From an uncultured Kordiimonas sp. (GTDB taxonomy: Bacteria > Pseudomonadota > Alphaproteobacteria > Sphingomonadales > Kordiimonadaceae): a stretch of DNA of 64,000 nucleotides. The position numbers and the translations under genes were made by a program. Position 1 is the stretch's first letter, and every line of letters begins with the position of its first letter. Below the pieces are notes generated by a model. The model worked only from the letters and a program-made list of their open reading frames with translations. It made no database searches and had not been told where the DNA came from. The DNA is taken from contig CANLMI010000002.1 of the NCBI GenBank assembly GCA_947492375.1, positions 807,529 through 871,528 on the forward strand, read 5' to 3'. Positions 1-64,000 of the stretch are shown here, one piece after another.

Positions 1-815
1 TTCACAGCGTCCATCAAACTCGCGACAGCATCTGCCTGATCAATACCAACTTCAAATGCTAGCAAACCTCCGTCACGAAGAAAACTTCCTACAGTGGAAA
101 CTATCCGGCGGTAAAATAACAAACCATCTTGCCCGCCTTTTAACGCCGTTACTGGTTCATAATCTTTCACATCATGCATCAGTTCATGAATATCATCATC
201 CGGTATATAGGGGGGGTTGGATACAATACATTCAAAAGGACCGTGTTCTTCAAGTACAGTAGCAGCGTTATCATTTAAAACATCAACTTCAAGAAATTGT
301 ACACGCTCCAAAAGGTTTAAACTTTGTGCATTTTGCCGGGCCACCTTCAGAGCTTCAGTTGAAATATCGCACCCAATTCCCTTAGCAGATAGATTTTCGT
401 GCAATAGCGATAAAAGGATACAGCCGCTACCTGTGCCAATATCGAGAAAAGTGGTATTTTTCTTTTTTACACCAATACGCTTTATAACAACCTCAACTAA
501 CGTCTCTGTATCGGCTCTGGGAACAAGGGTATGTTTGTTAACCTGAAACGGCAGACTCCAAAATTCCTGTTCACCAATAATATAAGCAACAGGTTCACCT
601 GCACACCGACGTTCAATAACCTGCCAAAACACCTGACTTTTGATTTCAGGGATCGTTTGATCACGCAGAACAATTTGCTTGGTACGATCATAACCAAACA
701 CAAATTCAGTTAACAATTCCACATCAAACTCAGGGCTTAAAGAACCAGAGTTAGCAATTTTTTCAATTGCCAATTGAATACAATCACCAAGCGTTATTAA
801 CGACTTTACTGTCAA
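1..815 (-). CDS. prmC: Peptide chain release factor N5-glutamine methyltransferase PrmC/HemK (3' end truncated by window edge)
   Basis: Reverse-strand translation from TTG at 815 ([19 protein letters not shown]...[22 protein letters not shown]) through the SNPPYI (NPPY) motif near 205-240; overlaps the prfA stop, the usual prfA-prmC arrangement. Missing from the ORF track because the stop lies outside the window. Confidence 0.9.
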
Positions 816-1891
816 AAGCCATTTTCCATTGCCGAAAGTTTTGCAGCTTGGTCTTCTGCAATCAACGCAGCAACAACGTCACTCAATCCGTCCCCGGCAA
901 GCACCTGATCCAATTTATGCAGTGTCAATCCAATACGGTGGTCAGTTACACGCCCTTGGGGGAAATTATACGTGCGAATTCGCTCAGAGCGATCGCCTGA
1001 CCCTACTTGTGCCTTCCGGTCTTCTGACCTTTCTGAATGAAGTTTCTCACGCTCTACTTCATAAAGGCGCGCCATCATAATCTTCATCGCCTGATCACGA
1101 TTCTTATGTTGTGACTTATCACTTTGTACAACCATAATGCCTGTTGGAAGGTGAGTGATTCGCACAGCCGAATCCGTTGTATTAACGTGCTGACCACCCG
1201 AGCCTGAAGCCCGCATTGTATCAATTCTGAAATCTTCCTGCTTTATATTTAAATCAACCTCTTCAGCTTCAGGAAGCACAGCAACAGTTGCTGCACTCGT
1301 GTGAATACGCCCGCCAGATTCGGTTGTTGGAACCCTTTGCACACGGTGAACACCTGATTCGAATTTAAGGCGTGCAAACACACCTTGACCGCTCACATTG
1401 GCAACAATTTCCTTAAATCCCCCGACATCCGAAGACGATGCAGAAATAATCTCAACCTTCCAACCATTTGACGTCGCGAACCCTTCATACATACGGAACA
1501 AATCACCCGCAAAAAGCGCTGCTTCATCACCACCTGTTCCAGCACGAATTTCTACGATAGCCGAGCGCTCATCTGCCGCATCCTTTGGTAGAAGTGCAAT
1601 CGAGAGCTCACGGTCCATTTCAGGCAGGCGCTCCTTAAGCTCATGAAACTCTTCCAGCGCCAACTCCTTCATCTCAGGGTCGTCACCTGCCTCAATCATT
1701 TCAGCGAGATCAATCATTTCCTGACGGCCACTACGCAGGGCATTCGCTGCCTCAACAATAGGCCCAAGATCAGAGTATTCCTTGCTTAGTTTCACAAACT
1801 CTTCGTTCGAAAACTCATCCGGCGTACCGAGCGAATGTTCAAGGTAACTATACCGATCTAAAAGCTGTTCAATACGTTCATCAGTAATCAC
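812..1891 (-). CDS. prfA: Peptide chain release factor 1
   Basis: 359 aa; GSGGQHVN (GGQ) motif and RF1-type domains. Confidence 0.97.
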
Positions 1892-1906
1892 AGGTAGAAC
1901 GCTCCC

Positions 1907-3163
1907 TTAATTAAATTGAATTGCCGCAGCAATATCCGCAAACGCAATTTCAGACTGTGTTCCATCATCCAAGCGCTTCAACATGGCTGTGCCCTGCTCT
2001 AACTCGTTGTCACCAATAATAATTGCAAATGCTGCATTCGCTTTATCAGCTCTATTCATACGTTTTTTCATATTACCTGAACGGTCAGCAGTAACAGTTA
2101 ATCCTTTATTTCGCAGCATTTCAGCAATCTCAAAGGCCTTAAACGTTGCAGCTTCACCCATTGGCATAATAACAACAGGTCGTTCAGGTGCCTCGCCAAC
2201 ATCTGCAAGCATCGCAAGGCGCTCAATCCCCCCTGCCCAACCAACACCAGAAGTCGCCGGACCACCGAGCTGCTCAATCAGCCCGTCATAACGACCACCA
2301 CCAAGCACCGTACCTTGTGCACCAAGCTCGGTCGTCACAAATTCAAACGCGGTATGACAATAATAATCCATCCCACGCACCAGCCGCTCATCATGGATAT
2401 AAGGAACTCCAACAATATCTAATCCCTTTTTAACCGTTTCAAAAAAATTGAGCGATGTTTCATTAAGATGGTCAGATAATTTCGGAGCATCGGTTACAAT
2501 CTTTTTGTCGCCCTCATCCTTACTATCCAAAATTCGAAGCGGATTACTTTCAAGACGTCGCTGGCTATCCTCTGACAAGTCCCCTTTAAACTTGTTCAAG
2601 TACGTCACCAGCGCTTCCTTATATGCTGTGCGACTTTCCTTATCACCGAGCGTATTCAGATGCAGCACAACTTTTTCGCCAAGTCCAAGCTCTCTCAAAA
2701 GACGCCACGCCATCGCGATCATATCAATATCAGCTTCTGGAGTATCTTGCCCTAAAAGTTCTGCATTAATTTGATGGAACTGACGATACCGACCCTTTTG
2801 TGGCCGTTCATAACGGAAGGCAGGCCCATAACTCATTAACCGGCAAGGCAAGTTTTGTTGCATGCCATTTGAGATAAAAGCACGGCATACGCCCGCGGTA
2901 AATTCTGGGCGCAACGTTAATTCTTCACCGCCGCGGTCTTCAAATGTATACATTTCCTTAGAAACTATATCAGACGCCTCACCAAGCGGGCGTTTATAAA
3001 CCTCGGTAAATTCAAAAATAGGCGTTGCTAGTTCTTCAAATCCATACGTGCCCGCAACGCGGCGGAATGTATCCACTACGCAGGTCATATTTCTGGCCTC
3101 AACACCGTATATATCACGGGTTCCGCGTGCTGGTTGCAGCTTGGACACAATAAATTCCTTCAA
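1907..3163 (-). CDS. hisS: Histidyl-tRNA synthetase
   Basis: 418 aa; class II aaRS motifs (RPEFTAGVCRAF, FRYERPQKGRYRQFHQ, LGGGRYDGL). Confidence 0.96.
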   Translation of the reverse strand: MKEFIVSKLQPARGTRDIYGVEARNMTCVVDTFRRVAGTYGFEELATPIFEFTEVYKRPLGEASDIVSKEMYTFEDRGGEELTLRPEFTAGVCRAFISNGMQQNLPCRLMSYGPAFRYERPQKGRYRQFHQINAELLGQDTPEADIDMIAMAWRLLRELGLGEKVVLHLNTLGDKESRTAYKEALVTYLNKFKGDLSEDSQRRLESNPLRILDSKDEGDKKIVTDAPKLSDHLNETSLNFFETVKKGLDIVGVPYIHDERLVRGMDYYCHTAFEFVTTELGAQGTVLGGGRYDGLIEQLGGPATSGVGWAGGIERLAMLADVGEAPERPVVIMPMGEAATFKAFEIAEMLRNKGLTVTADRSGNMKKRMNRADKANAAFAIIIGDNELEQGTAMLKRLDDGTQSEIAFADIAAAIQFN

Positions 3164-3169
3164 AAACAG

Positions 3170-4282
3170 CTAAGCGTTGATTTTAGCTGCTTCGTCAAGT
3201 TGAGCAGCTTTCTCTTCGACAAGTTCAACAATATGGTCAACGAGTTTATCGTCAGTGATTTTATGATCAGTTACACCAGAGAGGTAAACCATATGGTTGC
3301 CCTGCCCCCCGCCAGTAAGGCCAATATCCGTCTCTCTCGCCTCACCAGGGCCGTTTACCACACACCCAATGATTGAGAGGCTAAGCGGTGTATGAATATG
3401 ACTGAGGCGCTCTTCAAGAATTTCAACCGTTTTGATAACAGGAAATGCCTGACGCGCGCACGACGGGCAGGAAATAATCTGGACACCCCGGTGCCTTAGC
3501 CCAAGCGACTTCAGCATTTCAAAGCCAACTTTAACTTCTTCCACCGGATCAGCAGAAAGCGAAACCCGGATTGTATCGCCAATCCCTGCCCACAATAATG
3601 AACCAAGACCAATTGATGATTTCACTGTCCCGCCGCGGAGGCCACCTGCTTCTGTAATACCCAGATGAAGCGGGTAATCACAGGCGTCAGCGAGGCCTTG
3701 ATAGGCGGCAACCGCCAGAAATACATCAGAGGCCTTCACACTGATTTTGAAGTTAAAAAAATCATTATCTTCCAGGATACGCGCATGCTCAAGCGCACTT
3801 TCAACTAATGCTTCCGGGCACGGTTCTGCATATTTTTCGAGAAGGTGTTTTTCAAGAGAGCCTGCGTTCACACCAATTCGCATTGAACAACCATTTGCCT
3901 TAGCAGCACGAACAACTTCTTTTACACGCTCACTCGACCCGATATTACCGGGGTTAATCCTGAGACAAGCAGCGCCAGCATCCGCAGCCTCAAGGGCGCG
4001 TTTATAATGAAAATGAATATCTGCAACCACAGGAACATTTGCTTCGCGGCAAATTTCTGGCATTGCAGCAGTGGACGCTTCGTCCGGGCAAGATACCCGA
4101 ACAATATCTACACCTGCTTCTTCAGCCTGCCTAATCTGGTCAATTGTAGCAGCAGCATCAGACGTTAATGTATTTGTCATCGTTTGGACTGTAATTGGTG
4201 CATCACCACCAACAGGAACATCGCCCACCATTATCTGACGGGACTTGCGTCGAATTACATCTCTCCACGGACGAATGCTCAT
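3170..4282 (-). CDS. ispG: 4-hydroxy-3-methylbut-2-en-1-yl diphosphate synthase (flavodoxin)
   Basis: 370 aa; IspG/GcpE sequence incl. PVQTMTNT, CPSCAR and [10 protein letters not shown] Fe-S motifs. Confidence 0.96.
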
Positions 4283-4395
4283 GTCTCTTACCTTACGTCA
4301 ATCAACGAACAGCAATATAGCCATATATTATGGGCTATACATGAGCAAGACAGCTTATGAACGCAAGTAAAAAGCGCGAAAACCTATAAATATTC

Positions 4396-5448
4396 TCATT
4401 CTGTTAAATTCCGCCGACGAAGGCTATCCAACGACGTTGCAGGGATTACTTCATCTAATTCGCCTAGAGGTGCAGTTTCATAGCTACCTACTGCCAAATG
4501 TACCGCGCCAGCATTACTGGTACTAAACAAAACCCCTGTTTCCAGATTAGGGTTAAAATGCTCACCAGCACTTAATATACCGGACCATACCTCACTGCCA
4601 TCAGCACGCGCCAAACGAACCCAACTATCGCGTTTTGCTATAATGGTCACATCGTTAGATAACACTTCCGTATCAATAGACTCAGCAAAAACAGGAGAGG
4701 CAAAAAGTGATTGTTTCTCATTATTATGCGGGGTTTCAAACGCAGACTGTATGGATGCTGCCTCTAATTTCTCTGAAAAGTCGTCAGAGGTCTCAGGGGA
4801 AACATTCGGCGCCGCAGTTTGATCAATTTCAGCCGGATTAACTGGACTGATATTTTCAGAAACATAGGTAGCTTGTATAATATTCGTTCCAACGTCAATT
4901 GCTTGACCTTGATCAGAAACCATCATTTCTGGGCTAATGTCCGCCAGCAAGTTTGAATTCTGTGAATTTGTGTTTTCCGCAACCATCGTCTGAACCGCGA
5001 CATTAGCACCAAAAAACGACCAGACACACGCCACGCCTAATGCAGCCATCGCAGGCGCCAGCCAACCTTTACGGCGACTTGATCCTATTGAAGAAAAACT
5101 TGGCCTCATTGAAGAAAACTTGTTTGAATTGGCAGATTTAGTTTCGTTTAATTCTAGCGGCTCAACGATAGAACATTGGTCTTTATACTGCGCGACAATT
5201 GCACCACTATCCAAACCAAGAACATCCGCGTAGGATCTAATAAATCCAATAGTAAAAGTTTGCGCAGGTAATTCATGATAACTGCCAGCCTCTATCGCCT
5301 TTAGATAACAGATACTAACGCAAGTTTCTTGAGCAACCTCAGACAAGCTAAGGCCTTGTTTATTGCGCGCAGATTTTAGAAGCTCGGAAACCGAGCTATC
5401 TGACTTCGTCATTTTAACCGTCCCCTGTCGATTTTTTTCGACAGTCAT
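4396..5448 (-). CDS. RodZ-like helix-turn-helix domain protein with single TM and C-terminal DUF4115-type domain
   Basis: N-terminal XRE HTH (LLKSARNKQGLSLSEVAQETCVSICYLKAIEAG), central hydrophobic segment, C-terminal WVRLARADGSEVWSGIL. Confidence 0.8.
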   Translation of the reverse strand: MTVEKNRQGTVKMTKSDSSVSELLKSARNKQGLSLSEVAQETCVSICYLKAIEAGSYHELPAQTFTIGFIRSYADVLGLDSGAIVAQYKDQCSIVEPLELNETKSANSNKFSSMRPSFSSIGSSRRKGWLAPAMAALGVACVWSFFGANVAVQTMVAENTNSQNSNLLADISPEMMVSDQGQAIDVGTNIIQATYVSENISPVNPAEIDQTAAPNVSPETSDDFSEKLEAASIQSAFETPHNNEKQSLFASPVFAESIDTEVLSNDVTIIAKRDSWVRLARADGSEVWSGILSAGEHFNPNLETGVLFSTSNAGAVHLAVGSYETAPLGELDEVIPATSLDSLRRRNLTE

Positions 5449-5696
5449 TTAGCTGTTAGCTCCAATATCCAGCTAATGTCCCATTTGGTGACATAAAAGC
5501 CAATTTGAACTACAGATGTCTTCCTAACACCCCAAGACAACCAATAGCCCCGGTAATAGGATTATTATTTTCCTATTTATAACCACCTATTAGTCAAAAA
5601 ACATTTAACGCATAGAGTCAATTGTATGCACCTTATGGGTGCAAAAATTGGTATTTTATTTCGCAATAGTAGTGATGATTGTTAACTATTTGGAAT

Positions 5697-7964
5697 TTAA
5701 CCCAATTTTACCCGATGATCGCGAGCAAAATGAGCAAGCGAATCGCGAATCGAATGGTCCGCTGAAGAAAGTTTAGAGAGCATGAATTCTTCTAATCTAT
5801 CCAGATTCATAGACCTAACCATTCGCTTAACAGGGCCAATAGCGGTAGGAGAAACCGATAATCGCCTCAAACCAAGGCCAATTAGCGCCATAGCTTCAAT
5901 GGGTTTACTACCCATCTCTCCACACAGCGTAATTGGCACATCTTTATCATTACAGGCTTGGATGACAGAATATAAAAACGACAACACTGGCGGCGCCAAC
6001 AAATCATATCGGTCGGTCAACCTCGGATTAGAGCGGTCACAAGCAAAGAAAAACTGCATTAAGTCATTTGTACCAACGGATAAAAAATCAACCTCGTTCA
6101 ATAATAAATCCATCTGCCACGCAAGTGACGGGATCTCTAGCATACATCCCACTTTGATGGATGCTGGAGGCACCCGGTTATACATTTCCAAGCGGTTGAT
6201 TTCTTTTTGTAATATTGCCTTACATCTTTTCAATTCTGCAACTTCTGCAATCATAGGAAACATAACACAGAGATCACGCCCAGCCGCCGCATACAACATA
6301 GCGCGTAACTGAAACCGCAAAAGGGCAGGTCGTTCCAATGCAATTCGTATAGCCCGCCAACCCATTGCCGGGTTCTCTTCTTCTTCATCACGAGGCAAAA
6401 ACGGCACCTGTTTATCACCGCCAATATCCAGTGTTCGAAATACAACTGGCTTTTTTTCAGCGCTATCAAGAACGGCACTATAGATTTTAAATTGTTCATC
6501 TACTTTGGGCAGCACCGGCGAAATCATAAACTGAAATTCTGTTCTAAAAAGACCTATGCCTTCCGCGCCAGTATTTTCAATATTAGGTAAATCAACCAAA
6601 AGCCCGGCATTCATAAAGAGATTAACTCTCTTACCGTCCAATGTTTCTGAGGGCAAACACCGCTCGGCCTCATAGGCTTCCAATTGCTTGCGGATCAACT
6701 TCGCAGTTTGTCGGTAACTCTCTATAATATCTTCGGACGGACGGACATAAACATGCTCACTGCCCGTATCGACAATCACATGTTCGCCTGCTTCAACATG
6801 TGATAACAGCCCCGACACTCGGCCAATAACAGGAATTCCCATCGCGCGGGCGATAATTGTTACATGCGCGGTGGCAGAACCCTCTTCTAAAACAATTGCT
6901 TGCAGATATGTCCGGTCATAATCCATCAGCTCTGCAGGGCCAATATTCCGGGCTATTAGTACGGTTTGATCGCTGAGAGCTTCGCGCTCACTTGTTTCAC
7001 AGCCTTGAAGAATACGTATAAGTCTGGACGCAAGATCTTCAAAGTCTGCAATTCGTTCCCGAAGATAAGGGTCACGTATCTTTTGCATCCGAATACGATT
7101 ATCTTGTTGTACCCTGTCAACAGCAGCTTCTGCGGTAAGCCCCGAAAGCGCAGCTTCACGCATTTTTGCCTGCCACCCCTGATCATAGGCAAACATCCGG
7201 TATGTCTCCAGAACTTCACGGTGCTCGCCCATATGTGATAGATCAGGATGTTTCAGCATATCCTCAAGTTGCTCTCTCAAGGTTGAGATCGCTTGCTCCA
7301 GACGAACAACCTCCGCATCCACATCTTCGGCAACAGTACGCTTAATCTTAATCTGAGGTTGATGGAAAACGGCTATTCCCGAGCCAACGCCGTCTGATAG
7401 TTTTGTGCCATTCAGGGTAACAGGCGCACCTAATGTTGCGGCATCTTCGCTCAATTCATCTGGCGCTATAAGATCACCAGAAGCCACAAGCTCGGAAATC
7501 ACCATTGCAATGGTTTGAAGTGCTTCAACCTCTTCAATTTTATAGGATCGCGGTGTAACATTCTGGACGACAAGAACACCAGCGACTTTACCGGTCCTGA
7601 GAACAGGCACCCCTAAAAAGCTATGATAAATATCTTCACCAGTTTCAGGGCGGTAGGCAAACCTTGGATGGTTAGGAGCTTCTGAAATATTTAAAGGGAT
7701 TCCGCGTTCTGCAACTAACCCAACAAGACCTTCACCGATATTCAATCGAGTCTGATGGACAGCGCTTGCCTTCAGCCCTTCTGTAGCAAACAGTTCAAGC
7801 ACTCCGCCTGCCCGCGAAAGATAAATAGAGCAAACCTCTGCAACCATATTCTGCGCAATCAAGTGCGCCACACGATCAAGCCGATCTTGTGCGCTTCCAC
7901 CTGCCGCCATGACACTATGCAGGCGCCGCAAAAGCAGACGTGGTTGACTGACATTGTCAGACAC
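5697..7964 (-). CDS. ptsP: Phosphoenolpyruvate-protein phosphotransferase PtsP (GAF-domain enzyme I-Ntr)
   Basis: 755 aa; N-terminal GAF domain, TAHVTIIARAMGIPVIG phosphohistidine motif, PEP-utilising TIM-barrel motifs (FRTEFQFM, LCGEMGSKP). Confidence 0.93.
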   Translation of the reverse strand: MSDNVSQPRLLLRRLHSVMAAGGSAQDRLDRVAHLIAQNMVAEVCSIYLSRAGGVLELFATEGLKASAVHQTRLNIGEGLVGLVAERGIPLNISEAPNHPRFAYRPETGEDIYHSFLGVPVLRTGKVAGVLVVQNVTPRSYKIEEVEALQTIAMVISELVASGDLIAPDELSEDAATLGAPVTLNGTKLSDGVGSGIAVFHQPQIKIKRTVAEDVDAEVVRLEQAISTLREQLEDMLKHPDLSHMGEHREVLETYRMFAYDQGWQAKMREAALSGLTAEAAVDRVQQDNRIRMQKIRDPYLRERIADFEDLASRLIRILQGCETSEREALSDQTVLIARNIGPAELMDYDRTYLQAIVLEEGSATAHVTIIARAMGIPVIGRVSGLLSHVEAGEHVIVDTGSEHVYVRPSEDIIESYRQTAKLIRKQLEAYEAERCLPSETLDGKRVNLFMNAGLLVDLPNIENTGAEGIGLFRTEFQFMISPVLPKVDEQFKIYSAVLDSAEKKPVVFRTLDIGGDKQVPFLPRDEEEENPAMGWRAIRIALERPALLRFQLRAMLYAAAGRDLCVMFPMIAEVAELKRCKAILQKEINRLEMYNRVPPASIKVGCMLEIPSLAWQMDLLLNEVDFLSVGTNDLMQFFFACDRSNPRLTDRYDLLAPPVLSFLYSVIQACNDKDVPITLCGEMGSKPIEAMALIGLGLRRLSVSPTAIGPVKRMVRSMNLDRLEEFMLSKLSSADHSIRDSLAHFARDHRVKLG

Positions 7965-8056
7965 AGATTACCTCACAATTAAGAATTATCCCGAATTACT
8001 TTGCCAGTAATATGAATGCGACTATACCGAATTACACGAACAGTGCATCAAAATTT

Positions 8057-9079
8057 TTAGCTCAAATAATCAGCTGCTTGCGCTACCAACTCGTCGATAA
8101 TATCGCTAGTAGGCATTTCACTTTTAACCATTCCAACACTTTGGCCAGCCATGATTGACCCTGTTTCAACATCACCATCGATCACAGCGCGCCTTAAAGC
8201 GCCACCCCAGAAGTGCTCAATCTGCATTTGAGCTTCATCCTGAGACACTTCCTTATTTTGATATTTAGTCAATACTTCCTGCTGTGTTCTCATAAATTGT
8301 TCCGTACCTTCATTACGCAGAGCACGAACAGGAATTACAGGAAATTTAGGATCAATTTGCACACTTGCTATTGCATCACGGGCATTTCCGCGGATAAAGG
8401 CCCTTTTAAAACGTTCGTGAGCAATACATTCATTTGCAACCACGAAGCGGGTACCAAGTTGCGCACCAGCAGCACCCATTTCAAGATACCCAGCTATAGC
8501 CTCACCGCGGCCAATCCCTCCTGCAACGAATACCGGAATTTGATCACCGACCACGGGTAAAACCTCTTGTGCCAGAACACTCGTCGAAACTGGCCCAATA
8601 TGACCGCCTGCTTCCATACCTTCGATAACAAGTGCATCAACTCCGACCCTGATCAGCTTCTTGGCAAGTGACACGGCCGGGGCAAAACACATCAATTTAG
8701 CACCGAAATCCTTAATGGCTTTAATCGATGAGACAGCAGGCAATCCACCAGCCAACACCACATGGCTAACTTGATGTTCACGGCAAACGGCTATTAAGTT
8801 ATCAATATCGGGATGCAGTGTAATAAGATTAACCCCGAACGGCTTATCAGTCATGGCACGTGTTGCAGCAATCTCCTGAGATAAAAGCTCAGGTGTCATA
8901 CCACCGCAGGCAATAATACCGAAGCCGCCAGCGTTAGATATAGCAGACACAAGGTTACGTTCAGAGACCCACGTCATTGCGCCGCCTAAAATCGCATATT
9001 CACTCCCAAGGAAAGCTGTACCTTTTTCCCAAAGCCTGTTTAAGCGATTTAGCCCCGCCTCATGATTATCTTGTGTCAC
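8057..9079 (-). CDS. NAD(P)H-dependent flavin oxidoreductase / nitronate monooxygenase (2-nitropropane dioxygenase family)
   Basis: YAILGGAMTWVSERNLVSAISNAGGFGIIACGG, EGMEAGGHIG, VFVAGGIGRG motifs; GTG start at 9079 preferred over the track's 9169 start, which overlaps lysC. Confidence 0.8.
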   Translation of the reverse strand: MTQDNHEAGLNRLNRLWEKGTAFLGSEYAILGGAMTWVSERNLVSAISNAGGFGIIACGGMTPELLSQEIAATRAMTDKPFGVNLITLHPDIDNLIAVCREHQVSHVVLAGGLPAVSSIKAIKDFGAKLMCFAPAVSLAKKLIRVGVDALVIEGMEAGGHIGPVSTSVLAQEVLPVVGDQIPVFVAGGIGRGEAIAGYLEMGAAGAQLGTRFVVANECIAHERFKRAFIRGNARDAIASVQIDPKFPVIPVRALRNEGTEQFMRTQQEVLTKYQNKEVSQDEAQMQIEHFWGGALRRAVIDGDVETGSIMAGQSVGMVKSEMPTSDIIDELVAQAADYLS

Positions 9080-9098
9080 GTTACAATTGCCTTTTCTA

Positions 9099-10322
9099 TT
9101 ATTCGGCAGAATCGAGCCCATACGCTGTATGGAGCGCACGAACTGCAAGCTCAGTGTATTCAGCATCAATTAGAACACTGGTTTTTATTTCTGAAGTCGA
9201 GATAACCTGAATATTGATACCTTTTTCAGCAAGTGTATCAAACATCTTACGGGCCACACCCGCATGGCTTTTCATACCAACACCAACGACAGAAACCTTT
9301 ACAACATTGTCTGTAGATAAAAGGTCTTGATATCCAAGTGTTTCTTTATGTTCAGTCAGCGTTTTAATAGTTCGCGGCAAGTCATCTTCTGAAATTGTAA
9401 AAGTAACATCGGTTGCTTTACCATTATCAGAAGCACTTTGAACAATCATATCCACATTTACATTAGCATCCGCAAGAGGAGCGAACAAATTCGATACCTT
9501 ACCAGGGCTGTCTAAAAGACCAACAACCGTTACTTTTGCCTCACTCTTAGCATATGCAATGCCGCTAACAACTTCTTGTTCCACGATCTCTTCCTCGCCT
9601 ACCACCAGTGTACCTGGTAAATCTTCAAATGATGATAAAACCTGTGTTCTAACGCCGTACTTCATTGCCAGAGCAACGGAGCGTGTTTGCAATACTTTTG
9701 CTCCAAGAGATGCCATTTCGAGCATTTCTTCGTATGTGACTTTTTCAAGTTTACGTGCTCTTGGAACAATACGGGGGTCTGTTGTGTAAATACCATCTAC
9801 ATCTGTGTAAATATCACACTGATCTGCACCTATTGCCGCTGCTATGGCAACAGCCGTTGTATCGCTACCACCGCGGCCAAGTGTCGTAATTCTATTATCT
9901 TCAGCAATACCTTGAAACCCTGCAACAACAGCTACACGACCGCCTGCAAGACACTCTTCGAGTTTATCCGTCTTGATTTCTTCAATTCGTGCAGCCCCGT
10001 GTACATTGTTCGTGATCATTGGGATTTGCCAACCAAGAAAAGAGCGCGCTGGCACCCCCATATCTTGAAGCGTGATAGCAAGGAGGCCGCTGGTAATCTG
10101 CTCTCCTGCAGCTACCACAGTATCATACTCGCGCGCGTCATGCATCATGGCCGCGCCTCGGCAATACTCAACAAGCTGATTAGTCGTACCAGACATCGCT
10201 GAAACAACAACCACAACTTCGTGGCCTTCCTCAACTGCCTTAACAATCCTTGCAGCGACATTCCTGATACGGTCCAGGTCACCGACAGATGTACCGCCAA
10301 ACTTTTTTACTATTCTTGCCAT
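9099..10322 (-). CDS. lysC: Aspartate kinase
   Basis: KFGGTSVGDLDRI motif, ACT domains, 407 aa. Confidence 0.96.
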   Translation of the reverse strand: MARIVKKFGGTSVGDLDRIRNVAARIVKAVEEGHEVVVVVSAMSGTTNQLVEYCRGAAMMHDAREYDTVVAAGEQITSGLLAITLQDMGVPARSFLGWQIPMITNNVHGAARIEEIKTDKLEECLAGGRVAVVAGFQGIAEDNRITTLGRGGSDTTAVAIAAAIGADQCDIYTDVDGIYTTDPRIVPRARKLEKVTYEEMLEMASLGAKVLQTRSVALAMKYGVRTQVLSSFEDLPGTLVVGEEEIVEQEVVSGIAYAKSEAKVTVVGLLDSPGKVSNLFAPLADANVNVDMIVQSASDNGKATDVTFTISEDDLPRTIKTLTEHKETLGYQDLLSTDNVVKVSVVGVGMKSHAGVARKMFDTLAEKGINIQVISTSEIKTSVLIDAEYTELAVRALHTAYGLDSAE

Positions 10323-10502
10323 CTAAATGATCCAGACAGAAATAAACATAATGCTATTATGCCGCATTGCGCTTGACCTAAAACATATAAAAATGCGTAT
10401 AAATGCAGCGCGACTTGTCTACAGGTTGATTATCATATTCGCAAGAGCGTAAAAGCCCAGTTCACAAAGATTTTTTGTAATATTATTTCAAGGAGACCTA
10501 CT

Positions 10503-11270
10503 TTGACAGCAGAAATGAACAATGAAATTGCTACCGGTTCAACAGTTGATCAAAGTGAAGTGGAGTTTTTTGCAGCTATTTCGGACAGTTGGTGGGACCC
10601 AAAAGGCCCTTTCAAGCCCTTACATCAACTAAACCCAACCCGCTTAAAGTTCATTCGCGATGCAGTAACCGAGCATTTTAATTTAGATACATCAGCCAAT
10701 GAGCCATTCAAAAACCTTACATTTCTCGATATCGGATGCGGTGGTGGGTTAATTTCAGAACCCATGTCACGGTTAGGTGCAGACATGCACGGTGTTGATG
10801 CATCAGAAAAAAATATTCATGTTGCAAGCCATCACGCAAAGGAAACAGGTGCAACTGTAAACTACCGACACACTACCGCGGAAGCACTGGCAGAAGCCGG
10901 GGAAACATTTGATGTCATCATCAATATGGAAGTGATCGAACATGTGGCTAATGTGGATGCTTACCTGAAAGCCTGCCATCGCCTTCTAAAGCCTGGGGGT
11001 ATTATGTTACTTTCAACAATTAACCGCACCGCTAAAGCTTTCTTATTTGCCATTGTAGGTGCTGAATATGTTCTCAGGTGGTTACCCAAAGGAGCACATG
11101 ATTGGAATAAATTTATTACCCCTGAAGAACTTCAGACAGCCTGCCGAAAAGCAGGGTTCAATACATCGGCCGCAACAGGTTTTATCTTTTCACCATTCAG
11201 TCAAAAATGGTCTTTGTCTGGCAGGGATACAGATGTCAATTACGCAATGAAAGCGACAAATCAAATATAG
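10503..11270 (+). CDS. ubiG: Ubiquinone biosynthesis O-methyltransferase UbiG
   Basis: WWDPKGPFKPLHQLNPTRLKFI and LDIGCGGGLISEPMSRLGADMHGVD; divergent from lysC as in many alphaproteobacteria. Confidence 0.94.
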   Translation: MTAEMNNEIATGSTVDQSEVEFFAAISDSWWDPKGPFKPLHQLNPTRLKFIRDAVTEHFNLDTSANEPFKNLTFLDIGCGGGLISEPMSRLGADMHGVDASEKNIHVASHHAKETGATVNYRHTTAEALAEAGETFDVIINMEVIEHVANVDAYLKACHRLLKPGGIMLLSTINRTAKAFLFAIVGAEYVLRWLPKGAHDWNKFITPEELQTACRKAGFNTSAATGFIFSPFSQKWSLSGRDTDVNYAMKATNQI

Positions 11271-11292
11271 ATAAGCAGCAAATCAAAATAAA

Positions 11293-11865
11293 TTATGCAT
11301 TTGTCTTTGGCGAAAGAGGTATTGGCAAGATATCAATGCCTTCATCAATCAACTCGGCAGTCTCATCAGCACTGGCTTCGCCGTAAATTCCGCGCTCTAC
11401 TGTTTCACCATAATGGATTTTACGCGCTTCCTCAGCAAACTCTTTACCAACATAATCACAATTTTCTTCAACGTGTTTTTTGATAGCTTTCGTGAATTCT
11501 TGTGCAACTTCCGCCAGTTCCTTAGAAATTTCAGCTTTTGGTTCTTTAATAGCCATATCTGGGGAAGCAGTCTTTGACGCATGTGCTGGCTTCCTGATCG
11601 TTTGTGAACTGTCAGCATTTGATTTGGCCATAGGCAATACGTCATGCGCCTCAGATGACGTATGCGGCAACACTGATGAACCTGTCACTTTCTGATTGGA
11701 CTTCACCCCTACATTTGGCGCCATAATTGCCTTTTCAACATCAGAGGAACCACAAAAAGGGCATTCAACAATACCCTTCTGTTTTTGCTCTGCGTAGGCA
11801 CTGGAAGATTGAAACCAAGCTTCAAATTTATGGTTATTGTCGCATTTTAAATCAAAAACAATCAT
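11293..11865 (-). CDS. DUF1178 family protein
   Basis: MIVFDLKCDNNHKFEAWFQSS...CPFCGSSDVEKAIMAPNV...HVEENCDYVGKEFAEEARKIHYGE. Confidence 0.88.
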   Translation of the reverse strand: MIVFDLKCDNNHKFEAWFQSSSAYAEQKQKGIVECPFCGSSDVEKAIMAPNVGVKSNQKVTGSSVLPHTSSEAHDVLPMAKSNADSSQTIRKPAHASKTASPDMAIKEPKAEISKELAEVAQEFTKAIKKHVEENCDYVGKEFAEEARKIHYGETVERGIYGEASADETAELIDEGIDILPIPLSPKTNA

Positions 11866-11886
11866 ATGCTCTTTATTTCCTGAATA

Positions 11887-12714
11887 TCAGCTTGAGGCGT
11901 TGACCAATTCAAAAGGTCGAGAATGCATCAACGACGGCATTCTTTTACGAGTTTCGTCAACTTTTTCAAGAGAAAGGTCAGCCGAGATATAACCAACTTC
12001 AGAGCCGCCATCCGCGACCACACGACCCCAAGGGTCAATAATTAAACTGTGACCATAAGTCTCGCGACCAGTTTCATGCAGCCCTGTCTGAGCAGCAGCC
12101 AATACAAAGGCACCTGTTTCTATCGCTCGTGCCTTCAACAAAGTATGCCAATGCGCTCTGCCTGTTGGTACAGTAAACGCCGCCGGGATCATAATAACCC
12201 TAGCACCCGCATTGCCATACTGCCTGTAAAGTTCAGGAAAACGAAGGTCGTAACAGATAGATAAACCAACCCTGCCCCAAGGGGTTTCTGCGATTACAGC
12301 CTGATCACCGGCACGGTATAAAGCAGATTCACGGTAAGTTTCACCCGCACCCAAATCAACATCAAAAAGATGTATCTTATCATAACGGGCCGTGACGCAT
12401 CCATACTTATCAATCAGAAATGACCGGTTAGCGAGCTTATCATCAGCAATCTTGATAATAAGCGAGCCAATATGAATCCATATACCTAACTCAGCGGCTA
12501 AAGCCTGAAAAGCCTTCAGACCAGGGTCATCATCTTCATAATGGGCTTTTGCCAGAACTTTTGTGCGATCCATTTCCATCATATGGGTTGTTTCTGGGGT
12601 ACTGATAAACTCAGCGCCGTCATTTACAGCCGCACGGATTTGTTCGGTTGCTCTTTCAACAGACGGAACAACCTCTCTGCCTGTTGTTAGCTGAACAAGA
12701 GCAACACGAACCAT
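11887..12714 (-). CDS. Carbon-nitrogen hydrolase (nitrilase/Nit1-type amidase)
   Basis: Glu/Lys/Cys triad context (STPETTHM, YDKIHLFDVD, ICYDLRFPELYR). Confidence 0.9.
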   Translation of the reverse strand: MVRVALVQLTTGREVVPSVERATEQIRAAVNDGAEFISTPETTHMMEMDRTKVLAKAHYEDDDPGLKAFQALAAELGIWIHIGSLIIKIADDKLANRSFLIDKYGCVTARYDKIHLFDVDLGAGETYRESALYRAGDQAVIAETPWGRVGLSICYDLRFPELYRQYGNAGARVIMIPAAFTVPTGRAHWHTLLKARAIETGAFVLAAAQTGLHETGRETYGHSLIIDPWGRVVADGGSEVGYISADLSLEKVDETRKRMPSLMHSRPFELVNASS

Positions 12715-12723
12715 CGTTAGATC

Positions 12724-12981
12724 CTATGCTGCCAGCAAAGGATCTAAACTACCTTGTGCCTCTAATGCATAAAGATCATCGCAGCCACCAATGTGATCAT
12801 CGCCGATCCAAATCTGAGGCACAGAATTTACACCGCCCGCTTTCTGGCGCATTTCCTTGCGAACAGATGGTTTCATATCAACACTAACTTCTTTAAAGTT
12901 AACGCCTTTTTGTTTTAATAGTGCCTTAGCACGCTGACAAAAAGGACAATAACTAGAACTATAGATCACTACGTTTGCCAT
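12724..12981 (-). CDS. grxC: Glutaredoxin 3
   Basis: 85 aa; SSYCPFCQRAK active site, NSVPQIWIGDDHIGGCDDL. Confidence 0.93.
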   Translation of the reverse strand: MANVVIYSSSYCPFCQRAKALLKQKGVNFKEVSVDMKPSVRKEMRQKAGGVNSVPQIWIGDDHIGGCDDLYALEAQGSLDPLLAA

Positions 12982-13112
12982 TTTGGTTTCCTTTAACTCA
13001 AATTCTCGTGCTTATACTTAGGGTAATAGCCCCAATATTAAAAGCACCATACCTCATCATAAATCCGTGAATATTTCGATAACTGACAATGATTTTATCG
13101 ATATTGAGAAAA

Positions 13113-13847
13113 TTAATAGACATTTCCCTTTGCCACACGCGCTAATGTTATCGCAATAACCTCGCGTGCACCTGCTTTTTTTAACGTTGCTGCACATGCG
13201 TTTAATGTAGCTCCTGTGGTATATACATCATCAATCAACAGAATATTTTTATCACGAACATCAGACTGATAACGCTGCTGAACAACGAAAGCGTTTTTTA
13301 CGTTCTGATGTCTTTTTCTTCTATTTAACGTTCCTTGACTAACGGTGTTTTTCGACCTTTTAAGTGCCCTCGTATTAACCAACACATCACCACCGCACGA
13401 CAATGCATAAGCATTTGCAAGCAACTGTGACTGATTAAAGCGCCGTCTAATCAATCGAAAGGGGTGCAGCGGTACTGGTATAATAAGATCAACCGCGTTA
13501 TCCTGAACCATAACATTATTCATTAATTTTGCGAGTGCCGTAAAACCCACAAAAGATCGATTATTTTTCAAAGCCAGAATAAGAGACCGGCCTTTAGTTT
13601 CATATAAAAACACTGAACGAGCACGATCAAAAACAGGTGGGCGCTGCACACAAGAGCCACACACCAAACCTTCTTCTATTTCATAATCGAAAGGCAAGCC
13701 ACAGACTTTGCATAAAGGGTCGATAATAAACGAAAACCCAGACCAACAACGGGCACAAAAATCCCCATCGTTGATAACTCTGTCTCTACAAACAGGGCAT
13801 CGTGGCGGCAAAATAAAATCTACCGCATTTTGTAGGTATATTTTCAT
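13113..13847 (-). CDS. ComF family phosphoribosyltransferase-like protein
   Basis: N-terminal zinc cysteines (CPVCRDR, CARCW, CKVCGLPF, CGSC) and PRPP motif ILLIDDVYTTGATLN. Confidence 0.92.
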   Translation of the reverse strand: MKIYLQNAVDFILPPRCPVCRDRVINDGDFCARCWSGFSFIIDPLCKVCGLPFDYEIEEGLVCGSCVQRPPVFDRARSVFLYETKGRSLILALKNNRSFVGFTALAKLMNNVMVQDNAVDLIIPVPLHPFRLIRRRFNQSQLLANAYALSCGGDVLVNTRALKRSKNTVSQGTLNRRKRHQNVKNAFVVQQRYQSDVRDKNILLIDDVYTTGATLNACAATLKKAGAREVIAITLARVAKGNVY

Positions 13848-13936
13848 AGTGCGCCATCACTGATACGGTGAACTTACCTATCAGTATTATTGTAAAACAA
13901 GTTGCATGCAAATAAATCCTGCTTTAGGGCAAAGAC

Positions 13937-14773
13937 ATGAAAAAAAATAATCATATTGAAACCGATATCACTATTTTTGACCATCAACAGGTTCATAGAA
14001 GCTTTCAACGCAGTCAAAATATGCCCAATGACCACACCTTTCTGCAAAAAGAAATTGCAGACCGGATGCATGACAGGCTGTTAGATATAAACAGATCATT
14101 TGACATAATCTGTGACCTTGGCGGACTCGCAGAAGTTGACGTAATGTCAGATACTTCAGCTATCACAACTATAAAAAACTTTCCCTCTGAGCTGCTGGAC
14201 TTAAGGGCCGGACAGTATGACCTGATCGTTTCTAACCTGCGCATGCATTGGGTTAATGATTTACCTGGGCTCTTAATTCAAGCAAACCAAGCGCTAAAAC
14301 CAGATGGCTTATTAATGGCATCAATTTTTGGCGGCGATACCCTACATGAACTGAGACACTCTCTTATTACCGCCGAAGCCGAGCTTATAAGCGGCGCCAA
14401 CGCACGTATTTCACCTTTTGCCGATGTTCGGGATATTGGCAGTATCCTACAACGTGCAGGTTTTGCATTACCCGTCACTGATATGGACACTATTACAGTA
14501 ACTTACGAACATCCCTTGAAGCTTATGCAAGACCTGCGTGGTATGGGGGAAACAAATGCCTTAATGCATCGCTCCAGAAAATTCATGCGCCGCGATGTTT
14601 TAATGCGGGCATGCGAGATTTATTTCCGCGACTATGCAGGAAGCAATGGGCGTATACCTGCAACATTTCAAATTATATATATGACAGGGTGGCACCCGCA
14701 TGAAAGCCAGCAAAAACCTCTAAAACCTGGCAGCGGAAAGGTAAGTTTACGGGATGCACTGGGGAAAAAATAA
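13937..14773 (+). CDS. BioC/NDUFAF5-like SAM-dependent methyltransferase
   Basis: Divergent from comF; ICDLGG..., DLIVSNLRMHWVNDLPGLL, GGDTLHELR, ARISPFADVRDIG. Confidence 0.85.
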   Translation: MKKNNHIETDITIFDHQQVHRSFQRSQNMPNDHTFLQKEIADRMHDRLLDINRSFDIICDLGGLAEVDVMSDTSAITTIKNFPSELLDLRAGQYDLIVSNLRMHWVNDLPGLLIQANQALKPDGLLMASIFGGDTLHELRHSLITAEAELISGANARISPFADVRDIGSILQRAGFALPVTDMDTITVTYEHPLKLMQDLRGMGETNALMHRSRKFMRRDVLMRACEIYFRDYAGSNGRIPATFQIIYMTGWHPHESQQKPLKPGSGKVSLRDALGKK

Positions 14774-14812
14774 GGCTACACTAACCAGAATTAAATCGTC
14801 TTAACTCTATTA

Positions 14813-15376
14813 TTATGTGTCAATAATAGTAAGGCTGGGCCAGCGTTCACACCAATTTTTCTTAGCGATTCTGTTATGAAACCCTTTAAGGTCACATCGT
14901 TTCATAATTGGTGTAACGCGAAGGATATGATTACATAAATCTGTAAAACCAAACGGCGCAATAAACTGTAAATTTTCAGAACTGTCTAATCTAACGCCAA
15001 CTGTTGTCGCAGTCTCTGCCCAATGCTTTAAAGCATGTTCAAGGCTTGAAAATGGTTTATGGCCGCCAAAGATATGCATACGCGCCTGATTTCTAACTTG
15101 CCAGGGAGCATTAAGAGCCTCAGTTAATTTTTTTTCTAATTGATAATCTATATCAGCACTAATGTTGATGTCGTCGAAATAGATTACATCAATATCCAAA
15201 TCAGAATATACATTAGACTGATCATATAAATGATCCCAAATACGATTTCGAACAAATCCTGCGGCTATATAGACCTCTGGCATAAAAAACTGCACCAGCT
15301 TTAACGCTTCAATAAAATACTGATCTGCCCTTAAAAGTGCTCGAAAATCATTAAAATCAATGCAGGCAATTTGCAT
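14813..15376 (-). CDS. Nucleotidyltransferase family protein
   Basis: FVRNRIWDHLYDQSNVYSDLDIDVIYFDD pattern. Confidence 0.75.
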   Translation of the reverse strand: MQIACIDFNDFRALLRADQYFIEALKLVQFFMPEVYIAAGFVRNRIWDHLYDQSNVYSDLDIDVIYFDDINISADIDYQLEKKLTEALNAPWQVRNQARMHIFGGHKPFSSLEHALKHWAETATTVGVRLDSSENLQFIAPFGFTDLCNHILRVTPIMKRCDLKGFHNRIAKKNWCERWPSLTIIDT

Positions 15377-15856
15377 TTACAGAAAGTCACGAAGCATCGC
15401 AACAAGGGGAATGTCTGCTTCAGGCATGGGATAATCACCCAGATCGCGAATATAAGCCCATTTTGTTGCCTGACCCTCTTGCGGATTAACAAGGCCTTCC
15501 CATTTACGGCACAAATAAAGCGGCATCAATAAATGAAATTTTTCATAGGAATGGGATGCAAAAGCGAAAGGCGCAAGGCACGCAGCGGTAATATCAATAT
15601 CCAGCTCTTCTTTGCATTCCCGAATTAATGCAGCTTCCGGTATCTCACCTTCTTCCACTTTACCGCCAGGAAACTCCCATAAGCCTGCCATCGATTTACC
15701 TTCAGGGCGCTGCGCAATCAAAACGCGGCCATCAACATCAATGAGCGCAATGGCAGCAACCAGCACCACAGGCAAGTCAGCATCTATTCGAACATTTGGT
15801 TCAGGACAATCATCATTCATAGATTGAGGTTTAGGAAGAATTCCAGCCAAACTCAA
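15377..15856 (-). CDS. mutT: NUDIX hydrolase, MutT-like 8-oxo-dGTP diphosphatase
   Basis: Nudix box GGKVEEGEIPEAALIRECKEELDI. Confidence 0.92.
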   Translation of the reverse strand: MSLAGILPKPQSMNDDCPEPNVRIDADLPVVLVAAIALIDVDGRVLIAQRPEGKSMAGLWEFPGGKVEEGEIPEAALIRECKEELDIDITAACLAPFAFASHSYEKFHLLMPLYLCRKWEGLVNPQEGQATKWAYIRDLGDYPMPEADIPLVAMLRDFL

Positions 15857-15950
15857 GCCCTAACTTTTCCTACACTCTATACAGTGTCCGATGGTCAGCA
15901 GAAAACATAACTAGACCACTATATCAAACGATCAACTTCATTAGTTTTAA

Positions 15951-16220
15951 TCAGTATGCAGCTTGAACAATTTCGACATCATTCTCATGATAAGAACGTG
16001 GATTTTGCACATCATGTGACGAAAGCTTTTTTCTTACTTCTTCTTTCGCACCGATACGAGCGTTAACAACACGCTGGGCACGGTTCACTTCAGATTGCAT
16101 ATATCTTAGTTCTTTAAGCTTTTCCGCGCGTTCATTCCCATGCTTTTTCAAAGCATCTGTTAAAGCATTGTTTAACTCATCCAAAAACTTTAATTGAATA
16201 CTATAGTCTATGCTCGTCAT
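15951..16220 (-). CDS. Conserved hypothetical protein (coiled-coil-like)
   Basis: Downstream of argJ; GGAG Shine-Dalgarno upstream of internal ATG (MTSIDYS) at 16220. Confidence 0.55.
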   Translation of the reverse strand: MTSIDYSIQLKFLDELNNALTDALKKHGNERAEKLKELRYMQSEVNRAQRVVNARIGAKEEVRKKLSSHDVQNPRSYHENDVEIVQAAY

Positions 16221-16355
16221 AAATTTCTCCAACACAAAACTCATTTATTTGGAGAAACCAATCAAATTTTATGCCAGATATTTTTTCTTTTAAAAACAAA
16301 TAGATACAGACATAAAAAACAAGAATAGTTACATTTTTCCTAGTGAACCACCTGT

Positions 16356-17594
16356 TTAACTGCGGTAATCGGCATTTATGTCTATATACTGATGGGTCAG
16401 ATCACATGTCCAGATAGTTGCATGACCAACACCAACACCAACATCAACAGTAATGTCAATATCCTGTCCTTTCATGTAATCTGCGGCACCTTCCTCTGAG
16501 TAATCAGGGTGAACAGCACCATCTACTGCGATTAATTGTTTACCTATCCATATTTTCAGAGCGTCACGATTTGCGGCTTCCCCTGATTTACCAACCGCCA
16601 TAACTATCCTGCCCCAATTAGGGTCCTCACCTGCAATTGCTGTTTTAACAAGTGGGCTATTAGCAATTGATTTACCAATGACATGGGCGGCATGGTCACT
16701 TTCAGCACCCTTAACACCAACGGTAACAAACTTTTGTGCCCCTTCTCCGTCACGGACAATCTGATGTGCCAAATCTATCATGACAGCCTGAAAACACGCT
16801 TTAAACTGATCTATTCTGGTATCAGCAGTAGAATCGATTATTTCATTGCCCGCTGCGCCTGTAGCAAAGGCTAAGACACAATCATTTGTCGAGGTATCAC
16901 CATCAACCGTAATCGAATTAAAACTGTTATATACTGTTTCTGTTAGAATTTCTTGCAGGCACTTTTGGCTGATTGCAGCATCAGTCGCTACAAAGCCGAG
17001 CATGGTTGCCATATCAGGGGCAATCATTCCAGACCCTTTGGCAATACCTGTGATAGTAATGCTCGCCCCATCACAATCAAAAGTTTTGGATGCTGCTTTT
17101 GGGAACGTATCAGTTGTCATAATTGCCTGAGCAGCGTCATCCCATTGGCTTTCTGATAAGCCCTCTAACAAACCGGGTAACGCTTCATTTATAGGTGATG
17201 CATTCAGTGGTTCCCCAATAACACCTGTTGAAGCAAGTAGAACCTGCTCAACTTTACAACCTGTCAGCTTAGCAGCGGCCTCTGCAACAGCTTGGCAGGC
17301 ATCACGCCCTTTTCGCCCCGTAAAGGCATTAGCATTGCCTGCATTCACGACCAGTACACGTGCATTACCTCCTTCCTCAGTAACTCTTTGACACCATTCA
17401 ACCGGTGCCGCAGCAGTTTTCGAGCGAGTATATACCCCGGCATAAGTGGTCTGCTCATCAAAAACAGCGAGCATAAGATCTTTACGCCCCTGATACCTGA
17501 GTTTTGCTTCAGCAGCAGCAAGCCTCACGCCATTAACGGCTAGAATTGAGGGGCTTTTTTTAGGTGCAAGGGGAGATTTCTTCAACTGTGCCAT
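16356..17594 (-). CDS. argJ: Bifunctional glutamate N-acetyltransferase/amino-acid acetyltransferase
   Basis: ArgJ sequence with VLLASTGVIGEPL, ITGIAKGSGMIAPDMATMLGF cleavage motif. Confidence 0.96.
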   Translation of the reverse strand: MAQLKKSPLAPKKSPSILAVNGVRLAAAEAKLRYQGRKDLMLAVFDEQTTYAGVYTRSKTAAAPVEWCQRVTEEGGNARVLVVNAGNANAFTGRKGRDACQAVAEAAAKLTGCKVEQVLLASTGVIGEPLNASPINEALPGLLEGLSESQWDDAAQAIMTTDTFPKAASKTFDCDGASITITGIAKGSGMIAPDMATMLGFVATDAAISQKCLQEILTETVYNSFNSITVDGDTSTNDCVLAFATGAAGNEIIDSTADTRIDQFKACFQAVMIDLAHQIVRDGEGAQKFVTVGVKGAESDHAAHVIGKSIANSPLVKTAIAGEDPNWGRIVMAVGKSGEAANRDALKIWIGKQLIAVDGAVHPDYSEEGAADYMKGQDIDITVDVGVGVGHATIWTCDLTHQYIDINADYRS

Positions 17595-17868
17595 GATGTT
17601 TACTTTACAGATTAATTAGCGTTTACAGGTTATCAATATATAAATTATGTCGCCATATATGGCACAAGCATTTATACAATTCTGATATATTTTTCCTCTG
17701 ATAACCATTTAATCAAGATTTTTTTAATCAGATCAACGTAATGTCCCAGTTGACACAAGGGCTGGCACTACTTATCTCTGCACCACTTAACTTATAGTAA
17801 TAAATATCTGTAAGCCTGTTTAAAATTGAGCGTTACAGATATCTATTAAAACCGCCAAGGATATATTC

Positions 17869-20688
17869 ATGCTCGGACTGGGTAACATTGCGAAAAAAAT
17901 ATTTGGTACTGCTAATGACCGATATATCTCGAAATTGCAGCCAAAAATAGATGCAATCAACGCGCTGGAAAGCGAGTATGAAAAACTTTCAGATGATGAC
18001 CTGAAAGGTAAAACACAAGAATTTAAAAATCGTCTGGAGAAAGGTGAAACTCTGGATGATTTATTAATCGAAGCATTTGCAACAGTTCGCGAAGCATCAA
18101 AGCGAACACTGGGCCTCAGACATTACGATGTACAGCTTATTGGCGGCATGGTCCTAAATGATAGCTCAATCGCCGAGATGAAAACAGGCGAAGGTAAAAC
18201 ACTTGTTGCAACGCTGGCAGTTTACCTTAATGCCCTTCCAGGTAAAGGCGTTCACGTTGTTACAGTAAATGATTACCTGGCACAACGTGATGCAGAGTGG
18301 ATGTCTGCCGTTTATGGTTTCCTCGGCATGACAACAGGTATTGTTGTTCCAGGCGTTGGCGACGAAGAGCGCCGTGCATCCTATGCGGCTGATATTACAT
18401 ACGGCACAAACAACGAATTTGGTTTCGATTATCTTCGTGACAATATGAAGTTCCACCGTGAAGAAATGGTACAACGTTCATTTGCTTACGCGATTGTTGA
18501 CGAGGTTGATTCCATACTTGTAGACGAAGCACGAACACCACTAATCATCTCTGGTCCAACCGAAGATAAATCTGAGCTTTATGTCACAGTTGACGAAGTT
18601 ATTTCAGGCCTTGAAGAAGGTGACTATGAAAAAGACGAAAAAGGCCGCTCAGTATCCTTAACCGAAGAAGGAACAGAGAAGGTCGAGGGCTTACTACGTG
18701 ACCGTGAGCTTTTAAAATCCAACGACCTGTATGACTATGAAAACACCGCCGTCGTTCATCACGTAGACCAAGCTCTGCGTGCCCGTACAATGTTTGAACG
18801 CGATACAGATTATATCGTACAGGGCGGCAAAGTAATAATCATTGATGAATTCACAGGCCGTATGATGGATGGCCGCCGGTATTCGGGTGGCCTACATCAG
18901 GCATTAGAAGCAAAAGAAAACGTTCAAATTCAACCCGAAAACCAGACGCTTGCTTCCATCACATTCCAGAATTACTTCCGTATGTACCCAAAACTCGCTG
19001 GCATGACAGGTACAGCAGCCACTGAAGCTGAAGAATTTGCCGAGATATATGGCCTTGGCGTTATTGAAATTCCAACCAACATTCCGGTTGCCAGAATTGA
19101 TGAACACGACGAATTTTACAGAACTGCCGATGAAAAATACGAAGCAATTCTAAAGGATATCGAAGAAGCGCAGAAAAAAGGACAACCAGTCCTTGTTGGT
19201 ACTGTTACGATCGATAAATCAGAAATATTGTCCGCATTCCTTAAAAAGCGTAAAGTCAAACACCAGGTACTAAACGCTCGCTACCATGAGCAGGAGGCAT
19301 CAATTGTTGCGCAGGCAGGCCGCGCAGGCGCCGTAACCATCGCAACCAACATGGCTGGTCGCGGCACTGATATTAAATTGGGCGGTAACGCCGAAATGCT
19401 GATTGAAGAAAAAACACTTGGCATCACGGATGAAAAACAGATCGAAGAGATTTCTGCAAAGATTAATGCGGAAACGGAAGCTGAAAAAGAAAAGGTGCTT
19501 GCTGCAGGTGGCTTATATGTAATGGCAACGGAACGCCATGAAAGCCGCAGAATCGATAATCAGCTCCGTGGACGCTCGGGCCGTCAAGGTGACCCTGGAC
19601 GCTCCAAATTCTTTCTGTCGCTACAGGATGATTTAATGCGGATTTTTGGCCCCGAGCGAATGGATAGCATGTTAGTGCGCCTCGGCATTGAAGAAGGTGA
19701 GGCTATTATTCACCCATGGATCAATAAAGCGATCGAAAAAGCACAGCAAAAAGTAGAAGCCCGTAACTATGATATTCGTAAAAACGTCGTGAAATACGAT
19801 GATGTCATGAATGATCAACGCCGTGTTGTTTATGATCAGCGCCGTGAAATCATGGATGCGGAAGAAGTGGGTGAAACCATCAAGGATATGCGTCTTGATG
19901 TTATTCACCATCTTGTAGAAAGCCGTATACCGCCAAAATCTTACCCCGAACAATGGGACATGGATGGACTTCAGGAAGATATTACACGCATTATTGGCCT
20001 GGAAATCCCTGTTATCGATTGGTCAAAAGAAGAAGGCGTTGACGACAACGTCATTATTGAACGCCTTGAACAACAACTTAATGCACACATGGAAGAAAAA
20101 ACCGAAAAATATGGCGCAGGTTTCTGGAACCATGTTGAAAAGAGCCTTCTTTTACAAGTTGTCGATCAAGAATGGAAAGACCACCTCGCGAACCTGGACC
20201 ACTTACGTCAGGGTGTTGGCCTTCGTGCATATGGGCAGCGTGACCCACTTAATGAATATAAGACTGAAGCCTTCTCACTTTTTGAAAATATGCTCTATCA
20301 CACCCGTGAAAGCGTGACACAGCTACTTTCTAACGCTGAACTTGCCCCGCAGGTAGATCCAGCCCAGTTAGTTCCTGAAAGCCCATCAATTTTTGAAGAA
20401 CAACACTTGGACCCCATTACTGGCGAGAACGAGATGACCAGTGGTGTTGACCCAAATGATCCAAGCACCTGGACCGACGTACCAAGAAATGCGCCGTGCC
20501 CATGTGGCTCTGGCAAAAAATTCAAACACTGCCACGGCGACATGGCAAGCGCACAAGCACCGTCACTCCAGCGATCATCTTCGGGCAATAAGCCAATCCA
20601 AAACCCTTTCGGTGATGTTGGCAGAAATGATCAATGCCCTTGTGGCTCCGGCAAAAAATTCAAACATTGCCACGGTGCCATCCAATAA
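17869..20688 (+). CDS. secA: Preprotein translocase ATPase SecA with two C-terminal SEC-C zinc motifs
   Basis: 939 aa; [41 protein letters not shown]-terminus contains [14 protein letters not shown] twice. Confidence 0.97.
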
Positions 20689-20704
20689 ATAAACAGCATA
20701 CGAT

Positions 20705-20738
20705 CACCCGCATACCACTTAGTATGCGGGTGTTTTTA
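20705..20738 (+). terminator. Rho-independent terminator of secA
   Basis: CACCCGCATAC/GTATGCGGGTG perfect 11-bp stem followed by TTTTTAT. Confidence 0.9.
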
Positions 20739-20854
20739 TATTGAAACACCCTATGCCACATTTCTGCCTTGTTGCTGAACCCTCTCTGAACATACCCCTC
20801 AGAAACACTTAAGCCTAGACTTGCTAATCTCTAATCATAACGATGGAGGAAGTA

Positions 20855-21742
20855 ATGAAACGGTTTAATACAGTTTATAAATATTTTGCTACCACAATAC
20901 TAACAACAGCAATTGCAACAAGCGCCGTCATTGCTGAAGATCGTTATATCAACACCAATACTAACACTTATACATCAGGCTATAACCAGTCTGTATCGGC
21001 GTATCACTATGACCCGAATAGCCAAGCTTTCCGGGCTAAACATACTTTTAAGGTTTATATTGATATCAAAACTGGCAAAAGTGGCCGCGCCGATAAGTTA
21101 GAATATCTTGCATTAGAAACAATTGCGGGTCGTTTACCTTACGGTGTTCAACTGGTTCGAGACCCTCACTATGCCGACCTTGTCATCAAAGCAAATGAAC
21201 AAAACTATGACGCCAGTTTTCGTGTTGTAGACGTTGATTATAAAGACAAAAAATACAAGAAACGCATCCGTTACAATGCAAGCCATGGTAAATGCGGCGG
21301 TCTCTATAAAGCGCACTATAAAAAAGTCGAGGAGCGCGGAACAGGCTATTATGACTATGGTGTTCGTATCCGCATGAAAGGCTATGGCCGAGACCGTACG
21401 CGCCTCAGTGGAAAAGTTGCTGAAAAATATAGTTATGGCGCTGACCTGAAGGCTCAAACCAATTGTGGTCTTCAGCCGACAAATATATTTCCATCAGGGA
21501 AAGTAGCACGCTTGTTTGAGCGTTCACACCCAAGTTATCGCCGCGAAGTTAGGCGAGAATTAAGACGCGAGGCCGCTTGTGATTTAGGGCTAAAGATCGC
21601 TTATATCATTAAAAACAAAGCTAACTATTACTATACTGACCTTGCGAAACGCCTAGCATATCAAGCAGAAGAATATGGTTATAATCAAGAATATGATGAT
21701 CCGTACTATGGCAATCAGAAAGGTCATCATAATAGGCGCTGA
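20855..21742 (+). CDS. Hypothetical secreted protein
   Basis: MKRFNTVYKYFATTILTTAIATSAVIAED signal peptide; ATG at 20855 preceded by GGAGG. Confidence 0.7.
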   Translation: MKRFNTVYKYFATTILTTAIATSAVIAEDRYINTNTNTYTSGYNQSVSAYHYDPNSQAFRAKHTFKVYIDIKTGKSGRADKLEYLALETIAGRLPYGVQLVRDPHYADLVIKANEQNYDASFRVVDVDYKDKKYKKRIRYNASHGKCGGLYKAHYKKVEERGTGYYDYGVRIRMKGYGRDRTRLSGKVAEKYSYGADLKAQTNCGLQPTNIFPSGKVARLFERSHPSYRREVRRELRREAACDLGLKIAYIIKNKANYYYTDLAKRLAYQAEEYGYNQEYDDPYYGNQKGHHNRR

Positions 21743-21750
21743 TAGCGCCT
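21734..21750. repeat. Short perfect inverted repeat spanning the stop codon
   Basis: AGGCGCT-GAT-AGCGCCT. Confidence 0.7.
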
Positions 21751-21832
21751 AAGGGTGGGTTGCCGGCAGTTTGAATGGTTCCCTTTGGGTATCCTCGCTG
21801 TCCGCCATTTTTACTCTGGCAAGACACCAAAT

Positions 21833-21875
21833 AGGTATCCAGCGCATAGTTCTGAGCATTCTGCGCTGGATACCT
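21833..21875. repeat. Long perfect inverted repeat (14-bp arms, 15-nt loop) in convergent intergenic region
   Basis: AGGTATCCAGCGCA ... TGCGCTGGATACCT. Confidence 0.85.
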
Positions 21876-22090
21876 TATATTTATAACTGAATAATTTTTC
21901 TCATAGAAAAGCAATACACCAACATTATCAGTGTTTACGATTACTCTCCAAAAGAAACAGCGGGGCACGATTTTTTATAAATACCTTACAGCAAAACCTC
22001 TTTGACAACGCATTAACCAGCATCCCTGCCCAAAAACCCTCAAGACTTTTAGCAGGAACCGGAAAATTGTGATGTCCTCGCCTTACCTAT

Positions 22091-23095
22091 TTAGGCAAAA
22101 GCATCATCCCATGACCCTTGCGTCGCAGCTTTAGAATACTCGGTTGCCCGGTTTTCAAAGAAGTTCGTATGCTCTACTGCGTTCAACATTGCATCAAGCC
22201 ATGAAAGAGGGTTGGCCTCAATATGATATTCGGCTTCAAGGCCAAGCTGTTGCAAGCGCCGGTCAGCAATATACCGAATATATTCCTTAACTTCACTAGC
22301 CTTAAGGCCTTCAATCCCTTCCATGCCGAATGCCAGGTCAATGAATGCATCTTCATGTTCAACAATTGTCTTACATGCCTGAAGCAAATCTGCTCTCAGG
22401 CTTTCATCCCAAAGTTCAGGGTTTTCAGAAACCAATGTTCTAAAAAGTTTAATGATAGAATCACAATGCAAAGATTCGTCACGCACTGACCAACTGATAA
22501 TTTGGCCCATGCCCTTCATTTTATTAAACCGCGGGAAATTGAGAAGCATGGCAAAACTTGCAAACAGTTGAAGCCCCTCTGTAAAGGCACCAAAAACAGC
22601 AAGCGTAATGGCCGTAGACCGCAGGTCTTTTGTATCAAACTGCTGCATATAATCATACTTATCCTTCATTTCTTTAAAACGAAGAAAAGCAGAATACTCA
22701 GTTTCAGGCATACCAATAGTATCGAGCAGATGGCTATAGGCTGCAACATGAACGGTTTCCATATTGGAAAATGCCGCCAGCATCATTTGAACTTCAGTAG
22801 GTTTAAAAACCTGACTGTAATGCTTCATATAGCAGTTATTTACTTCAATATCGCTCTGGGTGAAGAAGCGAAAGATTTGTGTCAGCAAGTTTTTTTCGCC
22901 TGCCGAAAGCTTGTTAGTCCAATCACGAACATCTTCAGCCAAAGGAACTTCTTCTGGTAGCCAATGAATACGTTGCTGCATCAACCAGGCCTCATATGCC
23001 CACGGATACCGGAAAGGTTTATACACATGCCTTTCTTCGAGTAATCCGTGCGATGGAGGATTTCCTTCTGGTTGTAGCTTACCCGTTTCAATCAT
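22091..23095 (-). CDS. nrdB: Class Ia ribonucleotide reductase beta subunit
   Basis: 334 aa; metal ligand/tyrosyl motifs SDIEVNNCYMKH, FSNMETVHVAAYSHLLD, RDESLHC. Confidence 0.95.
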   Translation of the reverse strand: MIETGKLQPEGNPPSHGLLEERHVYKPFRYPWAYEAWLMQQRIHWLPEEVPLAEDVRDWTNKLSAGEKNLLTQIFRFFTQSDIEVNNCYMKHYSQVFKPTEVQMMLAAFSNMETVHVAAYSHLLDTIGMPETEYSAFLRFKEMKDKYDYMQQFDTKDLRSTAITLAVFGAFTEGLQLFASFAMLLNFPRFNKMKGMGQIISWSVRDESLHCDSIIKLFRTLVSENPELWDESLRADLLQACKTIVEHEDAFIDLAFGMEGIEGLKASEVKEYIRYIADRRLQQLGLEAEYHIEANPLSWLDAMLNAVEHTNFFENRATEYSKAATQGSWDDAFA

Positions 23096-23434
23096 TATAA
23101 TTGTGCCCCGTAATCAAGATATTGTAGTGTTAATGAAATATGACTGTAGCATATACTATATTTAGCATTGCTAATACGCTTTTATACGCAAAACTGGATC
23201 ATTTTTTTTAGCTAAAAACTAACTACCGGATTTTAAATAGTAATTTGTACCAAACTGTGATAGTTAACAAATTATTAACAAAACTGATCAGGCAAAAAGT
23301 TTTGGTTATAGTGGTAAAGAAGACAAAAATTTTCTTAGTTTTCTGCCAACGAATCGAAAAATTTCCAGGCACGTATTAAATATAATTAAATGTACCTTTT
23401 TTAGGTTCAGACTGAAATAATATGGAGTATAAAA

Positions 23435-24088
23435 GTGAAAAAGCTATTCACATTATTTAGCTTGTTATCATTAATGGTAAGCTCTGCTGCCTATGGATCA
23501 CAGACTTTCAGACTATTTGACCATGGGTTTGGCGGACTAGGGCCAGACTATGGACTGCGCCTTGATTATCTTGATGGCTCTGGCGCCGAAAACCTGTTCA
23601 GTGTTAGCAATTTAGATGACGCCTTCGTAACTCTCAAATATACAGATGTAACGGATACGACTGGCACAGTAGAGATTGATGGAACAGTTGTTCGTAATTC
23701 TGACAATAGTTCATTCCGGTTGAATTATACATTTGAAGCTGATCGCCTCGGCCTTCCAACTGATCCATTTAGCGGCTTTAAAGCGATTAATGGCACCTCT
23801 TCTGGAACACTGTTTGGTGTCCTTGACGGCGGCGCTGATTTCAGTTTTGAAGGTAAAAGCAATGGTAACTATTTTGGCCTGCTAGCATTCGACGGCCACA
23901 GATTACCAGGCGATAATTCAACTGGTGTTTTCCGCGGCTGGGTTGTTGATAAAGACCGACCTTGCTGTAATGATTTTCTCGTTACTGTTTCTGCGATCCC
24001 AGAGCCAGCAACTTGGCTTATGATGATTGTGGGCTTTGGTATTGTTGGCGGTGCTATCCAACGCCGTAGAAAAGCTCTCTTTGCGTAA
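23435..24088 (+). CDS. PEP-CTERM sorting domain secreted protein
   Basis: GTG start with upstream GGAG; signal peptide MKKLFTLFSLLSLMVSSAAYG; C-terminal PEPATWLMMIVGFGIVGGAIQRRRK. Confidence 0.88.
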   Translation: MKKLFTLFSLLSLMVSSAAYGSQTFRLFDHGFGGLGPDYGLRLDYLDGSGAENLFSVSNLDDAFVTLKYTDVTDTTGTVEIDGTVVRNSDNSSFRLNYTFEADRLGLPTDPFSGFKAINGTSSGTLFGVLDGGADFSFEGKSNGNYFGLLAFDGHRLPGDNSTGVFRGWVVDKDRPCCNDFLVTVSAIPEPATWLMMIVGFGIVGGAIQRRRKALFA

Positions 24089-24113
24089 ATCAAAGAAATT
24101 AACTTAAACGCAT

Positions 24114-24141
24114 AAAAGCCGCATAATATTATGCGGCTTTT
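24114..24141. terminator. Bidirectional rho-independent terminator
   Basis: Perfect palindrome AAAAGCCGCATAAT/ATTATGCGGCTTTT between convergent genes. Confidence 0.88.
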
Positions 24142-24527
24142 TAATCAATAAGCTTCATAAGCTTATGATCAAAATACCTTAAAACCACCGGCAATTCTTT
24201 ACCCCGTTTTACGATCTGACCATTCATAGACCGAATACGCCACATACCCTGCTTTGACGACAAAGCCGGTTCTTTTATTATTTGGTATAAAGGCATTTCG
24301 CTGGCTCTTCGATATACAGAAAAAACAGCATAGTTAGGTTGAGCATCAATCGCATAATCAAACCATACACCGCCAGCAACCATTTTACCGTATACATTCA
24401 AAATCTGAGATAACTCAGAACGCATCAAATAAATGATGCTATTTTTCTTCTGTAAATTCTTTACTGTATTTAGAACCGTTAGGTCCTGATAGACAGTATT
24501 ATTCGACATAAATTTTGTACCATCCAA
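24141..24527 (-). CDS. DUF2794 family protein
   Basis: MRSELSQILNVYGKMVAGGVWFDYAIDAQPNYAVFSVYRRASEMPLYQI matches the alphaproteobacterial DUF2794 pattern; true start may be internal. Confidence 0.82.
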   Translation of the reverse strand: MDGTKFMSNNTVYQDLTVLNTVKNLQKKNSIIYLMRSELSQILNVYGKMVAGGVWFDYAIDAQPNYAVFSVYRRASEMPLYQIIKEPALSSKQGMWRIRSMNGQIVKRGKELPVVLRYFDHKLMKLID

Positions 24528-24730
24528 AAAATAGATAGTTTGGCATTGTATTGAGCGAAGATAGAAATACTGATCCCATTCTCAGCAAATTGCAAGCCGA
24601 TTACAACCAATTAATTCAATTCACAATTTACAGCAGGTCTTGAAACTCGTTGACCCAGTCACAAAATAGTGAGAATATATATCAGGCTGATATAAGAAAA
24701 TAAAACAGCATAAACAGCGAGGAAAATAAA

Positions 24731-25459
24731 ATGGACCAAGATAGTTTTTTCAAACACGGTGTTTTTGGCGCAGCAATTGTAGCCTTAATTGGCGCAGCCG
24801 CCGTATCAGGTACCTCATCCGATAATCGTGATGATAATTTCTCAATCGACATTAATATTGATGACTCTGACAAGGGCAATGGTGACCGCGTGAGCGAAAC
24901 CCGTGACCTTGCTACCTTCAACAATATTCGGGTGAAAGGTGGTATTGAATTGGAACTGGAAGCAGGCGGCGAACAATCTGTCTCCGTTTCAACAGATTCA
25001 AACCGTATCAAACTCGTTGAGACCTATGTTGAAGATAGTACACTTGTGATCGACATGAAGAAGAATAAACGCAAACGCTTCTGGAATAATGCTGACATCG
25101 ACGTAAGAATTACAGTTGCCAGTTTTGACGGTATAGAAGTTTTGGGCGCTGTCGAAGGCAATCTCAACAATATCAACTCAGATAATTTCAAAATAGATAT
25201 CCGTGGTGCCGCTGACTTGAATGTATCCGGAAGCTGTAAAAATCTTGTACTTGATATGCGGGGCGCTGGTGACGTAGACGCAGACAAATTAGAATGCTCA
25301 AGCGTTGATATAGATCTTAAGGGCGCTGGTTCTGCAAGCGTATATGCAAGCGAATCTGTTGACGCAATGATGGCCGGTGTTGGTAGCATCGAAGTCTACG
25401 GAAGCCCAAAAGACGTTAACAAGCGCACAGGCGGCATTGGTTCAATCCGTATCAGGTAA
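24731..25459 (+). CDS. DUF2807 (GIN-domain) beta-helix protein
   Basis: ETRDLATFNNIRVKGGIELELEAGGEQSVSVSTDSN...; repetitive [RK]GAG[DS] beta-helix turns. Confidence 0.82.
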   Translation: MDQDSFFKHGVFGAAIVALIGAAAVSGTSSDNRDDNFSIDINIDDSDKGNGDRVSETRDLATFNNIRVKGGIELELEAGGEQSVSVSTDSNRIKLVETYVEDSTLVIDMKKNKRKRFWNNADIDVRITVASFDGIEVLGAVEGNLNNINSDNFKIDIRGAADLNVSGSCKNLVLDMRGAGDVDADKLECSSVDIDLKGAGSASVYASESVDAMMAGVGSIEVYGSPKDVNKRTGGIGSIRIR

Positions 25460-25537
25460 ACATCGATTATAATATAACACACGGCTAAAATCATAAAGCC
25501 GCATACTCTATGACGATATAGCAAATGGGAGATCATA

Positions 25538-26242
25538 ATGCGCACAGGTACATACTTTGCCGTAGCAGCAGGACTTTTCACAACGGCTGCCCTTGCAAAC
25601 ACCGCATCAAAAGATACCAGTGAAGAAATGCGCGATGTTGGTAACTTCACTAGTATTTCACTCAACGGATCAATGGATGTAAGTGTATCCGTTGGTAAAG
25701 AAACCTCAGTCAAAGTTATTGCGGATAGCGATATCATTGACTATCTGGAAACGGAGGTCAAAAATGACCGTTTGGTTATAGATCTTGAAGATAACCGTAG
25801 TTATCGGAACATCAGAAAAATGCAGGTTATTGTTACAACACCTACTCTGGAAAGCGCGCGTCTTAGCGGGTCAGGCGACATGGATATTGACAATGTAGAT
25901 GCTGATTCTTTCGAATTTGAACTTCGTGGTTCGGGGGATGCAAACTTAACAGACTTTGACGTTGAAAAGCTTGAACTTAGCTTGGCAGGTTCTGGCGACA
26001 TTGAAGGCAACGGATCATGCAAAGACCTTGATATCAGTTTGCGCGGTTCTGGCGATATTTCCGGCAAGAAAATGAAATGTGATACAGCAGACGTTAGTCT
26101 GCGTGGTTCTGGCGACATAGAATTCTTCGCCGAAAAGTCTGCTGAAGTAAACGTTCGTGGCTCGGGTGATGTGGATGTCTACGGTAACCCTGATAAGTTA
26201 AAGTCAAACGTTAACGGTTCCGGTGATGTAAATCTACGATAA
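25538..26242 (+). CDS. DUF2807 (GIN-domain) beta-helix protein, paralogue of the preceding gene
   Basis: Signal peptide MRTGTYFAVAAGLFTTAALA; DVGNFTSISLNGSMDVSVSVGKETSVKVIAD; repeated GSGD turns. Confidence 0.85.
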   Translation: MRTGTYFAVAAGLFTTAALANTASKDTSEEMRDVGNFTSISLNGSMDVSVSVGKETSVKVIADSDIIDYLETEVKNDRLVIDLEDNRSYRNIRKMQVIVTTPTLESARLSGSGDMDIDNVDADSFEFELRGSGDANLTDFDVEKLELSLAGSGDIEGNGSCKDLDISLRGSGDISGKKMKCDTADVSLRGSGDIEFFAEKSAEVNVRGSGDVDVYGNPDKLKSNVNGSGDVNLR

Positions 26243-26272
26243 CTAGCCAAAAAATCTGAAATCGTTTTTATA

Positions 26273-26298
26273 AATGCCGGCCTAACAAGGCCGGCATT
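26273..26298 (+). terminator. Strong hairpin/terminator after DUF2807 gene
   Basis: AATGCCGGCCT-AACA-AGGCCGGCATT, followed by T-rich acgttatttta. Confidence 0.75.
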
Positions 26299-26396
26299 AC
26301 GTTATTTTATAACCAAAGTATAAAACTGCCTTATTGTTGCCCTTTTTGCGCCAACCCTCAGCCTTAATAAAGCATGACTATCTAATTGTTGGCCTC

Positions 26397-26480
26397 GACT
26401 GGCCCGATCCGATAGTGAAGCACTGAACCCCTAGCCCCCTCATCTTCACTGTGTCCCTGGATTGGGCCAGTTATCTTTTT
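26397..26480 (+). ncRNA. Candidate structured small RNA (long hairpin plus 3' T-run)
   Basis: 14-bp stem ACTGGCCCGATCCG/TGGATTGGGCCAGT (with GU pairs), internal loop, 7-bp stem AGTGAAG/CTTCACT, C-rich 23-nt loop, then TTATCTTTTT; no ORF. Confidence 0.45.
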
Positions 26481-26638
26481 AAAACTCAAGTATTTTTCAA
26501 AGTTCAGAACATATTAAACACAGATTTGTGAGTATTGCATGGCTCGACAAATCAATTTCAAATTGGCATTCACTTGTCCCAAGGGCTGTAAAAATTTTAA
26601 ATGTTGCAGCTAACTTTTAGATATGAGCGGAGAAAAAT

Positions 26639-27325
26639 ATGCGTCAGTTATTCGAACTATGTGCAGAAGACAGAGATATTCGTTTCAGCCCTTTTGTTTG
26701 GCGAGCAATATTTTGCCTTGCCCATAAAGGTTTGGAATTTGAACGGACCCCTCTGATGTTTCTTGAGAAAGAACCATATGCAGATTCTGATCATACGGCA
26801 CTACCTGTCTTTAAAGACGGCGATACATGGGTAACTGATAGCCTCCAGATCGCCGAATATTTAGAAAACACATATTCGGAAAACCCATTATTTGGGTCAA
26901 CAGTTGCATTAGGCCAGGCAGCTTTGCTTAACAATTTTTTTAATCAAACTATTGTTGCAGGCCTATTTCCAATGTTAGCTGCTGACGTTTGTGACCAACT
27001 AACAAGCGAGAACGCTGCCTACTTTAGAAAAACGCGTGAACCAAACTTTGGCGGAGCAACTCTGGAAGCAGTTCGTGAAAAACGCGGTGATATGGTTGAT
27101 GGCTTCAGAGCGTCGCTCAACCCGATACGTGCAACCCTAGATAAACAAAACTTTTTGTGCGGCGACGCACCCGCCTGGGCCGACTATGCTGCCATGGGCC
27201 CGTTTATGTGGGCACGTGTCATCAGTGATTTTGACCCAATTGCAGATGACGACCCAATCAACATATGGCGCGAACGTATGCTTGATCTATTCGGCGGATT
27301 AGGCCGTTCGGCTAAAACTGTTTAA
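26639..27325 (+). CDS. Glutathione S-transferase family protein
   Basis: Thioredoxin-fold N-terminus (RFSPFVWRAIFCLAHKGLEFERTPLMF...LPVFKDGDTWVTDSLQIAEYLE) and alpha-helical C-terminus. Confidence 0.85.
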   Translation: MRQLFELCAEDRDIRFSPFVWRAIFCLAHKGLEFERTPLMFLEKEPYADSDHTALPVFKDGDTWVTDSLQIAEYLENTYSENPLFGSTVALGQAALLNNFFNQTIVAGLFPMLAADVCDQLTSENAAYFRKTREPNFGGATLEAVREKRGDMVDGFRASLNPIRATLDKQNFLCGDAPAWADYAAMGPFMWARVISDFDPIADDDPINIWRERMLDLFGGLGRSAKTV

Positions 27326-27346
27326 CTAACCCTTTAATAAGAACAT

Positions 27347-27374
27347 TCTACAGAGACCCTTGCGTCTCTGTAGA
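27347..27374 (+). terminator. Hairpin downstream of GST gene
   Basis: TCTACAGAGAC-CCTTGC-GTCTCTGTAGA 11-bp perfect stem; no clear T-tract. Confidence 0.5.
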
Positions 27375-27423
27375 GAGCACTATATCACTACAGATATATT
27401 CACAAACTTGGGGATACATACGA

Positions 27424-28371
27424 GTGGATGTTTATATCGAAGCCAAAGGGCTGAGCAAAACCTTTGGAAACTTTCTGGCTGTTGATAATGTTTCGCTTTC
27501 AGTGAAAAAAGGCGAAGTACTTGGTTTTTTGGGCCCAAACGGAGCCGGTAAAACCACAACCATGAAAATGCTGACTGGTTTTTTAAATCCAAGCATAGGC
27601 AGCGCAGAAATATGCGGAACACCTGTAACAACCGGGCATGTTAGCGCGCGCAAATATATCGGCTATTTACCAGAAGGCGCTCCTTTATACGGTGAAATGA
27701 CTGTCTATGCTTTTCTGAAATTTATTGCCGCCGCTCATAAAATTCCAACAGACAGTATTGCCGATGCCATTGAAGCGGTTACAAATGCAGTTCAACTAGA
27801 ACAGGTTCTAACGCAGCGTATCGAGACTTTATCAAAAGGTTTTAAGCGCAGAGTAGGATTAGCCGCAGCGATCATCCATCAACCTGATGTTTTAATCCTC
27901 GATGAGCCAACAGACGGACTAGACCCAAATCAAAAACATGAAGTCCGCTCACTCATTGAAAAAATGGCGCCAGATAGAGCAATCATTATTTCAACCCATA
28001 TTCTTGAAGAAGTAGAAGCCTTGTGCTCGCGTGCCGTCATCATAAACAAAGGCAGCATTGTTGCAGATGATACACCCTCAGGTCTGCGCGCCCGCTCACG
28101 CTATAAAAATGCCGTTTCGCTAACAGTATCCAAAAAGATTAGTGCTGATGTAATCACAAGATTAAAATCATCACCAGACATCAATACACTTGAGCAAAAT
28201 ATAGAGGGTGATTTTGTTCGCATAACTGCACTGAATCAGCAAAATAAATCTGTTATCAAAACAATCGATACATTAATTGAAGCAGAAAAATGGCCAATTG
28301 AACAATATTCTATTGAAGCAGGCAGGCTAGATGATGTTTTCCGCTCCTTGACCCAAGGAGATGCCGCATGA
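27424..28371 (+). CDS. ABC transporter ATP-binding protein (GldA-type)
   Basis: GTG start; Walker A GPNGAGKTTT, LSKGFKRRVGLAAAI signature, LILDEPTDGLDPNQ. Confidence 0.92.
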   Translation: MDVYIEAKGLSKTFGNFLAVDNVSLSVKKGEVLGFLGPNGAGKTTTMKMLTGFLNPSIGSAEICGTPVTTGHVSARKYIGYLPEGAPLYGEMTVYAFLKFIAAAHKIPTDSIADAIEAVTNAVQLEQVLTQRIETLSKGFKRRVGLAAAIIHQPDVLILDEPTDGLDPNQKHEVRSLIEKMAPDRAIIISTHILEEVEALCSRAVIINKGSIVADDTPSGLRARSRYKNAVSLTVSKKISADVITRLKSSPDINTLEQNIEGDFVRITALNQQNKSVIKTIDTLIEAEKWPIEQYSIEAGRLDDVFRSLTQGDAA

Positions 28372-29105
28372 ACGATATATTGGTAATTTTCAAACGCGAA
28401 TTTGCAAGCTATTTTGCCACACCTCTCGCCTATGTCTTTTTGGTGGTTTTTCTTATAATGCAAGGACTATTCACCTTCTACATGGGGCAGTTTTTCGAAC
28501 GTGAGCAAGCAGACTTAAGTTCTTTCTTCACGTATCACCCCTGGCTTTATCTGTTTTTTATGCCGGCAATCGCCATGCGGCTATGGTCTGAAGAACGTAA
28601 AAACGGCACGCAAGAACTCTTATTAACATTACCACTATCTACAGGCATGATAATCATTGGGAAATATACCGCGGCTATCGCTTTTGCCGCCCTCGCATTA
28701 TTTTTAACATTCCCAATTTGGATAACAGTTAACTGGTTAGGCGCACCTGATAATGGACCAATTATAACGGGATATATCGGCTCGCTCTTGATGGCATCAT
28801 CCTATATTGCAGTTGGTTCAGCGATTTCGGCTATAACAAGAAATCAAGTCATTGCCTTTGTCGTATCAGTCAGTATTTGTTTTTTATTTTTAGTGTCGGG
28901 GTTACCGATAGTTTTGAACTTTTTTGAAGCATGGGTCCCGGATACCGTTTTACTTGCGATCGCAAATCTATCTTTCTTATCACATTTTGATAATCTACAA
29001 AAAGGCGTCATCGCTCTATCTGATATCTTTTATTTCACAAGCGTAATAATATTATGGCTATGGGTGAACCGTATCATTGTGGAAGTGAAAAGGGAGGAAG
29101 GGTAA
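28368..29105 (+). CDS. ABC-2 type permease (GldF-type)
   Basis: ATGA overlap with ATPase gene; multi-TM with MRLWSEERKNGTQELLLTLPL. Confidence 0.9.
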   Translation: MNDILVIFKREFASYFATPLAYVFLVVFLIMQGLFTFYMGQFFEREQADLSSFFTYHPWLYLFFMPAIAMRLWSEERKNGTQELLLTLPLSTGMIIIGKYTAAIAFAALALFLTFPIWITVNWLGAPDNGPIITGYIGSLLMASSYIAVGSAISAITRNQVIAFVVSVSICFLFLVSGLPIVLNFFEAWVPDTVLLAIANLSFLSHFDNLQKGVIALSDIFYFTSVIILWLWVNRIIVEVKREEG

Positions 29106-30943
29106 TGACCGAACAGTCAGTGATAAAAAGAAAACTTCAGCCCTTTATCCTTATTATACTTGGTGGTTTACTGTTTCTATCGCTATCCATTTTATCTGAT
29201 CGCTTCTTACGCGGCATTTCAATCGATCTAACCGAAGACAGTCTTTATACATTGTCTGGAGGCACGAAAGAAACCTTGAAAAACCTTGAAGAACCCATTC
29301 AAGTTACATTTTATTATTCTAAAAACCTGGCTACTCCCTACCCTGATCTCGTTAGTTATGGCAAACGCATCGAAGATCTATTAAAGGCTTTTCAGGCTGT
29401 CGCACCAAATATGATAGAATTATCGATTATTGACCCCGAGCCTTTCTCTGAAGCCGAAGATGCTGCTGTAGAAGCAGGCCTGAGCGGCGCACCGCTAGGC
29501 GACGGCTCCACGTTATATTTCGGATTAACAGCGACAAATTCCACAAATGGTGAAGGTAATATCCCGTTTCTAACCGAAGACCGGGAGACATTTCTCGAGT
29601 ATGATCTTATCAAACTAATCATCAATCTCGAAACGATGGAACGCCCAAAAATGACGCTCATCACTCAATTGCCGCTACAGTATGGTATTGGTGGACCGCA
29701 GGCGGCTTTACAAGGTCGTTCGCAACCATATGTTATTTATAAGCAATTGCAGGAAAATTTCGAGATAGCAGAGCTTGAAAAAGCCTTTAAAGAAATTCCA
29801 CTTGATACAGATATATTGACGATCGCTCATCCACCATCACTAAACGATGAGCAGCTTTATGCTATCGATCAATATATTCTCTCTGGCGGTAGGGCACTTG
29901 TATTTCTGGACCCACATGCAGAATCGCTTGATCCCAATGCTTTTGCCCCAAATAGCTCTGATCTGGGTATATTATTAAATAGCTGGGGCATTGAAATACC
30001 CAACAATATGGTTGTGGGCGATGCTTCACTTGCACAGCGTGTACAGCTTGATGGATTTGGGCCAGATTCGGTTAAGGATTTCATTTTTTGGCTCGGAATA
30101 AGAGATGGGTTTTTAGCCGAAGATGACATAGTAACCGGTGCCATCGATAATCTGAATATCGCATCCGCTGGCATTATCAAACCACTCTCTGATAGAACAA
30201 CAAACGTTACCCCACTTGTCGAAACCAGTACAGTTTCGATGCTGTATGACGCGTCTAGAGCTGTTGGTACACCAGATACTGATAGCTTATTGAGAGACCT
30301 GGAGCCAACAGCAGAAGCTTATACGCTCGCGGCCCGTATTAGTGGCAACACGGCATCGGCTTTCCCGGACAAAACTAGTGAAAACCACCTCAAAACCGGA
30401 AATATCAATCTGGTAGTAGTCAGTGATACCGATCTATTCGACAATCGTTTCTGGGTCCAGTTGCAAGACCTCTTAGGTCAGCAAATTATTGTACCAATTG
30501 CAGGAAACGGTAGCTTTATTTTAAACCTGGCTGATCACCTTATAGGCTCAAACGCTATGTTGGAGCTACGTGGCAGGGGCATATCAAGACGCCCATTCGA
30601 CGTCGTTGACCGTATGCGCCGTGAAGCTGAAGCTAAGTTTTTAAATGAAGAGCAACGCCTCCAAGCACGAATGACAAGCGTTGAAACCCGCCTTGCTGAA
30701 CTTGAAAGCCAAAAACCGGACGGCGCCACTGTTATATCAACTGAGCAAGAGCAAGAGATCTCAATCTTCAGAGCGGAACTCTTGGAGACCAGAAAAGCTC
30801 TCAGAGAGGTGAAACGAAACCTTCGCGGAGATATTGATAGGCTTGGCAGTACTCTTGCCGTTATTAATATCGCCCTTGTTCCAATACTGTTGATTATATT
30901 CATTGGATTGCGTACATACTTTCGCCGCAAACAAACGATTTAA
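29105..30943 (+). CDS. GldG-family ABC auxiliary protein
   Basis: IDLTEDSLYTLSGGTKETLKNLEEPIQVTFYYSKNL..., GGRALVFLDP, C-terminal coiled-coil and TM; start ATG at 29105 overlapping upstream TAA. Confidence 0.88.
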   Translation: MTEQSVIKRKLQPFILIILGGLLFLSLSILSDRFLRGISIDLTEDSLYTLSGGTKETLKNLEEPIQVTFYYSKNLATPYPDLVSYGKRIEDLLKAFQAVAPNMIELSIIDPEPFSEAEDAAVEAGLSGAPLGDGSTLYFGLTATNSTNGEGNIPFLTEDRETFLEYDLIKLIINLETMERPKMTLITQLPLQYGIGGPQAALQGRSQPYVIYKQLQENFEIAELEKAFKEIPLDTDILTIAHPPSLNDEQLYAIDQYILSGGRALVFLDPHAESLDPNAFAPNSSDLGILLNSWGIEIPNNMVVGDASLAQRVQLDGFGPDSVKDFIFWLGIRDGFLAEDDIVTGAIDNLNIASAGIIKPLSDRTTNVTPLVETSTVSMLYDASRAVGTPDTDSLLRDLEPTAEAYTLAARISGNTASAFPDKTSENHLKTGNINLVVVSDTDLFDNRFWVQLQDLLGQQIIVPIAGNGSFILNLADHLIGSNAMLELRGRGISRRPFDVVDRMRREAEAKFLNEEQRLQARMTSVETRLAELESQKPDGATVISTEQEQEISIFRAELLETRKALREVKRNLRGDIDRLGSTLAVINIALVPILLIIFIGLRTYFRRKQTI

Positions 30944-30978
30944 TACCATTACAAGCGACACGTCTGGAAAGTCATTAT

Positions 30979-32022
30979 ATGTCACAGCGTATGACAAATA
31001 TTTTAGGGTATCTGACCTTATTTGCCATTTTGGGCGCGATTTGGGTTTTATTTGGTGAAGACCCATCGCTTAACCAAGGGGCGAGAGGCGAAAAGACCTT
31101 TGGTGACCTTCAAGACACAATCAATCAAGTTACAGAGATTCGACTAAGTCAACAGGATACATCAACAACGTTAAAACGTGATAATGGTCTATGGCTAATT
31201 AGCGAACGTGAGGGTTACAGAGCGCAAGGCGATAAAGTGCGCGACTTCTTAAGAGGTATTGCTTTATCGGAACGCCGCGAACCGAAAACTGCCAGTAATG
31301 ATCGCTTCGATCAAATCGGGCTCGGTGATGCGACGTTAAATATTAAAGTGTACGGTGCAGAGGAAAAATTACTTGCAGAATTCAAAATGGGATCGCGCCG
31401 AGAAAATAGTGCAAGCGGTAGATCGCTAACGTATATTTATAAAGGCGGTGACACCAGAAGTTGGCTGGTGAGCGGCCTTGCTGCTGCAAACGCTGATCCA
31501 TCATGGTGGTTAGAAAGCGATTTATTCTTAATCGACGCCCAACGCGCCCTTGAATTCAAGACGGACACCCTCACCTTTAACAAAGACCTGGACACAAACA
31601 GCTACTCACTTGCAAAAGATATTGGTAACGAACAGGTAGAATTACTCGCCTCACCCGAAGATGCTGTCGCTTTTTTAAGTGATGTAAAGTTCACAGACAT
31701 CAAAAAACAAAATGCCATCCCCGACACTCCATTCAAAAACGGATACCTGAAAACTTATGATGGCCTAACTTTAGAGTACACTCTCTATAACATCGAAGAT
31801 ACTGTTTGGTTACAGCTCAACGCCAACTTTGACCCTGATGCTCGTGACGCTGGCGAAGAAGGCATTTTGGAAGGCTCACCAGAAAACGGCGCACAAGAAG
31901 CCGAAGATATCAATGCACGAACCAACGGTTGGGTGTTTGCCTTGTCAAAAGAAGATGCCGCAATGTTATTGCGCAGCAAAGATGACTATATCGAAAATAC
32001 ATCAGCTATCACTGAAAAATAG
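30979..32022 (+). CDS. DUF4340 domain-containing protein
   Basis: MTNILGYLTLFAILGAIWVLFGE..., RDNGLWLISEREGYRAQGDKVRDFL; downstream of gldG-like gene. Confidence 0.85.
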   Translation: MSQRMTNILGYLTLFAILGAIWVLFGEDPSLNQGARGEKTFGDLQDTINQVTEIRLSQQDTSTTLKRDNGLWLISEREGYRAQGDKVRDFLRGIALSERREPKTASNDRFDQIGLGDATLNIKVYGAEEKLLAEFKMGSRRENSASGRSLTYIYKGGDTRSWLVSGLAAANADPSWWLESDLFLIDAQRALEFKTDTLTFNKDLDTNSYSLAKDIGNEQVELLASPEDAVAFLSDVKFTDIKKQNAIPDTPFKNGYLKTYDGLTLEYTLYNIEDTVWLQLNANFDPDARDAGEEGILEGSPENGAQEAEDINARTNGWVFALSKEDAAMLLRSKDDYIENTSAITEK

Positions 32023-32136
32023 ACATCAAAGCCTTGATACTCAGCGTACAATTACCTAAATGTTGCAGCAACACACATATAGAAGCACTAAAAGCTGATA
32101 TATCCTTTAATGACTAAAGATAAAAGATGAGAGATT

Positions 32137-34026
32137 ATGTCTGAGACCGTAAGCGAAGAACTTGGTTTTGAAGCAGAAGTATCACGCCTTCTACATATGA
32201 TGGTGCATTCCGTTTACTCGGAGCGAGAGATTTTCCTGCGCGAATTAATATCAAACGCTTCTGACGCTTGCGACAAGCGCCGCTATGCGGCCCTAACAAA
32301 CGCAAGTCTGATGGCTGGCGAAGAAAAATTCGGCATTTCCATTACTGTTGACCCGGATGCAAAAACTCTTGTTATCTCCGATAACGGTATTGGTATGAAC
32401 CGTGATGACCTAAAGGCAAACTTAGGCACAATCGCCCGCTCCGGCACCGCAGGCTTTATGGATCAGCTTACTGGTGATGATAAAAAGGATGTGCAGCTTA
32501 TCGGCCAATTTGGTGTTGGCTTTTATTCAACCTTTATGGTGGCAGATAAAGTAACTGTTCTATCGCGCAAAGCAGGCGAAGGCACGAGCTATTTGTGGGA
32601 AAGCAACGGCCTCGGCAAATATACCATTTCTGACGCAGAAAAAAGCGCAACCGGTACAGATATTACGCTTCATATTAAAGAAGACTGTGCTGAATATTTA
32701 GAACAACACCGCCTTCAAACAATCATCAATAAATACAGTGATCATATCGCTGTACCAATTATGCTTGCCATCAAAGGTGGCGATGAAGAAGCTGCTGATC
32801 CAAAAGTCATCAATGAAGGCTCTGCGATCTGGACACGCCAGAAATCAGACATCACTGACGAACAATATACAGAATTTTATCGCCACGTAGGCCATGTATT
32901 TGACGAACCTAACCATACATTGCATTACCGCGCGGAAGGTATGCAGGAATATACAGTTCTATTGTTTATCCCGACATCAAGGCCAATGGACTTGTTTGAT
33001 CCAGCGCGTAAGAACCGTGTTAAACTCTATGTAAAACGCGTCTTCATTAGCGATGACAATGCAGATATTTTACCAGGTTGGTTGCGTTTCATGCGTGGTG
33101 TTGTTGATAGTCAAGACCTACCGCTTAATATCAGCCGTGAAATGCTGCAAAACAACCCAACGCTTGAACGCATGTCTAAAGCGATCACAAAGAAGGTGGT
33201 GAACGAACTTGGCAAATTAGCTGACAAACAAACCGATACATTTGAAACCATCTGGAAAGAATTCGGGCCCGTTATCAAAGAAGGTATCTACGAAGACTTT
33301 GAACGCCGTGATGACCTCTTGAAACTTGCTAGGTTTAAGTCAACAAACGCAGACAATTGGACTACCTTAAACGAATATGTTGAACGGATGAAAGATAAGC
33401 AATCATCCATCTATTATGTCATAGGCGCTGACGAGAATGCCGCTGCCCGCAGTCCACAATTAGAAGGCTTCAAGTCACGCGGAATCGAAGTTTTGCTTCT
33501 TTCTGACCCTGTTGATGAGTTTTGGCTACAAACCGTAACCGATTATGAAGGCAAGGGCTTCAAATCTATTACACGCGGTGCATCAGCACTTTCTGATATT
33601 GCCGAAAAAGAAGAAACCAGCGAGCCAAAAGAACGCGCAAGCGAAGGTGCAATGACGACGCTTACGACGCTAATGAAAGAAGTGTTAGGTGAAAAAGTTC
33701 AGGATGTTCGCCCATCAGAACGCCTGACCTCAACCGTTGCCTGCCTTGTCGCTGCAGATGACGCAATGGACATGCATTTGGAACGTATCCTAAAAGCGCA
33801 TAACCAGCTTGATAGCGTTCAAGCTAAAGTGCTCGAAATCAACCCAGAGCACTCGCTGGTTAGAAAACTTGCTGAAAAAGCCGATGAAGCAGGCGCTATT
33901 GATACACTTAAGGACGCGGCTCTGTTAATCCTTGACCAAGCTCGTATTCTGGAAGGCGAAACACTTGAAGACCCAATCGCTTTCTCTAGCCGCGTTACTA
34001 GTGTGATGGAACAGGGCCTAAATTAA
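32137..34026 (+). CDS. htpG: Molecular chaperone HtpG (Hsp90)
   Basis: ELISNASDACDKRRY, DNGIGM, GQFGVGFYS. Confidence 0.97.
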   Translation: MSETVSEELGFEAEVSRLLHMMVHSVYSEREIFLRELISNASDACDKRRYAALTNASLMAGEEKFGISITVDPDAKTLVISDNGIGMNRDDLKANLGTIARSGTAGFMDQLTGDDKKDVQLIGQFGVGFYSTFMVADKVTVLSRKAGEGTSYLWESNGLGKYTISDAEKSATGTDITLHIKEDCAEYLEQHRLQTIINKYSDHIAVPIMLAIKGGDEEAADPKVINEGSAIWTRQKSDITDEQYTEFYRHVGHVFDEPNHTLHYRAEGMQEYTVLLFIPTSRPMDLFDPARKNRVKLYVKRVFISDDNADILPGWLRFMRGVVDSQDLPLNISREMLQNNPTLERMSKAITKKVVNELGKLADKQTDTFETIWKEFGPVIKEGIYEDFERRDDLLKLARFKSTNADNWTTLNEYVERMKDKQSSIYYVIGADENAAARSPQLEGFKSRGIEVLLLSDPVDEFWLQTVTDYEGKGFKSITRGASALSDIAEKEETSEPKERASEGAMTTLTTLMKEVLGEKVQDVRPSERLTSTVACLVAADDAMDMHLERILKAHNQLDSVQAKVLEINPEHSLVRKLAEKADEAGAIDTLKDAALLILDQARILEGETLEDPIAFSSRVTSVMEQGLN

Positions 34027-34052
34027 CATTATTGAAGATTATATATAATATA

Positions 34053-34078
34053 TAAAGGGGCCTTAGCGCCCCTTTATT
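34053..34078. terminator. Terminator between convergent htpG and CorC-family gene
   Basis: TAAAGGGGC-CTTAGC-GCCCCTTTA. Confidence 0.8.
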
Positions 34079-34079
34079 C

Positions 34080-35375
34080 TTACGAAGTCTTTTTAATTTT
34101 AAGGGCAGTTACCTGATTACGTTTCCGCCCGCATACCTCAAACTGATAACCATGAAAAACAAACTTTTGCCCCGCAATAGGTATCGTTTCCGCCTCGTGA
34201 ATAACTAGGCCAGCGACGGTTGTTGCCTCATCGTCGGGCAATTGCCAATCAAATTTCCGATTTAAATCACGGATGGTAACTGTCCCCTCAACATCAATGA
34301 TACCATCAGTGCCTTTTTTAACACCTGGAATATCGAAATCATGCTCGTCAGCAATATCACCCACAATCTCTTCCAGAATATCTTCCAACGTCACAAGACC
34401 CTGGATGGCACCATATTCATCAACCACAAGTGCTATATGGGCTTTACGTTCAAGAAAGGCATTCAACTGTTCACGCAGTGTTGTTGTCTCTGGGACAAAC
34501 CACGGTTTGTTCATGATCCTGCGAACATTAAAGCGATGCATCTGGCCACCAGCACGTTTCATCGCACGCAGTACATCCTTTGAGTGCAAAATACCGACGA
34601 TATTTTCGATATGGCCTTCAAATACAGGAAGACGTGTATAAGGACTTTTCACAACCGCAGAAATAATATCGTTTGATGACATGGCAAGGTCCAGCGCTTC
34701 CATACTTTTACGGTGGATCATAACATCTTCGATCGTTACTTCATTCAGATCAAGGATTGAGCCCAACATATCCTGATCTGCTTTAATCAGACCACCTTCA
34801 GCACGCTGAAGATCAATAGCGCCTCTGATTTCCTCATGCGGCGTCAATGCATTCTCAATATTGGAAATATCTCTGCCAAATACCTTAAGCGTGAAACGAA
34901 CAATCGCCTGGACGACAGCAATTATTGGTGCAAAAACCGCAACGATTAGCGCGATAAACCCCGACACACCAAGCGCCATTCGGTCAGGGTTGGCAATAGC
35001 ATATGATTTTGGCAGAACCTCGGCAAAAATTAAAACAAGCGCAGTCATCACCAAAGTCGCATAAACAATCCCCTCATCCCCAAAGAGCGAGAGAAACAAA
35101 CCAGTAGCCAATGAGGTAGCCAAGATATTAATGAGGTTATTACCGAGTAAAATAGCACCAATAAGGCGCTCTTTATCCTCGATTAAGCGCGAAACACGCG
35201 CAGCATGCGTATTTCCATCTTTTTGTAATTTATGGATACGAGCCTTGGACGCAGCGGTTAAGGCTGTTTCAGAACCAGAAAAAACACCCGACAAGAATAA
35301 AAGAACGAAAATAATAGCAGACGTTATCCAGAATTCACTGGAAGTCCAAAAATCACCATCCGCAAGCGTTTCCAT
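34080..35375 (-). CDS. HlyC/CorC family transporter (CNNM/DUF21 + CBS pair + CorC_HlyC)
   Basis: SGSETALTAASKARIHKL, CBS domains, LVVDEYGAIQGLVTLEDILEEIVGDI. Confidence 0.92.
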   Translation of the reverse strand: METLADGDFWTSSEFWITSAIIFVLLFLSGVFSGSETALTAASKARIHKLQKDGNTHAARVSRLIEDKERLIGAILLGNNLINILATSLATGLFLSLFGDEGIVYATLVMTALVLIFAEVLPKSYAIANPDRMALGVSGFIALIVAVFAPIIAVVQAIVRFTLKVFGRDISNIENALTPHEEIRGAIDLQRAEGGLIKADQDMLGSILDLNEVTIEDVMIHRKSMEALDLAMSSNDIISAVVKSPYTRLPVFEGHIENIVGILHSKDVLRAMKRAGGQMHRFNVRRIMNKPWFVPETTTLREQLNAFLERKAHIALVVDEYGAIQGLVTLEDILEEIVGDIADEHDFDIPGVKKGTDGIIDVEGTVTIRDLNRKFDWQLPDDEATTVAGLVIHEAETIPIAGQKFVFHGYQFEVCGRKRNQVTALKIKKTS

Positions 35376-35429
35376 TTCAGTCCCTTTATAAGAACAATAA
35401 ATCTAATATAATTTTAGGGCGTGCCAGCC

Positions 35430-36548
35430 TTAAGCTTCAAGTGAGTTCGTCAACACCTTTTTAACCGCAGCCAAATCAACATCTCGGCGAATTTCAGCTA
35501 CTCCCATAGCACCAGTGATGAAAACCATTTTACCGTCTTCAACCTTTTTATCCTGCGCCATGTGGGCAAGCAAAGCATCCACAGCCATAGTTTTATCTAT
35601 CTGGGATGCTGTAGCCAACATGTCAACCGAACGTAAATGTTTAATCAAACGATCTTGCTCAGCAGCGTTCGCAAGGCCAAGTAAATGGGCTAAATCAAGC
35701 GCCATCACCATTCCAATGGCAACAGCTTCACCGTGAAGTAAAGTGCCATCATAGTCGCACTCAGCTTCCAGCGCATGCCCAAAAGTATGCCCTAAATTCA
35801 AAAGCGCACGCTTGCCGCCCTCACGTTCATCTTCAGATACAATTCGTGCTTTCGCCTTACAGCTATGAGCGATTGCATATGCTTGAGCCGCTCGGTCGCC
35901 GTTAGGGCTTAAGACCAAGTGGCCGTTTTCCTCGAGCCATTCAAAAAACGTAATGTCATCGATCAAGCCATATTTAACTACTTCAGCATAGCCTGCACGA
36001 ATTTCACGGACTGGCAGCGTATCGAGCATATCCAAATCAATGATAACCTTTTTAGGTTGATGAAATGCTCCAAGAAGATTCTTACCAAATTTAGTATTGA
36101 TGCCCGTTTTACCACCAACCGAGCTATCAACCTGTGCCAGTAAAGTTGTTGGCACTTGAATAAATTCTATTCCACGCCGCAATGTTGCCGCCGCAAAACC
36201 CGTTAGATCACCAACAACCCCGCCCCCTAATGCAATTAGTGTATCTTTACGTTCAACCTCAAGCTCAAGCAATTGATTGATTACTTCCTCAAAAGTTGCG
36301 AAGGATTTACTACGCTCACCAGGGGGAACAATAATGGTATCAACGGTAATATTATGATCCGTTAGTGAGCGAACAACTGTATTCAGGTGTAAGTCAGCAA
36401 CATTCTCATCGGTAATTATCACCGTTCTAGGTCGCTTTAGAAGTTGGCCGATATAATCAGGTAAATGCCCAACAAGCCCCTCACCAATTAAAATATCATA
36501 AGATCGCTCATCAAGGGGTAAATGCACTGTTTCAAATAAATGAGACAT
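35430..36548 (-). CDS. aroB: 3-dehydroquinate synthase
   Basis: GGGVVGDLTGFAAATLRRGIEFIQVPTTLLAQVDSSVGGKTGIN. Confidence 0.97.
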   Translation of the reverse strand: MSHLFETVHLPLDERSYDILIGEGLVGHLPDYIGQLLKRPRTVIITDENVADLHLNTVVRSLTDHNITVDTIIVPPGERSKSFATFEEVINQLLELEVERKDTLIALGGGVVGDLTGFAAATLRRGIEFIQVPTTLLAQVDSSVGGKTGINTKFGKNLLGAFHQPKKVIIDLDMLDTLPVREIRAGYAEVVKYGLIDDITFFEWLEENGHLVLSPNGDRAAQAYAIAHSCKAKARIVSEDEREGGKRALLNLGHTFGHALEAECDYDGTLLHGEAVAIGMVMALDLAHLLGLANAAEQDRLIKHLRSVDMLATASQIDKTMAVDALLAHMAQDKKVEDGKMVFITGAMGVAEIRRDVDLAAVKKVLTNSLEA

Positions 36549-37117
36549 TATATTACCTTCATTATATTATCAGATAACTTACCACTAAACTTATTCATCA
36601 CTTTGATAATATCCCCAACGACATCTTCATGCGGCCCATCACCCGAATATACTTTCAAATCTGCCTGAGCGTAAAAAGGGGCTCGCTTCTTGGCCAAGTC
36701 CGTTAAAATCACTTTTGGATCCCCATTTCGTAATAACGGCCTGGTATCACGTCTGGCCGTTCTTTCAACAAGAACATCAATATCAGCATCAAGCCAAATC
36801 GATAGCCCTTGTTCAAGGATCAACCTTCTGGTTTCTTCATTAATGAAGGCCCCACCACCGGTTGCTATTATTTTAGGAAATCCATCCATTAACCGACCGA
36901 TCACGCGTCGCTCGCCAGCTCGAAATTCGTTTTCGCCAAAACTCTCAAAAATTTCAGCTACTGACATACAGGCAGCTTTTTCAATTTCATGATCGGAATC
37001 GACGAATTCCAGCTTTAATTTTTTTGCTAATCGACGGCCTACGGTGGTTTTTCCAGCCCCCATTAACCCGACGAGCACAATCGACCGATCCACTGTTATA
37101 TTTTTCAACAAACTCAT
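36548..37117 (-). CDS. aroK: Shikimate kinase
   Basis: VGLMGAGKTTVGRRLAKKLKLEFVDSDHEIE, ATGGGAF. Confidence 0.95.
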   Translation of the reverse strand: MSLLKNITVDRSIVLVGLMGAGKTTVGRRLAKKLKLEFVDSDHEIEKAACMSVAEIFESFGENEFRAGERRVIGRLMDGFPKIIATGGGAFINEETRRLILEQGLSIWLDADIDVLVERTARRDTRPLLRNGDPKVILTDLAKKRAPFYAQADLKVYSGDGPHEDVVGDIIKVMNKFSGKLSDNIMKVI

Positions 37118-37371
37118 TTAACCATCTGATCATTCATATTTTTATATTACTTATAAAATATTTATACGCCATAGAACTGACCTGCAAACTATTTTCAGTT
37201 AGCAAATTCATAATTCAGCCGTAAATTTTGTTTATCTGTTATTTTATGTGCAGCATCAGGTCAATTTACCAGTTCTGTGACAAATATAGAGTAAAGACTT
37301 ACGCTGTTTCTGGACTTGGCAGTAAGCTCGTCATATAAGAATAGAAATTACTCAAGATATAAAGGTTATGC

Positions 37372-37512
37372 ATGTCTAAAGTGACACAATTTATTATCGG
37401 TTTAATAGCAATCTTAATCATTGGTGGCGGTGTCTTTTTAATGTTCTGGGACATTCCAGCCCCTGCTGAAGAAGTTACCAAAACCATAAGCAATGACCGT
37501 TTCCCTCAATAA
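37372..37512 (+). CDS. Small (46 aa) single-TM protein missed by the ORF track
   Basis: MSKVTQFIIGLIAILIIGGGVFLMFWDIPAPAEEVTKTISNDRFPQ*, sits between aroK and the xerD-linked gene. Confidence 0.7.
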   Translation: MSKVTQFIIGLIAILIIGGGVFLMFWDIPAPAEEVTKTISNDRFPQ

Positions 37513-37545
37513 AGTGTACTTCCCTACCGAACAAAAGGCAGAAAG

Positions 37546-39630
37546 ATGCTGAAAATCAATCGATATTCAATGGCTTCACTTCTGATCATGCTAACCGGGC
37601 TGGCTCCAGCCAGCGCTATGCAAGAGCAAACAGACCCGAACCTAGCTGAGCAAGTTGATGATGAACAGCAATCTGCCTTAAAGCCTTCAACAACAAAAAG
37701 ATTTTATTTAGCGCAACAAAAAAAAAGAGCGGCTAAACAAAAAGGCCCAAAACTTGGGAGCCCTAAATCAATTATCCCCGAACCCTTCATTTCCTCAAAA
37801 AGCATCAAGATACCTGCACCAACTTCAAACGATCAAACGGGTGATAACCTTGAACTAACAACTGGGGAAACAGGTGATGGCGCTCAAAATAGCCTGAATA
37901 CTGAGCAAAATGACAATTTATTTCAGAATCAGGATTTAACAAATCAATATGACGGCGATGAAAACCCTGTAAATCCTGATGGCCATAACGAGCAAGAAAC
38001 TTCCTCTTTTTATGAAGAAGGTGCCTTGGGGGCATTTGATCCATCAAGCCTATCAATACTCGACAACAAAGAAGGATTAGAGACGACATTCTGGAATGGT
38101 TACGACCGCGAAGCCTTTATTGCTAGACTAATAAGCTTCAAAGATATTGCTGGCTCTCCGGCTATGGACGCAATTGTTCGTAAAATTGTTTTATCCTCTT
38201 CTGATATTCCAGAAACCGTTAGCGAATTAGATATAGATAATACCATCAAAGCACAATTATCTGTATTGTCCGCCAAAGGGAAAGCAAACGATTATCAAAA
38301 CTTGATTGAAAACTTGCCCAAAGATCGGGACTGGTCAACTCTCGCTAAAGAATTTACACAAGCCCACTTACTTGCCAGCCGTCTTAGCCATGCATGTGAA
38401 ATCGCTGAAACACAGAGAAAATCTGATAACTCACCTTATTGGTTAAGAATGTCGGCATTTTGCGAAGCCGCTCGCGGAAATAGAAGCGCGGTAGATTTTC
38501 AACTTGGTATATTGGAAGAAGCGACATCCATCGAACCTACATTTTACCGGCTGATAGATCATATATTAATAGAAGCGGAAGAAAACTCCGCTGGTAATCT
38601 TAGAGAAACATCACAACTCGAAACCTTGGAAGGTGCTCTTGAACTGAACATACTTGAAGCAGCTATGGCCCGCCTGGCTCGCGTTCAAATTAATGAATTC
38701 AAATTGGAGAATGTCAACCCTATGGCTGTTGGAATGATGTTATCAATCCCTTCGGTCAGCCAAGATGCCAAGGCAACGTTGATCCAAATAGCTACTCAGC
38801 AAGATTGGTTAACAGCCGCAGAATTAGGGCAATTTTATTCTGCTTTAAATCCTAGCGATGATGATAAAACAGCGGCAATCTCTTTCGCGGCAGTAGACGA
38901 TAATTCAGAAAAGGTTGATGCAACGCTGACAAATTTGGTAGCAACAGGCACTGATGAAACTATTCGCCTGAATGCGCTGGAAAATGCATGGCTTAGAGCA
39001 GCGCAGGCCCAAACCACCAATACATCTGGCCCTGTTTTTGCGAAATTAACCACGGATATATCACCTTCTTCATCATTAGGAGATAAAGCAGCCTTATTCG
39101 TTAGAATTAATCTTCTCGAAGGTAATTTGGAACGTAGTTTAGAGTGGCTTAGAACACTGCGGGCACAATCAATTAATAATGACCCAACAATCGATATTGC
39201 TCTCCAAAATATGTGGCCTTTAATGGTTACAGTCATGGGTAATAAACCAAAGCCCGAACAGTTTAATATATGGTGGAACATTCAAACAGAAAGAAGTGAT
39301 CGGTTTGAGCGTGCTAGCCTGTTACTATCTACGATGGAGGCTCAGGGCATTTTGGTTCCGGAAGAAATGTGGAATGTTTTAGAAAAAGGCCCGGCGACAC
39401 TTAATGGGGAAGTACCTTCACCCGCTATTTGGCGCGCCTTTCTCTTGGCTGTGCAAAACAATGACAAACCGCTAGCACTTCTGCATGGCTTTCGATTACT
39501 TTCTCCAAAACAAAATGGCGTCTTATCACCCTCACTTATCGGCTCAATTCTTGGCAACTTGAGAGAAATGGGATTTGAACAAGAAACCAAGATGCTAGCA
39601 ACCGAAATCTTGATCGCTCAAGGACTGTAG
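37546..39630 (+). CDS. Conserved hypothetical exported protein upstream of xerD
   Basis: 694 aa, signal peptide (MASLLIMLTGLAPASAMQ), low-complexity N-terminal region then alpha-helical repeats. Confidence 0.7.
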   Translation: MLKINRYSMASLLIMLTGLAPASAMQEQTDPNLAEQVDDEQQSALKPSTTKRFYLAQQKKRAAKQKGPKLGSPKSIIPEPFISSKSIKIPAPTSNDQTGDNLELTTGETGDGAQNSLNTEQNDNLFQNQDLTNQYDGDENPVNPDGHNEQETSSFYEEGALGAFDPSSLSILDNKEGLETTFWNGYDREAFIARLISFKDIAGSPAMDAIVRKIVLSSSDIPETVSELDIDNTIKAQLSVLSAKGKANDYQNLIENLPKDRDWSTLAKEFTQAHLLASRLSHACEIAETQRKSDNSPYWLRMSAFCEAARGNRSAVDFQLGILEEATSIEPTFYRLIDHILIEAEENSAGNLRETSQLETLEGALELNILEAAMARLARVQINEFKLENVNPMAVGMMLSIPSVSQDAKATLIQIATQQDWLTAAELGQFYSALNPSDDDKTAAISFAAVDDNSEKVDATLTNLVATGTDETIRLNALENAWLRAAQAQTTNTSGPVFAKLTTDISPSSSLGDKAALFVRINLLEGNLERSLEWLRTLRAQSINNDPTIDIALQNMWPLMVTVMGNKPKPEQFNIWWNIQTERSDRFERASLLLSTMEAQGILVPEEMWNVLEKGPATLNGEVPSPAIWRAFLLAVQNNDKPLALLHGFRLLSPKQNGVLSPSLIGSILGNLREMGFEQETKMLATEILIAQGL

Positions 39631-39668
39631 TTTTTCAGGGGTAAGTTCTTTTATGATTGAAAAGAGCC

Positions 39669-40580
39669 ATGCATGATCAGCACGATATAGACCTGTTTCT
39701 CGAAATGCTCGCTGCTGAAAGAGGACATTCTCAAAATAGCCAAGAAGCGTATACACGCGACTTGTTAGGTTATACAGAATCACTGTCAGAGCAAATATCA
39801 TGTGCGTCCACTGAAGATATCCAAGATTATATCCGTTCCCTTCACGAGGCAGGGTTAAAAAATACAACAATCTCTCGGAAAATTTCTACCATTAAGCAAT
39901 TTTATCTATTTCTGTTTCGAGAGGGGCTCCGCAGTGATAATCCCGCAGCTAAAATAGCAAGCCCAAAAACGCAAAGGCTTTTACCTAAGTTTCTACAGCA
40001 AAGCCATGTTAATACATTATTGAATACAGCCGAAACCGAAGCAAAAACCGGAACTCCCTCAGCTATTCGATTACATGCCCTCCTAGAAACATTATATGCG
40101 ACAGGTATGAGGATAAGCGAACTGGTAACCTTGCCAAGACAGTCAATTGGGCCCGACACAGTTATTTTAATGATAAAAGGCAAAGGAGACCGAGAACGCA
40201 TGGTACCGTTAGGTGCTAAAGCACGTGCCGCACTTAAACAATATACAGCAGTTGTCGATCAAGAGACACTGAAGAAAAAACAGTCAACGCCGTATTACTT
40301 GTTTCCGTCACGAGGAAAAACAGGCCATTTAACCAGGCGGCGTGTTGGTCAACTCCTTAAAGAACTTGCAGGCCGGGCACAGGTTCCAGCGGATATGCTC
40401 AGTCCGCATAAGTTACGTCATGCGTTTGCAACGCATTTACTTACAAACGGCGCTGATTTGCGTGCCGTACAACAAATGCTGGGACACGCAGATATTTCTA
40501 CTACACAGATCTACACACATGTTCTGGACGAAAGACTAAAATCATTGGTCTTTGATAAGCACCCTCTAGCTAATAATTAA
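39669..40580 (+). CDS. xerD: Tyrosine recombinase XerD
   Basis: ATGMRISELVTL, SPHKLRHAFATHLLTNGADLRAVQQMLGHADISTTQIYTHV (R..HxxR..H..Y catalytic set). Confidence 0.93.
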   Translation: MHDQHDIDLFLEMLAAERGHSQNSQEAYTRDLLGYTESLSEQISCASTEDIQDYIRSLHEAGLKNTTISRKISTIKQFYLFLFREGLRSDNPAAKIASPKTQRLLPKFLQQSHVNTLLNTAETEAKTGTPSAIRLHALLETLYATGMRISELVTLPRQSIGPDTVILMIKGKGDRERMVPLGAKARAALKQYTAVVDQETLKKKQSTPYYLFPSRGKTGHLTRRRVGQLLKELAGRAQVPADMLSPHKLRHAFATHLLTNGADLRAVQQMLGHADISTTQIYTHVLDERLKSLVFDKHPLANN

Positions 40581-40707
40581 TACCTTACGGAAACATAACG
40601 ATTTAACCGTAAAATTGTTACCTCTCTTGTCTTACTATACTTGATATCTTATATCTATAAGTGCTAATTGAGCGGATATTATTGTCTCGGATGAAAGATA
40701 TAGTCCG

Positions 40708-41697
40708 ATGAAGAAACAAAATCAGGATACAACCAACATGATGACTTTTCTTGAGTTTGAAAAACCCATTGCTGAGCTTGAAGGTAAAATACGTGAACTG
40801 CGTAGTTTCTCCGGCAATGGCGGTGACGTTGATATTTCTGTTGAAGTCGGACAATTGGAAACGAAGCTTGGCAAACTGCTCAAGGAAACCTATGAAGGTT
40901 TATCACCTTGGCAAAAAATGCAAGTTGCCCGGCATCCTGAGCGCCCACATTTTCCTGATATAATCAATCATCTGTTTGACAATTTTACCCCTCTGGCTGG
41001 AGATCGTGCATTCGGTGAAGATAGCGCAATCACCGGCGGCCTGGCCCGTTTTCGTGGTGACGCGTGCATCGTGATCGGGCACGAAAAAGGGTCAGACACA
41101 CAATCTCGTATCAAACATAATTTTGGTATGGCTCGGCCAGAAGGATATAGAAAAGCTATTCGCTTGATGGAAATGGCCGATCGTTTTGGATTACCTGTCA
41201 TCACTTTGGTGGATACCCCGGGTGCATACCCAGGTGTTGGTGCAGAAGAGCGCGGTCAGGCAGAAGCTATAGCGCGCTCAACTGATATGTGTTTATCAAT
41301 TCAAGTTCCAATGGTAACTTGCATTGTCGGAGAAGGCGGTTCAGGCGGTGCAGTTGCTATCGCTGCGGCAAACCGCGTTCTGATGATGGAACACTCATTA
41401 TATTCTGTTATTTCGCCCGAAGGGTGCGCTTCTATACTATGGCGCACCAACGATAAAGCTGAAGACGCAGCAAACGCACTTAAAATTACAGCTCAGGACC
41501 TTCTTAACCTTGGAGTTATTGATGGTATTGTTGACGAGCCTTTAGGCGGTGCTCACAGAGATCCGGAACGCGCTCTAAATGCATTAGGGGATGCCGTTCA
41601 GTCCAGTTTACGTGAAATGGCCGGGATCGATGGTACGCGCTTACGCGAATTACGCCGTGATAAATTTTTAGCCATCGGTAATTCTGGCCTCGCTTAA
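40708..41697 (+). CDS. accA: Acetyl-CoA carboxylase carboxyltransferase subunit alpha
   Basis: [53 protein letters not shown]. Confidence 0.96.
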
Positions 41698-41963
41698 AAA
41701 CATCCCCAAAACCGATTTCTTGATACACGAAGCGAATCATTGATTTTACTAGGTTTAGAAACAAGTCTGGTAGCTTTAATGATTTGCTGTTTATATTTTC
41801 CTCACAAGATATAGTAGGAAACGCAATAGCTTGATACTTTATCTTGACTGTAACCTAAAGCTGGGCTTATTCTTATCTTGCTTGTAACGGAACATACGAA
41901 ATTCTCTTGGGGCAAACTTTATTTCGTAATGAGCTAATTTAAAATTAAACACAAAAGTCGAAT

Positions 41964-41978
41964 GTTCGACATTTGTTC
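41964..41978 (+). promoter_or_regulatory. LexA-type (SOS) box upstream of nrdA
   Basis: GTTC-GACATTT-GTTC matches the alphaproteobacterial GTTC-N7-GTTC direct-repeat motif, 80 nt before the nrdA start. Confidence 0.55.
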
Positions 41979-42058
41979 CTGTTTCGATTGCAATATTATG
42001 TTTCTCGAGACACAGTTTGATTCTGACATAATTACATGGGTAGGGAGAGACCAAAATA

Positions 42059-43906
42059 ATGTTTGAAGTTACTCATTTTGAGCATGGGGGTGCAGTTGAG
42101 GTTGATCGTTCTAAAGATGATTTATTAACAGAGTTTGGCAAAGCCACTCTGATCGATAGATACCTGATGCCTGGTGAGAGCTTTCAAGACCTTTTTGCCC
42201 GTGTCGCCAGTTATTATGGTGATGATAAACACCACTCTCAGCGTCTCTACGAATATATCTCCAATCTCTGGTTTATGCCTGCCACTCCTGTTCTATCAAA
42301 TGGTGGAACAAGTCGTGGCTTGCCAATTTCCTGCTTTTTAAATGAAGCACAGGATAAACTTGATTCAATCGTAGATTTATGGACAGAAAATGTGTGGCTC
42401 GCATCGCGCGGCGGTGGGATCGGCAGTTATTGGGGTAATCTGCGCTCTATTGGTGAAACAGTTGGCGGCGTTGGCAAAACCAGCGGCATCGTGCCCTTTG
42501 TTCGAGTTATGGATAGCCTCACACTCGCTATCTCACAAGGGTCGCTCCGTCGGGGGTCTGCAGCTATTTACCTGCCAGTATCACACCCTGAGATCGAAGA
42601 ATTCACCGAATTACGCCGCCCAACCGGCGGAGACCCAAACCGCAAAACCCCTAATCTTCATCATGGAATTCTAGTTACAGACGCTTTCATGCGCGCGGTC
42701 GAAAACGATGAAGAGTGGGCGCTCACCAGCCCCAAAGATGGCCATGCAGTGCGCACAGTCTCTGCCCGCAACTTGTGGATTAGAATTTTAACAGCCCGTG
42801 TTGAAACCGGTGAACCTTACATCATCTATTCAGATACCGTAAATCGCCAGATGCCAGAACATCACAAACTAGCGGGATTAACTGTCAAAACATCTAACCT
42901 GTGCGCAGAAATCACATTACCAACTGGCCTTGACCATTTGGGTAACGAACGAACCGCAGTATGTTGCCTGTCTTCTCTAAACCTTGAGCATTACAAGGAA
43001 TGGAAAGATCATAAGCAATTCATTCCTGATGTTATGCGTTTCCTTGACAATGTATTACAAGATTTTATCGACCGAGCCCCTGATACCATGGCAAAAGCAC
43101 GTTACGCCGCTATGCGTGAACGCTCTGTTGGCTTGGGCGTGATGGGCTTCCATAGCTTCCTACAGGATAATATGGTGCCTTTCGAATCTGCACTTGCAAA
43201 AAGCTGGAACCACAAAATCTTTTCGCATGTCAAAGCTGAAGTTGATCGAGCCTCTGACATTCTAGCGCGCGAACGTGGTCCATGCCCTGATGCCGCCGAT
43301 TATGGTATGATGGAGCGCTTCTCCAACAAAACGGCGATTGCTCCAACAGCATCTATTTCCACAATTTGTGGTGGTGCTAGCCCTGGGATCGAGCCAATTG
43401 CTGCAAATAGTTATAATCAAAAAACACTATCAGGGAACTTTATTGTTCATAACCGTGCCCTGACACGCCTTTTGGAAGAACGCGGGCAAAATACGGAAGA
43501 AGTCTGGACATCAATCACTGTTAATGAAGGATCAGTTCAACACTTGGATTTCCTCACACAGGATGAGAAAGATGTTTTCAAAACCGCGTTTGAACTAGAC
43601 CAACGCTGGGTCGTGGAATTGGCAGCAGATAGAGCTCAATATATTTCACAAGCACAATCTGTGAACATTTTTCTACCGGCTGATGTACATAAGCGTGAGC
43701 TACACCAAGTGCATTATCAGGCATGGAAAAAGGGCCTAAAAAGCCTTTATTATTGCCGTTCTAAATCTATTCAAAGGGCTGAGGTTGTTGCAACGGGTTC
43801 TGGCACAAAGTCAGAAAACGGGGTTCCCCAACCTGAAGAAGTTCAACTACCATTAGCCGCTGCTAGTAATTCAACTGATTATGAAGAATGCTTAGCGTGC
43901 CAGTAG
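42059..43906 (+). CDS. nrdA: Class Ia ribonucleotide reductase alpha subunit (short form, no N-terminal ATP-cone)
   Basis: 615 aa; NLCAEITLPT, GLGVMGFHSFLQ, ATASISTICGGASPGIEP, C-terminal ECLACQ cysteine pair. Confidence 0.94.
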   Translation: MFEVTHFEHGGAVEVDRSKDDLLTEFGKATLIDRYLMPGESFQDLFARVASYYGDDKHHSQRLYEYISNLWFMPATPVLSNGGTSRGLPISCFLNEAQDKLDSIVDLWTENVWLASRGGGIGSYWGNLRSIGETVGGVGKTSGIVPFVRVMDSLTLAISQGSLRRGSAAIYLPVSHPEIEEFTELRRPTGGDPNRKTPNLHHGILVTDAFMRAVENDEEWALTSPKDGHAVRTVSARNLWIRILTARVETGEPYIIYSDTVNRQMPEHHKLAGLTVKTSNLCAEITLPTGLDHLGNERTAVCCLSSLNLEHYKEWKDHKQFIPDVMRFLDNVLQDFIDRAPDTMAKARYAAMRERSVGLGVMGFHSFLQDNMVPFESALAKSWNHKIFSHVKAEVDRASDILARERGPCPDAADYGMMERFSNKTAIAPTASISTICGGASPGIEPIAANSYNQKTLSGNFIVHNRALTRLLEERGQNTEEVWTSITVNEGSVQHLDFLTQDEKDVFKTAFELDQRWVVELAADRAQYISQAQSVNIFLPADVHKRELHQVHYQAWKKGLKSLYYCRSKSIQRAEVVATGSGTKSENGVPQPEEVQLPLAAASNSTDYEECLACQ

Positions 43907-43938
43907 TTCGCACGCTTTTAGAACTATAAGCATCATTA

Positions 43939-43975
43939 TCCCTGGGCCGTTATTTTCAATTGCCCGGGGATTTTT
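43939..43975 (+). terminator. nrdA terminator
   Basis: TCCCTGGGC...GCCCGGGGA stem followed by TTTTTA. Confidence 0.75.
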
Positions 43976-44214
43976 ATGTATAATTATCGACACAGTGCAA
44001 ATCATAGAACTGAGCAATACCAACTTTATAAATTCATCAGATATCAAGCCTCGGTTCCTATATCGAACATATTAAAGGCTAAGCGTTCGGCTACAAATTT
44101 TCTGTCACACAATCCATTAAATGCATTAACATCTCCACCGACAATAATATTTTACACGATAATAGTGTACCACATTTTATATCAAAACAGCATTTAACCT
44201 CTTAAAATGTTCGC

Positions 44215-44236
44215 TTATGTTCGAAATTGAACGTAA
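44215..44236. promoter_or_regulatory. Candidate DeoR-family operator upstream of TonB-dependent receptor
   Basis: TTATGTTCG-AAAT-TGAACGTAA imperfect inverted repeat with an extra ATGTTCG half-site 10 bp upstream (44207-44213). Confidence 0.5.
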
Positions 44237-44502
44237 AATTAATTAAAATTTTCGTTTACGGACATTATTTTGCTTGTCATAATATATTTAGGAGAGTGGA
44301 ATTGAGTTGAGGGGTTGTGCTGAATATATTCACAATTTCATAAAGTGTAATATTGATGCCAACCTGAAATCACACTTGTGAGCACCTCAACTCTAACAAA
44401 TACAAAATTGATATGTTCGAAGCGCGGGAAGTTTCAGCAAATCGAAGAGAGAACGGCTGAAAAGCCAGATATTTTACTATGTAAAATTCAACGGAGGGAA
44501 GC

Positions 44503-47487
44503 ATGAGTAGTAGAAAACGATTATTATTGGGCGCTAGTACATTAGCCATTTTTTGTTCTGGTGCAGCATCTGCCCAGAGCGCAACGCAAGATAACGATGA
44601 TGAAGTAATCGAGGAAGTTGTAGTTACAGGCATCCGCGCATCTTTACAACGTGGTTTGGATACAAAACGTAATGCAAGTGTTGTTGTAGATGCAATCTCA
44701 GCAGAAGATGTTGGTAAATTCCCAGATCAAAACGTCGCAGAGTCGCTTCAACGAATCACAGGCGTTGCTATTACACGGTCACGTGGCGGTGAAGGGCAAT
44801 TTGTAACAGTTCGTGGCCTTGGTCAGGAATTTAATACGCTCACCTATAAAGGTCGGGAACTCGCAACGGAAAATCCTGGGCGCGAATTTTCGTTTGACGT
44901 AGTGCCATCAGAACTGATTAGTGCAGCACAAGTTTTCAAAACTGTAGCTGCAAGCCAAACCGATGGATCGATTGGTGGTTTGGTAAATATCGAAACAGCT
45001 AGCGCACTCGCTCGCCCTGGTTTTCATATTACCGCTTCAGCAGGCACTCAACTAGAAAGCCTAAATGATGAGTTTGGATTTAAGGGCGCCTTAATTTTAT
45101 CCGATACATTCGCCGACGATACATTTGGTATTATTGGCTCGATCGCTTTCCAGGAACGCGACTTTAGAACAGATACAGCAGAATCGATCAATATTGACTC
45201 TTCTACAGACTTTAACGGTGACGGTGTCAATGACCGCTTGAACTCTTTCAACGGAAACGTAAACTTTGAGGAACGGGAACGACTAGGGGCAACCTTGGCA
45301 CTGGAATGGCAACCAAGCGACGACACGAAAGTTGTTATCGACGGCTTGTATACAAGTTTCGAAAGCCCCAGTAATTCAGACTCGTTTTCAGTATTCACTC
45401 AGCCACCTAACGTTACAGATGCTGTTGTAGACGAATTTAATAATGTAGTATCCCAAAACACCAACTTTGGCGCCAACGGAACATCAAATAACTTTGGCGT
45501 TGCTTTCACAAACATCTTTGATGTTATTGCGCGGCAGGCACAAACTGATACAGAAACGTATCAGGTTGGTTTAAACTACGAACAACGTTTCACTGATAAT
45601 TTTACAGTAAAATTTGATGCCTCATATTCTAACGCTGATGGTGTTCGTGACAATATCTTTACAGGTAATGGCTCAGGTTCATTCTTCGTGGTTGGATTTC
45701 CTGGGTTAAATTTCTCACAAACTGCAAATGGGGGCCCTGTTCCGGATGCGGTATTCGGTATCCTGCCTTCCTTTAATACAGGACCATTTGGCGGAGCTAA
45801 TCCTGTTACAAGCCTTGATCCGTCAGTAAATGTAGATCCGTTACTTGTTGGCATTGATGAACTTTCCGCAGAGAACTCACGATTACACTTCTCACGTAAC
45901 TCATCCAATTTTGTAGAAGACGAAATCTTCACTGTTCGCGGCGATGCAACTTGGGATGTAGGGGAAGACGCAACATTAAAATTTGGCTTTGATTATATTG
46001 ATCGTGAAAAATCCAATCAATTATTTGATAACGCTAATGGTTTCTGCGGCGATGCAACCATAGCAATTCCATCTTTAACTGACCCTGCTGGTAACGAACA
46101 AACAGCATTCGTCTGTGACCGCTCAATCGGGTTTGCAGACCTGCTACCAGCCGATCAGCTTGCTAATCTTCTCACTTTGTTTGATGGTGAAAGCGAAGGC
46201 TTTTTAAGCAGTACTGACGCAAACATACCGCGTAACTTCTTAACCGTTAATCAGGAAGTAGTTGAAGCAGCATTTTTAGCCTTAGGTCAATTGCCAGGCG
46301 TTCGTAGGGATGCTGACGGCAATATCACTGAGTCTGGCACAGTTGCCTCTCTCTCCGGCGTAGCAAGCTTCCTAAATCCAGCTCTTAACCAAGTTCAATC
46401 AAACACTATTGAAGAAGAAATCTTTAGTTCTTATGTTCAAGCTGACTTCCAAGGTGAGTTTGCCTCAATTCCGTTCAGAGCAAACGCAGGTGTTAGGGTT
46501 GCAATTACTGATGTCACGTCAACAGGCGCATCTTCAAACCTGACCTTCATTACAATTGACCCTCTTGCAACAGGCGGCTCAGGTAATAATCCAATTACCG
46601 TCGATAACACAGGTGTTTTAGAGGTGCAGAATCAATACGTAGATGTTTTGCCATCTTTTAATATCTCGTTCGACCTGAGAGATGATCTGATCTTTAGAAC
46701 CGGCTTTTCGCAATCACTCGCGCGGCCAACCTTTAATGATTTGTCTACTGTATTTGCAGTTACACAAATTAACGAAGGCACCGAAGCTACATCGGGCGGC
46801 AACCCTAATCTGGAAGCTGTAAGGTCCAACAACCTGGACTTCTCAGTAGAATATTATGGGGAGAATGGATTAACCTTGACGCTTGCTGGTTTCTATAAAG
46901 ATATCAATAACTTCATTGCCAATGGTAATTCAGACCTTACGATTACCATACCTGATTCACTCAATGTACAAACAGGTCAGTCTGACGGGCCAGTCACAGT
47001 TACATTCGAAAACTCAGGCCCACTAAACGGCGATGATGCAGAAATTTTTGGCTTAGAACTTGGTGCTCAGTATTTGCATTCATCAGGCTTTGGTGTTGCT
47101 GGTAACCTGACACTCGCTGATTCGAACGCTACATTCGGCGGCAATCCTGGGCAGTTTGAAAATATTTCAGACTTCTCTGCCAACGCTTCTGTTTTCTATG
47201 AAAACCACGGCCTGCAAGCCCGTGTTTCACTCAATCACCGTGGTGAATTCCTATCATCGACAGAGGGAGAAGGTGGATTTGCAGAATTCACCGCAGACTT
47301 CACACAGGTTGATCTATCAGTATCTTATAGTTTGGAAGAGCTGACAGGGCACAATGTTTCTCTCTTTGTTGAAGGTATTAACGTGTTCAACGAACAGTTC
47401 TTCAACTTCTCTGAGCAACCTGCTGTACTTGAGTCATTCATTGACAACGGCGCACGTTGGTTATTCGGTGCTAGATACTCGTTCTAA
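44503..47487 (+). CDS. TonB-dependent receptor (TIGR01782-like, carbohydrate-type)
   Basis: 994 aa; signal peptide, EEVVVTGIRASLQRGLDTKRNASVVVDAISAEDVGKFPDQNVAESLQRITGVAI plug, C-terminal FGARYSF. Confidence 0.93.
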   Translation: MSSRKRLLLGASTLAIFCSGAASAQSATQDNDDEVIEEVVVTGIRASLQRGLDTKRNASVVVDAISAEDVGKFPDQNVAESLQRITGVAITRSRGGEGQFVTVRGLGQEFNTLTYKGRELATENPGREFSFDVVPSELISAAQVFKTVAASQTDGSIGGLVNIETASALARPGFHITASAGTQLESLNDEFGFKGALILSDTFADDTFGIIGSIAFQERDFRTDTAESINIDSSTDFNGDGVNDRLNSFNGNVNFEERERLGATLALEWQPSDDTKVVIDGLYTSFESPSNSDSFSVFTQPPNVTDAVVDEFNNVVSQNTNFGANGTSNNFGVAFTNIFDVIARQAQTDTETYQVGLNYEQRFTDNFTVKFDASYSNADGVRDNIFTGNGSGSFFVVGFPGLNFSQTANGGPVPDAVFGILPSFNTGPFGGANPVTSLDPSVNVDPLLVGIDELSAENSRLHFSRNSSNFVEDEIFTVRGDATWDVGEDATLKFGFDYIDREKSNQLFDNANGFCGDATIAIPSLTDPAGNEQTAFVCDRSIGFADLLPADQLANLLTLFDGESEGFLSSTDANIPRNFLTVNQEVVEAAFLALGQLPGVRRDADGNITESGTVASLSGVASFLNPALNQVQSNTIEEEIFSSYVQADFQGEFASIPFRANAGVRVAITDVTSTGASSNLTFITIDPLATGGSGNNPITVDNTGVLEVQNQYVDVLPSFNISFDLRDDLIFRTGFSQSLARPTFNDLSTVFAVTQINEGTEATSGGNPNLEAVRSNNLDFSVEYYGENGLTLTLAGFYKDINNFIANGNSDLTITIPDSLNVQTGQSDGPVTVTFENSGPLNGDDAEIFGLELGAQYLHSSGFGVAGNLTLADSNATFGGNPGQFENISDFSANASVFYENHGLQARVSLNHRGEFLSSTEGEGGFAEFTADFTQVDLSVSYSLEELTGHNVSLFVEGINVFNEQFFNFSEQPAVLESFIDNGARWLFGARYSF

Positions 47488-47506
47488 GCGCACATAAAAG
47501 TCCTCT

Positions 47507-47533
47507 CAGGTGGTGCTCTAAAGGCACCACCTG
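47507..47533 (+). terminator. Hairpin after TonB-dependent receptor gene
   Basis: CAGGTGGTGC-TCTAAAG-GCACCACCTG 10-bp perfect stem; no T-run. Confidence 0.55.
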
Positions 47534-47590
47534 CTCCATACAATTCGACTAAATAGACTTTATAACCTATAAAACTGGTTCACCGGAACA

Positions 47591-48988
47591 TTGACCGCTA
47601 TATTGTCCGAAACGGAGACCCTTCACATATCTGCATCAGTAGAAATAAACGAGCACCTTACTGCAGTTGATACCCTGATTGGTTTAGGCCAAATTCAGAA
47701 AGCAACATTTCAGGCACAACAAGGCGCTCAACTATATTCGAACAACGTCGTAGCTCTTTTAAAATACATCGAATGCTTACGTCTCAGTGGCCGCGCATTA
47801 GAAGCTGGCAACATTTTATCACACGCCATACAAATTGCGCCTGATAATGCGCATGTACTTTTTGAGTTAGGCCTCTTGCACGAACGTAAAAATGAGATTG
47901 GGTCCTCAATAAATTATTATACGAAGGCAATTGAACACGCAGATTGCCCCAAACAGGCTTATTTACAACTAGCCGCGCTATACAGTCGTAGTGACAACAA
48001 AGCCGGCGCTTTAAACGTTCTCATCGCTGCTGAAAAAGCATTCCCAGAAGACCCGGATATTATTTACATGAGAGGCAGGATGGCTGCTGGCTATACATCA
48101 GCATGGCATTTACCAATGCTGGCAGATGATGCACGCAATCATGCATACCAACAAGCCATTCAACAAACCATCAGAACCGGTGACATTGTATTGGATATTG
48201 GAACTGGCAGTGGGCTTCTCGCGATGATGTCAGTAGAAGCTGGTGCCGAACATGTATATGCATGTGAGAGCAATCCAATACTTGCAGACTTAGCAAATAA
48301 AGTAATAGCCCAAAACGGCATGGATCATGCGATAACCATAATATCAAAACACTCCTCTCAAATGGCAGTTGGCATAGATATGCCTGTTCACGCAGATGTA
48401 TTAGTGACAGAAATATTTGATAATGCCCTAGTCGGCGAAGGTGTACTACCATCCATAAACCACGCATGGTCACATCTATTGAAATCAGACGCCCGAATAA
48501 TTCCACACGGTGCTACTTTGAAGGCTGTTTTGGCGAGTGCCCCAACTATGAACAGGTTTCATACTGTTACACGAGTAAGCCAATTTGACTTGAGTGCCAT
48601 GAGTGCACTTGCTCACCCAATGAGCTATAAAGATATAGAACCCAGCTTTTTTAATGATGGTGCCAATCAGGTTTTAAGCGACCCCTTTATTGTTAAGTCA
48701 TTTGATTTTACAAGCTCTCCGGCACTTAACTTTCAAGAATATTCAGATGCCTTAGTAACAAAAGACGGTGTGGCCGATTCTATAGTTCTGTGGTTTGATT
48801 TGCACTTAACCAGTGACATTGTATTTTCGACCGAAAGAATAGAACCCCATCAACATTGGCGACAAGTTTGCCAAGTGCTTTTACAAACGACTAATGTACA
48901 AAATAATACCAAGTATCAGGTTTTAACACAGTATAATCGTTATTATCATTTTCAACTCAACCCAATAGCCCCGGAAGAACAGTATTGA
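47591..48988 (+). CDS. TPR repeat protein fused to PRMT-type (PRMT7-like) SAM-dependent methyltransferase
   Basis: TTG start; N-terminal TPR repeats; [29 protein letters not shown] (SAM motif I), LVTEIFDNALVGEG (double-E loop), EPHQHWRQV (THW-like loop). Confidence 0.8.
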   Translation: MTAILSETETLHISASVEINEHLTAVDTLIGLGQIQKATFQAQQGAQLYSNNVVALLKYIECLRLSGRALEAGNILSHAIQIAPDNAHVLFELGLLHERKNEIGSSINYYTKAIEHADCPKQAYLQLAALYSRSDNKAGALNVLIAAEKAFPEDPDIIYMRGRMAAGYTSAWHLPMLADDARNHAYQQAIQQTIRTGDIVLDIGTGSGLLAMMSVEAGAEHVYACESNPILADLANKVIAQNGMDHAITIISKHSSQMAVGIDMPVHADVLVTEIFDNALVGEGVLPSINHAWSHLLKSDARIIPHGATLKAVLASAPTMNRFHTVTRVSQFDLSAMSALAHPMSYKDIEPSFFNDGANQVLSDPFIVKSFDFTSSPALNFQEYSDALVTKDGVADSIVLWFDLHLTSDIVFSTERIEPHQHWRQVCQVLLQTTNVQNNTKYQVLTQYNRYYHFQLNPIAPEEQY

Positions 48989-49056
48989 GGACAAATGGCA
49001 TGACCAGTCGAATAGATATTATGAACTTCAAAATGACAAGATGCCGGATTTGTTAA

Positions 49057-49704
49057 ATGGAATGGCAAGCAGCAACATTTTTTGAATCACCTGTATTCAA
49101 GTTTCAATTTGCAAACACACAAGATGCGAAAGATTTTTTCTTTGAAAAGATACGCCACGAGGTTAATGACACGGAAAGGTATGAACAGGGCGAATTATCG
49201 CATTACCATTCACGGTCGAATGTTTTTAATACCTATCCCGAACTAAAGGCCCTCGGTGACCAATTAGAACGTGCAGGAACATTCGTATATCAACAACTGC
49301 TTAATTATCAAGATTCCGGCCCCCTAAAAATGACCAACGCATGGTATAATTTGTGTGAAGTTGGCGGAACCCAGCCGATGCATAACCATGTAAACTGCCT
49401 ATTGTGTGGTACAATCTATCTTCATGCTGACCCGAATACAAAAATACAATTTGAACACCCTCAAGCCAATCCAGCATCACATGCAGAACTATACGACAGG
49501 CCATCTGACCAACCCAATCAATTTGGCCTTAAGTTTCATCAGAGAATAGCTCAAATCGGCTTAAAAACAGGCGACTGTTTATTTTGGCCAGCACACCTTA
49601 AACATGGATATAGTAAAAACCAAACGCCAGGGCGGCTAACATTATCGTTTAACTTAATGCCAGAAACCCTGAATGTTGATTACCAAGTCCGTGCGAACCA
49701 TTAG
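49057..49704 (+). CDS. Putative 2OG-Fe(II) oxygenase superfamily protein (TIGR02466-like)
   Basis: NAWYNLCEVGGTQPMHNHVNCLLCGTIYLHADPNTKIQFEHP ... GDCLFWPAHLKHGYSKNQTPGRLTLSFNL (H...H..R arrangement). Confidence 0.75.
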   Translation: MEWQAATFFESPVFKFQFANTQDAKDFFFEKIRHEVNDTERYEQGELSHYHSRSNVFNTYPELKALGDQLERAGTFVYQQLLNYQDSGPLKMTNAWYNLCEVGGTQPMHNHVNCLLCGTIYLHADPNTKIQFEHPQANPASHAELYDRPSDQPNQFGLKFHQRIAQIGLKTGDCLFWPAHLKHGYSKNQTPGRLTLSFNLMPETLNVDYQVRANH

Positions 49705-49766
49705 AGACAACAGCATTATATAAGAAAGCTTTCGCAATCTTTGCAATTTAATATAGAGAGAACAAC

Positions 49767-51200
49767 ATGTTAGATTATTCACAAGTGGGCGTTTTTATCT
49801 TTTTGACAGCCCTCATCGGGTTTCTGACCTATATGAATTGCCGTAAGGCAGATCAAGGAAGCGCCTCATCCGACCATGATTATTTTTTAGCAAACGGCGG
49901 GCTATCTTGGTATTTCATTGCTGGCTCTATTACACTTACAAACCTATCTACAGACCAACTTGTAGGAGCTAATGGAAATCAAATGCTATTAGTTGCCTTA
50001 TGGGAACTAGCGGCCGTTGTCGGCTTAGGTATTTTGGCATTTGTCTTTCTGCCAATATATTATCGCAACCAATGCACAACAACCACAGAGCTTTTACAAA
50101 AGAAATACGGCGATAAACATATACGAGCCTTGATTTCATTATTGTTCTTATTCGGAAATATTTTTATTTTTCTTCCCGTTGTGCTGTACAGCGGGTCTTT
50201 GTTCATGCAATCCTTAACAGGGACTGACTTGCCACTGGTATTGATTGCAAGCTGTTTTGCCGTAGTTGGCGCATTATATGCAATTTTAGGTGGCCTGAGA
50301 GCCGTTGCTGTTTCCGATACATATAGCGGTGTTCTCTTACTTGCGATGGCGCTTATTGTTACCTACTTGGCCCTTAATGCAATCGATTTTGATCTAAGCG
50401 GTATTCCAGCAGAGCGCTTAACATTAATTGGTGATAACAATTCTGAAATACCATGGCATACATTATTAACAGGTATGGCCTTTATCCAGATGTTTTACTG
50501 GAGTACAAATCAAGTTATTACCCAACGAGCAATGGCAGCCCCGAATATTCGCGAAGCACAAAAGGGGGTTATGGCAGCCGCCTTTATAAGACTTATGATT
50601 GTCCCTGTTATTATCACTATCCCTGGCATAGTAGCGTTTAAATTATACGGTGATATTAATGATGAAGCCTATGGAAGAATAGTCTCTGAAGTTCTACCAC
50701 CATATCTTTCCGGCGCTTTTGCAGCCGCACTGGCCGCTGCTGTGTTAACATCATTTAATAGTATACTGAACGCTTCAGCAGCACTTTATGTTTGTGATAT
50801 TCACGAAGCATACTTCAAGAAAATCAAAAATGTCCCCGCTTTCAGTGGCATAATATGTGCTAGCCTCGCGGCATTCGCAATTATCCTTGTGCCGGTTTAT
50901 GCAACACGAGAAAGCCTCTTTACAACCATTCAAACTTTATTCGGATTACTTTCAATGCCAATTTTATCGGCATTTATCGTATGCTTGGTCTTCAATAACG
51001 TAAACGCAAAAGCCGCAATTATCGGGGTGATAACTGGCGTGGCCTTCTATGCCTTTTTCATCTTTGACTGGGAACCATTCCATTATATCCACGGGATGGC
51101 CATTACCTTGGTACTTTGTATTACTGTGGCGCTTCTCGCTAACCGCTTACTCTTTGGGCAAAAAGCATCACTAGCATTTGGCCGGGCTTCAACAGGATAG
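49767..51200 (+). CDS. Sodium:solute symporter (SSS) family transporter, probably for a sugar
   Basis: 477 aa, multi-TM; GSITLTNLSTDQLVGANGNQM, TNQVITQRAMAAPNIREAQKG. Confidence 0.88.
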   Translation: MLDYSQVGVFIFLTALIGFLTYMNCRKADQGSASSDHDYFLANGGLSWYFIAGSITLTNLSTDQLVGANGNQMLLVALWELAAVVGLGILAFVFLPIYYRNQCTTTTELLQKKYGDKHIRALISLLFLFGNIFIFLPVVLYSGSLFMQSLTGTDLPLVLIASCFAVVGALYAILGGLRAVAVSDTYSGVLLLAMALIVTYLALNAIDFDLSGIPAERLTLIGDNNSEIPWHTLLTGMAFIQMFYWSTNQVITQRAMAAPNIREAQKGVMAAAFIRLMIVPVIITIPGIVAFKLYGDINDEAYGRIVSEVLPPYLSGAFAAALAAAVLTSFNSILNASAALYVCDIHEAYFKKIKNVPAFSGIICASLAAFAIILVPVYATRESLFTTIQTLFGLLSMPILSAFIVCLVFNNVNAKAAIIGVITGVAFYAFFIFDWEPFHYIHGMAITLVLCITVALLANRLLFGQKASLAFGRASTG

Positions 51201-51207
51201 TACAATT

Positions 51208-51993
51208 TTAGCTATCAGCTACATGTAACTTCATATCAGACACATTGATAGCCTCCAGAAAGTCTTCTGGAGGTTGCTGATCTGTGAACATATGATCAAT
51301 ATCAGAATAATCGCCCATTTTAATCATCGCCCGACGACCGAACTTTGAACTATCTGCCACTAAAAATACTGACTTCGAATTTTTCACAATTGCCTGAGCA
51401 CTTCGAATTTCCTGATAATCAAAATCAAGTAACGTTCCGTCAACATCTATGCCACTAATACCAATAACACCAATATCCAGCCGGAACTGTTGTACAAAAT
51501 CCGTTGTTGCCTCACCAACAATACCGCCATCAGAATGCCTTACCAATCCTCCGGCAATCATGACATCAAAGCTCTCGTTTTGACGAAGTAAATTAGCAAT
51601 ATTGATATTGTTAGTAACTATTCTAAGATCTTTTTTATGCCGAAGCTCAATAGCGAGTGCTTCTGGGGTCGTTCCTATATTAAGAAATAACGAAGCCCCG
51701 TCAGGGATTTTCTCAGCGGCCATTTTCGCAATTCGTTGCTTGGCCGCTGAACCCTTTTCCTGCCTTTCACGGTAACTATCATTGCGGGCGCTCGTTGGTA
51801 TACTGGCACCACCATGAAACCGCTTTAAAAGTTTCATATCCGTTAGACTATTGATATCTCTCCGGATCGTTTGCGGCGTAACACCAAAATGCTCTACCAG
51901 CTTGTCTGTTGCCATGAAACTATGCTCATGGACCAGTTCAAGAATTTCACGCTGGCGATACGATAGATTCTCTAAATCAAATTTATCCATCAC
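51208..51993 (-). CDS. DeoR/GlpR family transcriptional regulator
   Basis: N-terminal HTH (RQREILELVHEHSFMATDKLVEHFGVTPQTIRRDINSLTDMKLLKRFHGGA) plus sugar-phosphate sensor domain. Confidence 0.93.
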   Translation of the reverse strand: MMDKFDLENLSYRQREILELVHEHSFMATDKLVEHFGVTPQTIRRDINSLTDMKLLKRFHGGASIPTSARNDSYRERQEKGSAAKQRIAKMAAEKIPDGASLFLNIGTTPEALAIELRHKKDLRIVTNNINIANLLRQNESFDVMIAGGLVRHSDGGIVGEATTDFVQQFRLDIGVIGISGIDVDGTLLDFDYQEIRSAQAIVKNSKSVFLVADSSKFGRRAMIKMGDYSDIDHMFTDQQPPEDFLEAINVSDMKLHVADS

Positions 51994-52027
51994 TCGTCCT
52001 GTATGGCTAAAGGGTCACGTGGAAAAA

Positions 52028-54169
52028 TTACACTTTTTCCAAATGGTATATTAAACATGTTTCCGGTTTCATCAATGGTACTTGCATCCCAACTCGCATA
52101 AGCGCTTCACCCGGGATTACACAGCCCCCATCAATCAGGTCAGCAGCTTCAATAATAGAAGGCGATGTTGTAGAGACAACCGGTGCTGGCCAAATAATAC
52201 GAACCCTATATTTATAATCTTGAGCCAATCCGGTGAAAAAGATACGCCCGGGCAATGTTTCCCGGTGTCCGGTCATGTTACACCAGGAAAACAACCCTTC
52301 ATCCATATTAGAAGCGACAACACCAATGGCATTCACATGCTGAGGTGTATCCAGGCGATGAAAATCACCTCCATGCAATAATGCCCGATGCTTTTTATGC
52401 AGCTCTAAACCTTTTTTCAACACCTCAATGTCCTGAGGCACCTCTTCTAAAAGGTTAAGCTCCATACCCATATGACCAAAAAACGCCGTCGCTACACGAA
52501 GCTTCATTGTAAGACGGCGCCCTGTAATATGGCAGGTTTCAGGCCCAACATGCGCCCCCATAACCTCTAAAGGAAAGAAATGAGATGCACCTCGCTGAAT
52601 TCTTTGCCGGTCAAGGGCATCATTACTATCCGACGTCCATATCCTGTCTGTGTATCGTAAAACACCATAATCCGCGCGCGCACCACCTGAAGAACAGCTT
52701 TCTATTTCAACAGCAGGGTGTTCTTGCCGTAATCTATCAATCAAGTCATATAGAACACGCGTTTGCTTATAAACAGCGGGCCGCCCCCTACTGCCCGGAT
52801 GATTGATATCCCGGTTCATATCCCACTTTACGTAGGTAATATCATGATCTGACAAAATTTTATTTATATGCTCAAAGAGATAATCGGTGACCTCTTTTCT
52901 TGTCAGGTCCAATACATACTGGTTTCTGAATGGCACCTGCTCAACACCATCTGCCTGTAAAATCCAATCAGGATGAGCCCGATATAGCTCACTATCAGGA
53001 TTAACCATTTCAGGCTCGAACCAGATACCAAATTCCATACCCAATTGCCGAACATGATCAACTAATGGCCCCAAACCTTCCGGATACTGATCCAAAGACG
53101 GCCACCAATCACCCAAGCCTGTTTTGTCATCACGGCGTCCGCCAAACCAGCCATCATCTAAAATAAAACGCTCAGCACCAACATGAGCCGCTGCATCTGC
53201 AAGTTTTTTTAGATGGCCCAGGTCATGGTCAAAATACACAGCTTCCCATGTATTATAATGTATAGGTCGCGGCTTCTCATTGATGCGGCCATCCATTACA
53301 AAATGCCTTAGATGGTAATGGAATTTACGTGAAAGAGCGCTCAAACCCCGTGTGGTAAAACCTGCATACAATACCGGAGAGGTATACATATCACCGGGCG
53401 CCAATTGCATTTCACCTGGGTAAAAATATTCCCCAAGCTGCACAAAAGCACGACCATCACTTAACCGATCAACCCTGACCCGATGATTTCCGCTCCAGCC
53501 TAGATGGAACCCAAAACTTGGCCCGCTCTGCTCAATCGTTTCCGTTCCACAAGCAAGTAATGCAGGAAAACTATCATGGCTCGTGCGGCCACTCTTGTTC
53601 TCCCGAACATAGCTCCCCATGAATGGCTCAACTTCTTCAATATGGAATTCATCAGACCACCGACCAGTAAAACCAAACAACCGTGAAGCCTTAGGGTTCA
53701 ATGGTAAACTTGCGGCTGCACACCAGTCAATGGAAAGTGCATCATCACCTCTGTTGATGATTTTTGTTTGACACGTCATAAGATTACTATCGGGATTAAA
53801 CCCGATAAGATGAATGGCACGAACGTCGGTTACCTCATCATCACAAGTAATGACAACTTCACTTTCTGACGGTTGCTCAACAGATACAACTTTAAACAAG
53901 CTCGCCCAACTCCGACCATCCCGGTGCGCTGAGAAACCAGACAAACCTGGTAAACCGGACCCTGTTTCATTTAATAAAGATGCAGATACAACAGTGTCCG
54001 TACCTCCTTGCGCGCTTTGCCGAGTATTCATCAACTGCAAAAGCGCAGGATCTGTATTTTTAAGACGCGACCCCCAATATAAAATACTTGGACGTGAACC
54101 GATCCCACAAGCCAAAACCAGACTGGTATTGCCTGCTGTCAAAGTAATGAAGTCATCCAACCGTTCCAC
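52028..54169 (-). CDS. GH36 alpha-galactosidase
   Basis: 713 aa; YVKWDMNRDINHPGS nucleophile motif, ESCSSGGARADYGVLRYTDRIWTSDSNDALDRQ acid/base motif, FILDDGWFGGRRDD; no signal peptide. Confidence 0.93.
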   Translation of the reverse strand: MERLDDFITLTAGNTSLVLACGIGSRPSILYWGSRLKNTDPALLQLMNTRQSAQGGTDTVVSASLLNETGSGLPGLSGFSAHRDGRSWASLFKVVSVEQPSESEVVITCDDEVTDVRAIHLIGFNPDSNLMTCQTKIINRGDDALSIDWCAAASLPLNPKASRLFGFTGRWSDEFHIEEVEPFMGSYVRENKSGRTSHDSFPALLACGTETIEQSGPSFGFHLGWSGNHRVRVDRLSDGRAFVQLGEYFYPGEMQLAPGDMYTSPVLYAGFTTRGLSALSRKFHYHLRHFVMDGRINEKPRPIHYNTWEAVYFDHDLGHLKKLADAAAHVGAERFILDDGWFGGRRDDKTGLGDWWPSLDQYPEGLGPLVDHVRQLGMEFGIWFEPEMVNPDSELYRAHPDWILQADGVEQVPFRNQYVLDLTRKEVTDYLFEHINKILSDHDITYVKWDMNRDINHPGSRGRPAVYKQTRVLYDLIDRLRQEHPAVEIESCSSGGARADYGVLRYTDRIWTSDSNDALDRQRIQRGASHFFPLEVMGAHVGPETCHITGRRLTMKLRVATAFFGHMGMELNLLEEVPQDIEVLKKGLELHKKHRALLHGGDFHRLDTPQHVNAIGVVASNMDEGLFSWCNMTGHRETLPGRIFFTGLAQDYKYRVRIIWPAPVVSTTSPSIIEAADLIDGGCVIPGEALMRVGMQVPLMKPETCLIYHLEKV

Positions 54170-54202
54170 AAAACATTCCTTTTTATGCGTTCAACATATA
54201 AA

Positions 54203-54222
54203 TTTGATCGAATTCGAAAATA
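54203..54222. promoter_or_regulatory. Candidate DeoR-family operator (alpha-galactosidase side)
   Basis: TTTGATCG-AATT-CGAAAATA, same 4-nt-spaced layout as the site at 54286. Confidence 0.5.
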
Positions 54223-54285
54223 AATTTTGGTTTAGAGATAATATACTATATGCTTTAAGTGATTTTGTATATTATTTCTCATATT

Positions 54286-54305
54286 TTTGTTCGTATTCGA
54301 ACAAA
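54286..54305. promoter_or_regulatory. Candidate DeoR-family operator (galT side)
   Basis: TTTGTTCG-TATT-CGAACAAA, perfect 8-bp inverted repeat, resembles the GlpR operator (ATGTTCG-N4-CGAACAT). Confidence 0.6.
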
Positions 54306-54336
54306 TGGCATTGCATGGCACAAAAAGGAAAAAAGT

Positions 54337-55407
54337 TTGGCTAATCTACAGCATCCATTCAAGGGAAAAGATATTTTTAAACGCCATCATGTTAAACCCG
54401 ACGGGCGTAATCTTTATCTATACGGATACCAAGAACATAAATTGCCAGTAATCACAGGAGAAAACCTGGATCAGGTTGTTGGATCAGAATTACGACAACA
54501 CCCTCTGCGCGGTGATTGGTCCATTTATGCAGCAAAACGCCAACATAGAACTTTTAAACCTTCAACCGCAAACAACCCTCTAGCACCGAGCAAAGTTGGC
54601 GCCCCCATAACTGAAATTCCCTTTGAAGATTATGATTTAGCTGTATTCGAAAATCGCTTTCCTGGCATGTACAGAGGCGCGAACATATCTTCTGACCAAC
54701 CTCTTGAAACCAAAACAGCACAAGGTGTTTGTGAAGTTCTTGTCTATTCACCGAAAGAAGAAGGCTCTCTTGCAACTATTGGACAAGATAAAAGAAAGCT
54801 CTTACTGGCCGCTTGGATTGATCGTTACCAAGACTTATATTCAACAGGCAATGCCTTTGTCCTTCCATTTGAAAATCGAGGGGAAGCGGTTGGTGTCACA
54901 TTGCATCATCCGCATGGTCAAATATACGCTTTTCCCGTTGTGCCAGAGCCTCAGCAACGCGCCTTAAAAGCTTTTGAAGAGGGTTATAATCTGGCAGCAG
55001 AGCTTGCCATCTGGCCGCAAGAGCTTATCATCGCAAAAGCTGGAGGAATGGTCGCGTATGCACCACCATTTGCCCGCTTCCCTTATGAAGTATGGATATC
55101 AGGAAGTGATCACCATTCCGGCCCTTGGGCTTTTAATGCAGAACAGGCTGATGGATTTTGCCATTTACTGGGCGAAATGTCTCAACGCTACGATGCTTTC
55201 TTCGGGCGTGAAACACCTTATATGTTAACTCTGCACGCCTCGCCTTATGGTCACGACAATAAATTCCAGTTTTCTGCACAATTTTACCCTCTACTCCGCA
55301 GTGCAAACCGACTTAAATATCTAGCTGCCGTAGAACAAGCCACCAACATATTTACCGTTGATGTAATGCCAGAAACCACCGCAGCAGACCTTAAGGGGGC
55401 ACTATGA
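54337..55407 (+). CDS. galT: Galactose-1-phosphate uridylyltransferase
   Basis: HHPHGQIYAF active-site motif; ENRFPGM; probable TTG start at 54337 (preceded by AAGGA), since the track start at 54259 would run through the operator. Confidence 0.92.
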   Translation: MANLQHPFKGKDIFKRHHVKPDGRNLYLYGYQEHKLPVITGENLDQVVGSELRQHPLRGDWSIYAAKRQHRTFKPSTANNPLAPSKVGAPITEIPFEDYDLAVFENRFPGMYRGANISSDQPLETKTAQGVCEVLVYSPKEEGSLATIGQDKRKLLLAAWIDRYQDLYSTGNAFVLPFENRGEAVGVTLHHPHGQIYAFPVVPEPQQRALKAFEEGYNLAAELAIWPQELIIAKAGGMVAYAPPFARFPYEVWISGSDHHSGPWAFNAEQADGFCHLLGEMSQRYDAFFGRETPYMLTLHASPYGHDNKFQFSAQFYPLLRSANRLKYLAAVEQATNIFTVDVMPETTAADLKGAL

Positions 55408-56468
55408 ATATGAAAGGACAAAATAAAAACAGTCTTTTCAAAGCCTCTGTTGCAACTGGTTCAGCAAGAGGGCGTGTTAACTTGATCGGTGAACATATCG
55501 ATTATAATGGCGGAACCGTGTTACCTGCCTCTATTTCAAGAGAGGTAACCGTTGGGTTAACACCCCGCGCTGACGACTTGCTTGAAATATCATCAAGCCG
55601 GTTTGACGATACAGTTAGTCGGTCTTTAACTGAGCCAGCAAATTCACATTGGTCAGATTATATAGTAGGTGCCCTGTCATTAGCGCATAAAAAGGGCTGG
55701 ATACAATCGGGTATGAATATCGTTATAGATAGTAATATCCCGGACGGTGCCGGAGTTTCTTCGTCAGCAGCCCTGATTATTGCAATATTTAGAGCTTGTC
55801 TGGCATTAAATGGTGAAAGCAAAGACCCTAAAGATGTCGCTATACTGGCACGTGAAGTAGAAACAGACTTTATCGGCGTTCCATGTGGTATTATGGATCA
55901 AATGGCAACGAGCCTTATCAACCCCGGGCAAGCACTTATTCTAGACACCCTAAATAATGACACTCAAACAATTGACATACCCGACACTTGGTCTTTTATA
56001 ACAATTCATACTGGCATTCACCGCAAACTTTCAGATGGCAGATACAAAGAACGGGCAATAGAATGTCAGGAAGCCAAAGAGTTACTAAAACAAAACGACC
56101 TCTGCCATATTACGCCTGAAGAAGAAGCAGAACTAACATCACTTCCAGAAATACTCCAAAAAAGAGTTACCCATGTTACTAGTGAACACAAACGGGTTCT
56201 GCGCGCTATTGAAGCAATGCGTATGAATAACATGGCTTTATTCGGGCAGTTGATGGTGGAAAGCCATAAATCATATAGCCATGATTTTGAGGCTTCAACA
56301 CATGAAATAGATTTACTCATTGAAAGCGCGTTAACCATGGGGGCTTTGGGCGCACGCCTTACCGGTGGCGGCTTTGGCGGATGTATGGTTGCTCTCGTGC
56401 AAAAAACAGAAAAAGAGCAATGGATGAAAGACTTCGCTGCACGCCACAAAAATGTATGGGAAGTGTAA
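55404..56468 (+). CDS. galK: Galactokinase
   Basis: GRVNLIGEHIDYNGGTVLPASI, PDGAGVSSSAAL, LTGGGFGGCMVAL. Confidence 0.95.
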   Translation: MNMKGQNKNSLFKASVATGSARGRVNLIGEHIDYNGGTVLPASISREVTVGLTPRADDLLEISSSRFDDTVSRSLTEPANSHWSDYIVGALSLAHKKGWIQSGMNIVIDSNIPDGAGVSSSAALIIAIFRACLALNGESKDPKDVAILAREVETDFIGVPCGIMDQMATSLINPGQALILDTLNNDTQTIDIPDTWSFITIHTGIHRKLSDGRYKERAIECQEAKELLKQNDLCHITPEEEAELTSLPEILQKRVTHVTSEHKRVLRAIEAMRMNNMALFGQLMVESHKSYSHDFEASTHEIDLLIESALTMGALGARLTGGGFGGCMVALVQKTEKEQWMKDFAARHKNVWEV

Positions 56469-56562
56469 ATCATTTGCGCTTCCCATGAACAAATATAAGA
56501 ATTCAGTCTTTCTAATGATATTCCCAAGACAACTAAGTGCTCTATCCTCTCATTCTATGAAA

Positions 56563-58071
56563 TCAATTATCCATACCTAGCGCTTCAGTATTCATTGTCG
56601 CAGCAGCATAATTAGCGTAAGCGCGGTGCACCTGAAGGTTTGCTGTCATCTTGCGAATTTCCGCATTTGCCGCGGTTTCTTCACGAATATTAAGGAGAAA
56701 GAAATCACTTGCGCCATTTTCAAAGCGCTTTTCTTCTGCCTGTTGCATCGCACGTGATTGCTCAACATCAACATTTGCTAATGCCAACAAATCATTAGCC
56801 GCAGAAATATCAACAACAATTGCCTCCAATTCAGTTGATATTTGATCTTGAATGCGACGTTCACGATAGATCATTGCAGCACGCTCAGCTTTAGCCGCCC
56901 TTAAGCGCCCTTTTGCAGCACGCTGCCCTATGGGTACCGAAAACTGGAAACCAACAATTGTATCAGTGGAATCACGTGAGATACCCCCTTCAGCCACATT
57001 GCCAAAGTCATGTGAAACTTCGACATTAAAATCCAACCGTGGCTTTAAGTCGTTTTGGCGGAGTGATATTTTCTGGCGCAGCCTCTCCAACCCCAAACGT
57101 AATCGGCGTAATTCAGGCCGGTCACGCAAAATAGAAGATAACTCTGTTGTCGATTTCACAGCCCTAACATCAACTTCAAATTGGTCTTCCCAACTTGGCA
57201 ACTCATCAAAGCCGGGGATTCGCATTTGGCCATTCACATCTCGTAGATAAAACCCTAGCCTTATGCTTGCATTTTTAAAAGTCTGTTTTGCGCTAACCAA
57301 CAACGTCTGCCGACGCGTTATATTTTGCCGATTTTCTAGGAGAAAAATCTTAGCGATTGCGCCTTCATTCACTTGAATCTGAAGTGCCTTTTCACGCTCC
57401 AGTGCAATATCTAAAAGTTTTGAATATACCTTTTGTTGCTGGCCTGCTGTAACCCACGCCCAATAAGCGATCATAGCTTGTCGTTGAACTGTCACTTGCG
57501 AGAGGAGAACATCTAACTCCGCTTGCTCCAAAGCAAGACGGGTGTCCCTAAGAGCAAACCTATTGCCATCAATGTCACGGTTTCTGAGCAACGAAAATAA
57601 AGCGCCAATTTTTGCCTCACCGAACGTATTTGTAAAATTTATGTCTTCATAAATTGGGAATTCACCGTCAGATATTCGATATCCTGCATAAACGGAGCTA
57701 CCTAATATACCCAAATTTTGTCTGGCTTCCCCATTGATTACCTGACCATCCCAAAACCCGGAAACACGGCTAAACCCATTCGCACTAATATTAACATCAA
57801 AGGCACCCTCTGCTGCCAACCGAGTACCGTCAGCGCCGTTTACCTTTGCAAACGCTTCGAGAATACTTGGGGCAAACTGGCTAGAACTACTCAACACATC
57901 CTCGAGTGCCAGAACTTTGCTTTCCTTGGATAGTGGCGCAGCATGCTCACGCGGCGACAATACCAAATCAGTAATATCATCATCAGCATATAACCATGAG
58001 GATAGACCAAAGGCCTCTAAAATCAGAAATAAGGCTATCATCCAAATCAGCGATACTTTTGTCGGTTTCAT
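56563..58071 (-). CDS. TolC family outer membrane efflux protein
   Basis: 502 aa; OEP-type coiled-coil repeats; overlaps the upstream HlyD-family gene. Confidence 0.88.
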   Translation of the reverse strand: MKPTKVSLIWMIALFLILEAFGLSSWLYADDDITDLVLSPREHAAPLSKESKVLALEDVLSSSSQFAPSILEAFAKVNGADGTRLAAEGAFDVNISANGFSRVSGFWDGQVINGEARQNLGILGSSVYAGYRISDGEFPIYEDINFTNTFGEAKIGALFSLLRNRDIDGNRFALRDTRLALEQAELDVLLSQVTVQRQAMIAYWAWVTAGQQQKVYSKLLDIALEREKALQIQVNEGAIAKIFLLENRQNITRRQTLLVSAKQTFKNASIRLGFYLRDVNGQMRIPGFDELPSWEDQFEVDVRAVKSTTELSSILRDRPELRRLRLGLERLRQKISLRQNDLKPRLDFNVEVSHDFGNVAEGGISRDSTDTIVGFQFSVPIGQRAAKGRLRAAKAERAAMIYRERRIQDQISTELEAIVVDISAANDLLALANVDVEQSRAMQQAEEKRFENGASDFFLLNIREETAANAEIRKMTANLQVHRAYANYAAATMNTEALGMDN

Positions 58072-59117
58072 TTTGCTTCACCACTTGTAAGAACACTGCT
58101 GCCCTCAAGGTTATTTCTAAACTCTGGTGGGAAATTATTTAACTGTCGCCAAACCTCATAACCAACAGGAACTGTCTCAAACGTTACCCACCCCCTCGCC
58201 TTTGAGCCAAAGCGGACATAAGCACTATCAGGCCAAGGATGAAGATCAGATTTATCTTCGCTAACCAATATCCTAAAAAGCCCATTGGCCTGAGCAGACG
58301 GGTCAATAGCAACTACTTCACCGCCAAACGTGCCAATAGCAACTGATGGCCAACCACTAAACTGCACAACAGGCCATCCTTCAAATTGCAAGCGGACTTT
58401 GTCCCCTACTCTAGCAAGCGCTATATCACGGCCATCAATAAAAAGTTCCACCGCACGCTCAGCGTCATCAGGTATAAAAGTTGCTACAACATCACCTGCA
58501 TTTACCAGTGTGGATGTATCCCCCGCATTTACGCGCAAAATCACACCATTTCGAGGAGCTCTAACCGTTTGAATTGAACTACGGGATAACGATACATCAA
58601 CCCGGTTTAATTCCGCAGAAGCCTCGGCAACGCTGCCACGAAGCCCTTCAACACGAATGCGGCTTTGCTCGTATTCACGGCGGGATGCCAATCCTTGATC
58701 AAAAAGATTTTTTGTTCGCGTCAAATCAAGCTCTGCGGTTTCCATCGCGGTTTCAGCAGCACTTAATTTTGCCAACACCTGAGCCCGCTCTGCTCGAAGG
58801 CGGTCAAGAAAATTAGGATCATTATCAATAAGTTGAACGATAGGGTCGTTTTCCTTGACATAACTGCCGTCTCGAACAAACCATTTCTGTATACGCCCCG
58901 AGACTAATGCATTTATTTCTTGCAGGCGGTCATTGGGACTAAGCGCTGTCACATTGCCTGGCCCTGATGTGGTTTGTACCCACGGCACAAAAATCATAAA
59001 TAAAATGATAGCTATGAGTGCAATTGTTAAAAACCAGGCAACGGACCTCATAACACGAGGAGGCTTTAACGAGTCTAATGTTTTAAAATACTGAATATGC
59101 ATTTCACGAAACGGCAT
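58068..59117 (-). CDS. HlyD family periplasmic adaptor (membrane fusion protein)
   Basis: Single N-terminal TM, LVSGRIQKWFVRDGSYVKENDPIVQL lipoyl-like, RAPRNGVILRVNAGDTSTLVNAGDVVATF. Confidence 0.9.
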   Translation of the reverse strand: MPFREMHIQYFKTLDSLKPPRVMRSVAWFLTIALIAIILFMIFVPWVQTTSGPGNVTALSPNDRLQEINALVSGRIQKWFVRDGSYVKENDPIVQLIDNDPNFLDRLRAERAQVLAKLSAAETAMETAELDLTRTKNLFDQGLASRREYEQSRIRVEGLRGSVAEASAELNRVDVSLSRSSIQTVRAPRNGVILRVNAGDTSTLVNAGDVVATFIPDDAERAVELFIDGRDIALARVGDKVRLQFEGWPVVQFSGWPSVAIGTFGGEVVAIDPSAQANGLFRILVSEDKSDLHPWPDSAYVRFGSKARGWVTFETVPVGYEVWRQLNNFPPEFRNNLEGSSVLTSGEAK

Positions 59118-60863
59118 TTACTTTCCCTCCGTGTTATTTTCATCAGTAATTGGCTGTGTCTTGTTCTTAAACGTCTTAAAATCACTGATTATCATTTGCT
59201 TATCGGCATCGAGATGCATGAATTTTTCAAACCCGAGGTCTTGCTCTCGGTTTGAAAAATAAATAATTGTTATTCCTTGTTCAAAATTCAAAATATCAAT
59301 AACTTGCTTGAGGGCATGAGCAGGAAGCATATCAAAAAGCTGATTGAGAACGAGCACACTAGGTTTTGATAAAACTGCTGCTGCCAGCTTGAGTTTCAAC
59401 ACTTCTACTAATGATAACGGCGCCCCAGTAGCTGAAAGGTGTGTATCAAGTCCATCCGGCAGATACTTGACAACACTATCAAGCCCAGTCAGTCGCAATG
59501 CAGATAAAACTGCACTAGAATCACTTTCATCATACGAAGTCTTTAAGAAATCACGCATACTACCTTCGACCAAAGTTGGCCTATCCAGAATGGTCACTAA
59601 CTGGCGAAGTTCATGAACTTCGATATCAAGAACATCTGTTCCTGCGAAACTCACCAAGCCACCATCTGGCTTTGCATGATGCTTTAATAGATTAGTGAAC
59701 ATTCGCTGTGCCCCATGATTGGAGGCACAACACATAATACGTTCACCGGCTTCAATTTTCAGATTAAGAGTAACCGGTACGTTACGCGCACAGCCTTTTA
59801 CATTTTCAAAAATAAGATTATGAGAGCCTTTACGTGGCTCTAATGTGCCAGCAGGCACCTCCTGTGGAACATGATAAAAATGCGACAGTTCTTCGGCAGC
59901 AGCAGTAAGGTCATAGAAGCTGGTATAGTATATACCAAGCTGTGAAATCCCATAAAAAACCGCTGATAAAATTAATTCTGCGGCGACAAGCTGACCAAGG
60001 GACAATTCGCCGATAATAACAAGCCAACCACCAAGGCCAAGCAATAGCGCGCTCGCCAACGCATAGATAAATAAGTAAGCAATTGATTGGGAAAAAGTAT
60101 ATTTAAAATGCTGCTTACTACTTTCAATATATTCAGCCGTTTTTTTATCGGTCTCTTTTAGTGCGCGTTCAATATGACGCCTGGATTTATAGTAACCATT
60201 AGAAGCGCCTAAACCTTCAACCCAGCCCGCAACATTATGCTTCGTATGGGACAAACTAACGGCACTCATCATAGCCCCTTTACCCCAAATTCCCCATACC
60301 AGCCAAAGCATAAGGACGAGAGCAATATTGAAACCAAGAAAAACCGGATGATAAAGCGAAACGATTACAAACCCAACCAAGGCCTGAAGAATTACAGTAA
60401 AGCCGCCGACCAAAAGGTAAGGAACTGATTTCTGCACGATGACAATATCGAAATAACGATTAAAGAGAGTGCTTTTACCACTATCAGCAAAAAATGGATT
60501 TTGTGCATACAAGGTACGAAGCGAGATTTCCGACAACATCCGAGCATAAAAACGTCGCCCAAACAGTTCCATCAAATACAATCGCAAAGCATTCAACAGC
60601 CCAGAAAAAATCAACAGAACAAACAAAGTAACTGATAAAACAACAAGCGGTGTAGTCAGGCCGGTATTCGCAACAGTATTAATCAACATTTGCACAGATA
60701 TAGGGACTGCAAGTGTGAGTAAGCTTATGCCAATACCATATATAATCGCGAGCCAATAGTAATTGGTTTCACCGCGTAATATTGTTTTAATAAACCGATA
60801 TAAATCGCTAAGCGAAAACTCGTTTACTTTTTGTGCTGTCTCATTCGCCATCATTACTACCAT
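59118..60863 (-). CDS. ABC transporter transmembrane protein with degenerate nucleotide-binding domain
   Basis: Type-1 exporter TMD fused to an NBD-like region; Walker A position reads CASNHGAQRM, signature LSLVE, Walker B LVLNQ. Confidence 0.82.
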   Translation of the reverse strand: MVVMMANETAQKVNEFSLSDLYRFIKTILRGETNYYWLAIIYGIGISLLTLAVPISVQMLINTVANTGLTTPLVVLSVTLFVLLIFSGLLNALRLYLMELFGRRFYARMLSEISLRTLYAQNPFFADSGKSTLFNRYFDIVIVQKSVPYLLVGGFTVILQALVGFVIVSLYHPVFLGFNIALVLMLWLVWGIWGKGAMMSAVSLSHTKHNVAGWVEGLGASNGYYKSRRHIERALKETDKKTAEYIESSKQHFKYTFSQSIAYLFIYALASALLLGLGGWLVIIGELSLGQLVAAELILSAVFYGISQLGIYYTSFYDLTAAAEELSHFYHVPQEVPAGTLEPRKGSHNLIFENVKGCARNVPVTLNLKIEAGERIMCCASNHGAQRMFTNLLKHHAKPDGGLVSFAGTDVLDIEVHELRQLVTILDRPTLVEGSMRDFLKTSYDESDSSAVLSALRLTGLDSVVKYLPDGLDTHLSATGAPLSLVEVLKLKLAAAVLSKPSVLVLNQLFDMLPAHALKQVIDILNFEQGITIIYFSNREQDLGFEKFMHLDADKQMIISDFKTFKNKTQPITDENNTEGK

Positions 60864-61045
60864 TTATAATTATAATTTTTATTTTCTTAAGATAGTTCAC
60901 GAGCAATCTCTTGCAAATATTGGCACTGACTTTGTACATGACCAATGTGCGAAACATCTTGAGCTTGAAAATAAGATGTAGTTTTGATAAATCAATACAA
61001 ACAATTTATATATTTTGATAGAAAAAAACTATCGAATGGAAATTC

Positions 61046-61951
61046 ATGAAACATCAAAACATTACACTCAAGCAGCTTAAGTATCTGGTGGCACTAGACG
61101 AGGAACATAATTACCGCAAAGCTGCCCAACTCTGTGGAATCAGTCAGCCTTCGCTTAGTATTCAGCTACAAAACCTGGAAAGTTCTCTTGGAGTTCAATT
61201 GATTGAACGCAGCCGTAGCGGGGTATTTTTCACGCCCATTGGCCGCGAGGTTCTTGAAAAAGCTAGAGAAATGTTAAGCTCTGTCCAGAATATTTTTGAT
61301 ATCGCGGAAGTTGGCAAACATTCACTTTCTGGCACTATCAGACTAGGTACAAAATCAACTTTGGGGCCTTACCTCTTACCCAAAGTCGTACAGTCCCTGC
61401 ATAAACATTATCCCGACTTAAAACTTTACATCCGTGAATGTGACCCGCGAGAGATGGAAGCAGAATTATTGCACGGTGACCACGATGTTATTTTAGCGCA
61501 GCTTCCAATTAACAACGAACAACTTAAAACAATTGAATTATTCAGAGAACCTTTATTACTTGCGCTGGCAAATGACCATAAGCTTGCCTCCTATGAGAAA
61601 ATCACAGCTAAAGACTTAAAAGGCGAACAAGTGTTGTCCTTAAATCCGCGCTACCATCTTCATGATCAAATCGGATATTTGTGCGAAGATTTTGGCGCAA
61701 AGATTTTAAAAGACTATGAAGGTACCAGTTTGGATGCGCTACGCCAAATGGTTGGCATGGGGATGGGGATTACCTTCCTGCCAGAACTGTATGCTAAATC
61801 AGAAATTCGAGAAAATAGTGATGTTGTGGTCAGGCCACTCTTTAACAAACATATCTACCGCTCTATCGGGCTTGTTTGGCGCAAAGGGGCTGCAAAATCT
61901 AACTCCTATGAAAAGATTGTTGAAATTATTAAACAGGTCTATCAGGCATAA
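61046..61951 (+). CDS. LysR family regulator, OxyR-like
   Basis: LKQLKYLVALDEEHNYRKAAQLCGISQPSLSIQLQNLESSLGVQLIERSR; C-terminal YEGTSLDALRQMVGMGMGITFLPELYA as in OxyR. Confidence 0.9.
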   Translation: MKHQNITLKQLKYLVALDEEHNYRKAAQLCGISQPSLSIQLQNLESSLGVQLIERSRSGVFFTPIGREVLEKAREMLSSVQNIFDIAEVGKHSLSGTIRLGTKSTLGPYLLPKVVQSLHKHYPDLKLYIRECDPREMEAELLHGDHDVILAQLPINNEQLKTIELFREPLLLALANDHKLASYEKITAKDLKGEQVLSLNPRYHLHDQIGYLCEDFGAKILKDYEGTSLDALRQMVGMGMGITFLPELYAKSEIRENSDVVVRPLFNKHIYRSIGLVWRKGAAKSNSYEKIVEIIKQVYQA

Positions 61952-62039
61952 AGGTCGATTAAAATTTTACTATCAGACCACCAAACATCTGCGCTAGGCT
62001 GAAACTATATTCTTTATGATTAATCAAGGGGCCGCACTA

Positions 62040-62918
62040 ATGTCTTATGAAACGCTAATATATGACGTCAAAGAGCATATACTAACTTTAACCCTTAATC
62101 GTCCTGAACATATGAATGCCTTCACTGTCCAGATGGCAAACGAATTAATTGATGCTTTTAACCGTGCAAGCGATGACGATAACGTACGTGCGATTGTTGT
62201 TACTGGCAACGGTAAAGCATTTTGTGCAGGTATGGATTTATCAGTTGGCGGTAATGTGTTCGGCCTTAATGAAGATTTATCGCCGTCACTTGGTGATATG
62301 GAAAATCGATTTGACGACCCAGAGATATTGAACGGTGTCAGAGATACCGGCGGTCAGGTAACACTTGCAATATACGACTGCAAAAAACCTATTATCGCTG
62401 CTATTAACGGTGCTGCGGTTGGCATCGGTGCCACTATGACATGTGCCATGGATATTCGCCTGGCATCAGAAAAGGCCCGCATCGGTTTCGTGTTCAATAA
62501 AATCGGTATCGTGCCCGAAGCATGCTCCAGCTTTTTCCTTCCTGCCATTGTCGGTATATCGCAAGCACTCGAGTGGTCCTATACTGGTGAAATATTGGAC
62601 GCGCAATCAGCCAAAGAAGGTAGGTTTGTCAAAGCCGTTGTTCCCCCCGAAGAGCTTTTGGAAGAAGCGTATAAAATTGCCCGTAAAATCGCAGAACATA
62701 GCTCCGTCGCCATCACGCTTACCCGCCAGATGATGTACCGAAACAGTGTGGCCAACCATCCTGTTGAAGCACACAAAATTGACAGCCTTGCAGTATTTTA
62801 TACCAGCCTTAAAAGTGGCAAAGAAGGCGTGAAATCATTCCTTGAAAAACGTGCACCCGAATTTGATGATAAATCATCAAGCGATATGCCACCCTTTTAT
62901 CCTTGGTGGGATAAATAA
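62040..62918 (+). CDS. Enoyl-CoA hydratase/isomerase (crotonase) family protein
   Basis: NRPEHMNAFTVQMANELIDAF, GKAFCAGMDLS, AAINGAAVGIGATMTCAMDIRLASEKARIGF; start ATG at 62040. Confidence 0.9.
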   Translation: MSYETLIYDVKEHILTLTLNRPEHMNAFTVQMANELIDAFNRASDDDNVRAIVVTGNGKAFCAGMDLSVGGNVFGLNEDLSPSLGDMENRFDDPEILNGVRDTGGQVTLAIYDCKKPIIAAINGAAVGIGATMTCAMDIRLASEKARIGFVFNKIGIVPEACSSFFLPAIVGISQALEWSYTGEILDAQSAKEGRFVKAVVPPEELLEEAYKIARKIAEHSSVAITLTRQMMYRNSVANHPVEAHKIDSLAVFYTSLKSGKEGVKSFLEKRAPEFDDKSSSDMPPFYPWWDK

Positions 62919-62962
62919 ATTAGCTAATTGAAACCCTTAGTCACTCGGGCTAATATTCCATT

Positions 62963-63529
62963 ATGATGGAAAAAAATACACCACCACAAATTGGCCCGCG
63001 GATTCAAGGTATCCGAAAGCAGAAAGGCTTTACGCTGGAGCAGCTTGCTTCGCACTCTGGCGTATCCCGCTCAATGCTGTCTCAAATTGAACGGGGTCAA
63101 GCAAATCCAACCTTCGCAACACTCTGGAGCCTGACGCAAGCGCTTGGCCTCGAAATTTCTGACCTTACAGGCAGTGTCTCCGAAGTACATCATCAAGCAA
63201 TTGAGGTGATGATGCCCAATTTTACGCCTGAGATCAAAAGCGAAGATGGTCTGTGTGATCTGAAAATCCTAAGCCCTACCGATCAGGTGGGCCGGGTCGA
63301 ATGGTATGAGATTGTTATCGAAGCAGGTGGCAAGTTGGTATCCGACCCGCACACTAATGGATCAATGGAACATCTGACAGCACTGAATGGTAGCTTTGAG
63401 GTTACAAGCGGCAAATCTGTTTCAGAGGTGCCAACCGGTGGCACCGCGCGCTATGCAAGTGATGTGAATCATATAATTGCCAACCCCGGGCAAGAAACCG
63501 CCCGAGGTATATTGGTTGTTGTTAGCTAG
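62963..63529 (+). CDS. XRE family regulator with C-terminal cupin domain
   Basis: [46 protein letters not shown] plus cupin region. Confidence 0.88.
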
Positions 63530-64000
63530 TCGATCAACAACTTCTTTACTTGAGCAAAAGCATCAATTGCATGATCAAGTTCGTCTTGCGAAATCGCTGC
63601 GGACATTTGTGTTCTGATGCGCGCTTTACCGTTTGGTACAACAGGGTAAGAAAACGCAACCACATAAACGCCTCGCTTCAACATCTCATCAGCAAATTTG
63701 GAAGCAAGCGCTGCATCATACAACATAACAGGGATAATCGGATGCTCGCCCGGCAACAAATCAAAGCCATGACGGGCCATACCTTCACGGAAATAAGATG
63801 CGTTATAATTCAGCTTATTCCTCAGGTCATTTGACGTCGTCACAAGTTCAATCGCCTTAATCGCACCCGCAACTACAGGCGGAGCAACCGTATTAGAGAA
63901 CAAATACGGACGCGATCGCTGACGCAGTAAATCAATAACTTCCTTACGCCCGCTTGTGTACCCACCGCTGGCTCCGCCAAGCGCTTTACCAAGTGTTCCC
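63526..64000 (-). CDS. kbl: Glycine C-acetyltransferase / 2-amino-3-ketobutyrate CoA ligase (5' end outside window)
   Basis: [55 protein letters not shown]-lysine motif GTLGKALGG. Confidence 0.92.

Follow-up and report, generated by a model that had tools for sequence, protein, structure and literature searches.

A single-module TPR protein of predicted PRMT7/PRMT9-type arginine methyltransferase activity in a Kordiimonas genome

Protein arginine methyltransferases (PRMTs) have been treated chiefly as eukaryotic regulators, and among them PRMT9 has N-terminal TPRs. Eukaryotic PRMT9 (e.g. 8rbk, 6pdm) comprises two tandem PRMT modules; PRMT7 has no TPRs and is likewise built of tandem modules in mouse (4c4a) and C. 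elegans (3wst), whereas the T. brucei enzyme (4m36/5eku) has a single module. In bacteria, SznE/StzE of Streptomyces acts as an arginine-guanidino methyltransferase in streptozotocin biosynthesis, a pathway that uses N-omega-methyl-L-arginine (PMC11705231). Our search of the open-licence literature, which left subscription journals mostly outside its reach, found no description of a bacterial PRMT7/9-type family; the protein considered here is presented as a further member of the PRMT family, and a first description is not claimed. A catalytically intact family of this type across several bacterial phyla, whose members often bear the label of L11 methyltransferase or TPR protein in annotations, would allow protein arginine methylation to be studied in simple genetic systems and would make the origin of PRMT7 and PRMT9 testable.

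The gene lies at positions 47591-48988 on the + strand of a 64,000-nucleotide stretch from an uncultured Kordiimonas sp., the window of this analysis, and the reading frame was found at exactly these positions, with all the peptides quoted in the original prediction. It encodes 465 residues from a TTG codon. Because the earliest in-frame ATG corresponds to residue 160 and falls inside the fold, the start is taken to be this TTG or another non-ATG codon close by. The frame has no stop codons or frameshift, the opposite strand is rich in stops in the frame read, and a single overlapping reverse-strand ORF exceeds 100 aa (111 aa). After about 4.5 TPR repeats come a Rossmann domain for SAM binding and a beta-barrel of PRMT type. 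The N-terminal repeats, proposed earlier from the letters alone, are recovered by Pfam TPR_14 and TPR_19 above cut-off at residues 29-164, and as nine model helices over residues 7-168 (47609-48094). The PRMT part contains the SAM-binding motif I, VLDIGTGSG (residues 200-208, 48188-48214), a post-I stretch VYACE, the double-E loop TEIFDNALVGEG (residues 273-284, 48407-48442) and a C-terminal beta-barrel and dimerisation-arm region with model strands and short helices (residues 305-465, 48503-48985), within which lies the THW-type loop QHWRQ (residues 421-425, 48851-48865); all are on the + strand. The PRMT oligomerisation subdomain PRMT_C (PF22528) is matched at residues 326-441 with 1.1e-10 and 42 bits against a cut-off of 27, and Pfam and the structure model agree on one PRMT module.

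What kind of methyltransferase is this? Searching the PDB by phmmer returned mouse PRMT7 as the best sequence match (1.4e-46), with PRMT9 at 3.9e-30, T. brucei PRMT7 at 4.8e-25 and PRMT1 at about 7e-18. An AlphaFold2 model built from 40 sequences (mean pLDDT 93.2) contains the N-terminal helices, the Rossmann domain and the beta-barrel, and its top Foldseek match in the PDB is bovine PRMT9 (9e-27 over 477 columns), followed by mouse and T. brucei PRMT7 and then by PRMT3 and PRMT1. The alignment is longer than the PRMT core, which fits the N-terminal TPRs of PRMT9 (8rbk), and for the combination of TPRs with a PRMT part the fold search points to full-length PRMT9 as the closest structure. The two proteins have a core of the same type (WH..ML.D..RN..Y..AI, TE..D..L.GEG) at about 23-28% identity, and differ in that PRMT9 has two tandem modules and the present protein one. 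With key residues kept in 68-74 of 74 homologues, the phmmer and Foldseek values place the PRMT match far beyond chance. The original prediction of a PRMT7-like candidate, to be checked by PRMT and PrmA profiles and by structure prediction, is thus borne out: the PRMT beta-barrel, double-E loop and THW-type loop are present, PF22528 scores above cut-off, the best profile matches are PRMTs, the best fold matches are PRMT9 and PRMT7, and the double-E glutamates are conserved. The label itself is refined, since PRMT9 is matched as well as PRMT7. Judged by sequence and model, the protein belongs genuinely to the PRMT family, as a bacterial member, and we predict with high confidence that it is a PRMT-fold arginine methyltransferase.

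An enzyme of the PrmA (ribosomal L11) kind, or another Rossmann methyltransferase that is no PRMT, was considered and rejected. The Pfam PrmA match at residues 188-281 (3.6e-11) and the L11 methyltransferase annotation carried by homologues would suggest such an enzyme, but the match is limited to the Rossmann SAM-binding part that the two have in common, the NCBIfam prmA model reaches 32 bits against a cut-off of 183, and the barrel, double-E and THW features, which PrmA lacks, are specific to PRMTs; we regard the probability of this reading as negligible. Anti-phage defence was likewise set aside, its sole sign being that PADLOC mad2 matches the Rossmann region, which is not diagnostic.

The catalytic residues of PRMTs are preserved to a high degree. 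Following the motif definitions of PMC12925635, we built an alignment of 74 bacterial homologues to which five eukaryotic PRMT sequences, drawn from PDB alignments, were added; the PRMT1 and CARM1 query sequences match the PDB chains residue for residue. D179, R182, G204, G206 and G208 are aligned and identical with PRMT1 D51, R54, G78, G80 and G82, as are E226, E274, E283, H422 and W423 with E100, E144, E153, H293 and W294. Both motif I (VLDxGxGxG) and the post-I acidic residue, here E226, are present. R182, the motif I glycines G204, G206 and G208, E226, E274 and W423 are invariant in the bacterial rows (74 of 74); position 179 is D in 73, the second double-E glutamate, E283, is E in 68 (the exceptions being L069, L071, L134, L136, L140 and L142), and H422 is H in 49. 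The double-E glutamates stand nine residues apart in a loop nearer to those of PRMT7 (TELFDTELIGEG) and PRMT9 (TETVDAGLFGEG) than to that of PRMT1 (SEWMGYCLFYES), and the loop type assigned to this stretch beforehand can be retained together with that of the THW loop, in which T is replaced by Q. T. brucei PRMT7 has Q before the tryptophan of this loop where the present protein has H, and because H, not Q, occupies the position, the product type, be it the monomethylarginine of a type III enzyme such as PRMT7 or asymmetric or symmetric dimethylarginine, is not readable from the sequence. In the dimerisation-arm region the model has two short helices (318-324 and 335-340), and a stretch SQFDLS aligns with PRMT1 GFDMS; the arm looks short. 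A catalytically dead PRMT retained as a TPR scaffold would be conceivable for a gene that is isolated in its own family and diverged, where decay would be possible, yet every checked catalytic and SAM-binding residue is intact in a frame free of stops and frameshifts, and we consider this reading very improbable.

How is the protein related to the eukaryotic enzymes? A quick tree of 79 rows did not settle where the eukaryotic sequences belong; in it T. brucei PRMT7 joined PRMT1 and CARM1, which the program flagged as long branches meeting. Another tree, computed under a mixture model from 38 hand-chosen rows, separates PRMT7, PRMT9 and all bacterial rows from PRMT1 and CARM1 with support of 100/99, but does not resolve the placement of PRMT7 and PRMT9 within the bacterial-side group; since its rows were picked for diversity after the first tree was known, only the broad split is taken from it. 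The second tree is the better supported of the two and, as far as sequence can tell, sets the bacterial enzymes on the PRMT7/9 side, so that the protein appears closer to PRMT7 and PRMT9 than to the type I PRMTs. We do not file it as PRMT7 or PRMT9 itself, because it has one module against the two tandem modules of animal PRMT7 and of PRMT9. Whether the eukaryotic enzymes fall inside or outside the bacterial tree is resolved by neither tree, given the long branches. We would put forward only tentatively the broader proposition that the bacterial single-module TPR-PRMTs form a broad, largely unstudied family of true protein arginine methyltransferases, sister to, or the source of, eukaryotic PRMT7 and PRMT9. 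If this were true, the TPR-PRMT architecture of the latter would have been in place in bacteria before the tandem duplication.

As to function, we consider it likely that the protein is a cytoplasmic, single-module protein arginine methyltransferase of PRMT7/PRMT9 type acting on a protein client, an activity predicted from its sequence and modelled fold. The N-terminal TPR superhelix would hold the client protein or peptide, and SAM would be bound in the Rossmann domain by motif I and E226. By homology to solved PRMTs, the E274/E283 pair, aided by the QHW loop, would position and activate the guanidino group of arginine, and the methyl would go to a terminal guanidino nitrogen. Dimerisation through the barrel arm is probable by analogy with PRMTs. 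TPRs are found in 24 of 40 aligned homologues and PRMT_C (PF22528) in 29 of 40; because some relatives have no detectable TPRs, a TPR-held protein client would not be universal in the family.

The main rival to a protein client is a PRMT-fold enzyme whose substrate is arginine in free form or a small metabolite or peptide that contains it, in the manner of SznE/StzE, with the TPRs serving complex assembly only. That a bacterial arginine-guanidino methyltransferase is known (PMC11705231) gives this reading a precedent, the adjoining 2OG oxygenase and importer could belong to a small-molecule pathway, and one plasmid homologue lies under a gene annotated as a nonribosomal peptide synthetase. The likeness to SznE/StzE is one of description; the latter precedes SznF in a small-molecule pathway, whereas no N-nitroso pathway genes, nor other biosynthetic genes in the window, adjoin the gene studied here. 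TPR arrays are moreover typical of protein binding and recur in most of the aligned homologues, and the neighbours differ between relatives, unlike those of a dedicated pathway. A small-molecule substrate seems to us unlikely on this balance, and a protein client remains the preferred reading.

Could the neighbouring genes point to that client? On the + strand the gene is preceded by a TonB-dependent receptor of the TIGR01782 family (44503-47487, profile search) and followed by a putative 2OG-Fe(II) oxygenase matching PF13759 in Pfam (49057-49704) and by a sodium:solute symporter (49767-51200, profile search), the last gene of the apparent operon; the gaps are 103, 68 and 62 bases. This run adjoins a DeoR regulator, a GH36 alpha-galactosidase and genes whose sequence reads as galT and galK, and the four genes of the run are probably co-transcribed as one operon beside a galactoside-utilisation cluster. 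The gap between receptor and methyltransferase holds an 11-bp stem-loop without a T-run (47507-47533, + strand; z = -3.07 for the whole intergenic stretch), which may be an mRNA processing or attenuation point tuning the downstream genes.

The original prediction suggested that this arrangement would be a protein-modification module with the adjacent receptor and oxygenase, and this suggestion found no support beyond this genome. The oxygenase is the sole PF13759 member of its genome, and a search at E <= 1e-10 through the other genomes of a phylum-wide draw of 399 brought up no further match; the 29 other genomes of the family likewise yielded no receptor at E <= 1e-100; close homologues of either elsewhere gave no strong match in the sampled genomes, one of the searches being weak in that it scored the top two candidates per genome. 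We sought five window proteins around the relatives by single-sequence phmmer, from which remote homologues may escape and for which some contigs end near the gene, and found a homologue of none of the five, receptor, oxygenase and symporter included, whether in the L031-L079 set, where up to 10 kb on either side of the methyltransferase gene was covered, in 20 further loci or beside the nearest relatives, so that a conserved TonB/oxygenase module was rejected. Nor is there, by inspection, a conserved upstream partner in the relatives, whose upstream genes of about 200 aa are mutually unrelated. On present evidence the association with the receptor and oxygenase looks lineage-specific. A dedicated TonB-receptor modification module of receptor, methyltransferase and oxygenase, with the receptor or another product of the operon as the methylated client, would accord with the common strand and short gaps from receptor to symporter, but none of the relatives examined has these neighbours, there is no sign that the receptor is the substrate, and the receptor is exported while the methyltransferase has no evident export signal; we give this reading little credence.

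The nearest relatives of the protein, at 43-44% identity, come from two genomes of one alphaproteobacterial family (G297 and G883); the matched stretch in G297 contains one TGA. In its own family the gene occurs in 1 of 30 genomes. The rarity suggested by the original prediction, which took PRMTs to be rarely described in bacteria, is overstated: their distribution is patchy, yet homologues are common in Alphaproteobacteria (47 of 386 genomes at E <= 1e-30), occur in 12 of the 399 genomes of the phylum draw and, among the matches listed in a one-pattern scan of genome contigs, also appear in Actinomycetota, Bacteroidota, Cyanobacteriota, Acidobacteriota and Kiritimatiellota, all occurrence counts being lower bounds. 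On plasmids, several copies carry the annotation L11 methyltransferase or TPR protein. Foreign base composition was considered for the present locus and rejected, as the G+C content around the gene is uniform at about 39-47% and gives no compositional sign of recent transfer.

Further observations concern other loci. In a Kiritimatiellae genome (L065:9992-12067) we find a 691-aa tandem PRMT with a degenerate-looking first module and a second one that has retained the double-E loop and is matched by PRMT_C, an arrangement reversed with respect to animal PRMT7/9. In two genomes of the same phylum as the present one and another class (L147:4014-14001 and L148:1456-8741), a TPR-PRMT gene is arranged in tandem with genes for TPR proteins having GT41 (O-GlcNAc-transferase-like) domains, a possible cluster of TPR-guided protein modifiers. 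Loci of the same order (L007-L012) encode distant PRMT-like proteins, several of them with D replacing the double-E glutamates, and with a C-terminal extension that is PqqD-like by eye; one adjoins an HPr-kinase-like gene, and these proteins are possibly peptide-modification enzymes. In Tistlia consotensis (L034:8414-12365), two PRMT-like ORFs of 835 and 478 aa lie next to each other.
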